From positions 1 through 42,547 of IMG/VR virus record IMGVR_UViG_3300031331_000003: a stretch of 42,547 bases of DNA; one strand, 5' to 3'. The notes below the pieces were generated by a model. It did not search any database. It had not been told where the DNA came from and was given only the letters and a program-made list of their open reading frames with translations. Below are positions 1 to 42,547 of this stretch, piece after piece. The first letter of the stretch is position 1, and each line of letters begins with the position of its first letter. Both the position numbers and the translations under genes were made by a program. The DNA is from a virus.

Positions 1-156
1 AATTTAATTGATGTGTTAGAACAGCTAGTTGATGGTGTAATGGCTGGAATGGCAAGAAGCGGAAAATATCGCAAAGAAGTCCCAGATGCTAAAATTTTAT
101 TGAAAGCATACGAAAATACAGCGAAATTTTTATTAGATAATCTTGAAGTAAAATAA
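1..156 (+). CDS. C-terminal part of a 110-residue hypothetical protein (continues from the window end)
   Basis: An open frame enters at base 1 with no start and ends in TAA at 154-156, giving 51 residues rich in helix formers (ends ...FLLDNLEVK). The frame open at the right end of the window (from 42371) stops exactly on a codon boundary at 42547, so if the molecule is circular the two pieces fuse in frame into one 110-residue protein. The N-terminal part (at 42371) carries one membrane helix and this part would be the soluble tail. I do not recognise the family. It is the first gene of the short cluster that ends the rightward arm. Confidence 0.6.
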   Translation, partial: NLIDVLEQLVDGVMAGMARSGKYRKEVPDAKILLKAYENTAKFLLDNLEVK

Positions 157-203
157 CCCCACAATGGTATAAATAAAACGAATAATTTTTAAAAAAAGAT
201 AAA

Positions 204-410
204 ATGACTTGTGTAAAATGTGGCAAAAAAGCTAAAGATGGTTTTAGCATTGACCTTGATATTAAACCAGTTCTTTTTTGTGAAGATTGCAAGGAAGATG
301 TAAAACTTGCTATGATAATGATTATGCAAGGAACTCCAGAAATGTGTTTAGACTTTACTAAAAATTGGGAAAGACCTTTTAAATTTAATAAAAGAATAAA
401 AAAGGAGTGA
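204..410 (+). CDS. Small zinc-ribbon protein
   Basis: 68 residues with two CxxC knuckles (Cys3/Cys6 and Cys26/Cys29), the spacing of a minimal zinc ribbon, followed by a basic C-terminus (ends KRIKKE). Such micro-proteins usually bind nucleic acid or a partner protein, but nothing here identifies the target. The leader before the ATG is A-rich (aaaaaaagataaaATG) with no Shine-Dalgarno. It stops with TGA three bases before the next small zinc-knuckle gene, so the two are probably co-transcribed. One of about nine zinc-ribbon micro-proteins in this genome. Confidence 0.6.
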   Translation: MTCVKCGKKAKDGFSIDLDIKPVLFCEDCKEDVKLAMIMIMQGTPEMCLDFTKNWERPFKFNKRIKKE

Positions 411-413
411 ATA

Positions 414-566
414 ATGAAAAAACTACTAAAAGAGTATCAGAAAGATTTAGAAGAGATTAGTAAAGTGTGTATAAAGTGTAAAAAATTACAGGAGGAAAAC
501 AATGAGTTCTTTTGTTCACGATGTTTAGAAGTGAAAAGAAAATGGATGACTAAGTTAATTAAATAG
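414..566 (+). CDS. 50-residue zinc-knuckle protein
   Basis: The ATG lies three bases after the TGA of the preceding zinc-ribbon gene, just downstream of an AAAGGAG sequence that could act as a ribosome site. The product is lysine-rich with two CxxC pairs (Cys19/Cys22 and Cys34/Cys37), a compact treble-clef or ribbon arrangement. Function unknown. A GC hairpin follows the stop. Confidence 0.5.
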   Translation: MKKLLKEYQKDLEEISKVCIKCKKLQEENNEFFCSRCLEVKRKWMTKLIK

Positions 567-569
567 TTT

Positions 570-595
570 GGCGGAACTATAAACCGCCCTTATTT
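570..595 (+). terminator. Possible intrinsic terminator
   Basis: GGCGG (570-574) pairs with CCGCC (584-588) around a 9-base loop and is followed by a T-rich tail (cttatttt). It sits directly after the zinc-knuckle gene. Five base pairs is short, so efficiency is uncertain. Confidence 0.4.
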
Positions 596-610
596 TAAAA
601 ATCAAATCAA

Positions 611-787
611 ATGAAACATATCTGTATCAGAACACCAAAAGAAATACTATTATTGTCAATCATTGCGATACCTGTTTTTTGTATGTATATAAGTTTAATT
701 CAACTAAAAAGTATTGACAGTAGCCGAATTAGACAAAGAATTAAACCTCAAATTGGGGTTAAAGCAGTTAAAATTTATGCCGAATAA
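611..787 (+). CDS. 58-residue single-span membrane protein
   Basis: An ATG-started frame beginning MKHICIRTPKE, followed by one hydrophobic segment (about residues 11-31, ending near CMYISLI), then a basic tail. Its end overlaps the start of the next small membrane protein by 11 bases, suggesting translational coupling. No family recognised. As a short membrane protein in the early arm it could act in superinfection exclusion or host membrane modification, but that is guesswork. Confidence 0.4.
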   Translation: MKHICIRTPKEILLLSIIAIPVFCMYISLIQLKSIDSSRIRQRIKPQIGVKAVKIYAE

Positions 788-932
788 TTTTATAGAACAA
801 TGGAAAGAGGAAAATAAAAAGTCATTTCGTCATCCTGATTATTATTATGGAAGAAGAGTATTTATTTGGTTTATGACTATTATTAGTATAGTAGCTATTA
901 TTGGACTTGTTTTAGTTAGTTTGTATAATTAA
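777..932 (+). CDS. 51-residue membrane protein
   Basis: I start it at the ATG at 777 (MPNNFIEQWKEENKK), not the upstream in-frame TTG at 714, which lies deep inside the preceding gene. A charged N-terminal half with a run of Tyr/Arg is followed by one strong C-terminal membrane helix (about residues 29-48). It is the last gene of the rightward arm and faces the end of the leftward virion operon, 26 bp away. Function unknown. Confidence 0.45.
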   Translation: MPNNFIEQWKEENKKSFRHPDYYYGRRVFIWFMTIISIVAIIGLVLVSLYN

Positions 933-958
933 AATAATTTTTTATTAGCTTTAAAATA

Positions 959-3181
959 TTATTTTAGATTATTTAAAGACCGTTTTTTATTCACTTGTGC
1001 TTTATCCCACTTTACTTTTAGTTGGGATTTGGTTTCCCCAATAAATTGACCTTCATCTCCATTAAGCCACGCTACATCATCAACATTTACCTTCCTACTA
1101 TAAACATTATTCCCACCAGCATAATCTGTGGCATTCATCTTTGACGGGCTAACAAACTGTGAAGATGGATTATTAAGTTCCTTTGAGCTATAAATGGTTA
1201 TTTTTCCATTATCTAATGCTTGTTGTGCTTTTTGCTTATTAAAATCTGGATAAGAAAAAGACTCTGGATCATCAATAGCTTCTCTAAATGTTTTAATGTC
1301 TTTTACAGTTCTTATTCCAGTATGATAATCATCTGTCATCGGATTAGACTTGTTTATCATATCAATTTGTTTTACTTTCACCCACTCATCAAAACTCTTA
1401 CCTTCTGCTTTGGCTTTTTGGATTGAGGTGGTGAGAGGGTCGGTTTTTACTGTTTTTGGTGATAAAGACCGTGTAGTAAATTTTGGGGATAAAGTTCTTG
1501 ACAAATTTTTGTTTTTTGGTATAATAGAAGATATGTTTTTATCAATTTTTGTAGTAATAGCAGTTGTGGTATCTTTATGGATTTGGGAATAAATATTCTT
1601 AGAAGTATTATTTTTACCACCAATAGCTCTATCAATAAAACTTTTTAAAGGTGGAAATTTTGATATTAAGGTTTCTTTTTCTTTAGTAGAAGCATTGTAA
1701 AGCCATTTAGCAAAACGGGTTTTAAAAGCTGGAGAAGATAAAACTTTATCTGCTCCGATACTTGTTATACCTGCTAAAATACCTGATAAACCACCAGTAA
1801 ATATTGAAGCAATAGCACCCATACCTATTCCTATTTTTCCAGGTAAATTTATTAAATTTTGACGAGATTGAAGTTTATCTCTATATTCCATTACTTTTTT
1901 AGCAGTAATTAAATCAGACATTCCTTCACTAATTTCTTTAAAATCATAACCGTGTTTTTTACCAGCTTCTATAAATTTTTCTTTTAATATTCCATATACT
2001 TTACCGATAGATTTATTAGACACTGTATCTTCACTGACATTACCTGTCCATTTTCTCATTTCACCAACAATTTGTTTTAACTCTAAAACCTCTTGTGGAT
2101 TTAGTTTAGTTAAGTTTTTTATTCCTGATGATATTATTTCTTCTTTTCCTGTTAGTTCATTAACACCGTAAGAAAGATTTTCTGTAATAGCTTTTTTATT
2201 TTCAATTAAACGATTAATTAAAGTTTTTTCATTCTTTTTTGCTGCATCTTGTATGGCTTTATTAAAAATATTATTAATTTCTTTATTAACACTAATTTTT
2301 TCAGATAATAAATTTTTATCTTTTAAATTTACATTCATTTCATCTTTAAGAGTTTTTAACGATTTATTAGTATTTTTCATTCCTTGTTCAAAATTATTAA
2401 ATGGTTCTACATATTTTAATAATCCTCTTGAAGGATTTTTTTCATAAGATAAATCTTTCATTAAAGGTTTAATCATTGAATTTATTATTTTTTCTGCTAC
2501 TTTTGGTGTAGATTTTTTAATACCTTGTCCGACTATTTTAAGTCCAGTGCCGACTACAGGAAATGCTCCACCTAATAAAGCTGCTCTTTTTGCTTCATCT
2601 CCAATTTCACCTTGTTGTAATGCAGTTTGTCCCCCAAATAATCCAGCTTCAGTTAAAGACCTACCAGCTAATCCTGCAACTTTTGCTAATTTAGGAGTTC
2701 CAGCTAATGTTCTTGCTCCCTGAATTGCTTTACCAACTTTAAGTGATGTAGCCCCTGGCACTAAAAATTCACCAACTTGCTCTACTCCAAATCCTATTTT
2801 TTGGGCGGTGTTTGTAGGTTTTAGTTTCTCTTGTAATCCTAAACTTTCTGCTCCAGTTGGACTTTTCGCAAATCCTAATTTTTCTTCCATTGATTTTGGT
2901 GTAATTATTCTGCCAATTCCTTTTAAAGTTTTCTCGCCTAAAGATGACGCACCAGCTAAGGTTGACCCAGCTCCCTTTGCTACTCCTAAAGACATTTGTG
3001 GAACAAAACTACTAACTTTTTGTAAAGTTGATTGTTCTGGTTTTTTAGTTGTTTCAACAGTAATTTTACTTTGATATTCAGGATATTTTTCAAGTATTTT
3101 ATTCGCCAAAACAGTATCATCAATATTATTATACTGAGGATATTTTTGTTTAATTGTTTGTCCTAATTCTTGTAAATTCAT
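959..3181 (-). CDS. Internal virion (DNA ejection) protein with C-terminal ADP-ribosyltransferase-like domain
   Basis: 740 residues. Residues 1-40 (MNLQELGQTIKQKYPQYNNI...) match the N-terminal signature common to podovirus internal or ejection proteins. Residues about 55-220 are a long Gly/Ala-rich hydrophobic stretch of the type that helps cross the host envelope. A charged, probably coiled middle follows. The last 122 residues (from about 619, YHTGIRTVKD...) differ: a conserved-looking block with ITIYSSKE, FVSPSKMNATDYAGG and VNVDDVAWLNGDEGQ, which I associate with a phage polyvalent-protein domain of ADP-ribosyltransferase-like fold. The catalytic assignment is inference. It is the last gene of the virion operon. 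If correct, a modifying enzyme would enter the cell with the DNA, as T4 Alt does. Confidence 0.6.
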   Translation of the reverse strand: MNLQELGQTIKQKYPQYNNIDDTVLANKILEKYPEYQSKITVETTKKPEQSTLQKVSSFVPQMSLGVAKGAGSTLAGASSLGEKTLKGIGRIITPKSMEEKLGFAKSPTGAESLGLQEKLKPTNTAQKIGFGVEQVGEFLVPGATSLKVGKAIQGARTLAGTPKLAKVAGLAGRSLTEAGLFGGQTALQQGEIGDEAKRAALLGGAFPVVGTGLKIVGQGIKKSTPKVAEKIINSMIKPLMKDLSYEKNPSRGLLKYVEPFNNFEQGMKNTNKSLKTLKDEMNVNLKDKNLLSEKISVNKEINNIFNKAIQDAAKKNEKTLINRLIENKKAITENLSYGVNELTGKEEIISSGIKNLTKLNPQEVLELKQIVGEMRKWTGNVSEDTVSNKSIGKVYGILKEKFIEAGKKHGYDFKEISEGMSDLITAKKVMEYRDKLQSRQNLINLPGKIGIGMGAIASIFTGGLSGILAGITSIGADKVLSSPAFKTRFAKWLYNASTKEKETLISKFPPLKSFIDRAIGGKNNTSKNIYSQIHKDTTTAITTKIDKNISSIIPKNKNLSRTLSPKFTTRSLSPKTVKTDPLTTSIQKAKAEGKSFDEWVKVKQIDMINKSNPMTDDYHTGIRTVKDIKTFREAIDDPESFSYPDFNKQKAQQALDNGKITIYSSKELNNPSSQFVSPSKMNATDYAGGNNVYSRKVNVDDVAWLNGDEGQFIGETKSQLKVKWDKAQVNKKRSLNNLK

Positions 3182-3185
3182 ATTT

Positions 3186-5132
3186 TTAAATTCCTAAATT
3201 AAGCGGGTCATTATTTATACCAAGTCCAAGCGGGTCATTATCTTCTCCCCCCTTAAATTCCGCCCTATATTTTTCAGGGTTAGCAATAGACATTTGTAAT
3301 TCATTTTCTTTATCTTTAATAAACTGTTCAAAACTTTGAGCCTCTTTTTGTCCATAAAGTGAAATTCTATTATCCATACTTATTAAAGTATTCTTATCAA
3401 GTGAAGGTAAGCCATATAAAGACCTGCGAGAATTTGTTTGTCCTAAAAGCATATTCTGAAATGATTTTATTTTTTCAATAGCATTAAATGGATTGTCTTT
3501 AACAGTTGGAATTAAATCATCTAAAAACTTAAGTTCAGCTTCTGTTACATTTGAACCTGCCATTTTTAATCTCCACTCACTAATCAAACCTGTTAAATCA
3601 CTACTTAAAGATTGAAAATTTTTATCAGCTACAAATTTCTTTTTTAATTTTTCATAATTACCAGATATAATACCTAATTTATTAAGATTTGTTTGAATTT
3701 TATCAATTGTTTTTTCTCCAAAATTAAAAGCAAAATTAGTGGCAGCTTCATTATCTTTAGCTTCTGTATCACCTTGTTCAGCAAAAATCATTTTCTCAAC
3801 TTTATTGATTGCTCCAGAAATATTATCACTATTTATTAACCGAGCTAAACCAATCATATCAAATCCAGATAATCCATCTTCACCAGTATTTTGTAATAAT
3901 ATATCTTTTAAAACATTAGCAATGTCTTGATTTTTTTCTATGCGATAACCAAGAACATCGTCAATAATCTCATATTCACTTTTGCCTTGTTTATTTCCTT
4001 CCGTAACAAAACCTTCAACTCTTTCACTCTCTTTATCAGATATACGAGTTCCATAAATACTTTTACCTAAACGAGCAGTTAATATTGACATTACATATTT
4101 ATCAGTATTATCACCTTCCTCCCAACCTTCTCGTTGTGTCATTTTTTCAATTAAAGTATTCAATTCATTATCATTCATACTTCCAGTTGTTTTATCTGTA
4201 AATTCAGGAGCCACATCAGCACCATATCCATTACCGCTCCATCTTCTCATAGCTTGTTCAAGTGGTAAATCACGATAAGAAGCACTTTTTAATAAATCGC
4301 GCGCTGCTTGTAATCCAACTTCAACAGAAGGAAAATTGGCAAAAACACCACCATCTGTTGCTTCAGTTCCAGCAACCGCACCATATTTTGAAGAAAAATC
4401 ACCAAATTTTATATTAAGTGGGTTATTATTTCTCCAAGAAACAGAACCACCTGTTTTTTCTCCTGTTTCATTTCCATAAATCACCTTACCTGTAGTAGGA
4501 TCAATAAGTTTTTGTCCTTCAGAAACTACCACTGGTTTTTGTCCATCTGTTGTCATCGCTAAATCCTGTGCTTGTTTAAGTTTAATTTGCATTTCAGGTG
4601 TCATTTGATTACTTTTTAAAGCCATAAATTCTTCAGCTGTTAATGAAGGTAAAAAAGTTGGAGCTGTTTGTGTAAAGGAATTTATTAACATAGAGGCATA
4701 TTCTGCATCTTGTTGTTGTTTTTCTACCATTTGTGTCATTGTTGATTCATAAATATCAGCAATTGGTCTTTTATAAAGGTCAGATTGTTGTGAATAAGCC
4801 TGACGCGCAGTTTCCGGATTTATAAGAGATACACCTTTTCCTGCATATTGATTTATAACATCAGATACTGATGGTTTATTTTTTTGATAAGCCCCGAAAG
4901 AAATCTGTTTTAAGACATCCTGAAAAGCCGAAAGCGACCCCGTTGGTAATTTACGAGATTCAGTTGATATTGTTTCGTTAGAATCTGTGGATAAAGTTCC
5001 TTCTAAAGAACGACCACTCACCACTCCTCTATCACTAATAGTAGTTCCTTCAGGGGCTTTCATTAGTTTTCCATAATTTGGATTAGGTTGTCCATTATCT
5101 AAATATTGTTTTAAATCTAATTCTCCAGCCAT
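3186..5132 (-). CDS. Internal virion protein with peptidoglycan-hydrolase-like domain
   Basis: 648 residues. A low-complexity N-terminal region is followed at about residues 230-350 by RNNNPLNIKFG...GVFANFPSVEVGLQAARDLL...RRWSGNGYG. This is the signature of the phage muramidase/P5-like lysozyme family (R-N-N-N-P-x-N-I start, a phrase about being fully covered by 'F-P-S', then the W-S-G motif). The remaining 300 residues look helical. A hydrolytic domain in the ejection-protein block fits a virion enzyme that opens the cell wall during DNA entry rather than the lysis enzyme, which is encoded elsewhere (11572-12621). It lies 4 bp before the next ejection gene. The enzymatic call rests on motif memory, not alignment. 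Confidence 0.6.
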   Translation of the reverse strand: MAGELDLKQYLDNGQPNPNYGKLMKAPEGTTISDRGVVSGRSLEGTLSTDSNETISTESRKLPTGSLSAFQDVLKQISFGAYQKNKPSVSDVINQYAGKGVSLINPETARQAYSQQSDLYKRPIADIYESTMTQMVEKQQQDAEYASMLINSFTQTAPTFLPSLTAEEFMALKSNQMTPEMQIKLKQAQDLAMTTDGQKPVVVSEGQKLIDPTTGKVIYGNETGEKTGGSVSWRNNNPLNIKFGDFSSKYGAVAGTEATDGGVFANFPSVEVGLQAARDLLKSASYRDLPLEQAMRRWSGNGYGADVAPEFTDKTTGSMNDNELNTLIEKMTQREGWEEGDNTDKYVMSILTARLGKSIYGTRISDKESERVEGFVTEGNKQGKSEYEIIDDVLGYRIEKNQDIANVLKDILLQNTGEDGLSGFDMIGLARLINSDNISGAINKVEKMIFAEQGDTEAKDNEAATNFAFNFGEKTIDKIQTNLNKLGIISGNYEKLKKKFVADKNFQSLSSDLTGLISEWRLKMAGSNVTEAELKFLDDLIPTVKDNPFNAIEKIKSFQNMLLGQTNSRRSLYGLPSLDKNTLISMDNRISLYGQKEAQSFEQFIKDKENELQMSIANPEKYRAEFKGGEDNDPLGLGINNDPLNLGI

Positions 5133-5133
5133 A

Positions 5134-6258
5134 TTATTTTATATTTAATTGAGTTTGATTAAGTGTATTTACCCAGTTGGTTACAAATTCAGCTTTTTTC
5201 ATATCCATTGTTCCTGTAAGTCCACCCAAAGGAGTTATACCAGATACGCCAGATTTATCTGAACCTAAAGTAGCTTCTCCTTGTCGCTGAATATTTGTTA
5301 AATTTTCTTTTTTTTGTCTTTCTAAATCAGAAACATTTTGTTGTAATGTTTTTGTATCTCTTTCTGTTCCTAATTGTAAATCTCTTACTGCTTTGTTATA
5401 TTGTCTATTAGTGCTTTCTGCTAACCCTTGTTGTTCAGTTCTTAATTGGTCTTCTGCAGTAGCTCTCGGTGAAGAAAAAGCTAATCCACTTTCCGCAGCG
5501 TTTTGTTGTAAATTATAAAGATTATTTTTATAGGTTTTTAATTGATTGGCTAATTCTGATTGTTGCTCTAAGGATAAATATTCTCTATTAAAAGTTAAAT
5601 CTTCTTGAAGTCCTTTTATTCTATCTTCAATTTGTTTACGATTACTTTCATAATCATTTTCAATTTTTCCAACAGCTCTTTGAATTTCATCCTGAGTAAT
5701 ACGAATTTGTTCTTTTATATATGGGTCAGCTATTTTAATTGCTTCGTCTAATGCTAATTGTGATTTTGCTTTTTCTTCTTCTGACGAGGCCTTCATTGAA
5801 GTATAAGCTAAACCAACCAAAGATTTTTGGTCTTCGGTTAAAGAATTATATGAAGTAGACTGCTTAACTTCTTCTGGTAAATTATCTGTAATTTGTGAAG
5901 TTTGTTGTGAAGTTTCTTGATTTTGTGAAGTTTCTTGTTTTTGAATTACTTGTTTATCACTTGGTAGATAAGATTTCCAAGATGAACCTAAACCATAATT
6001 AAAATTATCAATATCAGTTTGAGTAATTGGTGAACCACCTTTGATAGCGTCTAATCTGTTCTGTAATTGAGTTTTTTGTTTATCAGAAAGTCCACTCTTA
6101 AATTGTAAAGTAGAAGTAGTTTTGGTTGGTGTAGATGTTGATGTGTTTTGGGTCGGTGAAGAAGGACTGGAAGTTGTCCAACCTTTTTTCAGATAATTAT
6201 TTTTTAATTCCTCAGGAACACTCATTGATGTTCCTTGTGGAGAATACATTGTAATCAT
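5134..6258 (-). CDS. Coiled-coil internal virion protein
   Basis: 374 residues. The N-terminus (MITMYSPQGTSMSVPEELKNNYLKKGW) is followed by a Ser/Thr/Pro linker, and residues about 140-350 are almost continuous Gln/Glu/Lys-rich coiled coil. It lies between the tail fibre gene and the hydrolase-bearing internal protein, with gaps of 1-18 bp, so it is translated in the same operon. Position and composition suit the third of three ejection proteins (compare P22 gp7/gp16/gp20 or T7 gp14/15/16 as a functional class only). No catalytic motif seen. Confidence 0.5.
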   Translation of the reverse strand: MITMYSPQGTSMSVPEELKNNYLKKGWTTSSPSSPTQNTSTSTPTKTTSTLQFKSGLSDKQKTQLQNRLDAIKGGSPITQTDIDNFNYGLGSSWKSYLPSDKQVIQKQETSQNQETSQQTSQITDNLPEEVKQSTSYNSLTEDQKSLVGLAYTSMKASSEEEKAKSQLALDEAIKIADPYIKEQIRITQDEIQRAVGKIENDYESNRKQIEDRIKGLQEDLTFNREYLSLEQQSELANQLKTYKNNLYNLQQNAAESGLAFSSPRATAEDQLRTEQQGLAESTNRQYNKAVRDLQLGTERDTKTLQQNVSDLERQKKENLTNIQRQGEATLGSDKSGVSGITPLGGLTGTMDMKKAEFVTNWVNTLNQTQLNIK

Positions 6259-6276
6259 ATTTTTATTATTTTAAAA

Positions 6277-8472
6277 TTATTCAGACATCCAAACATCCCA
6301 CATATATAAATATAATCCACGAGATGCGTCATCTATTGGATCAACAATAACATCATAAATTCTATTTGCTCCCGATGTCCCTGACGGTAAATTAGTTGAT
6401 ATAGTGCCAATAGAAACTCCATCATAAATAAATTCTGCTCCTGAACCAGGTGTATATGAAATTTCTACCGAATGAGGATTTGTATCTACTGTATCTAATT
6501 GTAAAGTTGATTGAGATGTTCCATTTCCAACACTACCTCTAACATTTCCACCATAAATATAAATTCCAAAATGCCTATCAGTATTTGTAGTTGTTCCTGT
6601 TGTTCCTCCACCTATCGTTATCCAAACATATTGCCAATCAGTATGAGTTAATTCATAAGAAAAACGTAATTTCCAACTTTTATCCCAAGAAAAAGTATTA
6701 AAACTTTGTGTTACATCTTTATACATTTCAATATATTCTAAGCTGGTATCTATTGAATTTATAAATAATCCAACACCCCCAGTTGTAATAGTCCCACCAT
6801 TTAAAACAGAAGAATATCCATCAATTCCTTCAAAAAGTGTAAACCATCTAAAATCATTTCTTTGAAAATTTCCTCTTATTCTTAATCCATTTGTTGGGTC
6901 ATATTTAAAATATTTAGTTTCTTCCCCTGCCGCTATACCAAATAAACTTGAACTATAATCTAAAAATCCATTAAGATCCCCAACTCTAACTTTTTGCACA
7001 TCTGAATCAACTACAGCTACACCTGTTTTATCAATAAATACTCCTGTGCCACTATCTTCAGCAGTTGGCGGAGTATCACCAAAAGCAATATAAGCATTAC
7101 CTGTATTAGATAGAGTTACACCAGTTCCCGTAATAATTCCACTACCAATCGTCCATCCACTTGTTCCACCAATATAACCTGTATCAGCTACTATAACACC
7201 TTTAATATAAGCATTATCAGTATATAAACCCCATACATCTGTTGAAGAAAGCCCAACATCAGCGTCGATTATTCCTTTTAACCAACCAAAACGTCCGTGT
7301 AAAGTATAATCAGAATAAGTATTTGAATTTCTACCATAAATATCTATATAAGGACTATTTGCTGATGAACTATCAAGTAAAACAAAACCTGTTTTTGTTC
7401 CAGTTCCTACCCCCATTGAAACAACAGCTGTTCCTTTTTTCCAAACAGGATTATTATCAGCCGTATAGTTAGAAGCTAAATCACGAGTTACAGTATAAGT
7501 TGGAGCTGAACCAGCGTTAGTTATTAACATCCATTCATCATCAGAACCATCTTTAAGACGGATTACTTCATTAGCAGAAAAAGTCGTTTCACCTGTTATA
7601 ATCACCGTAGAAACATCTAAAGCAGTCATATCACTTGCTAATACATCAGCACTTGAAACAAGCACTATTCCATTAACTGCTGAAATAGTATCTTTTTCAA
7701 AAACAGATGTTCTAATTATTCCTCTAACAGTTATATTTTGAAATTCAGCTGTTCCACTGTTAGAAATATTCCAACCAGACCCAAGCGGTCCAGAAACAAA
7801 TGAGGTAGAACCAATTGATGTTTCGCCTAAAACACATCCACCTATTGTTCCTGATGTTGCGTCTATAACTCCTGCGGATGAAACTTTAAACGTATTTGAA
7901 AGTGATAATCCTGATGTGCCAAAATACATTGTATTTAAAGTATCATAAGCACCTGTTGATAAAGCTGTTGCTGACAATGTCCAACCAGCTATTGTTCCTG
8001 ATTCAAATTTAGCTACACCTGCTGGAGTTATTGAAGCAGGAGCGTCAGCAAAAGCAACTGCTCCCCACCAAGTATTACCTGAAGCATCCACTTTAAACCA
8101 ATCTGGTGAAGTTCCGATAGCGATTGTTCCGGCAACCAAATTACCGTGTATAGTAAAAGTATTAGCAGTTGTTACTGCCCAATCAGCACCATTTGTTGGA
8201 GTGCCAATAATCCATTTATATATATTATCTCTGTCTAATCCCATTAGAATACCAGCTTGACTATCTGAGAATGTTTTTTTGCCGTGTCCGAGTAATGACC
8301 CTAATTCACCAGATAATATAGTTTCAGAAGCCACTCCACTATTTATTGGATTATTTTGTGAATTAGAAACTGAAACCAAAGGCACAGTTGTGTCCTTCTC
8401 TAAATTTATTGGCTCAGTTAAAGAGTTTCCTTTACGAAGCCAACTATCAAATCCATTATCATATATAGACAT
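6277..8472 (-). CDS. Tail fibre / receptor-binding protein
   Basis: 731 residues. After a short N-terminal region (MSIYDNGFDSWLRKGNSL) comes LLGHGKKTFSDSQAGILMGLD, resembling the phrase used by many phage tail proteins before repeated beta-structure. Residues about 90-520 are Gly/Ser/Thr-rich with recurring short elements (GTIAGWTLS, GTSGWTIGSG) typical of triple-stranded fibre shafts. The last 190 residues (WFTLFEGIDGYSS...GLYLYMWDVWMSE) look like a jelly-roll lectin domain, with PHSVEISYTP and EFIYDGVSIG. It sits next to the nozzle gene, as expected for a fibre attached to the tail tip. Adsorption specificity is inferred. Confidence 0.6.
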   Translation of the reverse strand: MSIYDNGFDSWLRKGNSLTEPINLEKDTTVPLVSVSNSQNNPINSGVASETILSGELGSLLGHGKKTFSDSQAGILMGLDRDNIYKWIIGTPTNGADWAVTTANTFTIHGNLVAGTIAIGTSPDWFKVDASGNTWWGAVAFADAPASITPAGVAKFESGTIAGWTLSATALSTGAYDTLNTMYFGTSGLSLSNTFKVSSAGVIDATSGTIGGCVLGETSIGSTSFVSGPLGSGWNISNSGTAEFQNITVRGIIRTSVFEKDTISAVNGIVLVSSADVLASDMTALDVSTVIITGETTFSANEVIRLKDGSDDEWMLITNAGSAPTYTVTRDLASNYTADNNPVWKKGTAVVSMGVGTGTKTGFVLLDSSSANSPYIDIYGRNSNTYSDYTLHGRFGWLKGIIDADVGLSSTDVWGLYTDNAYIKGVIVADTGYIGGTSGWTIGSGIITGTGVTLSNTGNAYIAFGDTPPTAEDSGTGVFIDKTGVAVVDSDVQKVRVGDLNGFLDYSSSLFGIAAGEETKYFKYDPTNGLRIRGNFQRNDFRWFTLFEGIDGYSSVLNGGTITTGGVGLFINSIDTSLEYIEMYKDVTQSFNTFSWDKSWKLRFSYELTHTDWQYVWITIGGGTTGTTTNTDRHFGIYIYGGNVRGSVGNGTSQSTLQLDTVDTNPHSVEISYTPGSGAEFIYDGVSIGTISTNLPSGTSGANRIYDVIVDPIDDASRGLYLYMWDVWMSE

Positions 8473-8473
8473 A

Positions 8474-9877
8474 CTAATAACCTGTTATGCTAACATTAGT
8501 TAATTCTAAACCTTGAAATCTGGTGCGGTTTTTACTTAATCCAACAGCTCTAAATTTAAAATAATTTCCTTTAATTCCTTCGTTAATAGCAAATTTTCCT
8601 ATCTCTTTATCCAAAACTCCAAAATTATTCCATTGTTCATTATTAGCTTTATATTGAATAATCATTGAATAAGGATTACGACAATAAGCCAATACCATTT
8701 CACTTATTTCTTTAGGTAGTCCTTGAGAACCAAAATCAATATCGTGTGTTTCTATTTCAAAACCTATTTCAGTTCCATCATCATCGTAAGCGTCTTTATT
8801 TTCAATCCAAATTATTTTTCCCAAAGAAGTGCCAACAACTATTTTATCAGTGGTATCTGTATATCTGGCAAAAGCTCTTATTTCAAAAGGATACTTATAA
8901 ACTACCCATTCTTTAGAAAGCATTGAATATCTAACTACTACATTATCATAAGTAGTTCCATTTACAACACAGGTTCCAAGAGAACCATATAAATAATCTT
9001 CATTGCCATAACAAGGCACAGCAAAAGTTGAAGTTCTACCTTCTATAAATTTTTGTATTTTACGAGAAATTTTAATTGGTTGTTCTCCACTGGTCAACCA
9101 AAAACCTTTTTCATTAAAAAAAGCTAAAGCTGAACCACAATTAACAATTGATTTTTGAGAACTACATCCGATATTAACTATCATATCAGCATCGGTTGAC
9201 CGATTATTCCATCTATACATTGCGTGGTCTTTAAAAACAATCAATAAAGAAGACACTTCACCCAATCCAGTTATATTTTGTCCGTCTTCTGGATTAACAA
9301 CTATTTCCCGATTATCCGAAGTCCAAGAAATTCTACCAGAAGAAGGCACTGATGAAATATAAAGTGTATCAGGATTAGCAGGAACTCCTGCAACAATTAC
9401 TTGGTCTTTATAAACTTTTACAAATTTCCCAATCGGCATATTTGCTGTATCCCAAGATAAAGAAGTTCCCCAATTAAGTCCATCAGGTGAAGTTTCAGGT
9501 GTATTTACTCCATTAACTCTAACTACCTCATCTAAAAATGTCTCATATTCAACAGAAGCTGTGTTATTATCTCCTGTATTTACTTCGGAAAAAACAGAAG
9601 ATGTATATCCATAAGTTGAACCATAAACTGACGCTAAAAGTTTTTCAGTTGTGCCTAAATCTCCTATAAACTGATAAAGTCCTAAAACAGGCTGAGTTGT
9701 AATTTGTGAACCAAGCATTAGACTACCTTTACGGACTACTGCCTCACCAATAACTTCGTCAACTATCATATTTATTATTAACTCTACAGAATTTTCCGGA
9801 CATAAAGAATACTTAACCCCCTGGATTATTCCTTCACTAACATCACCAAAAATAAATTGTATAGGTAATTTAGTCAT
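8474..9877 (-). CDS. Tail nozzle / DNA-stabilisation protein (P22 gp10-like beta-propeller)
   Basis: 467 residues. It shows the repeated short-strand pattern of a beta-propeller, including VYKDQVIVAGVPANPDTLYISS, the block before GISSLL-type strands, and LLIVFKDHAMYRWNN, the kind of sequence found in podovirus tail-nozzle proteins. The protein would close the head-tail channel and hold packaged DNA. It starts 1 bp after the adaptor gene stop and ends next to the tail fibre gene, which matches the adaptor-nozzle-fibre order of short-tailed phages. Assignment by pattern and position. Confidence 0.55.
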   Translation of the reverse strand: MTKLPIQFIFGDVSEGIIQGVKYSLCPENSVELIINMIVDEVIGEAVVRKGSLMLGSQITTQPVLGLYQFIGDLGTTEKLLASVYGSTYGYTSSVFSEVNTGDNNTASVEYETFLDEVVRVNGVNTPETSPDGLNWGTSLSWDTANMPIGKFVKVYKDQVIVAGVPANPDTLYISSVPSSGRISWTSDNREIVVNPEDGQNITGLGEVSSLLIVFKDHAMYRWNNRSTDADMIVNIGCSSQKSIVNCGSALAFFNEKGFWLTSGEQPIKISRKIQKFIEGRTSTFAVPCYGNEDYLYGSLGTCVVNGTTYDNVVVRYSMLSKEWVVYKYPFEIRAFARYTDTTDKIVVGTSLGKIIWIENKDAYDDDGTEIGFEIETHDIDFGSQGLPKEISEMVLAYCRNPYSMIIQYKANNEQWNNFGVLDKEIGKFAINEGIKGNYFKFRAVGLSKNRTRFQGLELTNVSITGY

Positions 9878-9878
9878 T

Positions 9879-11291
9879 TTAGTAAGTTATTTTATTTACA
9901 CGAGGCTTTTGTTTAAATTTTTGACCGCCAATTTCTTTAGAAATCATATCTTTTAACATTGTATCAAAGAGTAAAAAATCACCGTCTTGTATATTAAGTT
10001 CACCTGAAGTATTATCCAATGACCTTAATTTCCATTTTAACCAATGAATATACAAAAGATAACGAGTTGGCTCTACTGCATCACCAGCAGTATCTACTTT
10101 TGTGCGAGATGTATAATAATCTAAGTATATATTATTATAATCGTAAGAACTACTGGGTAAAGGATAAACATAAAGTTTATTTTCAAATACAGTAAAATAT
10201 TCAGGTTTGCTTTCTTTTTCGCCTACCCAAACATTAGAATCAACAGGAATGGTAATCGTAATTGAACCATCACCAGAAGCAGGAACATTTGTAAGTTCAC
10301 CTGCCGTTGCTGAACGAGTAATATCTTCATATTCAATCGTATATTTTGTTCCAGATACATAAACACTAACTGAACCTTCATCAGCAAAATCATAAGAATT
10401 ATCAATATATAAAATAGTATCGGTTGCCACAGCTTCCGTTGTTACCTGTGTGTGTATTGCTCCTCTAAGCAATTCTACCCATTCTCGTTTATCTAAATAA
10501 GTAAGATTTGTATCACTGCCCACTCTAACTCCCAAAATTGATTTAATTGAATTAGGGTCTTGTATATCGTCAGGTAAATTCCACTCATTTGAACCTAATA
10601 CTGAATAACCTAAAACATAATCATAACTTTGTAAGTGTGACCAGTGCTTTAATTTAGAAGCAATGAATTCTGAACAATCATTTATTTCATTCATTAACCA
10701 CTCATCAGTTATTAGTCCACCTTTTTTCTTTTTAGTTGAAGTTAAAGCTGATTCAATTATTGAACCAACTGTATTAGAAGTATACCCAGTTGTTTTTGCT
10801 ACACTATCTGAATTATTACCAGTAATAGACCCACCAGATAAAGAATCATACGGTGTTACCCAATAATAGTTATATTCAGTTCCAGTATTTACATAAGTAG
10901 TATATGGAGCATTTACTTGAATATCTATTGTATCAATTAAATTAGTAGTAGCATAAGTGTCAGTTGATGTGCCATAAATTTTATATTGATTAAAAAGTAT
11001 TTTTCTAATTTCCGTTCCAACTGAGTGTCCAAAAGTAGAAGCAGTTATAGTTAAAGAAGTTCCAGCTGATACTGCTCCATTTATTTTTTTTATTTCAGTT
11101 TTTTCTGCACCCAAAGAACCAATCTGAATAAGATTAGTATCTGCAAAACCCACATTATCAAGAACAGTAGCAGTTGTTTCAGCAACAGCTAAATCAGAAG
11201 CTAAATAAGTAAGTGGTTGAGTTGGTGTATCAAGATGAGCAATTTTTATCACTCTACCATTGACACTGATAATTCTCGGAATTTCATACAT
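9879..11291 (-). CDS. Head-tail adaptor protein
   Basis: 470 residues. The N-terminal 170 residues are beta-rich (Thr/Ser strands, with an Ig-like feel around YYWVTPYDSLSGG). Residues about 195-270 (GGLITDEWLMNEINDCSEFIASKLKHW...EWNLPDDIQDP) form a helical segment typical of podovirus adaptor or connector proteins that dock beneath the portal. The C-terminus (YLLYIHWLKWKLRSLD...) is again helical. It precedes the nozzle gene by 1 bp. A direct role in tail assembly is inferred from order and the helical-core signature. Confidence 0.5.
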   Translation of the reverse strand: MYEIPRIISVNGRVIKIAHLDTPTQPLTYLASDLAVAETTATVLDNVGFADTNLIQIGSLGAEKTEIKKINGAVSAGTSLTITASTFGHSVGTEIRKILFNQYKIYGTSTDTYATTNLIDTIDIQVNAPYTTYVNTGTEYNYYWVTPYDSLSGGSITGNNSDSVAKTTGYTSNTVGSIIESALTSTKKKKGGLITDEWLMNEINDCSEFIASKLKHWSHLQSYDYVLGYSVLGSNEWNLPDDIQDPNSIKSILGVRVGSDTNLTYLDKREWVELLRGAIHTQVTTEAVATDTILYIDNSYDFADEGSVSVYVSGTKYTIEYEDITRSATAGELTNVPASGDGSITITIPVDSNVWVGEKESKPEYFTVFENKLYVYPLPSSSYDYNNIYLDYYTSRTKVDTAGDAVEPTRYLLYIHWLKWKLRSLDNTSGELNIQDGDFLLFDTMLKDMISKEIGGQKFKQKPRVNKITY

Positions 11292-11345
11292 AAATTTTTA
11301 TTTAATTTACTTATCCCTACTCCTATTAGAAGCAGGAGAAATAAA

Positions 11346-11561
11346 CTATTTTCTTTTACCAAATAAATTTGTATTTGAGTTCAGCCATTTTGTAACCTCG
11401 CCAAACATAAGAGCTATAAACATAACTATTATTTCAGGTAGATTTAATTCAGGTATAATTTTACTTATCCAAGCAATTAAACCTAAAAGAAACACTACTA
11501 ATGAACGCCACGCAAATGACTTTAATCTTTTAATAAGATTTTTTTTGTTTTCTTCTGTCAT
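11346..11561 (-). CDS. Holin-like two-span membrane protein
   Basis: 71 residues. A basic N-terminus (MTEENKKNLIKRLKS) is followed by two hydrophobic helices (about residues 18-36 and 41-57) and a short polar tail ending GKRK. Size, charge and two spans fit a small phage holin. It lies 10 bp after the papain-like peptidase gene in the same operon, so the two may form the lysis pair. No sequence family is claimed. Confidence 0.5.
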   Translation of the reverse strand: MTEENKKNLIKRLKSFAWRSLVVFLLGLIAWISKIIPELNLPEIIVMFIALMFGEVTKWLNSNTNLFGKRK

Positions 11562-11571
11562 ATAAATTAAA

Positions 11572-12621
11572 TTAAGAATTAAATAATGTAGGTTTTATAT
11601 CACCTATAATTTTATTTTTATCAATCTCAGGCACTCCGTTTTTACCCGCTGTTTTTATGTGTGCGTTTTTATAGTCGCCACCACAAAATGCTTTATACCA
11701 AGTTCCGCCTTCTATTTTTTCATCGTTAATTATTGTATCAGCTAAGCCGAAATATCCGTCTAATAATGGAATATAAAGATAAACAGCGGGAGAAGAACTT
11801 TCTTTTACAAGATATGGGTTCATACTCTTTTTTTTTACGCAATACAAAATAGTTGGATACCCTATTTTATAATCAGGAATTAAAGTTTTCTTAAATGGCT
11901 CATAAGAGTCAGTTATTTTATATCTACCTTCATCGTAGGCTACGGAGTGGTTGTATCTTATAATTCTACCTTGACCGATTAAACCATTCTCTAAGTATTC
12001 ATAATTTCCATCTACACAGCCAATTATTGTTCCTCTTTTAGACGCTTCTCTAATCTGTTCATAAGTTCCATAAGATTTTAACCAATCTCTAACTACTGTT
12101 TCATAATTAAATTTAAACCATTCGTTAAATTTAAGAGCTTGTGTTTTCATTTCTTTTGTTGGTTCAACCCAAAAAGTTTTTTCAGTTAAATCTGGTGTAG
12201 AAGGTAAAAACTTATCACCTAATACACCGTTTTCACGGATATTATCCAAGGCTTTTTCATAAGAAGTCCCGACCCCTGACCTACGCATACCACCCATCCA
12301 AGCTGAAAACCTAACAGAGAAATTTATTTTTCCGAACTCATCTATACATCCAAGTTCAGTTAATATATGTAATATCTCAAGGTCAGTTTTTGCTTTCCAA
12401 CCAAGCAAATCAGCAAGTTTATTTAGAATAGACTGATAAACACAAGTCCACGGGTCAATATAATTAGTGGCTTGTAATTCATCAGTAGGCTCATAATCAT
12501 ATACTCCTGTTTCGTTAATAATAGGATATTCAGGAAGATTACCGCCCATAAAAAGCCAGCTTTTTTCGTGTAGTGGTTGTTCTATGAAACCTCCGCCTTT
12601 ATATTTTTTATTATCATACAT
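11572..12621 (-). CDS. Papain-like cysteine peptidase, candidate endolysin
   Basis: 349 residues. A papain-type catalytic set is readable: Cys60 in DPWTCVYQS, His225 in YNHSVAYDEG and Asp238 in YKITDSYEP, with the usual spacing of a C1/C39-like fold (Cys on an N-terminal helix, His and Asp on a C-terminal sheet). The tail after residue 265 contains LVKESSSPAVYLYIP, a small repeat-like module I associate with surface proteins of Patescibacteria. Location beside a holin-like gene and an XhlA-like gene suggests a cell-wall peptide hydrolase for lysis. An alternative is a virion maturation protease, but that would normally lie next to the capsid genes. Confidence 0.55.
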   Translation of the reverse strand: MYDNKKYKGGGFIEQPLHEKSWLFMGGNLPEYPIINETGVYDYEPTDELQATNYIDPWTCVYQSILNKLADLLGWKAKTDLEILHILTELGCIDEFGKINFSVRFSAWMGGMRRSGVGTSYEKALDNIRENGVLGDKFLPSTPDLTEKTFWVEPTKEMKTQALKFNEWFKFNYETVVRDWLKSYGTYEQIREASKRGTIIGCVDGNYEYLENGLIGQGRIIRYNHSVAYDEGRYKITDSYEPFKKTLIPDYKIGYPTILYCVKKKSMNPYLVKESSSPAVYLYIPLLDGYFGLADTIINDEKIEGGTWYKAFCGGDYKNAHIKTAGKNGVPEIDKNKIIGDIKPTLFNS

Positions 12622-12743
12622 ACAATTCCAATTATAATTATTAAAATTAAATAAATTTGGGTTATTGTTAAATCATCAATATACTTCTTCTTAACCTCCT
12701 TTCTTCGCCACTGCTTGCGTAAAAGTTTTGAATATTTAATCAT
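12582..12743 (-). CDS. 53-residue single-span membrane protein
   Basis: I start it at the ATG at 12743 (MIKYSKLLRKQWRRKEVKK). The longer frame would begin inside a strong GGGAGGC/GCCTCCC hairpin (12757-12780), which is better read as an intergenic stem. A very basic N-terminus is followed by one hydrophobic helix (about residues 27-46). An AAAGGAGG sequence lies inside the frame near codon 15, so a shorter product starting on a non-ATG codon is also possible. Overlaps the peptidase start by 40 bp. Its place in the lysis cluster suggests a holin or anti-holin role. Confidence 0.4.
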   Translation of the reverse strand: MIKYSKLLRKQWRRKEVKKKYIDDLTITQIYLILIIIIGIVCMIIKNIKAEVS

Positions 12744-12756
12744 ATATTTTAGATTA

Positions 12757-12780
12757 GGGAGGCTTTTACGACTGCCTCCC
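12757..12780 (-). terminator. Intercistronic hairpin
   Basis: GGGAGGC (757-763) pairs perfectly with GCCTCCC (774-780) around a 10-base loop. It lies between the zinc-ribbon gene and the small membrane protein. On the minus strand the following bases are TAATCTAAAATAT, without a U-run, so it is more likely a processing or attenuation stem than a full terminator. Confidence 0.45.
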
Positions 12781-12787
12781 AAAGTCG

Positions 12788-12985
12788 TTAGCCAGTCGGC
12801 AATTCAAGTTGAGCAGGAACCTTGTCAGAAGGTATCCAACGACCAAGTCGTGTATTATGACAGTAAGAACAAGTGGCTAAATCCTTATTCTTGTAGAAGC
12901 TCAGCACAATTGTGTGGACACAGGGCAACCCTATACATACAGGACAGACAATTAGTGATTTGATTATTTCGTGTTTTTCTTTCAT
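12788..12985 (-). CDS. Small zinc-binding protein in the lysis cluster
   Basis: 65 residues with CPVC (Cys14/Cys17), a further Cys22-x-His24, and CSYC (Cys39/Cys42), a zinc-ribbon arrangement. The start is firm: a full Shine-Dalgarno AAAGGAGG precedes the ATG by 5 bases, one of the few strong ribosome sites in this genome, which suggests high expression or independent translation after the structured leader at 13022-13117. Function unknown; no membrane segment. Confidence 0.6.
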   Translation of the reverse strand: MKEKHEIIKSLIVCPVCIGLPCVHTIVLSFYKNKDLATCSYCHNTRLGRWIPSDKVPAQLELPTG

Positions 12986-12989
12986 TTCA

Positions 12990-12999
12990 TCCTCCTTTG
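12990..12999 (-). promoter_or_regulatory. Strong Shine-Dalgarno site
   Basis: Minus strand reads AAAGGAGGAT just before the ATG of the zinc-binding protein. Most genes here have only A/T-rich leaders, so this full anti-16S match stands out. Confidence 0.6.
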
Positions 13000-13025
13000 T
13001 AAATTACCTATCTCTGCTCTAGTAT

Positions 13026-13117
13026 ACGGTTTTGCTACACGTGCCTTTCGGCTCTATGCGTCAATGACTTGACCGTGAGGAGGGAGGTGATAATTCCCCT
13101 CACCAAAGCAGAAAAAG
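13026..13117 (-). other. Structured intergenic leader
   Basis: This 100-bp gap is GC-rich compared with its neighbours. Complementary arms: ACGGT (13026-13030) with ACCGT (13072-13076); TCAA (13061-13064) with TTGA (13069-13072); and GTGAGG with CCTCAC across about 13076-13103. On the minus strand GCC-GAAA-GGC forms a mini hairpin with a GNRA loop. A weaker pairing of TTTTGCT with AGCAGAAAA would cross the ACGGT stem. It lies immediately upstream of the strong Shine-Dalgarno of the next leftward gene, so it may be a translational control leader. Confidence 0.35.
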
Positions 13118-13122
13118 ATAAT

Positions 13123-13386
13123 TTACTTCCAAATTAAAATCACTACTCCGCTTAAAAATGCAGATAAGACTATTACCACCGCTCCGTAAACTATTTTAGG
13201 CAAGTGGTGGTTTTTTAATCTCCATTCGGTATTTCTTTTTACATTGCCATTTGTTTTTATTGCGTGGGCTTCAAGTCTTTCGTGAGCTTCTTTATTCTCT
13301 AGTCTAAAATCAGCAAAAGTATTGTTAATTTCGTTTCTAAAATTATCTATCTCTCTAAGGATTAAATTTTCAGTATCATTTGACAT
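13123..13386 (-). CDS. XhlA-like lysis-accessory protein
   Basis: 87 residues: an amphipathic coiled-coil N-terminal half (ENLILREIDNFRNEINNTFADF...), then one C-terminal membrane helix (about residues 66-85, IVYGAVVIVLSAFLSGVVILI). This is the shape of hemolysin XhlA/holin-accessory proteins that sit beside phage lysis genes. Its ATG overlaps the end of the preceding small secreted-type protein by 11 bp, which indicates coupling. Assigned on architecture and location. Confidence 0.5.
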   Translation of the reverse strand: MSNDTENLILREIDNFRNEINNTFADFRLENKEAHERLEAHAIKTNGNVKRNTEWRLKNHHLPKIVYGAVVIVLSAFLSGVVILIWK

Positions 13387-13513
13387 ATAATTTATTTATT
13401 GCTTGTTGTGTTTCTTTATCTGGTTTGCTTGTATAAGTGTCGTTAGAATAAATTAAAGACGAACCGATTAAGATTAAAGTTGCGATTAGTATAAATGTTG
13501 TTGTGTTTTTCAT
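13376..13513 (-). CDS. 45-residue signal-anchored small protein
   Basis: ATG at 13513 gives MKNTTTFILIATLILIGSS..., a short positive N-terminus, one hydrophobic segment and a polar tail (SNDTYTSKPDKETQQ...). The segment could be a signal peptide or a membrane anchor. It lies 1 bp after the propeller-protein gene and overlaps the XhlA-like gene by 11 bp. A spanin-like role is possible from size and position, but no lipobox cysteine is present. Confidence 0.45.
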   Translation of the reverse strand: MKNTTTFILIATLILIGSSLIYSNDTYTSKPDKETQQAINKLYVK

Positions 13514-13514
13514 A

Positions 13515-15302
13515 TTATAATACTTCTATTGCATAAACTGTTCCGCCATAATTATCAGTGCTACTCGCTATAAATGATAAATCATTTTTATTATATTGAT
13601 AAATAATTCCTTCATCTCCAACAGCAAAAACATAATCATTATAAATTTTTATATCTCTTAAAGAATTATCCACAGCATCGCTTACATATAAAATAGTTTC
13701 CAAATCTGATTTTGCTACTTTTACTATTTGAACATTAGCAAGTAAATATGCATAATCATTATCTAAAACAAATTCAAGAATATAAGGATTAATTGTGCTG
13801 GATGCTACAAAACTTAAATCAGATTTATCATATTTATAAAATGCGTTAAGACTTCCACCACCATAAACATAATTATCATCTACTGCTAAACTATATATAT
13901 CATAATCAAAATCATCACTTTCAACTACAAAAGATAAATCATTTTTATTAAACTTTTTAACTTTTTGATTTGTATAACCACCTATATAAACATAATCATC
14001 ATCAACTACTAACGACCTAAGTGTTCCTCCATAGCCAGTGCTACTCGCCACAAAAGATAGGTCGGATTTATTTAATTTATAAATTTCTTGCACAGTATTT
14101 CCACCTATATAAATATAATCAGCATCTACATCACAAGCTCTTACTTTAGAAGTGTAATCAAATGTGCTTTGAGTGGTTAATGTTAGTTTATCATACTTAA
14201 CCATATAATTATCATATCCCCCGAAATAAACATAATCATCATCAATAGCAGATGTTCTTATCATCTCTGTTTGACTATCACTTTGTAATAATTTATTAAG
14301 TTCTGAATCATATTTAAAAACTCTAAAAACAGTATTTCCGCCAATATATATAAAAGGCTGGTTATATATCCACACATCTTCATCATCATCACCTTCGCTA
14401 AACATTATTTGGTTGTAGACAAGAGGTTCGGGTTCTGGTTCGGTGTAAGTTATTTCAAGGTAGGGAATATTTGTTCCATTTTCTTTTGAATAAAATTTTG
14501 TAATATCACTTTCAGTTTCAGCATCTTTAAGAAGAAGATGAAGCTCATCCTCCCAATCGACTGAAATTGGATTTGAAGCCCCAGAACCCAACAAAACAAA
14601 GCCACACCAAGCTGCTCCACCTAATGGACAAGTATCTATAACAGTTCCGTTATAATCACCACCAGGAGTTGTCCAATTTGACCCTGACTTATATATATTC
14701 CATGTTGCCTCACCTTCTACCCAGTCAGTTCTTGATAATTGATGAATATTTTGAGCTATGTAATTTGAAAAAAATCTATAAGCATAGAGTGTTACTTTAG
14801 TGATTGAACCACTTCCAGATGGCACCGTAAAATGTATCAAACTTCTTTTTCTCTCATCAACCCCAGCTACATTTCCACCTGTTGCTATATAAGTTGAACT
14901 ATCATAATTTGTATCTTTATTCTCTGCATCTAAGTATGTATCTTTATTATTCGTTGCTGTCGTATCCGTATCCCCAAAAAATTCTGATTGTTTAACTGCA
15001 TATTCAACCCCATCTTCAGTATAATAATTATATTCAGTATTTATATCCTCTTGATAAACTCGCATTGTATATGTGCCATCTTCATTATCAATCGTAATCG
15101 TATTATCAGTTGTAGATTTTATTTTTTTACCTTTTGTAGTTATTTCATCCATTATCTTTTCTTTATTGGTTTTTTCTTTATTCCCAAATTTATCAGACTG
15201 AAAAAATAAAGTCGTGCCGATTAAAATTGACATTAAGAAAATAGTTCCGACTATTATTGAGTGTTTAGATGTATTTTTAAGGTCTGAAACCATATAAACC
15301 AA
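13515..15302 (-). CDS. Membrane-anchored DNRLRE-domain / beta-propeller surface protein
   Basis: 595 residues. One membrane helix near the N-terminus (about residues 15-34) with no cleavage site seen, a charged linker, then a DNRLRE-type carbohydrate-binding domain at about 115-290 (DTYLDAENKDTNYDSSTYIATGG, RSLIHFTVPSGSGSITKVTLYAY, WVEGEATWNIY). Residues about 310-595 hold some seven repeats of the form DDDYVYIGGYTNQKVKKFNK...LSFV, a beta-propeller. Its start overlaps the end of the 860-residue surface protein by 26 bp; an ATG three codons later is equally good. Such a protein is unusual in a virion operon. It may be displayed on the infected cell or be a decoration; both are inference. Confidence 0.55.
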   Translation of the reverse strand: MVYMVSDLKNTSKHSIIVGTIFLMSILIGTTLFFQSDKFGNKEKTNKEKIMDEITTKGKKIKSTTDNTITIDNEDGTYTMRVYQEDINTEYNYYTEDGVEYAVKQSEFFGDTDTTATNNKDTYLDAENKDTNYDSSTYIATGGNVAGVDERKRSLIHFTVPSGSGSITKVTLYAYRFFSNYIAQNIHQLSRTDWVEGEATWNIYKSGSNWTTPGGDYNGTVIDTCPLGGAAWCGFVLLGSGASNPISVDWEDELHLLLKDAETESDITKFYSKENGTNIPYLEITYTEPEPEPLVYNQIMFSEGDDDEDVWIYNQPFIYIGGNTVFRVFKYDSELNKLLQSDSQTEMIRTSAIDDDYVYFGGYDNYMVKYDKLTLTTQSTFDYTSKVRACDVDADYIYIGGNTVQEIYKLNKSDLSFVASSTGYGGTLRSLVVDDDYVYIGGYTNQKVKKFNKNDLSFVVESDDFDYDIYSLAVDDNYVYGGGSLNAFYKYDKSDLSFVASSTINPYILEFVLDNDYAYLLANVQIVKVAKSDLETILYVSDAVDNSLRDIKIYNDYVFAVGDEGIIYQYNKNDLSFIASSTDNYGGTVYAIEVL

Positions 15303-17859
15303 GATTAAGACTATCTATATTAGTTGTTGAGGCAGTAGTTGCTTCAATCACCAAAAAATTATTTACTGGAATTGTTGTTGGTATAATTGTTGTAATTGTC
15401 GGAGTAGTGGTCGCATAACAGTTATAAGTGCCGATTGTTGTTGAGGCAGCGTTCCCGCTTACATCAGCTGAATACCACACTTTATAGGTCAAGCCAGATT
15501 GAGCGTCAGATGACATTACACAAGACATTTCATTTACAATTCTCGGCGAAGCGAAATACTTATATTGATACAATGTTGAAGTGGCATTAGCAACACCCAA
15601 AGACCACAAAGTTGAAGTAGTATCAGATGATAAGAAAGTTAAACCATCAGAGTTCATTTTATAAGTAGAAGTGCCAGCTGGAGCGGATAACGAAGTTCCT
15701 GTTCCACCGTGAGCAATCCCAATAGCAGTTCCCTCCCATACACCAGTTGCGATTGTGCCAAGAATGGTAATTGAAGCTGAACCAGCTATTGGTGAATAAG
15801 TCGCTGTTGCGTCATCTATTGTCAGATAAGTAGCTGTTGAGGATGTTAAAGTAAGATAAGTTGTAGCTGCCACATTTGTTTGAAGAATATCAAAGGTTGA
15901 AGTATTTATCCAACCTCCTACACCATCACCGTCCGAAGCCCAAATTTGTCCACTATCCCCCGCGGAAGTTATAAAATAATCTTCATAAGTATTCAAAGCA
16001 TAAGTGTTGCCAGCGTCTGTAATCGTTAAATAAGTAGCTGTTGAGGAGGCAGTTGTCAAATAAGTAGTTGAAGCGTCTGTTATTGTCAGATATGTAGCTG
16101 TTGAAGAAGTCAAAGTCAAGTAAGTTGTCCCAGCGGTTGCCACAGTCAGATAATCTGTTGCGGTTTCTACGGCCATTGTGCCTAATCCGACTATATCAGT
16201 ATATTGTAGCCCCAAAGTGGATGTATTTGCCCAACCACCAGCTCCTGAACCGTCAGACATCCAAATTTGCCCAATAGTTCCTGCTGTGGATATGAAGTAT
16301 TGAGATACATTTGTCCCATTGATTGATAAATTCTCAGAAATATCTAATTGTGTAATCGTTGAGGTTGCCAAAGTATTAGTGGCGGTAAAAGTATTTTCCG
16401 ACGAAAGGTTGGCGTAAGAAGTGGACGCTGCCAACCATATTGGGTCAGTTTCATCAGCAACAAATCCTAAAGTATCGGTTGCCACCCAAGTAGCCAATTC
16501 ACCATCGCCATTTGACATTAAAAGTTCCCCTGTTGAACCAAAAGCTAACGCTGCCAAAGCATCGGTATCATTATATTGTAATTGGTTAGTATCACCCGCA
16601 GCGGTAGCTGAAATAGCCAAGGTTGAGGTATTTATCCATTCTCCTCTACCTGAGCCGTCCGAAGCCCATAATTGACCACTATCACCAGCCCCGTTTATAA
16701 AATACTGACCATAATCAACACCCAACATTCTTATTGTGCCAGTAGTGTCAATATCACCTGTTGCAGAAAATTGATATGAAGGGGTAGTAGTGCCAATCCC
16801 CACATTCCCATCCTCATCAATCACCAACGCATTTGGCGTGTTAGAAGCATTAAACGCAAATCCTCCATAACCACTACCTAATACAGAATCGGTTTGATTA
16901 TGAGCAAGAGATAAATATTGAGTAGTTTTGGTTGCATCAGATGATTGTAAAAATATAGTCGGGTTAGTCTGCGATGAACGACCAAAATTAACACCACCTG
17001 TTATGTCAGCATATTCCATAAAGATTATACTTCTAGCAGTATTGTCCAATCCCCAAATAGTAGTATTATTAACAGAATCCCATTCTAATGATGAAAAAGC
17101 GGAACTACCTAAAGTAAATTTCGCATCAGTAAGCATAGAATAAGAACCAGTAACCCAGACTCCAGCATTAAATTGAGCTAAACTATCAAAATAAGTATTC
17201 CCATTCACCTCCATCCTTCCACTCACAAACAAATCATCATTAGTCGGGGTTGATAATCTATTTTGCGTCCCCGCATCACCAATCTGGGTTATTCCCGAAC
17301 CATTTGGTAAAATTTGTAAAGTAGTGCTGGCATTAGTCGTGATTTGAGCTGTAGAAGATGATAAGGTTAACACTCCGTTGACATCAAGAATGGAGAGAGG
17401 ACTACTCGTCCCAATCCCCAATCTCTTATTCGTATCATCCCAAAATAAATTATCATTATCTTCGGTTAATTTTCCTGATGAAGAAGCGAATGATATTGAA
17501 CCAGCGGTGAAAGTTTGAATTGGTTCATAAGTTGATATTGCATTTAAAATAGTTAAATATTCAGTTGATGAAGCAATCCAAAAAGGGTCAGACTCGGCAG
17601 AAACATAATCAAGGGATGAAGAATTTATATAATCCCATTTATTATTTGCATTTCCGATTAAAATTTGTCCTTCTTCAGGCTTTGTAGAAGTAGAAGTTCC
17701 ACCTTGAACGATTGATAAAACAGAAGCTCCTATTGGTTCAGTTCCTTGTGTTGGTTCAGTTCCTTGTGTTGGTTCGTGCATATTTTTAATTACATAAATA
17801 CCAACACTGGCGAGAACAATTACACCAATCACGATTAAACTTATAAATAATTTTTTCAT
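15277..17859 (-). CDS. Large signal-anchored Thr/Ser-rich surface-type protein
   Basis: 860 residues. An N-terminal membrane helix (about residues 4-24, LFISLIVIGVIVLASVGIYVI) is followed by a TQGTEP repeat, then some 800 residues of short beta repeats: GIGTSSPLSILDVNG, GQIWMSDGSGAGGWANTSTLG (three to four variants) and TYLTLTSSTATYLTITDA. This phrase set strongly resembles adhesin-like proteins of Parcubacteria and also phage fibre shafts. The C-terminus (VIEATTASTTNIDSLNLGLYGFRP) forms a small beta domain. It is co-directional and 1 bp from the preceding small structural gene. Either a long fibre with an N-terminal anchor, or a host-type surface protein acquired by the phage. Confidence 0.5.
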   Translation of the reverse strand: MKKLFISLIVIGVIVLASVGIYVIKNMHEPTQGTEPTQGTEPIGASVLSIVQGGTSTSTKPEEGQILIGNANNKWDYINSSSLDYVSAESDPFWIASSTEYLTILNAISTYEPIQTFTAGSISFASSSGKLTEDNDNLFWDDTNKRLGIGTSSPLSILDVNGVLTLSSSTAQITTNASTTLQILPNGSGITQIGDAGTQNRLSTPTNDDLFVSGRMEVNGNTYFDSLAQFNAGVWVTGSYSMLTDAKFTLGSSAFSSLEWDSVNNTTIWGLDNTARSIIFMEYADITGGVNFGRSSQTNPTIFLQSSDATKTTQYLSLAHNQTDSVLGSGYGGFAFNASNTPNALVIDEDGNVGIGTTTPSYQFSATGDIDTTGTIRMLGVDYGQYFINGAGDSGQLWASDGSGRGEWINTSTLAISATAAGDTNQLQYNDTDALAALAFGSTGELLMSNGDGELATWVATDTLGFVADETDPIWLAASTSYANLSSENTFTATNTLATSTITQLDISENLSINGTNVSQYFISTAGTIGQIWMSDGSGAGGWANTSTLGLQYTDIVGLGTMAVETATDYLTVATAGTTYLTLTSSTATYLTITDASTTYLTTASSTATYLTITDAGNTYALNTYEDYFITSAGDSGQIWASDGDGVGGWINTSTFDILQTNVAATTYLTLTSSTATYLTIDDATATYSPIAGSASITILGTIATGVWEGTAIGIAHGGTGTSLSAPAGTSTYKMNSDGLTFLSSDTTSTLWSLGVANATSTLYQYKYFASPRIVNEMSCVMSSDAQSGLTYKVWYSADVSGNAASTTIGTYNCYATTTPTITTIIPTTIPVNNFLVIEATTASTTNIDSLNLGLYGFRP

Positions 17860-17860
17860 A

Positions 17861-18127
17861 TTATTCCAAATAGCTATTAGTTAAAATATCGTCCTCTGAC
17901 GGAGCATTTGTCATTGTAATTTGAAGACTTGATTTTGTATAATCTTCACCTTCTGTAAGTTTTTGTCCATTCCAACAAATAATTCCAATAGCATGAGTAG
18001 CGGTAAAAACTTTATTAGTCTCGTTTTTAGTCCCTATCAGAGCTTCGTCTTTTAATTCCTGTATTGAAGAACCTTGTGAATTTACCAAATCAAGATTTCC
18101 GGTAATAGGATTAAATTTAAAAGGCAT
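17861..18127 (-). CDS. Small fibre/appendage protein
   Basis: 88 residues. It begins MPFKFNPITGNLDLVNSQG, a start that recurs at the N-terminus of many phage tail-appendage proteins (short 'MPFKFNPFTGNLD' type). The remainder is a compact mixed domain (ATHAIGIICWNGQKLTEGEDYT...). It sits between two larger beta-rich structural genes in the operon with 1-bp gaps. Likely an anchor or chaperone for a neighbouring fibre. Confidence 0.45.
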   Translation of the reverse strand: MPFKFNPITGNLDLVNSQGSSIQELKDEALIGTKNETNKVFTATHAIGIICWNGQKLTEGEDYTKSSLQITMTNAPSEDDILTNSYLE

Positions 18128-18128
18128 A

Positions 18129-18416
18129 TTAAGTTTTAATTACTGATAATAAAATTGATTTAGCGGTATTTTGATAAGTAACAGTCACAGTTGCAACCGT
18201 AGTTCCACTGGCTTTATATGTATAAACCTCTACTTTATCAGATGGATAGGTAGCATAAATACTATCATAAGCTACATCAATAAAGCCTGATTTTGCTGAT
18301 ATTTCCGCTAAATAAGTAATAATCTCTACTTGTTGCTCATAAGTAGCCGGATTTATTTGAACTTTTAATGAGTTTTTTATCCCGATTGGGTCAAGAACTC
18401 CGACTGTTTTAGCCAT
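18129..18416 (-). CDS. Small structural-operon protein
   Basis: 95 residues starting MAKTVGVLDPIGIKNSLKVQ, with a helix-rich first half and a beta-rich second half (VEVYTYKASGTTVATVTVTYQ). Family not recognised. Gaps to both neighbours are 1 bp, so translation is coupled. Role inferred only from its place among appendage genes. Confidence 0.4.
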   Translation of the reverse strand: MAKTVGVLDPIGIKNSLKVQINPATYEQQVEIITYLAEISAKSGFIDVAYDSIYATYPSDKVEVYTYKASGTTVATVTVTYQNTAKSILLSVIKT

Positions 18417-18417
18417 A

Positions 18418-19194
18418 TTATAATTTATTTAATGAATAAGTCATTATTCTTAATTCACCTTTAATTTCTTCACTTTCAGGTATTTTTACTATAATTTCTT
18501 TCATTTTCTCTAATAAATAGTTAATTTCTTTAGTTCGGTCATTAGCTAACTTCATTAACCGTGTATTATATTCTTTTTCGTTTTTTACTTCTTCTTTTTC
18601 TTTATTTATGTCAGCTAAGATACTTTCTTTACTGTTTTTAATAGTTTCTAATTCTTTTTGAATGTCAGAAATTTCTTTTTTTAAATCAGAAAGAGAAATA
18701 CGATAATCGTTTATTGTTTGTGATTGAGTTTTTTTCATTTCTTCTCGTTTTTCTTCTAATAAAGCAATATCGTTAAGTAAATCTATTCTTTTTTTATCAA
18801 TCAATTCTTTTTCTTCTTTTTTATTATTTAATTCTTTTTGAGAAATTGAGATTGAACTACTAAGAACATCACGAGTTTCTTCTAAATGAGTAATTTCAAT
18901 TTTTAATTTAGATATTTCCATATTTAATTTAACTTCCTCATTACTTAAAGACTTAATATCACCCTCTATTTTTGATTTTTCTTTAATACTTTTATCTAAA
19001 TCTTGATTTTCATCTATTTTTTGTTCTTTTTCTTCAACTAATTTAGTAATTTCTGCTTCAATAATTTTAACTTCTTTATTTTTTTGTTGGCGAATTTTTT
19101 CAAGATTATCAATATAACCAGAAACTACTTCTCCTCTGACTTTTTGTTCTTCTGTTATTTTTTCTCGCTTGAATATAGACATATTATTTCTCAA
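18418..19194 (-). CDS. Long coiled-coil protein
   Basis: 258 residues, nearly all heptad-like Lys/Glu/Ile/Leu sequence from about residue 25 to 245 (KNKEVKIIEAEITKLVEEKEQK and similar). The first ATG (MRNNMSIFKRE) overlaps the previous gene by 11 bp; a second ATG four codons in is also possible. The protein would form a rod of roughly 30 nm if fully helical. It may be a whisker or a connector for the fibres encoded on both sides. No enzymatic motif. Confidence 0.45.
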   Translation of the reverse strand: MRNNMSIFKREKITEEQKVRGEVVSGYIDNLEKIRQQKNKEVKIIEAEITKLVEEKEQKIDENQDLDKSIKEKSKIEGDIKSLSNEEVKLNMEISKLKIEITHLEETRDVLSSSISISQKELNNKKEEKELIDKKRIDLLNDIALLEEKREEMKKTQSQTINDYRISLSDLKKEISDIQKELETIKNSKESILADINKEKEEVKNEKEYNTRLMKLANDRTKEINYLLEKMKEIIVKIPESEEIKGELRIMTYSLNKL

Positions 19195-19762
19195 ATATTA
19201 TATTAACTCCATCACCTGAAGAAGTGGCATCCATCCATATTTGGTTTAAATTTTTAATATACAATTCAACAGCTTGTCCATTATCTAAGACATAATTAGA
19301 AAAATATGAAGTATTAGTATTTATAGCTTTAGCCGAAGTATCAGCTAAAGTAATTGAACCATCATTATCATCATTAGCTTTAACTACCGCTTTAATACCA
19401 TCAGGGATTTTAATACCTCTTTTAGACAAGATTGTCACAGTTTCACCAGCGATTTCAGTTGTTAAATAACCCATTAAAGTAATAGTAATTGTTCCAGCAG
19501 TTACAGTTTTAATTTCTGCTTCTACATTATTTGAAGCTGAACCTGTAATTAAAATTATATCTCCTATTTTAAATCCATTTACTAAAAACTGTGAATCAGA
19601 GTCAGTAATTGTATCATAAGTAGCGGCAGTCGGTGGAGTTCCACTATTATCATTAAAAGCAATCGTTGTTGCTGTATAACTTGGTGAAAGAATTTCAGGA
19701 GTTCCAGAAGCAGTTACCACTTTTTTAATTGTTTCTATTGTGTTTAAATTTGTCATTCTCAT
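19184..19762 (-). CDS. Minor structural protein
   Basis: 192 residues, beta-rich, ending FSNYVLDNGQAVELYIKNLNQIWMDATSSGDGVNIIFEK, a pattern of phage capsid or tail accessory proteins whose C-terminal beta domain resembles the ends of decoration proteins (for example IWVDATTNGEGV-like). It follows the 917-residue appendage gene after a strong hairpin. Family not named. Confidence 0.4.
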   Translation of the reverse strand: MRMTNLNTIETIKKVVTASGTPEILSPSYTATTIAFNDNSGTPPTAATYDTITDSDSQFLVNGFKIGDIILITGSASNNVEAEIKTVTAGTITITLMGYLTTEIAGETVTILSKRGIKIPDGIKAVVKANDDNDGSITLADTSAKAINTNTSYFSNYVLDNGQAVELYIKNLNQIWMDATSSGDGVNIIFEK

Positions 19763-19784
19763 ATATTTATATTTAACCCTTTAT

Positions 19785-19834
19785 CCTCTCTCCCTCTTTG
19801 AGTTGTGAGACCAGAGAGGGAGAAGGAAAAGGTT
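19785..19834 (-). terminator. Strong intercistronic hairpin
   Basis: CTCCCTCT (19790-19797) pairs with AGAGGGAG (19815-19822), extended by CCTCT and AAGG pairs, around a 17-base loop. On the minus strand it follows the 917-residue appendage gene. There is no U-run on the downstream side (AAAGGGTTAAATAT), so it may set expression steps by RNA processing or partial termination. Confidence 0.5.
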
Positions 19835-19838
19835 TTTA

Positions 19839-22592
19839 TTAACCTAAGTTTTGTGCTGTTACATACCAGCTTGTGCCGTCACAAACAAGAGTTACCGTGT
19901 CGTGAATAGCGTCCATTACAGCATAAGTAGTTGCCATAGCACTACCTGCTTCACCAATTGTTTCAGAGGCATTAGCGTCTAAAGTAATCGCATTAGCATC
20001 AGCATCAGTCTTAATGAAAGTATACCAACCACCAGCCCCGACAGTTGCTGCCGCAGGTAAAGTAATTGAATAAGCTCCACCAGCTGAGGTGCAGAATACT
20101 ACTTGACCTTCTGCATCACCCCATACGAGTGTGGCAGTAGTAGTCACAGGAGAACCTGCATTGGTTTCATAAGTCAAGTTTTGAATAACCGTGCTACCTG
20201 TGCCATTTATAGCCAAAGTAATATCGCCATTAGTGCCGTCAGTTATGGTAATTGTAGAAGAATCAGTCCCTCCGTTGGTTTCCAAAATTAAATTTTGCGT
20301 TCCATTGGAAGTAACTATCGCCGCTCCGGCAGAATCACCGACAGCGATACCATTGATAGCCGCGCCTGCGGTATCATCCCAACCAACCGTCAATCCCAAG
20401 GTAACTGTTCCAGCTCGGTCAACTAAGAAATTAATTGAAGCATCTGGATCGGCAGCAGTTACATCTTGAGCAATAACATCAATTCTGGCATAAGTTTCAG
20501 CAGCGTCGGTATCATCTTCAGCAGTAAATAATATTCTTCCAATTACATCATTATCTGCTGCAGAATCAGCTGTTTGATCCAACTTTAACACCGCACCAAC
20601 AGCACCAGTTGCAGTTGAATTTAATTCAAGCAAACCACCAGCTGAAGCTCCAGAACCAGTAACTTGTAATCCAGCGGCGGTTGAAGAACCAGCATTGATA
20701 AATACAGCCACAGGATTATTAGTCATTGTTGAAGCTGAATAATCAAAATCAACTAAATAAGAAGTTGCGGCAGCAGGTGTGCTTGCTCCAGAGGCTACTC
20801 TTAAAAGAGAACCACCGGCAGCGGTAGCACCTGTTGATACTACTTCTAGACAGGCTTTATTATTAGCTTTTACACCAGAACCAGTGATTAAAACATCAGA
20901 AACAGTTGTTGAAGCAGACACAATATTAAGAGCTTTTGCTCCCACACCAACTGAAGTAATTTTAACTGCGTCACCAGTAGGAGCAGCAGTTCCACCATCA
21001 GCTGTCAAAACTTCAATACCAACAGTCGTATCCGTGCAAGTTCCATCAGTATCTGTTGAAGTAACCATTACTTTCAAGGCTGAACCAGCAGCCGTTAAAG
21101 TTTTACCACTTCCATTTACAATATTTGAACGACTAATCAACAAAGTGTCATAATCTAATGTAGCAGTATTAGTTCCAGTCACTGATGAAGTTATAGAACA
21201 TAGATTACCAGTCTTAGGTGTTGATGAAAAATCACCATTCATAGTATTAGCAATTTTCAACATTTCACCCGCAGCAAAAGTTTCAGCTGTTTGTGCTAAA
21301 TAAACCAAATCACCAGTTGTTTGAGCTGTTGAAGTAATACTTACTACATCAGCAGTTGTTGCTCCACTATTAGCAATAACTAATGAACTAACATTTCCTT
21401 TAGTGGTAATTGTTGTTAAACCATACTCACCAACATTAAATACCCCAGCAAAATTTGCTGCATCATCTTGTCCAAAACAACGTAGATAATAACCACCAGC
21501 TAAAGAAGTTTCATCTAAAGAAAGTTCTAATAAAGTTCCTGTTGATAATAATTCACCGTGAATTAAAACTACACCAGTATCCGCTGCCTCGCCAAGAGTA
21601 GTAGCGGAATCATTTGTTACCGATAAAGAAGCTGCAGCATCATCATCAACAATTGTAAGTGAACCATCAGCTATTGATAAGTCACCTTTTGTTAAGGTTA
21701 AAACCGTTGTGGTTTCATTTCCAGCAATTACTACTGCACCATAACGAGCAACAGAAAATACATTTGATGCACCATTATAGCAATTAAGATAACCACCCGC
21801 GGTTCCAAAGGATGCTTCATTATCAGAATCAATAGTCACTGCCATACCTTCCGCTAAATCATTTGCGGTAATATAGATTGCTCCACCAGTAGTTCCAGCA
21901 GTAGTAATATTTAAAGCAAATGTAGCAGTATCATCTTCAGCGATAGTTAATTGACCTGCAGTAATTAACATATCACCAGCTGTAAGTGTTAATACATCCG
22001 TATCAGCTGAACCTGTAATTGTTACCGAAGCAACACAAGTTAAAGCTGGAGTAATCGTTACAGCACCTGTTGATGTTTCACCAATTCCAATAGTGCCAGT
22101 TCCTGTAGCGTCAAGAGATAAATTAGCAGCTGCAACAATTGTATCACAACCAGTAATTCCAACAAAAACCGCTGCGCCTGCCGCACTAATAGACCAAGTA
22201 GCACTTGTGCCGGAAATATCAGCACCTGTGCTTGAATTAGTAATCTGAATAGCTGCGCCAGTTCCAGCACCTGTTACCGTTAAAACATCATTCGTAGCGT
22301 GCGTTCCATTTAAAGCAAGTGTGCTTCCATCAATGGTCAGGGTTGTATCAGAAGCATACAAACCATCCCAAGAAGATATTCCACCACCCGCACCTGTTAA
22401 AAGGTTATAGGTAGTTGAGCCGTCGTCAAATTTAAGCACTCCCCCATCCACATAAAGGTAATAATAACCAGAAGCGGTTGTTGGTGCTGTATTGACAGAG
22501 GCAAATTCTAAAACAGCATCGTGTGTCTTATCTCTTGAACGAAGATAGAGACCTGGAATAGAAGATACTGTTTTGCCATTTCTTGTAGGCAT
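19839..22592 (-). CDS. Giant beta-rich appendage (fibre-like) protein
   Basis: 917 residues, Ala/Thr/Gly/Ser-rich, composed of repeated short beta phrases (for example LTLTAGDMLITAGQLTIAEDD, LTLTKGDLSIADGSLTIVDDD). The N-terminus (MPTRNGKTVSSIPGLYLRSRD) and the C-terminal knob (ASETIGEAGSAMATTYAVMD...VTLVCDGTSWYVTAQNLG) resemble phage head or tail fibres. It follows the capsid gene by two genes, so it could be a head fibre rather than a tail fibre. GC content is higher than in flanking genes, and codon use is repetitive. Confidence 0.5.
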   Translation of the reverse strand: MPTRNGKTVSSIPGLYLRSRDKTHDAVLEFASVNTAPTTASGYYYLYVDGGVLKFDDGSTTYNLLTGAGGGISSWDGLYASDTTLTIDGSTLALNGTHATNDVLTVTGAGTGAAIQITNSSTGADISGTSATWSISAAGAAVFVGITGCDTIVAAANLSLDATGTGTIGIGETSTGAVTITPALTCVASVTITGSADTDVLTLTAGDMLITAGQLTIAEDDTATFALNITTAGTTGGAIYITANDLAEGMAVTIDSDNEASFGTAGGYLNCYNGASNVFSVARYGAVVIAGNETTTVLTLTKGDLSIADGSLTIVDDDAAASLSVTNDSATTLGEAADTGVVLIHGELLSTGTLLELSLDETSLAGGYYLRCFGQDDAANFAGVFNVGEYGLTTITTKGNVSSLVIANSGATTADVVSITSTAQTTGDLVYLAQTAETFAAGEMLKIANTMNGDFSSTPKTGNLCSITSSVTGTNTATLDYDTLLISRSNIVNGSGKTLTAAGSALKVMVTSTDTDGTCTDTTVGIEVLTADGGTAAPTGDAVKITSVGVGAKALNIVSASTTVSDVLITGSGVKANNKACLEVVSTGATAAGGSLLRVASGASTPAAATSYLVDFDYSASTMTNNPVAVFINAGSSTAAGLQVTGSGASAGGLLELNSTATGAVGAVLKLDQTADSAADNDVIGRILFTAEDDTDAAETYARIDVIAQDVTAADPDASINFLVDRAGTVTLGLTVGWDDTAGAAINGIAVGDSAGAAIVTSNGTQNLILETNGGTDSSTITITDGTNGDITLAINGTGSTVIQNLTYETNAGSPVTTTATLVWGDAEGQVVFCTSAGGAYSITLPAAATVGAGGWYTFIKTDADANAITLDANASETIGEAGSAMATTYAVMDAIHDTVTLVCDGTSWYVTAQNLG

Positions 22593-22596
22593 ACAT

Positions 22597-22938
22597 TTAT
22601 TCTAAGCTCTCCTGATTATCCGAAGGGTCGGAATCAGGCAATTTAGAGTTTTTAATTAAAGAGATAATTTCTAACCGTTTAGCTTCCTCGGGGAATGCTA
22701 CCCCTAATTCATTAGCCAGAGTTTTTATCTCCTCTTTTGTCATTGAACGGATGAGTTTAAAATCAAGCATATCTTTTGTAGCTAATTCATCCTCTGCTTC
22801 CTCTTTGGTTAAAATTCCTTTACGAACTAAATCTACAGGAATACCAAGAGTATAGAGAGCATATTCTTCTTCAGGACTCCAAGATACACCGATTGCTTTA
22901 GCTCTTCCTTTAGAGACTAACATTCCCCAATTTATCAT
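22597..22938 (-). CDS. Hypothetical protein downstream of capsid (head completion candidate)
   Basis: I start it at the internal ATG at 22938 (MINWGMLVSKGRAKAIGVSW), giving 113 residues. The longer frame from 22998 would overlap the capsid gene by 41 bp. This start leaves a 19-bp A/T-rich leader. The protein is helical and acidic (SPEEEYALYTLGIPVDLVRKGILTKEEAEDELA) with a SAP-like tail (TKEEIKTLANELGVAFPEEAKRLEIISLIKN). Position directly after the major capsid gene suits a head-completion or assembly factor. Confidence 0.4.
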   Translation of the reverse strand: MINWGMLVSKGRAKAIGVSWSPEEEYALYTLGIPVDLVRKGILTKEEAEDELATKDMLDFKLIRSMTKEEIKTLANELGVAFPEEAKRLEIISLIKNSKLPDSDPSDNQESLE

Positions 22939-22957
22939 ATAGTTATAGATTATTTTT

Positions 22958-23941
22958 TTAGCTTCCTGCGCCAGTTGACCCCCAAATAAAAGGAGCATAA
23001 CCTAAGCCCAAAGCATAATAGAAATCAATGGAATAATTCCAATTCTTATCCTTATAGCCCTGTTCAGGAGCATCCAACGAAGGTCTTTCTGCAAACAAAG
23101 CTTTAAGAGTTTCACCGACTTTTTTACTATCATACATAAACCAATATGCAGATGTATCAGTTCCATCAGAACGTGTTTCCAATTTTTCCCAAACTTTAAC
23201 TTTAAGTTTTCCTCTTAAATACACATTTGTATCATTGTCAAACCCACCTGGTAATTTATCTGTGAAAACAATTCGCAAAGCTTCATCTTCTAAAGAAGGT
23301 GAAACAAGTAAAGTGTCAAAAATTACAGGACGAGAATGACCTGTAGGGTCTTTATGAATTCTACCTCTTTTAATTGTAGCGGCAACCGCTTCACGAGTTA
23401 AAGCAGGATTTTCCGTTCCATAATAAATTAAGTTACGGAAAAGGTTAGAATTTATGTTATTGGAGTGAGAAGCAGAAAATAAACACACTGCATCTGGTCC
23501 AGTTGCTGAAGTTCCAGCAACTCCATACACATTAGTATAAGAAGAAGCAGAAAAACCATACAATAACACATCAGCCATTGATTGGTCTACTTTGTAAAAA
23601 GCGTCATCTACAGCAGAACGAACAACTGAGTCAATTTGATCATAAAGGTCAAATTTTCTCATTTTTTTGGTTACACTGACAATACCACCATAATATTGTT
23701 GTGTCCAAGTAGCGGTGTCACCTTCAACAACAGTTGAAGCAGGCAAATCCTGTCCTTCAGCTACTGCTTTAATGACATCCATACCGTGTAAAACAAGGTA
23801 ATCGTAGGTTAAACGATTAGTATCCTTAACTTTAAAGACTTTATTACCAACCATTTCAGCAGTATTCGTTGAGGCTACCTCATTGAATATCTCCTGTAAA
23901 TCGTCGGTTAAAGCACTAAAATCACTTGATAAAATTGCCAT
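22958..23941 (-). CDS. Major capsid protein (HK97 fold)
   Basis: 327 residues in the right place: scaffold, decoration, then this gene. Features agree with an HK97-type coat protein: a helical N-terminus (FSALTDDLQEIFNEVASTNTAEM), a beta-rich E-loop region around VKDTNRLTYDYLVLHG, a spine helix (DLYDQIDSVVRSAVDDAFYKVDQSMADVLL), and the P-domain phrase SRPVIFDTLLVSPSLEDEALRIV. It starts with ATG after TAATACTTAATAT. Assigned by gene order and the typical coat phrasing. Confidence 0.75.
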   Translation of the reverse strand: MAILSSDFSALTDDLQEIFNEVASTNTAEMVGNKVFKVKDTNRLTYDYLVLHGMDVIKAVAEGQDLPASTVVEGDTATWTQQYYGGIVSVTKKMRKFDLYDQIDSVVRSAVDDAFYKVDQSMADVLLYGFSASSYTNVYGVAGTSATGPDAVCLFSASHSNNINSNLFRNLIYYGTENPALTREAVAATIKRGRIHKDPTGHSRPVIFDTLLVSPSLEDEALRIVFTDKLPGGFDNDTNVYLRGKLKVKVWEKLETRSDGTDTSAYWFMYDSKKVGETLKALFAERPSLDAPEQGYKDKNWNYSIDFYYALGLGYAPFIWGSTGAGS

Positions 23942-23944
23942 ATA

Positions 23945-24361
23945 TTAAGTATTAGGAGCACCATAAACAAAATATCCTTCCACTTTTGTTGAAACTTCAA
24001 CAGTTCCAACACCTTTTTCAATAAAGAAAAGGTCATCATCAGAAGCATCAGGATTAAGAGTTGAAGCAGATGCTAAATCGACGGCAGTCAAAACATCAGT
24101 TTGTGACCAAGCAGCATCACAGTCAGCTTCAAATCTTGAACAACCAGCAGTAGAAACACATAATACTAACTGCCCTGAAGCGGTAGTAGTTACGGTTTCC
24201 ATAGCGATGAAGGGAACATCTACATTACCACCTGCCGAAGCATTAGTAATAAGACCGTTGCCGTCATCCACTACAGCATTACCTTTTGTAAAAGTAACAC
24301 CATTAGCGGCAGCAACGAGCATAAATTTTCCTTCATAATTCGCAATAGGTCTAAAAGCCAT
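23945..24361 (-). CDS. Capsid decoration protein
   Basis: 138 residues, beta-rich (MAFRPIANYEGKFMLVAAANGVTFTKGNAVVDDGNG). It lies 3 bp upstream of the major capsid gene and is the size and composition of phage capsid-cement proteins such as the DUF2190 and lambda gpD-type groups. Internal phrases (VPFIAMETVTTTASGQLVLCVSTAG) fit a single small barrel. Assigned by position and character. Confidence 0.55.
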   Translation of the reverse strand: MAFRPIANYEGKFMLVAAANGVTFTKGNAVVDDGNGLITNASAGGNVDVPFIAMETVTTTASGQLVLCVSTAGCSRFEADCDAAWSQTDVLTAVDLASASTLNPDASDDDLFFIEKGVGTVEVSTKVEGYFVYGAPNT

Positions 24362-24374
24362 ATCGTTAATTTAA

Positions 24375-25010
24375 TTATTTATACCAATCTTCCATACTTG
24401 AAGACTTTTTAATAAAGTTTCCACCAGACTTTTTTTTAATAGTTTTGGTATCACCAACATTTGTCGTCTTTGAGGATGGAATATTTGTCGTAGTTTTTGT
24501 TGTGTTTTTGATACCTTTATCATCTTTCCACATATGCACAGCCATTTTTAATGATTTAATAATAGAATTATAATCACTTTTATCCATACTTCGTGGAATA
24601 TATGAAATAATTTCATTATAATTTGTATCATCAACTAATTCAGGAATATAATCAGCATTTTTAGGGTCTATAGAATTTCGTAAAGCTTTTTTTTCAGCTT
24701 GTTTTTCTAACACCCCTAATACCACAGACTCATTTAGCTCAACCTCTTCGTGCTTTTCACTTCCAAGGTTTCGCTTCTTAGCTTTGGCAGCTAACATTCC
24801 ATTTTTATAGTTTTCTTTTTCCTCTTCAGCTTTCGCTAATTTGGCTTTAAGAGTTTCTACATCATCCTCAGCTTCGTTTATAGAGGTGTCTTCCTCAGCT
24901 TCGGTGTTTTTTCCCGATTGACCATCATCGGTAGAGGTGTCTTCCTCTTCTTTTAAGTCTTCTGCGATTTCCTCTTCAGAATGTTCTGCAGATTTTGTTT
25001 TTTCAAGCAT
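24375..25010 (-). CDS. Scaffolding protein
   Basis: 211 residues. Residues 1-55 are very acidic (EEEIAEDLKEEEDTSTDDGQ), followed by a coiled coil (ETLKAKLAKAEEEKENYKNG) and a basic Lys-rich tail (NFIKKSSSMEDWYK). This charge layout and the place between portal and capsid genes are typical of scaffolding proteins that shape the procapsid and leave before DNA packaging. No protease domain seen. Confidence 0.6.
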   Translation of the reverse strand: MLEKTKSAEHSEEEIAEDLKEEEDTSTDDGQSGKNTEAEEDTSINEAEDDVETLKAKLAKAEEEKENYKNGMLAAKAKKRNLGSEKHEEVELNESVVLGVLEKQAEKKALRNSIDPKNADYIPELVDDTNYNEIISYIPRSMDKSDYNSIIKSLKMAVHMWKDDKGIKNTTKTTTNIPSSKTTNVGDTKTIKKKSGGNFIKKSSSMEDWYK

Positions 25011-25059
25011 ATTTTTAAAACTTTTTTTACAAGGTTTGTTCGCCTTGATATGAATAAAA

Positions 25060-25079
25060 GCAGTCCAATGGTGGACTGC
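25060..25079 (-). terminator. Rho-independent terminator (minus strand)
   Basis: GCAGTCCA (25060-25067) pairs perfectly with TGGACTGC (25072-25079); in the minus direction the stem is followed by TTTTATTC. It lies between the portal-side genes and the scaffold-capsid genes, so it would lower or gate transcription into the capsid block. Confidence 0.55.
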
Positions 25080-25090
25080 TTACAGGCTGT

Positions 25091-25157
25091 TAAATAAGAA
25101 CCCACGACGGAAACTTATTTAGCGAGCCTGCAGGCAAACCGCCAAATGTCGTGGGTT
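25091..25157. other. Intergenic pseudoknot-type element
   Basis: TAAATAAG (25091-25098) pairs with CTTATTTA (25114-25121). The loop between them contains AACCCACGAC (25099-25108), which pairs with GTCGTGGGTT (25148-25157). The two helices cross, as in an H-type pseudoknot, and the intervening part holds the perfect palindrome GCCTGCAGGC. It lies between the KSKAQ small protein and the terminator hairpin. Strand of function is unknown; minus is more likely because the operon runs that way. Confidence 0.4.
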
Positions 25158-25165
25158 TTAAATTA

Positions 25166-25315
25166 TTATTTTCTTCTATTAACTCTTTTTTGAGTTTTCG
25201 GCAAAACTTTTTCCGGTAAATTTTTTATACTTTTTGTTAATAATGCAAATTCTTTAGCTATCTTAGGATGTTTAGCAAACATAAATCTTGATTGAGCTTT
25301 ACTTTTAAATGGCAT
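25166..25315 (-). CDS. KSKAQ-motif small phage protein
   Basis: 49 residues starting MPFKSKAQSRFMFAKHPKIAKEFA, a short conserved phage protein found in many virion operons near the portal or capsid genes (the 'MPFKSKAQ-R-FM-A-HP-IAK-W' type). Basic C-terminus (KTQKRVNRRK). Starts 1 bp after the previous gene. Function unknown in the literature I know; presumed nucleic acid or capsid associated. Confidence 0.6.
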   Translation of the reverse strand: MPFKSKAQSRFMFAKHPKIAKEFALLTKSIKNLPEKVLPKTQKRVNRRK

Positions 25316-25316
25316 A

Positions 25317-25592
25317 CTATTTTTTCTTAATTAACCGAGATGATAAAGCATTCATATATCTAAGTTCAGCCATTCTTCCACAATTCATCCAATACTCCTG
25401 TTGTGTTATACCTGCTACTTGTCCCTCTTGAATATGTCTTTTCCGCATTGTGTAATAATGGACATATCCTTTACTCTCATCAGATAAACTCATTAACCAC
25501 TCTTCCATCAATTTAATATTTACTTTATCCACTATTTTAGGTGAAAATGAGGCAGATAATTTCATTAGTTGTCTTAAAATAAAGTATCTCAT
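25317..25592 (-). CDS. Hypothetical protein downstream of portal
   Basis: 91 residues, helical, mildly basic (MRYFILRQLMKLSASFSPKIVDK...), with the phrase YWMNCGRMAELRYMNALS. Its ATG overlaps the portal stop, so it is coupled to portal translation. Family not recognised. By position it could be a portal-associated or packaging factor. Confidence 0.45.
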   Translation of the reverse strand: MRYFILRQLMKLSASFSPKIVDKVNIKLMEEWLMSLSDESKGYVHYYTMRKRHIQEGQVAGITQQEYWMNCGRMAELRYMNALSSRLIKKK

Positions 25593-27547
25593 ATTTTTGG
25601 TAATTCACCCATTTGAGGTGTATCAGGTTTATTTAAATTAGGCATTCCATCAATTCCCACCTCAGGTTGTTGAGGTTGAGCGTTATATTTTTCCGGACTA
25701 TCACCATACATTTCCATATAATTCTCAAAAAATTTCTCTTCATTAGCCATAAATCTTTGAGGAAATAATTTTGCAGCACCCATAATCTTTTCTGTAGTTT
25801 CAGCCATTTTTAGAGATTTTGTCTTTTGAAATAAATTATCAGTCATTATTCTTACACCATAGTCATATCCATCTAAAAAAGTAGATGTCATTTGAATTAT
25901 TTCTGTCGGTTGTCCAGACATATTCATTTTTTCTTCTTCTACAGATAAACTATATGGTCGTTTTAGTTGAGTTTGGTCTTTAACAATTTGAATTTCCATT
26001 TGTCCTTGTTTTCCATTTGATAAATCAGCCGAAGGTAATCTAAAAGCTTTATAATATTCTTCAATTATTTTATTTCCGTCATCACCAATTACTTCAAGAA
26101 TACGGGGCTGTCCATAATTCATTAAAATATTTATTATTCTAATACGATATTTCTGTAGCCAGAAATCTTTTAACATTGTATAAAAAAGACCTTTTAATTC
26201 TTCGGCTCTTTCGTTGGCTATCACTATCTCTCTGGCAGTGCTTCCTGAACCACTTGCTCCGCTCTGAACGTGGTCAGTTGAATCACTATCCATTCCTTTT
26301 TGTATTTGGCTAAGCATTTCTACCTCAGCATTATTTACTCCATCAATAGGCATTGGAAGAACTTGCGAAATATCTTCAACATAAATCTTAGTATCCCCGT
26401 CCACCCATTCATCTTCAAGATCAAAATTATCTCTATTAACTCGTCCAATTAACATAGGTTTATTAAGTGAACGGTAAGTCTTATCCACCAGAGAATTTAT
26501 AAAAGCATTCTCTACATCTTGCTCCGCCATTAGGATATTTACTAAAGAATTTCCCCAAAAAAACTTAGAATTTGCAAATGGCTCAAATATAGCTTTACTG
26601 AATGGGTATCTTTTTTTTGTCTTCCCCCATAACATTGGAGCATCCAAAAATTTCACTCCGTTCATTATAATCCTATAAGTGTCAGAACTTTTTTCATAAT
26701 ATCTAATTACTTCATATGGTTTTCCTTGTTTTTTAGTTCTTTCTTGCCATTTTTTTAAAAAAAACGTTTTTGTTTCTTCATCATTAAAATGATGTGAACC
26801 ATCTTTAACATATTTAAAATTAACGAAATCTCCGAATTGATATTCTGCGTTGGTCTCATCAAGATAATCTATCCAAGCTATACGCACCTGGTCTTGAATA
26901 TTAGGAACATAAATATCCCAAACAAAGAATGATGTTAAAGGAATATTGACACTTACCGCTTCATCTTGAACATAGGCTTCAATTTCCTCAAATGACACTT
27001 CCCCAGTCGCTGGGTCATAATTAGTAATTCGTTTTATTTTATTTTTAATTCTTATATAATCATCTAATTCAATCTTAGTTCCTTGAATAGCTGTATCCCA
27101 ACCAGCGAAAAACATATCTATTTCAGGATTTTTTTCACCCTCGGTAAACGAACTTTCGGTCAAAAGTTTGACAAATTCAGCTCTTACCACTGACTGTTGA
27201 TTCTTAATATTAGTAGCTATTATAGCAATCTCTGGTGGTTGTTTAGCGATACCAGCAATTAACGCTTTTACTTTATTTCTTGTTGTTGGCGTAAAAACAT
27301 TAGCTTCCCAATCTTCTTTGCCTTGCGAAGCTCTTGACGGAACATACGAATTTGCTCTTTTCTGATTATCGTCTAAAAATTGTTTCAAAGTGCGGTCTTT
27401 TCCTTCCCCGTTTTGATTAAATTCAGCATAACCTTTCTGACAAGTTTCAATCATTATTTCTAAATTATCATAGGTTTGTGCTATGATTTTTAAATCTTTA
27501 TCTGAAGGATTATATTTAATCGCGGGTTTATTTTTTTCATTTAACAC
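25589..27547 (-). CDS. Portal protein
   Basis: 652 residues, placed between terminase and scaffold. Typical podovirus portal phrasing: TLKQFLDDNQKRANSYVPSRASQGKEDWEANVF (clip/wing entry), AFINSLVDKTYRSLNKPMLIG, ASGSGSTAREIVIANERAEELKGLFYTMLKDFWLQ (long stem helices). A Pro/Gln-rich C-terminal tail (PQQPEVGIDGMPNLNKPDTPQ) is a common barrel-tail feature. It forms the dodecameric channel for DNA packaging. Start overlaps the terminase stop by 7 bp. Confidence 0.8.
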   Translation of the reverse strand: MLNEKNKPAIKYNPSDKDLKIIAQTYDNLEIMIETCQKGYAEFNQNGEGKDRTLKQFLDDNQKRANSYVPSRASQGKEDWEANVFTPTTRNKVKALIAGIAKQPPEIAIIATNIKNQQSVVRAEFVKLLTESSFTEGEKNPEIDMFFAGWDTAIQGTKIELDDYIRIKNKIKRITNYDPATGEVSFEEIEAYVQDEAVSVNIPLTSFFVWDIYVPNIQDQVRIAWIDYLDETNAEYQFGDFVNFKYVKDGSHHFNDEETKTFFLKKWQERTKKQGKPYEVIRYYEKSSDTYRIIMNGVKFLDAPMLWGKTKKRYPFSKAIFEPFANSKFFWGNSLVNILMAEQDVENAFINSLVDKTYRSLNKPMLIGRVNRDNFDLEDEWVDGDTKIYVEDISQVLPMPIDGVNNAEVEMLSQIQKGMDSDSTDHVQSGASGSGSTAREIVIANERAEELKGLFYTMLKDFWLQKYRIRIINILMNYGQPRILEVIGDDGNKIIEEYYKAFRLPSADLSNGKQGQMEIQIVKDQTQLKRPYSLSVEEEKMNMSGQPTEIIQMTSTFLDGYDYGVRIMTDNLFQKTKSLKMAETTEKIMGAAKLFPQRFMANEEKFFENYMEMYGDSPEKYNAQPQQPEVGIDGMPNLNKPDTPQMGELPKI

Positions 27548-28776
27548 ATTTTTACATAATTATTTTGTTTTTGTTTTAATCGCATTTTTTCATTGAATAT
27601 TGGTTTTTTTCCAATTTGATGAACTTTCGCTATGCCATTAAATCCATATCTTATAGCGTCTAATGGATTACTCCATTCGTGAATTGTATCATCTGGAACT
27701 TGAATACTTTTTCCTGTTCTTTTATCTTTTGCCCATAAATAATTTCGGTAGGCTTTTATAGTTTTTAAACTTCGTTTTGTGATACTTATTTTTTGATCTT
27801 GAATTACTTGAATACCTTGTAGAATACTACCTTGTCCCTTAGTGGCTCCAATTATTCTTATTCCATAAGAACTTAATTCATCAATGCTCTTTGGCTCAGC
27901 ACTATCAGCTATAACTAATGTTTTTGGCTCAGGTAAATTTTTAATAAAATCCGCTATACTTTTATTGCTTAATTCTTTTTCATATAATTGTTCATCAATT
28001 ATGTATCCTCCGTTATATTCATAAATATCTTCAATCACAGTTGGGTCAACAGAATATCCAAAATCTAATCCTCTACGCCACAATCTTGCCTCAAAAGGTA
28101 TTTTATCAATCTCTTGCCAATTAGTATATATTCTACCCTCAGCTACTCCTAATTGACCTAATCCATAGACTGTCCACCATAACTTATTATCTTTTCGGCT
28201 TTCAATACTATCAATAATTCTTTTATCAAGAACTTCTAAACAATCAAGATAAGTCAAAGTTAAGAAATCGTGGTCAACTCGGTCTTTAATTTCGGTGTAA
28301 TACCAAAACTCTACACTTGGGTTCCAATCCAGCCATATCACCTCTTTCGTTCTAACTTCTAATTGGTCGTAAATCTCATAAGGAATGTTATTAGCCTCAT
28401 TTATGAAAAGAACATCTCTCCTTGGGCCGTGTGCTTTACCTAACTTATCAATAGACACAAACTTTATAATACTTCCAGTTTCAAAACTATATATGTGATT
28501 ACTCTCGTTCCATAGTTCATCTTTCCAATATCCTCTATCCAGCATAATCATCTTAAAATCTCTCATTGCTCCGTCCTTCAAATGAGGATAAGACTCAGAC
28601 ATTATATCAATCTTCTTTCCTTTCGCACTTTGTGCATAATCAATTAACCAAACCAATATAGATATTGTCTTACTGGCAGAAGTTCCACCAGCTACACATC
28701 TAATTCTCTTCCTCAGCTGAAATATCTTCCTCGTTGCTCTGCTGTCCTGAAATTGAAATATCGCTTTTCCCTGCAT
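27541..28776 (-). CDS. terL: Terminase large subunit
   Basis: 411 residues. ATPase motifs: Walker A at residues 30-37 (GGTSASKT, a deviant P-loop with Ser where the canonical Gly stands) and Walker B at 121-128 (DVLFINEA). Nuclease acidic residues in the usual order: Asp238 (RGLDFGYSVDP), Asp291 (VIADSAEP) and Asp373 (WSNPLDAIRYG). This is the PBSX/Terminase_3-like type that packages DNA into the prohead. It overlaps the small subunit by 77 bp; no later ATG precedes the Walker A region, so this start is kept. Confidence 0.85.
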   Translation of the reverse strand: MQGKAIFQFQDSRATRKIFQLRKRIRCVAGGTSASKTISILVWLIDYAQSAKGKKIDIMSESYPHLKDGAMRDFKMIMLDRGYWKDELWNESNHIYSFETGSIIKFVSIDKLGKAHGPRRDVLFINEANNIPYEIYDQLEVRTKEVIWLDWNPSVEFWYYTEIKDRVDHDFLTLTYLDCLEVLDKRIIDSIESRKDNKLWWTVYGLGQLGVAEGRIYTNWQEIDKIPFEARLWRRGLDFGYSVDPTVIEDIYEYNGGYIIDEQLYEKELSNKSIADFIKNLPEPKTLVIADSAEPKSIDELSSYGIRIIGATKGQGSILQGIQVIQDQKISITKRSLKTIKAYRNYLWAKDKRTGKSIQVPDDTIHEWSNPLDAIRYGFNGIAKVHQIGKKPIFNEKMRLKQKQNNYVKMC

Positions 28777-29158
28777 ATATTGGGGTTATTTGTTTTCCGT
28801 CTGACTTAATGTCTAAATTCTTTGCCAACTTAATTACATAATCTAAATACATCTCAATACTTTTTTCTTTCCCTGCTTTTGCGTTTTCTATTAAAACTTT
28901 GAGAATTTCAGGAACTTCTCTTTTTGCTATATTAAGCGACAACTCTAAAATTCTTTTTTGATTTTCCGGCTTGGAACAATGATAATAATAATTAGCAACT
29001 GACATACCATTCCTTTTGGCAAAAACTTCTACTGTTTCATTTCTTAATGGTTGAGGAACTGACTCTCTTTCAATCATTTCATCTATCCAGTTTTTTTTAA
29101 TACTATCAACATTTTCAATTCCTGTTGAGGTTTGTTCTTCGGTTTGATCGTCTATCAT
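28700..29158 (-). CDS. Terminase small subunit
   Basis: 152 residues upstream of and overlapping terL. Residues about 38-80 read as a helix-turn-helix DNA-binding segment (NETVEVFAKRNGMSVANYYYHC), followed by helices (REVPEILKVLIENAKAGKEKSIEMYLDYVIKLA) of the oligomerisation core typical of small terminases. An acidic C-terminal tail follows. It would recognise the packaging site, which I could not locate. Overlaps its upstream neighbour by 4 bp. Confidence 0.65.
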   Translation of the reverse strand: MIDDQTEEQTSTGIENVDSIKKNWIDEMIERESVPQPLRNETVEVFAKRNGMSVANYYYHCSKPENQKRILELSLNIAKREVPEILKVLIENAKAGKEKSIEMYLDYVIKLAKNLDIKSDGKQITPIYAGKSDISISGQQSNEEDISAEEEN

Positions 29159-29367
29159 ATATTTTTTAGTTCTTTATTATTTAAAAATTCTGAACCTTTG
29201 CGAATTATATAATTTTTCAAAGTGTCGGCGATTATTATTCCCTCTTGGAACTTTACACCTTTATCATTTAATATTTTAAATAATTCTTCAGCGATTTTTA
29301 TTGTTCGTTCTTTTAATTTCTTTTCATTCATTTCTTTAAATTGAGTTTCTATCTCAAAAGTATTCAT
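29155..29367 (-). CDS. Hypothetical small protein upstream of terminase
   Basis: 70 residues, charged and helical (MNTFEIETQFKEMNEKKLKERTIK), with no recognised domain. It lies 1 bp from the upstream gene and overlaps the small terminase gene by 4 bp, so it is a tightly coupled member of the leftward operon. Confidence 0.4.
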   Translation of the reverse strand: MNTFEIETQFKEMNEKKLKERTIKIAEELFKILNDKGVKFQEGIIIADTLKNYIIRKGSEFLNNKELKNI

Positions 29368-29368
29368 A

Positions 29369-29845
29369 CTACTCCTCTACTCCCAAAGCATCGGCGACTT
29401 CTAACATTGCTAATTTATTTGTGTAAAATTGAACAGAATATTTACTAAACACTTCTTGTAATTTTGTAAATTTATCTTCGGATAAATTTGCTTCAATTTC
29501 TTTTACTTCTTCTTCTTTAATCGTTTTAAATTCTTTGGCAAGTTTTTCTTTTACTTCGGCTTGATATTTTACATTTTCTTCATCAGCGAATTTCTTTTTT
29601 TCTTCTTCGGTCATTTCTTTGCTTTTTTCTGCAAAAACTACTTGATAAGGTTTAATTAAAGCCATTTGTTTTGCGTTTAATTCAATCATCTGGTCTGTGT
29701 AATTTTTACAACTTTCTTGTAAATCTTTTACAATTCCAGCACAAAGACGAATGTCTTTTAAATTTGCCAAATCTTTTGGCGAAATAGCATCAACAACTGT
29801 TGATAATTCATACATCCTTTGGGATGTTAATTTGAATTTCTTCAT
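29369..29845 (-). CDS. Hypothetical protein, first gene of the leftward operon
   Basis: 158 residues, strongly helical and Lys/Glu-rich; coiled coil about residues 75-125 (EKSKEMTEEEKKKFADEENVKY). The N-terminal half has one Cys pair too far apart for a zinc ribbon. As first gene behind the control region it may be produced early. No family identified. The A-rich leader ATAAAAAAAACCT precedes the ATG. Confidence 0.45.
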   Translation of the reverse strand: MKKFKLTSQRMYELSTVVDAISPKDLANLKDIRLCAGIVKDLQESCKNYTDQMIELNAKQMALIKPYQVVFAEKSKEMTEEEKKKFADEENVKYQAEVKEKLAKEFKTIKEEEVKEIEANLSEDKFTKLQEVFSKYSVQFYTNKLAMLEVADALGVEE

Positions 29846-29860
29846 AGGTTTTTTTTATTT

Positions 29861-29880
29861 CCGCTTAATTGCGGTTTTTA
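29861..29880 (+). terminator. Plus-strand intrinsic terminator
   Basis: CCGC (29861-29864) and GCGG (29871-29874) flank TTAATT, then TTTTTATT. Read rightward this is a small terminator, so it would stop any transcript running out of the leftward arm in the wrong sense. The stem is only 4 bp. Confidence 0.3.
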
Positions 29881-29891
29881 TTATTTTTAAA

Positions 29892-29897
29892 ATTATA
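29892..29897 (-). promoter_or_regulatory. Possible -10 for the leftward operon
   Basis: Minus strand TATAAT follows GGATAG just upstream of the first leftward gene (start 29845). No convincing -35 lies 16-18 bp away (weak A/T only), so this may be an extended or activated promoter, possibly phage-controlled. Confidence 0.3.
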
Positions 29898-30057
29898 CTA
29901 TCCGTTAATGAAATATAATTGTATTCGGCATTTTTTACATCGCCATTGATTATCAAGCGGTTTCTTACATACAGGGTAATGCGTATATTCAATAGCTACA
30001 TTGGACTGGGTCTTGTCCTTGTTTTACTATTACTTCGGTTTTTTTATATTTCCGCAT
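29898..30057 (-). pseudogene. Frameshifted small zinc-ribbon gene
   Basis: Minus-strand ATG at 30057 gives MRKYKKTEVIVKQGQDPVQCSY and then TGA. Skipping one base just before that stop opens EYTHYPVCKKPLDNQWRCKKC and ends at TAG (29898), so one base too many splits a single 53-codon zinc-ribbon gene. It lies between the minus-strand terminator and the first leftward gene. Sequence error, decay or programmed shifting cannot be separated here; the shift site has no obvious slippery pairing. Confidence 0.35.
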
Positions 30058-30088
30058 ATTTTTTACATTCCCGATTTCTATCAAAAAA

Positions 30089-30113
30089 AATAGCGAATTA
30101 AAAAACCGCTATT
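30089..30113 (-). terminator. Rho-independent terminator of the leftward leader
   Basis: AATAGCG (30089-30095) pairs with CGCTATT (30107-30113), and in the minus direction the stem is followed by a run of eight T. It would stop a transcript from the promoter at 30465-30437 about 340 nt after its start, before any known gene. This means a short RNA is made unless termination is overcome. Confidence 0.65.
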
Positions 30114-30179
30114 AAAAAGTTATGTTGTAATTGTAATTTTCCCATACTTTTTTTTAAAAATAAGTTTTACCTTAATTGT

Positions 30180-30207
30180 TTTATATTATTCACCTCCTTT
30201 CTGTCAA
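30180..30207 (-). promoter_or_regulatory. Second leftward promoter with embedded Shine-Dalgarno
   Basis: Minus strand TTGACA (30207-30202), 16-bp spacer, TATAAA (30185-30180). The spacer itself contains AAAGGAGGTG (30200-30191), so the same bases could also be a ribosome site in a longer transcript, though only an 8-codon GTG frame follows. The predicted RNA would be about 80 nt before the terminator at 30089-30113. Confidence 0.35.
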
Positions 30208-30260
30208 AGAAGATTAAATTAACCATCAGCACTGAGTAAAATAAACAAATTCTTATTGAA

Positions 30261-30402
30261 AAAACCAATATAAAATGTTACTAGACACCCCATTCTTTAA
30301 ACAGACGTTCATTGAATTGGGTTGTTTTTGCCTAGCAACCCGCATTACGGGTGGCTAGTAACATTTTAGATTGGTTTTAATTGTAACGAACGTTTGTTTA
30401 AA
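30261..30402 (-). ncRNA. Pseudoknot-type leader RNA
   Basis: Two long helices can form. Bases 30261-30284 pair with 30355-30378 (24 bp, one mismatch); 30296-30313 pair with 30385-30402 (18 bp, one G-U and one A-C). The second helix starts inside the loop of the first and ends outside it, so they cross. The loop also holds GGGTTG (30319-30324) paired with CAACCC (30336-30341) and CACCC with GGGTG. Transcribed leftward from the promoter at 30465, the RNA would end in TTGGTTTTTTC, a stem plus U-run. It may be a stable phage RNA or an antitermination/attenuation leader. Confidence 0.5.
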
Positions 30403-30436
30403 TTTGTTTAAAATAAATAGAGTAAACACCGTAAGT

Positions 30437-30465
30437 ATTATAGCAGGTTTTTAAATACTTGTCAA
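30437..30465 (-). promoter_or_regulatory. Leftward sigma70 promoter (consensus)
   Basis: Minus strand TTGACA (30465-30460), 17-bp spacer, TATAAT (30442-30437), both hexamers perfect. Expected start about 30430, so the structured RNA (30402-30261) is the first thing transcribed. Operator O1 (30489-30508) lies 24 bp upstream. Confidence 0.75.
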
Positions 30466-30488
30466 TAAGGCTAAAAACTAATAATCAC

Positions 30489-30508
30489 AGTGTTAATCCA
30501 CTGACACT
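30489..30508. promoter_or_regulatory. Operator O1 (palindrome)
   Basis: AGTGTTAATCCACTGACACT, a 20-bp imperfect palindrome. It matches O2 and O3 in the consensus AGTGTYARTNNAYTRACACT. It lies 24 bp upstream of the leftward -35, so it may act by repressor cooperation or looping rather than direct blocking. The cognate repressor is not identified in this window. Confidence 0.6.
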
Positions 30509-30676
30509 ATAAGACCTTTTTTTAATTAAAATCGCTTAAATCGCCGTTTTTAAAGAAATAGCTTAACCAAGCTAAAAAACAACCTTTTTACTCACTTTTT
30601 TTAGGTAAAAATAAAGTTTTAAAATAAAATAAAAATTTCATTTTTTGTAATTTTATATCATACCAAACTGGTATGC

Positions 30677-30685
30677 TGTGGATAA
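30677..30685 (-). promoter_or_regulatory. DnaA-box-like motif
   Basis: TGTGGATAA on plus, i.e. TTATCCACA on minus, a perfect match to the bacterial DnaA consensus TTATNCACA. One of four perfect copies, each within 70 bp of a consensus promoter or operator. Confidence 0.4.
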
Positions 30686-30716
30686 GTTTTTCTTTTTGGC
30701 TAATCTTAGCCAACAC

Positions 30717-30752
30717 AGTGTTAGTCCATTAACATGTTAATCTATTGACACT
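30717..30752. promoter_or_regulatory. Operators O2 and O3 (overlapping palindromes)
   Basis: A 36-bp palindrome centred on ATTAACATGTTAAT. It can be read as two 20-bp sites (30717-30736 and 30733-30752) sharing CATG, each matching the O1 consensus at 18 of 20 positions. O3 covers the -35 of the rightward promoter, so repressor bound here would block it. Confidence 0.65.
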
Positions 30753-30773
30753 ATGAGCAGAAAATGGTATAAT
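30745..30773 (+). promoter_or_regulatory. Rightward sigma70 promoter (consensus)
   Basis: TTGACA (30745-30750), 17-bp spacer, TATAAT (30768-30773). It drives the first early gene at 30870 and its -35 lies in O3. The 5' leader (from about 30780) contains three successive hairpins: AGAGG/CCTCT (30789-30803), GAGATAA/TTATCTC (30806-30823) and CCCTC/GAGGG (30827-30851). Confidence 0.8.
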
Positions 30774-30869
30774 ATATATATAGAAAAAAGAGGACTAACC
30801 TCTACGAGATAATCACTTATCTCACACCCTCATTAATTATCCCGACGAGGGAGGGAACACAAAAAAAGT

Positions 30870-31337
30870 ATGAAAACAGGAAAACAATTAGGCTTAACCT
30901 TGGCAGAATGTCAAGAACTAATGCAAGGCAATGTATATCAATATCGCAAGGCGGGTGAAGATATATATAATAACGGATACTATACACGTGGTCGCACTAT
31001 GAATTCCAGACCACACGACGGCGGACATCGTGGCAATGTAGATATTTACATAATTAACGAAAATAAAGAAATAACCACATTATGCTATGATACTACTGCT
31101 CATCGTAGCAATGTAATTCTATCCGCGTTTTTATCAAATAAATTAAAAAATATAAATTATACTATTATTGGCAACTATATCACTAATGGATATTCTACCA
31201 GATTAGGATTATTCTTCTCATATTCAGAGAAACAAATTGAAAAAATGGAAAAAATATCTAACTCTCACACCGATTATATAGGTCAAGAGACAAACAACAG
31301 CTCACGAGACCACTATAACAGAATGACAATGAGATAA
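30870..31337 (+). CDS. First rightward early protein, unknown
   Basis: 155 residues starting MKTGKQLGLTLAECQELM. No membrane helix, no signal and no zinc motif. A central region (HRGNVDIYIINENKEITTLCYD) looks like a small alpha/beta domain, and the C-terminus is polar (HTDYIGQETNNSSRDHYNRMTMR). It is directly under the operator-controlled promoter, so it is likely the earliest-expressed rightward gene and a candidate host-takeover or regulatory protein. Family not recognised. Confidence 0.5.
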   Translation: MKTGKQLGLTLAECQELMQGNVYQYRKAGEDIYNNGYYTRGRTMNSRPHDGGHRGNVDIYIINENKEITTLCYDTTAHRSNVILSAFLSNKLKNINYTIIGNYITNGYSTRLGLFFSYSEKQIEKMEKISNSHTDYIGQETNNSSRDHYNRMTMR

Positions 31338-31341
31338 AAAT

Positions 31342-31449
31342 ATGAAAAAAATCAAACCTCCAATTCAACCCTTATTGAGCAAAAGAGTCCTTTCTCCATA
31401 TTTTCCTTTCAATCCTACCACCTCCAATAATTCAAGAAAATTTATTTAA
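31342..31449 (+). CDS. Short frame of 35 codons, uncertain
   Basis: ATG at 31342, 4 bp after the early gene, encodes a Pro/Ser-rich peptide (MKKIKPPIQPLLSKRVLSPY). Spacing fits an operon, but there is no domain and it may not be expressed. Confidence 0.3.
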   Translation: MKKIKPPIQPLLSKRVLSPYFPFNPTTSNNSRKFI

Positions 31450-31454
31450 ATCAA

Positions 31455-31487
31455 TTTTTTGTAAAATTAAATTTCTTTACAAAAAAA
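31455..31487. terminator. Bidirectional terminator
   Basis: TTTTTTGTAAA pairs with TTTACAAAAAA over a 10-base loop, giving U-runs in both directions. It separates the first early gene unit from the structured region that follows. Confidence 0.5.
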
Positions 31488-31513
31488 TAATAATTAAAAA
31501 TAATCTCTCCACT

Positions 31514-31757
31514 CTGCCGATGACTTCTCGTCGGCAGGAATGGGAAGATATAAGAATACTGATGTGGTATCATACCCACCTCTCGTGTCGCCAGCTCGCT
31601 CCTCGTCTTGTTCTCAAGATTGTATGGTATAACCAAGAGCTGGTCTGCTTCCCAGTGTTTCAATAATAAGAAACTGACTAACCCGAACGACACAACAGGT
31701 CTATCATAACGATAGATGAGACAATAGATAGATAGTTCGGTTAGTTGGTTCACTACC
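31514..31757. ncRNA. Three-domain structured intergenic RNA candidate
   Basis: The 330-bp gene-free stretch is much more GC-rich than its neighbours and folds in three blocks. (1) CTGCCGA (31514-31520) with TCGGCAG (31531-31537). (2) TGGGAAG (31541-31547) with CTTCCCA (31648-31654), enclosing CCAGCTC (31591-31597)/GAGCTGG (31637-31643) and TCTTG/CAAGA (31606-31619). (3) ACTAACCCGAAC (31677-31688) with GTTCGGTTAGT (31735-31745), one bulge, enclosing CTATC/GATAG. A 140-codon minus-strand frame covers it but has no protein-like character. Strand not settled. Confidence 0.4.
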
Positions 31758-31779
31758 TTAATTAACTTAAATATAAAGT

Positions 31780-32313
31780 ATGAAAAATTACATTTCATTG
31801 AATGGAAAGAAAATTGAACTTTCCGAAGAAACAGTAAAAAATTTAACTGAAAATTTAGAAGTAAAAGAAACAAATTCAGATGATATTTCTTTGGATTATA
31901 AACTGATATCAGAAATTAACTGGGAAAAAAAAGAAAAAGTTTTAATTAAAGACAAACCAAGTAAAAAAATATTCTTTAATCAATCTTTTGCTGATGGTAG
32001 CGAGTTTGGAAAAAGTTGTGTTTTTATAAAATGTAAATTTGAAAGAGGTTGTAAATTTGGAAGTTATTGTGAATTTGGAAGTTTTTGTAATTTTGGAAGT
32101 AATTGTAATTTTGGAGGTGATTGTGAATTTGGAAGTTTTTGTAATTTTGGAAGTAATTGTAATTTTGGAGGTGATTGTGAATTTGGAAGTTTTTGTGAAT
32201 TTGGAAGTGGTTGTGAATTTGGAAGTGGTTGTGAATTTGGAATTTTTTGTGAATTTGGAAGTGGTTGTATTAAAAATATGCCCTATTGGGATGAAAAAGG
32301 GAAACATAATTAA
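31780..32313 (+). CDS. Cys/Phe hexapeptide-repeat protein (left-handed beta-helix candidate)
   Basis: 177 residues. A 70-residue helical N-terminal region (KKIELSEETVKNLTENLEVKE) is followed by about 15 hexapeptides of the form [E/N/K]-F-G-[S/G]-x-C from residue 75 to 163, which fits the left-handed beta-helix register with Phe at position i and Cys at i+4. About 15 cysteines would stack on one face. The DNA behind it is an 18-bp repeat, and a 54-bp block (32071-32124) is duplicated exactly (32125-32178), so repeat number probably changes. Metal or redox binding is possible; function unknown. Confidence 0.55.
   Translation: MKNYISLNGKKIELSEETVKNLTENLEVKETNSDDISLDYKLISEINWEKKEKVLIKDKPSKKIFFNQSFADGSEFGKSCVFIKCKFERGCKFGSYCEFGSFCNFGSNCNFGGDCEFGSFCNFGSNCNFGGDCEFGSFCEFGSGCEFGSGCEFGIFCEFGSGCIKNMPYWDEKGKHN
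32071..32178 (+). repeat. 54-bp tandem duplication inside the hexapeptide-repeat gene
   Basis: Bases 32071-32124 and 32125-32178 are identical, each three 18-bp units, on top of a longer 18-bp periodicity. Lengths are multiples of 3, so the reading frame is kept. Confidence 0.85.
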
Positions 32314-32322
32314 AATATAAAT

Positions 32323-32436
32323 ATGAAAATTACTAAATATCAAACTCGCTCTCAATGTGAATATGAAACTTATTTGTTAATTATATTCGGTTGGGTCGGA
32401 TTATTTGTCGGATTTTATTTAAAATTTGTTGTTTAA
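32323..32436 (+). CDS. 37-residue membrane peptide
   Basis: ATG at 32323 encodes a short polar start and one hydrophobic helix (LLIIFGWVGLFVGFYLKFVV). It follows the hexapeptide-repeat gene by 9 bp behind an ATAAAT leader. Function unknown. Confidence 0.4.
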   Translation: MKITKYQTRSQCEYETYLLIIFGWVGLFVGFYLKFVV

Positions 32437-32451
32437 AATTTAAAATTAGCA

Positions 32452-32889
32452 ATAGAAGACCCTTCCCTTCTATATAGGGTTTTAGTAAAAAGTTTAACAA
32501 GCAATATTCTATCCACAATCATAGTAGCTGATAAAGATGAAGGTTGAAGGGGGCTCTACAATCCTTGCGGACGGTCTCCTACGGTAGAGCACTTTGTCAT
32601 CGTCCACCTTTCAGCTGGTAGCCAGTTATTTTTCTTAGAGAAGAAAGGAAACTTACTAATAAAACCTAATTGCTCTTTGTGTATTTCTCTGACCCGTGAT
32701 AGTAGCTCTCGTTGTGGAAGCAATCCCCCACCTACGGCTTGCTTCACGGGTCTGACAAGTTTATAAATTAAAATACCCGACTTTCAATAGTTTAATCTTG
32801 CAATGTAATACTTCGCAACATAACTATCTACTAATCGGGTATCTCTGTCTAAATACGTTTCCTGTTTTAAAAATGTTACGAAGTATTAC
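32452..32889 (-). ncRNA. Large structured RNA transcription unit
   Basis: A consensus minus-strand promoter (32924-32896) starts transcription at about 32889. The RNA then offers GTAATACTTCG(T)AAC (32889-32875) pairing with 32819-32805 (15 bp, one G-U), crossed by ATACCCGA/TCGGGTAT (32842-32835 with 32780-32773). Next are GACCCGTGA/TCACGGGTC (9 bp), GTAG-GTGG/CCAC-CTAC, AGCTGA/TCAGCT and GCTCTAC/GTAGAGC. A hairpin (32452-32458 with 32467-32473) may close the unit. The region is far richer in GC than flanking genes. A 63-codon minus frame inside (32556-32747) is not protein-like. Confidence 0.5.
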
Positions 32890-32895
32890 TTTTTA

Positions 32896-32924
32896 AGTAT
32901 ATCACAAACTAAAATAAGTGTCAA
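32896..32924 (-). promoter_or_regulatory. Consensus promoter for the large RNA
   Basis: Minus strand TTGACA (32924-32919), 17-bp spacer, TATACT (32901-32896). The upstream side is GGTTATCCACAG (32934-32942 is the box), matching the promoter at 34948 almost base for base in box, spacer start and -10. Confidence 0.7.
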
Positions 32925-32933
32925 ATAAAAAAC

Positions 32934-32942
32934 TGTGGATAA
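32934..32942 (-). promoter_or_regulatory. DnaA-box-like motif
   Basis: TTATCCACA on the minus strand, 9 bp upstream of the -35 of the large-RNA promoter. Identical in spacing and neighbours to the copy at 34931. Confidence 0.45.
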
Positions 32943-32945
32943 CCT

Positions 32946-33182
32946 ATGCTTTTAACAAAATCAAAAATTAAAAATGAGTCTTTATTACTCTCCACCAAAG
33001 GAGAGCCGACTTCTAATCCCTTAACTATCCGCAGAATTATTAAGTTTATCGGGTATGAAGAAATTACAGGCAAAGACGGAAAGAAACGACACTTTGTATC
33101 TATGAGGGCTATCCGTAAGTGGAATAAAGAACAATTACGAAGTAAGAATTTTAGAGAGTTTTGTAAAAAATTTAAAATATGA
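32946..33182 (+). CDS. Hypothetical early protein
   Basis: 78 residues, basic, possibly with a helix-turn-helix in the middle (NPLTIRRIIKFIGYEEITGKDGKKRHFVSMRAIRKW). It starts 4 bp past a DnaA-box motif and overlaps the next gene by 4 bp (ATGA). DNA binding is plausible from charge but not shown. Confidence 0.4.
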   Translation: MLLTKSKIKNESLLLSTKGEPTSNPLTIRRIIKFIGYEEITGKDGKKRHFVSMRAIRKWNKEQLRSKNFREFCKKFKI

Positions 33183-33526
33183 ATAGACAAAAACGCTGGT
33201 TAGAAAGGGGTTATACCCAAGAACAAATTGATAATCATTTAAAATATGAAAGATTTAAAGCACAACAAATAAGAGAACGCAAAAAGAAAAACAATGAAAA
33301 AAATAAAGAGCTAATTACTCAAATTAAGAAAGACCTAATAGGAAATATATTTAACACAGGAAACATAAAAGTAAAAATATTATCTATTAGTCCATCTGTT
33401 GATGGAGTGGGGTTTTGGTGTAAAATGAATAAAACTTTTAAAGACGATAGCAGTGGCGATTTTAGACAATTTTATTATTTTGAAGATTATAATAAAAAAG
33501 AATTTATTAAGTTATTAAGATATTAA
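33179..33526 (+). CDS. Hypothetical early protein with basic coiled N-terminus
   Basis: 115 residues. A Lys/Arg-rich helical N-terminus (MNRQKRWLERGYTQEQIDNHL) runs into a compact C-terminal domain (KILSISPSVDGVGFWCKMNKTF...FYYFEDYNKKEFIKLL). Couples to the upstream gene by an ATGA overlap and to the next by a 1-bp gap. Family not recognised. Confidence 0.45.
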   Translation: MNRQKRWLERGYTQEQIDNHLKYERFKAQQIRERKKKNNEKNKELITQIKKDLIGNIFNTGNIKVKILSISPSVDGVGFWCKMNKTFKDDSSGDFRQFYYFEDYNKKEFIKLLRY

Positions 33527-33527
33527 T

Positions 33528-33776
33528 ATGAAATTTAATATAATTTTAGACAAAGAAATAATTGAAGTGGAATTTGATAAAAAGTTTTCTGATAATGTAG
33601 AACACTTTGAGTTTAATAGCAACAAAGGTATAATCAGTGAAACAGGTTATCGGTCTTTTTTTATGCCGATTGATTATAAAACAAAAAACCCACGAAAAAT
33701 TGCAAAAGAAATTGCTGTAATTTTACAGAAAGAAACCGCCGAGATTATGAGGAAAATAAACAGAAAACGAAAATAA
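33528..33776 (+). CDS. Hypothetical early protein
   Basis: 82 residues (MKFNIILDKEIIEVEFDKKF), alternating charge, with a C-terminal basic tail (MRKINRKRK). No family recognised. Part of the run of four adjacent small genes 32946-34082. Confidence 0.4.
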   Translation: MKFNIILDKEIIEVEFDKKFSDNVEHFEFNSNKGIISETGYRSFFMPIDYKTKNPRKIAKEIAVILQKETAEIMRKINRKRK

Positions 33777-33803
33777 AACCCTCTTATAACTTAAACCATA
33801 GCT

Positions 33804-34082
33804 ATGAAATTTAAAAATTTAGACAATTATAAAGTTGGGGAATGTTTAACTGTTGCTAATGGAAAAATATCAAAAAAAACTGCTAAAAAAATTAAAATAA
33901 TAAATAAAATAGAAACAAATATTAGTAATAAAATGTTTAATTTTAAAAATAATACAATTACACTAAAAGATAAACAAGTAATGTTTGAACTTATTGGTTT
34001 TTTAAATATGATACATTATTCAAAAATGTCTTTTGAAGAAATAAAATATCACTTGGACAAAAACAATCTTCTTTATATGTAA
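33804..34082 (+). CDS. Hypothetical early protein
   Basis: 92 residues (MKFKNLDNYKVGECLTVANG), Lys/Asn-rich, ending HLDKNNLLYM. The leader is poor in G. No recognised domain. Next gene begins 4 bp later. Confidence 0.4.
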   Translation: MKFKNLDNYKVGECLTVANGKISKKTAKKIKIINKIETNISNKMFNFKNNTITLKDKQVMFELIGFLNMIHYSKMSFEEIKYHLDKNNLLYM

Positions 34083-34086
34083 AAAT

Positions 34087-34227
34087 ATGACCTACGGAGA
34101 ATTTAAAAAAGAGTGTTTAACTAATAATTTCGCAAGATATTTATTACAGCTTTGGGCTGAAAGAAAAATAGCCTTATATCCGGCGATTGAATTATATGAG
34201 AAAATAAAAAATAAAACAAAGACCTGA
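34087..34227 (+). CDS. 46-residue hypothetical protein
   Basis: ATG at 34087, 4 bp after the previous gene: MTYGEFKKECLTNNFARYLLQLWAERKIALYPAIELYEKIKNK. Compact helical peptide, no motif. It stops just before the paired hairpins that separate it from the convergent HicB-like gene. Confidence 0.4.
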   Translation: MTYGEFKKECLTNNFARYLLQLWAERKIALYPAIELYEKIKNKTKT

Positions 34228-34270
34228 TATAGTCAAGTCTTTGCGGATAGTCTTCCCGAATTAACTCGGG
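34218..34270. terminator. Two hairpins between convergent genes
   Basis: AAAGAC (34218-34223) pairs with GTCTTT (34237-34242), and CCCGA (34255-34259) with TCGGG (34266-34270). They lie exactly where the rightward small-gene run meets the leftward HicB-like gene. Neither has a long U-run. Confidence 0.4.
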
Positions 34271-34557
34271 CAGGTATAACCATAATACCATATTTTTTTA
34301 AAAGTTGCTAAAATTGGCAGTGTATGGAATATTAAACAATATTTTAGAGGAGGTCGTCTGTTAATATTCTCTATTCCAAAATTATGTTTTAATGTTGTTT
34401 TTAACAGTGATTCAATCCCATTTGTGATATGTTTTAAAACTTCGCTCTTAGTCGAATAAACTTCTACCCACCCTGTTTCATAACAAATACCGACATATTC
34501 ATTATGTCTTTTATAGATTAAAATTCTAAATTGTCCTTTTTCTAACGTATTTTTCAT
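34261..34557 (-). CDS. HicB-like protein without a HicA partner
   Basis: 98 residues. Residues 8-50 (GQFRILIYKRHNEYVGICYET...STKSEVLKHITNGIESLL) follow the beta-strand plus helix phrasing of the HicB/DUF1902 antitoxin fold, and the C-terminal extension (INRRPPLKYCLIFHTLPIL) resembles that of HicB-like proteins in Patescibacteria. No adjacent hicA toxin is visible. It is an island of minus-strand orientation within the rightward arm, typical of an accessory gene. Defence, regulation or a simple orphan are all possible. Confidence 0.5.
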   Translation of the reverse strand: MKNTLEKGQFRILIYKRHNEYVGICYETGWVEVYSTKSEVLKHITNGIESLLKTTLKHNFGIENINRRPPLKYCLIFHTLPILATFKKIWYYGYTCPS

Positions 34558-34587
34558 AATTTAATAATAATTTAGATATTTAATCGT

Positions 34588-34672
34588 GCCACTGTGATGA
34601 AAATGGTAAACATAGTGTTTTTCCAAAACATCGTGTACTTAGCACTTAAGGGTTCGAATCCCGTCAGTGGCA
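34588..34672 (+). tRNA. Class II (leucine-like) tRNA with apparent UCC anticodon
   Basis: 85 nt. Acceptor GCCACTG/CAGTGGC (extended by 2 bp outside), T8 G9, a 3-bp D stem (ATG/CAT) with GGTA in the loop, anticodon arm GTGTT-TTTCCAA-AACAT (first pair G-U), a long variable arm (GTGT/GCAC around ACTTA) and a TTCGAAT loop. Discriminator A, followed by CAA not CCA. The T-stem has one A-G mismatch. The 3-bp D stem and long variable arm mark class II (Leu/Ser/Tyr), A73 and GCC point to Leu, but the anticodon by position is UCC (Gly, GGA). Confidence 0.7.
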
Positions 34673-34716
34673 CAATTAAGTATCCAAATCGTCTGTTATT
34701 TATAGCATTTTTAGCA

Positions 34717-34896
34717 CTAAATTTGTTTTAACCGCATACTCATAGCTAATTGAGAAACCCCAAAAATACCGGATAAAATCAGTGCGTCATCTTTGGTCAA
34801 AGCATATTCTTTCATAACTTTGCGGAGCATTTTTTTAGGCATCAATAAATTAGCCGCGAAAACATTAGCTTCTTTGAAAGCATTAGCTTCTTTTAA
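34717..34896 (-). pseudogene. 3' remnant of an ImmA/IrrE-family metallopeptidase gene
   Basis: A minus-strand frame encodes KEANAFKEANVFAANLLMPKKML...LSGIFGVSQLAMSMRLKQI, the C-terminal part of the ImmA/IrrE family (EANxFAAxLLMP then FGVSxxAMxxRL). The zinc-binding HExxH half that should precede it is absent; upstream there is an in-frame TAA at once. KEAN-F is duplicated (18 bp). ImmA proteins cut phage or ICE repressors, so this is a trace of a lost immunity control. The shorter ATG frame is 34717-34842 (41 residues). Confidence 0.6.
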
Positions 34897-34898
34897 TT

Positions 34899-34927
34899 AT
34901 TATATACAATTTTACAAAAACTGTCAA
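34899..34927 (-). promoter_or_regulatory. Consensus promoter toward the ImmA/IrrE remnant
   Basis: Minus strand TTGACA (34927-34922), 17-bp spacer, TATAAT (34904-34899). Divergent to the promoter at 34948, only 20 bp between the two -35 boxes, with the DnaA-box motif in between. Confidence 0.7.
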
Positions 34928-34930
34928 GAG

Positions 34931-34939
34931 TTATCCACA
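34931..34939 (+). promoter_or_regulatory. DnaA-box-like motif between divergent promoters
   Basis: TTATCCACA, the perfect DnaA consensus, centred between the two -35 hexamers. DnaA or a phage protein bound here could influence both directions. Confidence 0.45.
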
Positions 34940-34947
34940 GTTTTTAT

Positions 34948-34976
34948 TTGACAGGGGTTTAGAAATTTGATATACT
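34948..34976 (+). promoter_or_regulatory. Consensus promoter for the small structured RNA
   Basis: TTGACA (34948-34953), 17-bp spacer, TATACT (34971-34976); start near 34984. The bases GTTATCCACAG ahead of it, and the -10 context, match the large-RNA promoter at 32896-32924. Confidence 0.75.
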
Positions 34977-34983
34977 TAAATTA

Positions 34984-35113
34984 AATTAAAAAATATTATG
35001 CCTAAATTACTACACATAGCAATCAATTATAGGGAAAGGACTGGCACGACAGCAATGTCGTCCCCTGCCGTAGTAAGCAGAGGCAAGTCCCTTCCCGATA
35101 ATTGATTTTTTGT
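34984..35113 (+). ncRNA. Small structured RNA with promoter and terminator
   Basis: Directly behind the promoter. A long stem, AATCAATTAT-A-GGGAAAGGACT (35021-35042) with AGTCCCTTCCC-G-ATAATTGATT (35086-35107), closes two hairpins: ACGACA-GCAA-TGTCGT (35046-35061), a perfect 6-bp stem with a GNRA loop, and TGCC/GGCA (35066-35085). The 3' side is followed by TTTTTTG, so the closing stem acts as a terminator. A 35-codon ATG frame (34998-35105) overlaps but its sequence is set by the stems. About 125 nt, function unknown. Confidence 0.6.
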
Positions 35114-35134
35114 TATGTATAATAAAATTTAGTT

Positions 35135-35413
35135 ATGACAAACCCTCAAAAAGAAAATGGTTATATTAAATTAGCGAACGAAATCGTTGACCACTTATGT
35201 TATTACCGATTATCAGGTCAAGAACACCAAATATTATTGACAATATTGCGTAAAACCTATGGCTGGAATAAAAAAAAAGACGCAATATCATTATCACAGT
35301 TTTTTGGCTTAACTAAAATGAAAAAACCGTCTATTATAAAAAATATAGAAGAATTACAAAATTTATTAAACGATTATTTAGAAATGTATGGAACAAGTAA
35401 AACCAATAATTAA
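35135..35413 (+). CDS. Lambda-O-like replication initiator, N-terminal domain
   Basis: 92 residues. NGYIKLANEIVDHLCYYRLSGQEHQILLTILRKTYGWNKKKDAISLSQFFGLT is the signature of the phage replication protein O N-terminal (winged-helix, origin-binding) domain. It stops at TAA (35411-35413) right after that domain, but the same frame continues for 55 more codons (35414-35581) into a zinc ribbon. Either the gene is truncated, or a shorter initiator is made. Replication is expected to start near here. Confidence 0.6.
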   Translation: MTNPQKENGYIKLANEIVDHLCYYRLSGQEHQILLTILRKTYGWNKKKDAISLSQFFGLTKMKKPSIIKNIEELQNLLNDYLEMYGTSKTNN

Positions 35414-35581
35414 ACGTTCAATAGAAAAAAATTAGGATTAAAAATATTTAAGTGTCCGATGTGTGGTGAAGATAAAGCTTTCTTTACTTTTGATTATGAA
35501 CGCAAAATTTGGTTATGGCGATGTTCTTTTTGTTTATCAGAAGGAGAAAGAAGATTATTAAATAAATTAAGAAATAATTAA
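35414..35581 (+). pseudogene. In-frame zinc-ribbon segment after the replication gene stop
   Basis: Immediately after the TAA of the O-like gene the same frame reads 55 codons including FKCPMCGEDKAFFTFDYERK and LWRCSFCLSEG, four Cys in two CxxC pairs, to TAA at 35579-35581. No ATG stands in front of the first knuckle. Probably the detached C-terminal part of an originally longer replication protein. Readthrough of TAA would join it; that is untested. Confidence 0.45.
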
Positions 35582-35592
35582 CTTAAAATCAA

Positions 35593-35841
35593 ATGAAAAA
35601 AACAATTTATCTAATCAGTCCAGAAATAGATTACAAAACCTTTAAAAAATTACACGATAAGTTTGTAATTGAAACTGGATTACAACCTGACGAAATGGAA
35701 AAAATACTCTGGGAAATGTTAAGAGATAAACAAATATACTGTTGGTTCTCTAATGATTGTCCAAATGATATGGTGATAGGTTTTGAAATTCCGAAAGGGA
35801 AAATAACTATCTTGAGTAGCCCTGTGGATAAGTCCCCTTGA
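35593..35841 (+). CDS. Hypothetical early protein
   Basis: 82 residues (MKKTIYLISPEIDYKTFKKLHDKF), alpha/beta character, with PNDMVIGFEIPKGKITILSSPV at the end. Its stop codon overlaps the promoter of the next gene. No recognised domain. Confidence 0.45.
   Translation: MKKTIYLISPEIDYKTFKKLHDKFVIETGLQPDEMEKILWEMLRDKQIYCWFSNDCPNDMVIGFEIPKGKITILSSPVDKSP
35823..35831 (-). promoter_or_regulatory. DnaA-box-like motif
   Basis: TTATCCACA on the minus strand, 6 bp before the -35 of the HNH gene promoter. Same relation of box and promoter as at 32.93 and 34.93 kb, but reversed in direction relative to it. Confidence 0.4.
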
Positions 35842-35866
35842 CAAAATTTTGTAAAGGGCGTATAAT
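35838..35866 (+). promoter_or_regulatory. Consensus promoter for the HNH homing-type endonuclease
   Basis: TTGACA (35838-35843), 17-bp spacer, TATAAT (35861-35866), 26 bp before the ATG at 35892. The endonuclease therefore has its own transcription start, as mobile nuclease genes often do. Confidence 0.7.
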
Positions 35867-35891
35867 AAAATTATAAAATAATAACTTTACT

Positions 35892-36671
35892 ATGCCAGTA
35901 GGAATATATAAACACAAACCTTTATCAGAGGAAACAAAAAGAAAAATCAGTGCTTCATTAAAAAGAAGATACAGCAATAAAAAAATGTCAAAAAAATGTA
36001 AGATAAAAATGAGTAAAGCTAAAATAACTCACGGATTATCCAAAACAAGATTTTATCACATAAATAAAGCAATGATACAAAGATGTGAAAATCAATTTCA
36101 CACAGCATATAAAAATTATGGAGGTCGTGGAATAAAGGTTTGTAAGCGTTGGTATAAATTTAAAAACTTCCGAGATGATATGTTTGAAAGCTATCAAAAA
36201 CATTGTAAAGAATTTGGAGAAAAAAATACAAGCATTGATAGAATTGATAATAATGGAAATTATTGTAAGTCTAACTGTCGGTGGGCTACTATGAAAGAAC
36301 AAGCAAATAATAAAAGAAAAAGAAAACCAAAAACATTTTATTATAAATATAATAATAAAATAATTGATTTAAAAAGTTTTTGTCAAAAAAATAACTTAAA
36401 CTTTGAAAAAACAAAAAAATACCTTAAATATGATTTTACTTTAGATGAGATTGTTAAAAAAATACCAAATTTATATGTTAATATTTATCTAAAACAAAAA
36501 ATAAAAATTTGGAATAGTTTCTCAAAAGATTGTTTATCTAAAAGAGAAAAAGAAATTGGAGTATTAAGATTTGAAAAAAATAAAACTTTACAGCAAGTAT
36601 CAAATATTTATGGAATTTCAAGACAAAGAGTTAACCAAATAGAAAATAATTTACTTGAAAAAATAATCTAA
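35892..36671 (+). CDS. HNH homing-type endonuclease with NUMOD3-like and sigma-like HTH ends
   Basis: 259 residues. Residues 1-45 (PLSEETKRKISASLKRR, Lys-rich) resemble NUMOD3 repeats of homing nucleases. Residues about 48-148 match the phage HNH family with RFYHINKAMIQRCENQ, YKNYGGRGIKVCKRW and SIDRIDNNGNY...CRWAT (catalytic His and Asn in the usual places). The last 45 residues (KREKEIGVLRFEKNKTLQQVSNIYGISRQRVNQI) read as a sigma-region-4-type helix-turn-helix, shared with the small protein at 41701. It has its own promoter. No intron is evident around it, so it behaves as a free-standing homing endonuclease. Confidence 0.7.
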   Translation: MPVGIYKHKPLSEETKRKISASLKRRYSNKKMSKKCKIKMSKAKITHGLSKTRFYHINKAMIQRCENQFHTAYKNYGGRGIKVCKRWYKFKNFRDDMFESYQKHCKEFGEKNTSIDRIDNNGNYCKSNCRWATMKEQANNKRKRKPKTFYYKYNNKIIDLKSFCQKNNLNFEKTKKYLKYDFTLDEIVKKIPNLYVNIYLKQKIKIWNSFSKDCLSKREKEIGVLRFEKNKTLQQVSNIYGISRQRVNQIENNLLEKII

Positions 36672-36680
36672 TTAAATCAA

Positions 36681-36836
36681 ATGAATAAAGAACAAAAATT
36701 AAAAACAATCACTTTCGGTGAATTAAAAAAGACTAAAATAAAAATGCCGATTAAGTGTTTAAAAGATTTATTCAGAAGATACGAAAATAAAGATTTCGTA
36801 GAAATAAATCTAAAAGATATTATAAATAAAATATAA
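36681..36836 (+). CDS. 51-residue hypothetical protein
   Basis: ATG at 36681, 9 bp after the HNH gene: MNKEQKLKTITFGELKKTKIKMP...FVEINLKDIINKI. Helical, basic, no motif. Possibly co-transcribed with the nuclease. Confidence 0.4.
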   Translation: MNKEQKLKTITFGELKKTKIKMPIKCLKDLFRRYENKDFVEINLKDIINKI

Positions 36837-36855
36837 TTCGTTAAATAATAAGAAG

Positions 36856-36917
36856 GTCTGCTAACTATGAGACGGGGGACGCCCACAACTCACCAGACGG
36901 CAGTTAAAGGAAAACTG
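36856..36917 (+). other. Structured intergenic element
   Basis: GTCTG (36856-36860) pairs with CAGAC (36894-36898), enclosing TGAG/CTCA (36868-36871, 36889-36892) and GGG/CCC. Next is CAGTT (36901-36905) with AACTG (36913-36917). GC content jumps relative to the flanking genes. It lies between the post-HNH small gene and the next gene; may be an untranslated leader. Confidence 0.35.
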
Positions 36918-36949
36918 GGAGGAAATGAACGCCTTATAATTAAATAAAT

Positions 36950-37162
36950 ATGAAACTAAAAGAACTCCTTAAACAAATACTGGAATGCCAAAAAAATATT
37001 TTACAGACACAAAATATAAGCACACAACTTTTAGAACACTATCTACCACAGATTAATAAAAATGTAAATATAGAAGAAGTTGCTTATCAAATACAAAAAG
37101 AAACTTATGAACTGGCACAAGATGGAAAAGAGTTAAAAAAAATAAGAGAGATATTAATTTAA
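36950..37162 (+). CDS. Helical early protein, unknown
   Basis: 70 residues with one Cys, coiled-coil-like (KELLKQILECQKNILQTQNIS). Starts behind AATTAAATAAAT. Followed by two small coupled genes. Family unknown. Confidence 0.4.
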   Translation: MKLKELLKQILECQKNILQTQNISTQLLEHYLPQINKNVNIEEVAYQIQKETYELAQDGKELKKIREILI

Positions 37163-37182
37163 TCTTAAAAAATATAAATCGT

Positions 37183-37320
37183 ATGAATGAAGAAAATTTA
37201 CAAATATGTCAAGAGGATAGAGAATATCAAGCCTCTGACCCACGAGAAGTTTTTGAAGAACAGGATGATTATGACCGCTACCGAGACGCTGAAGATTTAA
37301 CTAATTTTGAAAATATATGA
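37183..37320 (+). CDS. 45-residue acidic protein
   Basis: ATG at 37183; MNEENLQICQEDREYQASDPREVFEEQDDYDRYRDAEDLTNF, strongly acidic and Tyr/Asp-rich. An acidic peptide early in infection may mimic DNA, but that is only a suggestion. Its TGA overlaps the next ATG. Confidence 0.4.
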   Translation: MNEENLQICQEDREYQASDPREVFEEQDDYDRYRDAEDLTNFENI

Positions 37321-37598
37321 AAACTTATGGAATGGCAAGAAAAATAAATCTGGGAAAATTTGGACTTCAATATGAGTCGTTAGATTTAATGATTGAAGGT
37401 TGCTCTTCTTTTGAAGAAGCGGAAAAAGAAATCAATGAGGAAAGAATAAAAATTGAAAACGGATTTAAAGAAGCTAAAAAACCAAAACCCGAAGAAGAAC
37501 CATTTATAACTCCCAAAGAAAAAAAACAAAGAACTGCCGAACAAATTGTCGCTGATAATAAATCAATAGCATCACCAATACCAACTAAAAAAGCCTAA
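37317..37598 (+). CDS. Hypothetical protein coupled to the acidic peptide
   Basis: 93 residues (MKTYGMARKINLGKFGLQYE), then an acidic linker, a Lys/Pro-rich tail (KKPKPEEEPFITPKEKKQR) and a small domain (ADNKSIASPIPTKKA). Overlaps the preceding gene by 4 bp. No recognised family. Confidence 0.4.
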   Translation: MKTYGMARKINLGKFGLQYESLDLMIEGCSSFEEAEKEINEERIKIENGFKEAKKPKPEEEPFITPKEKKQRTAEQIVADNKSIASPIPTKKA

Positions 37599-37635
37599 CG
37601 CCACCACTGGCATAATGGCAATATAATTTAAAAAT

Positions 37636-37998
37636 ATGGAAATTAAAGTTAATAAACAAATAGGAGGAGCAACTGTTCAATTTGGAATAGATGAAAAAGA
37701 TGATGATGTCGCCTTATCTCTTGTTGCATTTTTAACCGAACCTGATTTTTGTTTCTTATGTAAAGAAACAAAATTAAAATGGGAGGTAAACAAAGCTAAA
37801 ACAGACACAGGAAACTTTACTTATATCAAACGAAGATGTCTTAATCCTAACTGCAGGGCAACATCCACTATGGGCAAATATAAAGACGGAGGCTACTTCT
37901 GGAAAAACTGGGAAATATACCAAAAAAATGCCCCTGTGAATATTCAAAACACGAATACTCCCATAACTGATGAAAACGGAGAGACAATCCCGTTTTAG
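37636..37998 (+). CDS. Candidate single-stranded-DNA-binding-like zinc protein
   Basis: 120 residues. N-terminal beta-rich MEIKVNKQIGGATVQFGIDE; zinc ligands Cys39/Cys42 (CFLC) and Cys68/Cys73 (CLNPNC); a conserved aromatic stretch (GYFWKNWEIYQ); and the C-terminal tail TDENGETIPF, close to the acidic tip (DDDIPF) used by bacterial SSB to recruit replication proteins. This combination suggests a phage SSB-type protein that docks host enzymes. The SSB call rests on the tail and gene neighbourhood; no OB-fold is proven. Confidence 0.45.
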   Translation: MEIKVNKQIGGATVQFGIDEKDDDVALSLVAFLTEPDFCFLCKETKLKWEVNKAKTDTGNFTYIKRRCLNPNCRATSTMGKYKDGGYFWKNWEIYQKNAPVNIQNTNTPITDENGETIPF

Positions 37999-38098
37999 AA
38001 TGCCAAAAAAGGAAGACGGATTTTGATTTAAGGGGGGTTTAGAGTTTTTGTGCTAAATAGTTCGTCTGGGACATTCCTTACCCCTCAAATCAAAATCC
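37998..38098. other. Structured intergenic element with crossing helices
   Basis: Bases 38018-38035 (GGATTTTGATTTAAGGGG) pair with 38081-38098 (18 bp, one mismatch). GAATG and AGACG to the left (37998-38017) can pair with CGTCT and CATTC (about 38063-38076) inside its loop, so the helices cross. TTTAG/CTAAA hairpin lies in the loop. Located between the SSB-like gene and the next small gene. Confidence 0.4.
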
Positions 38099-38129
38099 AT
38101 AGAAATTTAATATAGTTTTAATATCAATT

Positions 38130-38324
38130 ATGACAAAATTACCAAATCGGACTGAAATTGCCAAAAATCAACAGCCGAATTTACGAAAAAGAGCAGTTTA
38201 CAAAACAAGTAAATATATAATTGTAAAAGAGAATTTAAAAAAACCTTTAAATTATGAAATTTATCCTGCTATTAAAGTTTTAGAAAAAGCAGGTAAAATA
38301 AAAAACGGTAAAATAATAATATAA
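38130..38324 (+). CDS. 64-residue hypothetical protein
   Basis: Basic small protein (MTKLPNRTEIAKNQQPNLRKR), ending KIKNGKIII. Immediately upstream of the HNH gene, 2 bp gap. No motif. Confidence 0.35.
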   Translation: MTKLPNRTEIAKNQQPNLRKRAVYKTSKYIIVKENLKKPLNYEIYPAIKVLEKAGKIKNGKIII

Positions 38325-38326
38325 AG

Positions 38327-38899
38327 ATGTTCAGCCAAATTAAAAATCAATGTGCGGTATGTGGAAGAGATGGACAACATCAACATCACTTATTTCCTCG
38401 TTCTACACATAAAAATCTTATAGATGAACCACGAAATTTAATTTGGTTATGTTCAGATTGTCATACCAAAGCACACTCCCAAAGCACATTTTTGATAGCT
38501 TTACAAGAGATATTTTATAACTGGAAACCGAAAAATCTTGAATTATACCTAAGAGCCGAAGCCACCATAGAGAGTTTATTAAGCGGTCAAGATATTGAAT
38601 TTTTTACTCCTGCGATGATTTCTGCTTATCTGAACTTGGCGACCGCTCAATATTCTCGTCTTTCAGAACAAATGACTAAATTAGAAAAAAACCGACCATT
38701 ATTCTTTTTAAATAATCATAAAGACGAAGATGGAAAAAAAGTGCCAGTTAATCAAGTAGAGTATATGTATCAAGCAACCTTTGACGGACAAAAAATGATA
38801 GAATTTTCCCGAAAATTAAAATCGCTGGAAAAGTTGATGTCTTCACTTAAAAACAATATTCAGAGATATAAAATAGATTATTCAAACCAAAAATACTAA
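38327..38899 (+). CDS. HNH endonuclease
   Basis: 190 residues. Zinc and HNH signature in the N-terminus: Cys9/Cys12 (CAVCG), His20-His21 (QHHLFPRS), Asn38 (RNLIWLC), then Cys42/Cys45 and His46/His50 (CSDCHTKAH). The C-terminal two thirds are helical (LEKLMSSLKNNIQRYK). A DNA nicking or cutting role is likely; it may act in packaging-site or host DNA cleavage. Precedes and is 1 bp from the VRR-NUC gene. Confidence 0.65.
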   Translation: MFSQIKNQCAVCGRDGQHQHHLFPRSTHKNLIDEPRNLIWLCSDCHTKAHSQSTFLIALQEIFYNWKPKNLELYLRAEATIESLLSGQDIEFFTPAMISAYLNLATAQYSRLSEQMTKLEKNRPLFFLNNHKDEDGKKVPVNQVEYMYQATFDGQKMIEFSRKLKSLEKLMSSLKNNIQRYKIDYSNQKY

Positions 38900-38900
38900 T

Positions 38901-39197
38901 ATGCGAGAAAGCCTTATCCAAAAACAATGTATTGAATATTTAAACTTGAAAAGAATATTTAATTACCGGCAAAATACCGGAGCATATAAAACCGAAAGAG
39001 GAGGGTTTGTGAAATATGGAACTGCTGGAAGTCCTGATATAGTCGCAGTTATCAAAGGTCAATATGTAGGGATAGAAATTAAAAATGAGAAAGGAAAACA
39101 AAATGCCAACCAAAAAGCCTTTCAAAAAGCATTAGAAAAAGCTGGCGGGAAATATTTATTAATTAGAAGTCTAGAAGAGTTAATTTTACAAATATGA
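38901..39197 (+). CDS. VRR-NUC domain nuclease
   Basis: 98 residues forming a single VRR-NUC (PD-(D/E)XK) domain: YRQNTGAYKTERGGFVKYGTAGSPDIVAV with Asp46, and VGIEIKNEKGKQ with Glu59-x-Lys61. The small size is typical of phage-encoded VRR-NUC proteins which are structure-specific endonucleases, perhaps resolving replication or packaging junctions. Directly follows the HNH gene. Confidence 0.7.
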   Translation: MRESLIQKQCIEYLNLKRIFNYRQNTGAYKTERGGFVKYGTAGSPDIVAVIKGQYVGIEIKNEKGKQNANQKAFQKALEKAGGKYLLIRSLEELILQI

Positions 39198-39331
39198 AAA
39201 TCACTAAGGAGGTCAAAAAATTCATTAAAATAAACCGCTGGATATTCTCAATTAAAGTCTGGCGACTGCTTTGGGCAGGATATAGATTTCAAAAAAATAG
39301 AAAAAATAATCTTAAAAAATATATAATATGA
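39194..39331 (+). CDS. 45-residue basic peptide
   Basis: Starts in the TGA of the VRR-NUC gene (ATGA) and ends overlapping the start of the next gene (ATGA). Very Lys/Arg/Trp-rich (MKITKEVKKFIKINRWIFSIKVWRLLWAGYR), a likely nucleic-acid or membrane-surface binder. Double coupling supports it as a real gene. Confidence 0.45.
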   Translation: MKITKEVKKFIKINRWIFSIKVWRLLWAGYRFQKNRKNNLKKYII

Positions 39332-39816
39332 AACTAAAAAAACTCACAAAAAATTTCACTTATGTAAATTCGCACATCACAGAAAAAACCTTTCCTACAC
39401 AAGAAATAAGAGGTGAATTAAAAGTATTTCATTTTGATAGAGAAATTACAAGTAAAGAAATTATTGAAGAAATGAAAAAAGAAGGCTATGAGCCAGCTAA
39501 CATATATGAGTTGATAGAATATTCTAAAAACGAATGGAATAAAAGAGATTATGTAGTAGCATTAGGGTCTCCTTGGTTATATCCTGGTATTGGTCGTCTT
39601 GTGTCCTACATCTATGATGATAATTTTTATCGCAGCAGTCTTGACCTCGACAAGTTTGCTGGCGATTGGTGTGAGGATTATCGTTTCCTCGCCGTCCGTA
39701 AGAAAAGTAAATCTATTGAAGACGATTTAATTCAGGTAAGAGATGAATTAATTCAAATAAGAGACTTTTTAATTCATGTAAACAAAGATTTAAGTGATTT
39801 AAGTAAAAAATTATAA
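39328..39816 (+). CDS. Small protein resembling a Patescibacteria-associated family
   Basis: 162 residues. The phrase GYEPANIYELIEYSKNEWNKRDYVVALGS...VSYIYDDNFYRSSLDLDKFAGDW...RFLAVRKK resembles a protein seen repeatedly in CPR genomes (with a '...W...RFLAVRK' ending). The C-terminal part (DDLIQVRDELIQIRDFLIHVN) is coiled coil. Function is unknown; I use it only as a hint of host type. Followed by the first copy of an 88-bp repeat. Confidence 0.45.
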   Translation: MKLKKLTKNFTYVNSHITEKTFPTQEIRGELKVFHFDREITSKEIIEEMKKEGYEPANIYELIEYSKNEWNKRDYVVALGSPWLYPGIGRLVSYIYDDNFYRSSLDLDKFAGDWCEDYRFLAVRKKSKSIEDDLIQVRDELIQIRDFLIHVNKDLSDLSKKL

Positions 39817-39892
39817 GCAATTATAAGCAAGGCTGTTTATTGGCTAAAATAAGCTAATAAAAAACAGAGAGAATACATAATATTATTATATG
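39805..39892 (+). repeat. 88-bp leader repeat, copy 1
   Basis: Nearly identical to 40421-40508. Contains two tandem TTATAAGCAA units, then GGCTGTTTATTGGCTAAAAT and a partner arm AAGCTAATAAAAAACAG that pairs back (TTATTGGCT with AGCTAATAA). Both copies end exactly at the ATG of a small gene. Confidence 0.7.
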
Positions 39893-39949
39893 AAAAAAAT
39901 CGCTGAAAAGTTTGGTGTAAAAGTTGAAAATTTAAGAATAATTAAATAA
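39890..39949 (+). CDS. 19-residue peptide frame behind the repeat
   Basis: ATG is the last codon of repeat copy 1: MKKIAEKFGVKVENLRIIK then TAA. Very short; might be a leader peptide. The second copy of the repeat leads a 93-residue gene, so the start position is meaningful. Confidence 0.3.
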   Translation: MKKIAEKFGVKVENLRIIK

Positions 39950-39974
39950 TCTTTAATAATTAAATAATAAATAT

Positions 39975-40166
39975 ATGGAAAACATAAAAGAAGAAACAAT
40001 CAAAAAAATACTGAAATTAAAAGAGGCATTAACATTAATGGATGTAGATACAAAAAATATTGTCTTTATGTCAGAACCAATACACCCAATAGCTTACGGA
40101 ATGGAAAAGAGTGTTATTTTTACAGAGATAGCAGGGGTTAAAGTCGTAAACATTATTGGAACATAA
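39975..40166 (+). CDS. 63-residue hypothetical protein
   Basis: MENIKEETIKKILKLKEALTL then VIFTEIAGVKVVNIIG. Alpha-beta peptide, no motif. Standard A/T leader (AATAATAAATATATG). Confidence 0.4.
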   Translation: MENIKEETIKKILKLKEALTLMDVDTKNIVFMSEPIHPIAYGMEKSVIFTEIAGVKVVNIIGT

Positions 40167-40195
40167 ATAAAGTTAATTAAAATAATTAAATAAAT

Positions 40196-40384
40196 ATGAA
40201 TAAACTTATACCAACTCCTTGCCGAAAATGTGGTGGGGAAACAACCATTAAATGGGAAAAACTTAAAAATGGAGATTATATTCCTGCTAATGGAGAATTT
40301 TTAAATAAAAGATGTTTGAGATGTGGATTTTCTGAACTAATAGCCGATTTAGAAACCCAAAACAAACAAGAGCAAGACGATTAA
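40196..40384 (+). CDS. Small zinc-ribbon protein
   Basis: 62 residues with Cys9/Cys12 (CRKCGG) and Cys40/Cys43 (CLRCGF), a textbook zinc ribbon, and an acidic C-terminus (ETQNKQEQDD). Unknown target. Confidence 0.5.
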   Translation: MNKLIPTPCRKCGGETTIKWEKLKNGDYIPANGEFLNKRCLRCGFSELIADLETQNKQEQDD

Positions 40385-40420
40385 ATTTTAGCATTAATTC
40401 AAGCAAAAGACTATTAAAAT

Positions 40421-40508
40421 AAAAAATTATAAGCAATTATAAGCAAGGCTGTTTATTGGCTAAAATAAGCCAATAAAAAACAGGTAGAATACATAAATTT
40501 ATTATATG
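40421..40508 (+). repeat. 88-bp leader repeat, copy 2
   Basis: Matches copy 1 with about six differences. One is T to C in the hairpin arm (AGCTAATAA to AGCCAATAA); since the partner is G, pairing is kept as G-U or G-C, a sign of selection on RNA structure. Ends at the ATG of the 93-residue gene. Confidence 0.7.
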
Positions 40509-40787
40509 AATATGGAAATTAAAATAAAAAAATGCGATATATCTAACAACCACCTTCATTTTCGCAAAGAATACAAAAAAGTCTACAAAGGAATTTTACT
40601 TGATGAAATTTTAGAACAAGGTAATCCTTGGATGGAAGACTTTATTGAAAAATGCCTTGAAGCACAAAAAAAAGAATTTATAACTCATAAAAGATGTATG
40701 ATATGTGGTGAATTAGACAGTAGCGAAAAAGGTTTTTGTGAAGAGTGTTTAAAAAAACACGGAGTTAAATTAGGAGAATTAAAATAA
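40506..40787 (+). CDS. Zinc-ribbon protein
   Basis: 93 residues; the C-terminal part has Cys64/Cys67 (CMIC) and Cys78/Cys81 (CEEC), after a helical N-terminal half (EILEQGNPWMEDFIEKCL). It follows repeat copy 2. A regulator role is plausible given its dedicated leader. Confidence 0.5.
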   Translation: MNMEIKIKKCDISNNHLHFRKEYKKVYKGILLDEILEQGNPWMEDFIEKCLEAQKKEFITHKRCMICGELDSSEKGFCEECLKKHGVKLGELK

Positions 40788-40807
40788 TTAAATATGAATT
40801 TTTTTCA

Positions 40808-40963
40808 ATGATTGGTATATGTTGGATTTTTTCTAAGGCAGTTAAAATAGGAAGTTATTTTAATAATCAATCAATAAGAAGAGAATTTAAAGAGATTAAA
40901 AGAACAACATCAACAAGTTCTGGAATAAATAAAAATGAAAATTGGATTTATTATGAAGTATAA
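40808..40963 (+). CDS. 51-residue hypothetical protein
   Basis: ATG at 40808 encodes MIGICWIFSKAVKIGSYFNNQS then a polar tail. An earlier ATG at 40795 runs into a stop at once. Weakly hydrophobic start, possibly membrane associated. Confidence 0.3.
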   Translation: MIGICWIFSKAVKIGSYFNNQSIRREFKEIKRTTSTSSGINKNENWIYYEV

Positions 40964-40980
40964 ATTAAATAAATAAACAT

Positions 40981-41139
40981 ATGAAAAAATACGGATTTTT
41001 AGACCCTCGTCCATTAGATGAGGAAGAAGAACAATTTTTAAAATGTGAGGATTGCGGTTTGGAGTATGATAATAAAGAAACTCCCGAGGATTATGAAAGC
41101 ATAGAAGAAACAGGAAAATGTTTAGATTGTAATAATTAA
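40981..41139 (+). CDS. 52-residue zinc-knuckle protein
   Basis: MKKYGFLDPRPLDEEEEQFL then Cys22/Cys25 (CEDC) and Cys47/Cys50 (CLDC), with a very acidic stretch between. Typical zinc ribbon with an acidic insert. Function unknown. Confidence 0.45.
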   Translation: MKKYGFLDPRPLDEEEEQFLKCEDCGLEYDNKETPEDYESIEETGKCLDCNN

Positions 41140-41170
41140 AATAATAAATAATCTTTAATAAATAAATAAT

Positions 41171-41380
41171 ATGGAAAATAAATATAAAAAACTCAATAAG
41201 AATGGAGAAATTAAAGTATATATATCAATAAATGCAGACGGAAGTATTTGGGGTGATAATGAAAAAAGAGGCGGAGAGCCTATTATGCCAGCAATCTTTT
41301 ATACAAAAGACGTCGCAGAGTGCTTAGGTGGAAAAAATGAGGGTAGAAAAATTAAAAGATGTGTTATCAAAATAATCTAA
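41171..41380 (+). CDS. 69-residue hypothetical protein
   Basis: MENKYKKLNKNGEIKVYISINA then a Gly-rich middle (GDNEKRGGEPIMPAIFYTKDVAECLGG) and a basic tail (GRKIKRCVIKII). Two cysteines too far apart for a zinc site. Unknown. Confidence 0.4.
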   Translation: MENKYKKLNKNGEIKVYISINADGSIWGDNEKRGGEPIMPAIFYTKDVAECLGGKNEGRKIKRCVIKII

Positions 41381-41438
41381 CCTAGCTTATATTCTGGGTA
41401 TAGTATAGAAGAGTTTAATAATTAAATAATTAAATAAT

Positions 41439-41693
41439 ATGGAAGAAATAAACTATTATTGTGATATATGTAAAAAAAAGGTTGCTTATAATTATGTTAT
41501 CGTTAAAATTTTTATAGGAGATAGTAGAGAATGGAAAGAAGGAGGGGCTTATAACTATCAAAATAATTACAACATTTTAGTATGTGATAATTGTATTGGA
41601 AGTGATATTTCAAGATGTAATGGTAGCCACGGAGGATTAGAAATAGTAGATAGAGGAATAAATCTATTAAAAAATTTAAAAATAATTAAATAA
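41439..41693 (+). CDS. Zinc-binding protein
   Basis: 84 residues: Cys8/Cys11 (CDIC), Cys49/Cys52 (CDNC) and Cys60, a zinc-ribbon-like set, plus RCNGSHGGLEIVDRGINLL. Followed 7 bp later by the HTH gene. Confidence 0.45.
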   Translation: MEEINYYCDICKKKVAYNYVIVKIFIGDSREWKEGGAYNYQNNYNILVCDNCIGSDISRCNGSHGGLEIVDRGINLLKNLKIIK

Positions 41694-41700
41694 TAAATAT

Positions 41701-41967
41701 ATGGAAAAAAACATACAAGAATTATTAGAAATAGAAAAAAAAATATTAGAATTAAATTTTAAAAAATCTAAACTTAAACATTTAATATCTTTAGAACAAG
41801 CAAAAGAATTTAAAAAATTAAAAATGAACATAACAAAAGATAGATTAAAGTTAAGAGCAGAAGAATTAAAAAAATTAAAAAAAAGTGGAAAATCTGTTAA
41901 TGAAATAAGTAATCTTTTAGGATTAACGAGACAGAGAGTATACCAAATATTAGGAGAATTAAAATAA
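41701..41967 (+). CDS. Small HTH protein (sigma-region-4-like)
   Basis: 88 residues: coiled-coil N-terminus (LLEIEKKILELNFKKSKLKHL), then LRAEELKKLKKSGKSVNEISNLLGLTRQRVYQIL, a helix-turn-helix of the kind found at the end of sigma factors and shared with the C-terminus of the HNH nuclease at 35892. A candidate phage transcription regulator; without a repressor elsewhere it is also a candidate for the AGTGT-operator protein, but that link is untested. Confidence 0.5.
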   Translation: MEKNIQELLEIEKKILELNFKKSKLKHLISLEQAKEFKKLKMNITKDRLKLRAEELKKLKKSGKSVNEISNLLGLTRQRVYQILGELK

Positions 41968-41997
41968 TCGTATTTAAATGGTGTAAATATAAATAGA

Positions 41998-42144
41998 GAC
42001 TTTACATATGACTCCCCCACAACAATTTAATCAACTTAGTCATCCATATACCAAAAGGTAAATTAGTAGGAGTCAACAACCAACTAAATTATTGATTATC
42101 TAATGAAGATAAATCTAAATGTGGGCGGGGTCATATGTAAAGTC
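41998..42144 (+). other. Structured intergenic element with a 15-bp perfect stem
   Basis: GACTTTACATATGAC (41998-42012) pairs perfectly with GTCATATGTAAAGTC (42130-42144), extended by CCCAC/GTGGG. The loop holds TACC-AAAA-GGTA and TTAATCAA/TTGATTA arms. On plus strand the 3' side is followed by TTTTAT, so it may end transcription of the HTH gene. About 150 nt, no gene inside. Confidence 0.5.
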
Positions 42145-42180
42145 TTTTATAAGAAACTTAATTTATTTAACTAAAATTTT

Positions 42181-42369
42181 ATGGAAAACCGATTTATGGT
42201 TTTAGACAGCTTAGGAAATCCTATTGCCCGCAGAGGTGATGAAGTAAACCCGTATTTGTGGGACGAAGTAGACAAAGCGATTGATTTTATGAAAGAAGAA
42301 TTAAAAAACCAAGACTGCGTGTTTATCGCAGAAGTTAGAATATTACAAAAAATGTGTAATGGTAAATAA
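42181..42369 (+). CDS. 62-residue hypothetical protein
   Basis: MENRFMVLDSLGNPIARRGDEV then WDEVDKAIDFMKEELKNQDC; a small alpha/beta protein with no motif. Last complete gene before the window end, 1 bp before the next start. Confidence 0.45.
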   Translation: MENRFMVLDSLGNPIARRGDEVNPYLWDEVDKAIDFMKEELKNQDCVFIAEVRILQKMCNGK

Positions 42370-42370
42370 A

Positions 42371-42547
42371 ATGTTGGTAGTAGAAAAAGAAAAAATAATG
42401 TCAGATATAGAAAATATATTAGCTTTTATATTTTGGTGTGTAATTTTTATATGGTGGGGAACTGCAATTATTAAGTATATTCTTGATAGCCAAAACGATT
42501 GGTATCCCGAAGCAGTCGCTGTAAGAATTACCGAACCTACTTTTGAC
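42371..42547 (+). CDS. N-terminal part of a 110-residue protein (continues at base 1)
   Basis: ATG at 42371 encodes MLVVEKEKIMSDIENILAF with one membrane helix (about residues 17-39, IFWCVIFIWWGTAIIKYIL) and runs open to 42547, on a codon boundary (…EPTFD). Base 1 continues in the same frame (NLIDVLEQLVDG...). A second ATG ten codons in could also start it. The join is evidence that the sequence is circular or circularly permuted. Confidence 0.6.
   Translation, partial: MLVVEKEKIMSDIENILAFIFWCVIFIWWGTAIIKYILDSQNDWYPEAVAVRITEPTFD

Follow-up and report, generated by a model that had tools for sequence, protein, structure and literature searches.

A predicted minus-strand noncoding RNA with a terminator-like 5' pseudoknot in the early region of a phage

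The GOLLD and ROOL RNAs are large noncoding phage RNAs that are frequently found near tRNAs (PMC12286853). The skipping-rope RNA (RF02924) is a short phage-associated motif with a pseudoknot (PMC7779021) and has been reported in phage genomes (PMC8501573). An earlier note on the phage DNA analyzed here had proposed that a large structured RNA is transcribed from the minus strand and had named GOLLD and ROOL as precedents for it as a class. We examined this locus by computation and compared it both with these RNAs and with the terminators and attenuators of 5' leaders.

The window, by which we mean the whole stretch of DNA analyzed, comes from an uncultured phage (IMG/VR virus record, 42,547 bases). 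Its late genes, among them that of the terminase large subunit (28776-27541), are read leftward starting from about 29,845, and its early genes begin at 30,870 and run mostly rightward. The replication gene O (plus strand, 35135-35413), recognized by a Phage_rep_O match, lies 2.3 kb from the minus-strand RNA and a tRNA gene lies 1.7 kb from its region. The adjoining small plus-strand gene 32946-33182 is without a promoter of its own. The proposal that a separate minus-strand unit runs opposite to the early genes stands, in that its promoter and fold give good sequence support for a noncoding structured unit; a noncoding RNA is probably made from this strand. The nearby stretch 31400-31780 is also noncoding, with a GC content locally up to 46%, stems of 7- to 10-bp and z values of about -4 to -5 on both strands; it may be a further structured RNA, or else serve as leader to gene 31780. 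That gene (31780-32313, plus strand) encodes a protein with 18-nt repeats (EFGSFCNFGSNC...) of hexapeptide-like appearance. In another locus, a minus-strand gene (L004, 2587-4038) seems to encode a comparable repeat protein, and the strongly structured look of L004 3300-3800 was attributed to a repetitive protein gene.

The minus-strand promoter (Table 1) scored 11 of 12 (TTGACA-17-TATACT with the extended TG), and its predicted start coincides with the beginning of the long helix H1 described below. It had been called nearly identical to the promoter of a small RNA, and alignment with that plus-strand promoter at 34948 gave 79% identity over 52 nt. A DnaA-box consensus lies just upstream. The window contains six copies of TTATCCACA versus 0.52 expected, and DnaA-box sequences stand beside early promoters at 32934, 34931, 35823 and 30677. 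The distance from box to -35 hexamer is 9 nt at the minus-strand RNA promoter and 8 nt at the promoter of the O leader, and in other phages it peaks at 8-10 nt (80 of 111, in IMG/VR contigs picked solely for having both motifs 6-14 nt apart). This peak indicates that the arrangement is non-random, and for this reason we propose that the DnaA of the host may regulate the boxed promoters. Among relatives of the terminase locus the box occurred 41 times versus 10 in shuffled DNA, and it was near a promoter only twice.

Table 1. Features of the minus-strand RNA and of the two other leaders having the same layout.
Feature	Position	Strand	Basis or remark
DnaA-box consensus TTATCCACA	32934..32942	-	9 nt upstream of -35, centred near -49
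-35 hexamer TTGACA	32919..32924	-	promoter scan
-10 hexamer TATACT, extended TG	32896..32901	-	predicted +1 at 32890/32889
H1 5' arm, segment A, from predicted +1: GUAAUACUUCGUAACAU	32873..32889	-	helix search and duplex energy
H2 5' arm, stem S: GAGAUACCCGAUU	32833..32845	-	helix search
H3 5' arm GAUAGUU, within H2, abuts segment A'	32822..32828	-	
H1 3' arm, segment A', in apical loop of H2/H3	32805..32821	-	helix search and duplex energy
H3 3' arm AACUAUU	32786..32792	-	H3 = 7 pairs
H2 3' arm, stem S': AGUCGGGUAUUUU, then AAUUUAU	32770..32782	-	U-rich, terminator-like
Second domain, 9-bp stem GACCCGUGA/UCACGGGUC with internal hairpin	32691..32752	-	z -3.5; stem 32752-32744/32699-32691, inner hairpin 32731-32714
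Possible third domain, closing helix 32666-32649 with 32495-32478, inner 7-bp GCUCUAC/GUAGAGC	32478..32666	-	z -1.5
Hairpin UAGAAG/CUUCUA, 6-bp (8 with A-U and G.U), proposed 3' end	32452..32472	-	without proper U tract
Late-operon leader, same layout, 22-nt stem AACCAATCTAAAATGTTACTAG/CTAGTAACATTTTATATTGGTT, then U6	30240..30431	-	loop pairs with 5' segment
Phage_rep_O leader, same layout, long U-tailed stem	34984..35117	+	loop GUAGUAA with 5' UUACUAC

In the first 130 nt of the minus-strand RNA locus the order of elements is promoter, 5' segment, a hairpin with a segment-capturing loop and a U-rich tail; the segment near +1 is complementary to the loop of the U-tailed stem. The 15-bp helix crossed by an 8-bp helix that had been described is present and both helices are longer than first thought, H1 having 17 bp (16 Watson-Crick pairs plus one G.U) and H2 having 13 bp, three of which are G.U, with an 8-bp Watson-Crick core. 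H2 encloses H3 and is crossed by H1, hence the fold is an H-type pseudoknot. The H1 score exceeded that of every helix in 150 dinucleotide shuffles. Pairing of segment A with the hairpin loop was assigned -25.1 kcal/mol (z -6.4), a value that none of 500 segment shuffles equalled and the strongest duplex z among the layout elements tested. The estimated energy of the structure containing H1 (-109.3 and -22.0 before penalty) rivals that of the nested minimum free energy structure (-119.6). The hairpin loop is very large (50 nt) and the U tract 3' of S' is weak (UUUUAAUUUAU).

The same layout is seen at two other promoters of this phage. The late operon has a perfect promoter (TTGACA-17-TATAAT at 30465-30437, 12 of 12), and the loop of its leader hairpin can form about 17 bp with the 5' segment, a pairing equalled by 1 of 500 shuffles; the leader then continues for about 390 nt before the first late gene. 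The leader of gene O is preceded by a promoter at 34948-34976, and none of 500 shuffles matched its tail-loop pairing. A diverged copy of the O leader in locus L013 (351-490) has kept the pairing of the long stem with changed letters.

In other phages the leader before the O gene often has a U-tailed GC-rich hairpin with a loop complementary to the transcript start, and the leader sequences are wholly different between phages with the pairing kept. We evaluated the tail-loop pairing as the energy of the duplex between 5' segment and loop relative to 500 shuffles of the segment, the O-leader stems having been picked after the sequences had been seen. For five O leaders found by protein homology, the shuffles as good as the real segment numbered one (L241, L242 and L244), two (L251) and four (L255), and for L004, which came from a separate search, seven; the pairing was not significant in three of ten O leaders (L254, L013 and L086). 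Elements such as L094, L118, L132, L163, L198, L236 and L257 were picked by the helix itself, and the homology-selected O leaders are better evidence.

The layout scan, which sought an upstream segment, a stem comprising 8 or more pairs and followed by a T-rich tail, and a loop complementary to the segment, covered 2.65 Mb of fetched loci. It gave 42 real versus 3 shuffled hits at helix and stem scores of at least 22 and 24, respectively, and 19 versus 0 at a helix score of at least 28; by helix score the minus-strand RNA was third among all hits. When the real stems were held fixed, loop pairing at a score of at least 24 was found with 22 upstream segments, 3.8 shuffled upstream segments and 16 downstream flanks. 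Some of the downstream excess is to be expected, as a pseudoknot keeps its topology on reverse complementation. The raised downstream value nonetheless means that the scan, taken overall, falls short of a clean test and that its enrichment is partly unspecific. Linker lengths varied widely among the elements. One further hairpin, of 26 bp, was seen within a 1.2-kb noncoding gap (L156, 12358-12450).

The Rfam scan called for by the earlier note gave no known element, introns included, and the kind of match that would have spoken against its proposal is thus absent. Over 31400-33000 there was no match at the gathering score and none above chance at E values up to 10, and group I and group II introns, RNase P and tmRNA were not found by use of Rfam models and ARAGORN. 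Terminase relatives were abundant in IMG/VR (21 loci in one search and at least 596 in another, 80 of which were kept) and had almost nothing else in common with the window; a search of prokaryotic genomes by terminase found no relative. BLAST against about 100 terminase-related phage loci plus promoter-matched loci, searches of phages and plasmids, exact 15-, 16- and 21-mer searches and a search via the neighboring gene 32946 all failed to give a homologue of the minus-strand RNA. The 16-mer matches traced to one unrelated coding-looking sequence in four contigs. The covariance model R2 found only the window and, being a single-sequence model, is weak. The covariation in related phages that had been sought for the helices is lacking since no homologue was found, and the minus-strand RNA is, judged by these searches, an orphan by sequence. 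A scan for folds covered 29.8-37.5 kb of the window. A strong fold in L205 was explained, by eye, by a tRNA-like sequence.

The promoter, the crossing of the helices, the recurring layout and the G.U strand bias come from computation; that the locus is transcribed, that transcripts terminate there, that they regulate and where they end we infer. The reading we favor, at a probability of roughly 0.5, is a 5'-anchored pseudoknotted terminator/attenuator, which has two counterparts of the same layout in this phage and may at times be read through to yield a longer RNA. The strong sigma-70 promoter, with the DnaA box just upstream, would drive transcription of a noncoding RNA from the minus strand. 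The first ~125 nt of this RNA would adopt the H-type pseudoknot, with the apical loop of the U-tailed terminator-like hairpin paired to the 17 nt at the 5' terminus. Segment A would pair with A' once the loop had been made, with stem S and the U tail coming next, and the element would act as a co-transcriptional terminator/attenuator. Part of the transcripts would stop near 32765 and the rest would read through to give a longer RNA having at least one further stable domain (32752-32691). As no gene lies downstream on the minus strand, the product would be either a short RNA with its 3' end near 32765 or a read-through longer noncoding RNA. Capture of the 5' end would protect a transcript from 5'-end-dependent nucleases and the buried end could likewise shield this RNA from 5'-end-dependent decay. 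Capture could aid or hinder termination, a choice on which the sequence is neutral. The minus-strand RNA may therefore be better viewed as a genetic switch than as a giant ornate RNA.

The competing readings concern the length of the RNA, the strand and the nature of the molecule. The locus could instead specify a single structured noncoding RNA of about 440 nt that acts in trans and is of the broad GOLLD/ROOL kind, with the pseudoknot as one domain. Its GC content is above that of the flanking genes, as had been noted (38.4% in 32452-32889 versus 25-26%), and is the highest among 438-nt windows of the early region (mean 28.4%). The region appears noncoding, its minus-strand ORF 32747-32556 (63 aa) having no Pfam match. 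Over 461 nt the minimum free energy z is -4.1 on the minus strand (-2.4 on the plus strand), the second domain (GC 55% over 32688-32758) adds a stable fold, and the tRNA gene is close by. Moreover, in L094, L042 and L015 a similar pseudoknot at the 5' end precedes 250-300 nt without genes, although these noncoding bodies are not strongly folded. (L015 also carries an abiF RNA, RF03085, at 50-86, which adjoins tRNAs in this related phage.) The perfect 9-, 7- and 6-bp stems that had been listed were all found. Against the longer RNA, its 3' half folds no better than shuffles (32666-32478, 189 nt; 14 of 200 as good), a terminator scan of the minus strand near 32452 found none, and large-RNA Rfam matches and homologues were lacking in our searches. 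Thus, of the ~440-nt structured RNA that had been proposed, the 5' 202 nt hold up (z -6.0, 0 of 200 shuffles as good), whereas the 3' portion and its end do not, and 440 nt is an unproven length. We consider the single large RNA rather unlikely.

A pseudoknotted terminator/attenuator might also be read from the plus strand, ahead of the small gene 32946-33182. A 17-nt stem lies directly 5' of TTTTT with the ORF beginning 56 nt further on, and H-type pseudoknots are symmetric under reverse complementation. This reading is improbable, since the seven non-Watson-Crick pairs of H1, H2, H3 and the inner hairpin are all G.U and none A.C on the minus strand and become A.C mismatches on the plus strand. 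The helices were chosen on the minus strand, so this count is supportive and not independent, and the H3 and inner-hairpin coordinates were read from the sequence. The plus-strand fold of the 5' 202 nt is also weaker (z -3.6) and the strong promoter is that of the minus strand. Finally, the inverted repeats could act as DNA, for instance by belonging to a replication origin or to a binding site close to the DnaA box, with the RNA structure incidental; the box itself, the surplus of boxes in the window and the proximity of gene O would fit. We regard this as very improbable: interleaved inverted repeats cannot both be extruded from DNA, the G.U bias indicates RNA, and boxes at other promoters together with the fixed -35 spacing in other phages suggest promoter control.

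The terminator/attenuator reading can be extended, tentatively and with less assurance than the reading itself, to an RNA device shared among many uncultured phages in which the loop of a terminator hairpin a short way downstream captures the first nucleotides of the transcript and gates replication and late operons, the sequences differing completely with the pairing kept. The minus-strand RNA would then stand alone among the members, its capture helix being unusually long and its noncoding body larger. If the layout is functional, one RNA device would serve several promoters of such phages, including those of a replication gene and a late operon, and would be recognizable by architecture, not sequence. 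Models based on sequence, such as those of Rfam, would overlook this device, since its pairing persists as the letters change. A functional layout would also give a testable reason for a strong promoter that has no protein-coding gene behind it.

Comparison with known systems argues against placing the minus-strand RNA in the GOLLD/ROOL class, which had been named as a precedent. The GOLLD, ROOL and OLE covariance models gave no match at the gathering score or at E values up to 10 in 31400-33000. In contrast to GOLLD and ROOL, the minus-strand RNA is shorter and is without multi-domain covariation; a covarying structure over several hundred nucleotides was not found, only the 5' half (~200 nt) being convincingly structured and homologues being absent. 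Its 5' architecture is that of a terminator/attenuator and occurs twice more in the phage. Hence, we do not regard GOLLD/ROOL as the likeliest reading. The nearest described phage pseudoknot motif is the skipping-rope RNA; for the minus-strand RNA a pseudoknot is predicted. The RF02924 covariance model matched none of 23 records at E values up to 10 (the window plus 22 others, most with the layout). The minus-strand RNA resembles the intrinsic terminators and attenuators of 5' leaders in having a GC-rich stem and a U-rich tail soon after a promoter. The O leaders fit the attenuator pattern in that a gene begins a few nucleotides (within ~25 nt) after the U tract, whereas no ORF was found to follow the minus-strand element on its strand. 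Unlike ordinary terminators, its 50-nt loop pairs with the transcript's own 5' end, and its hairpin was not reported by an ordinary terminator scan. With moderate confidence, we view the minus-strand element as a variant of the leader/terminator type of phage RNA.
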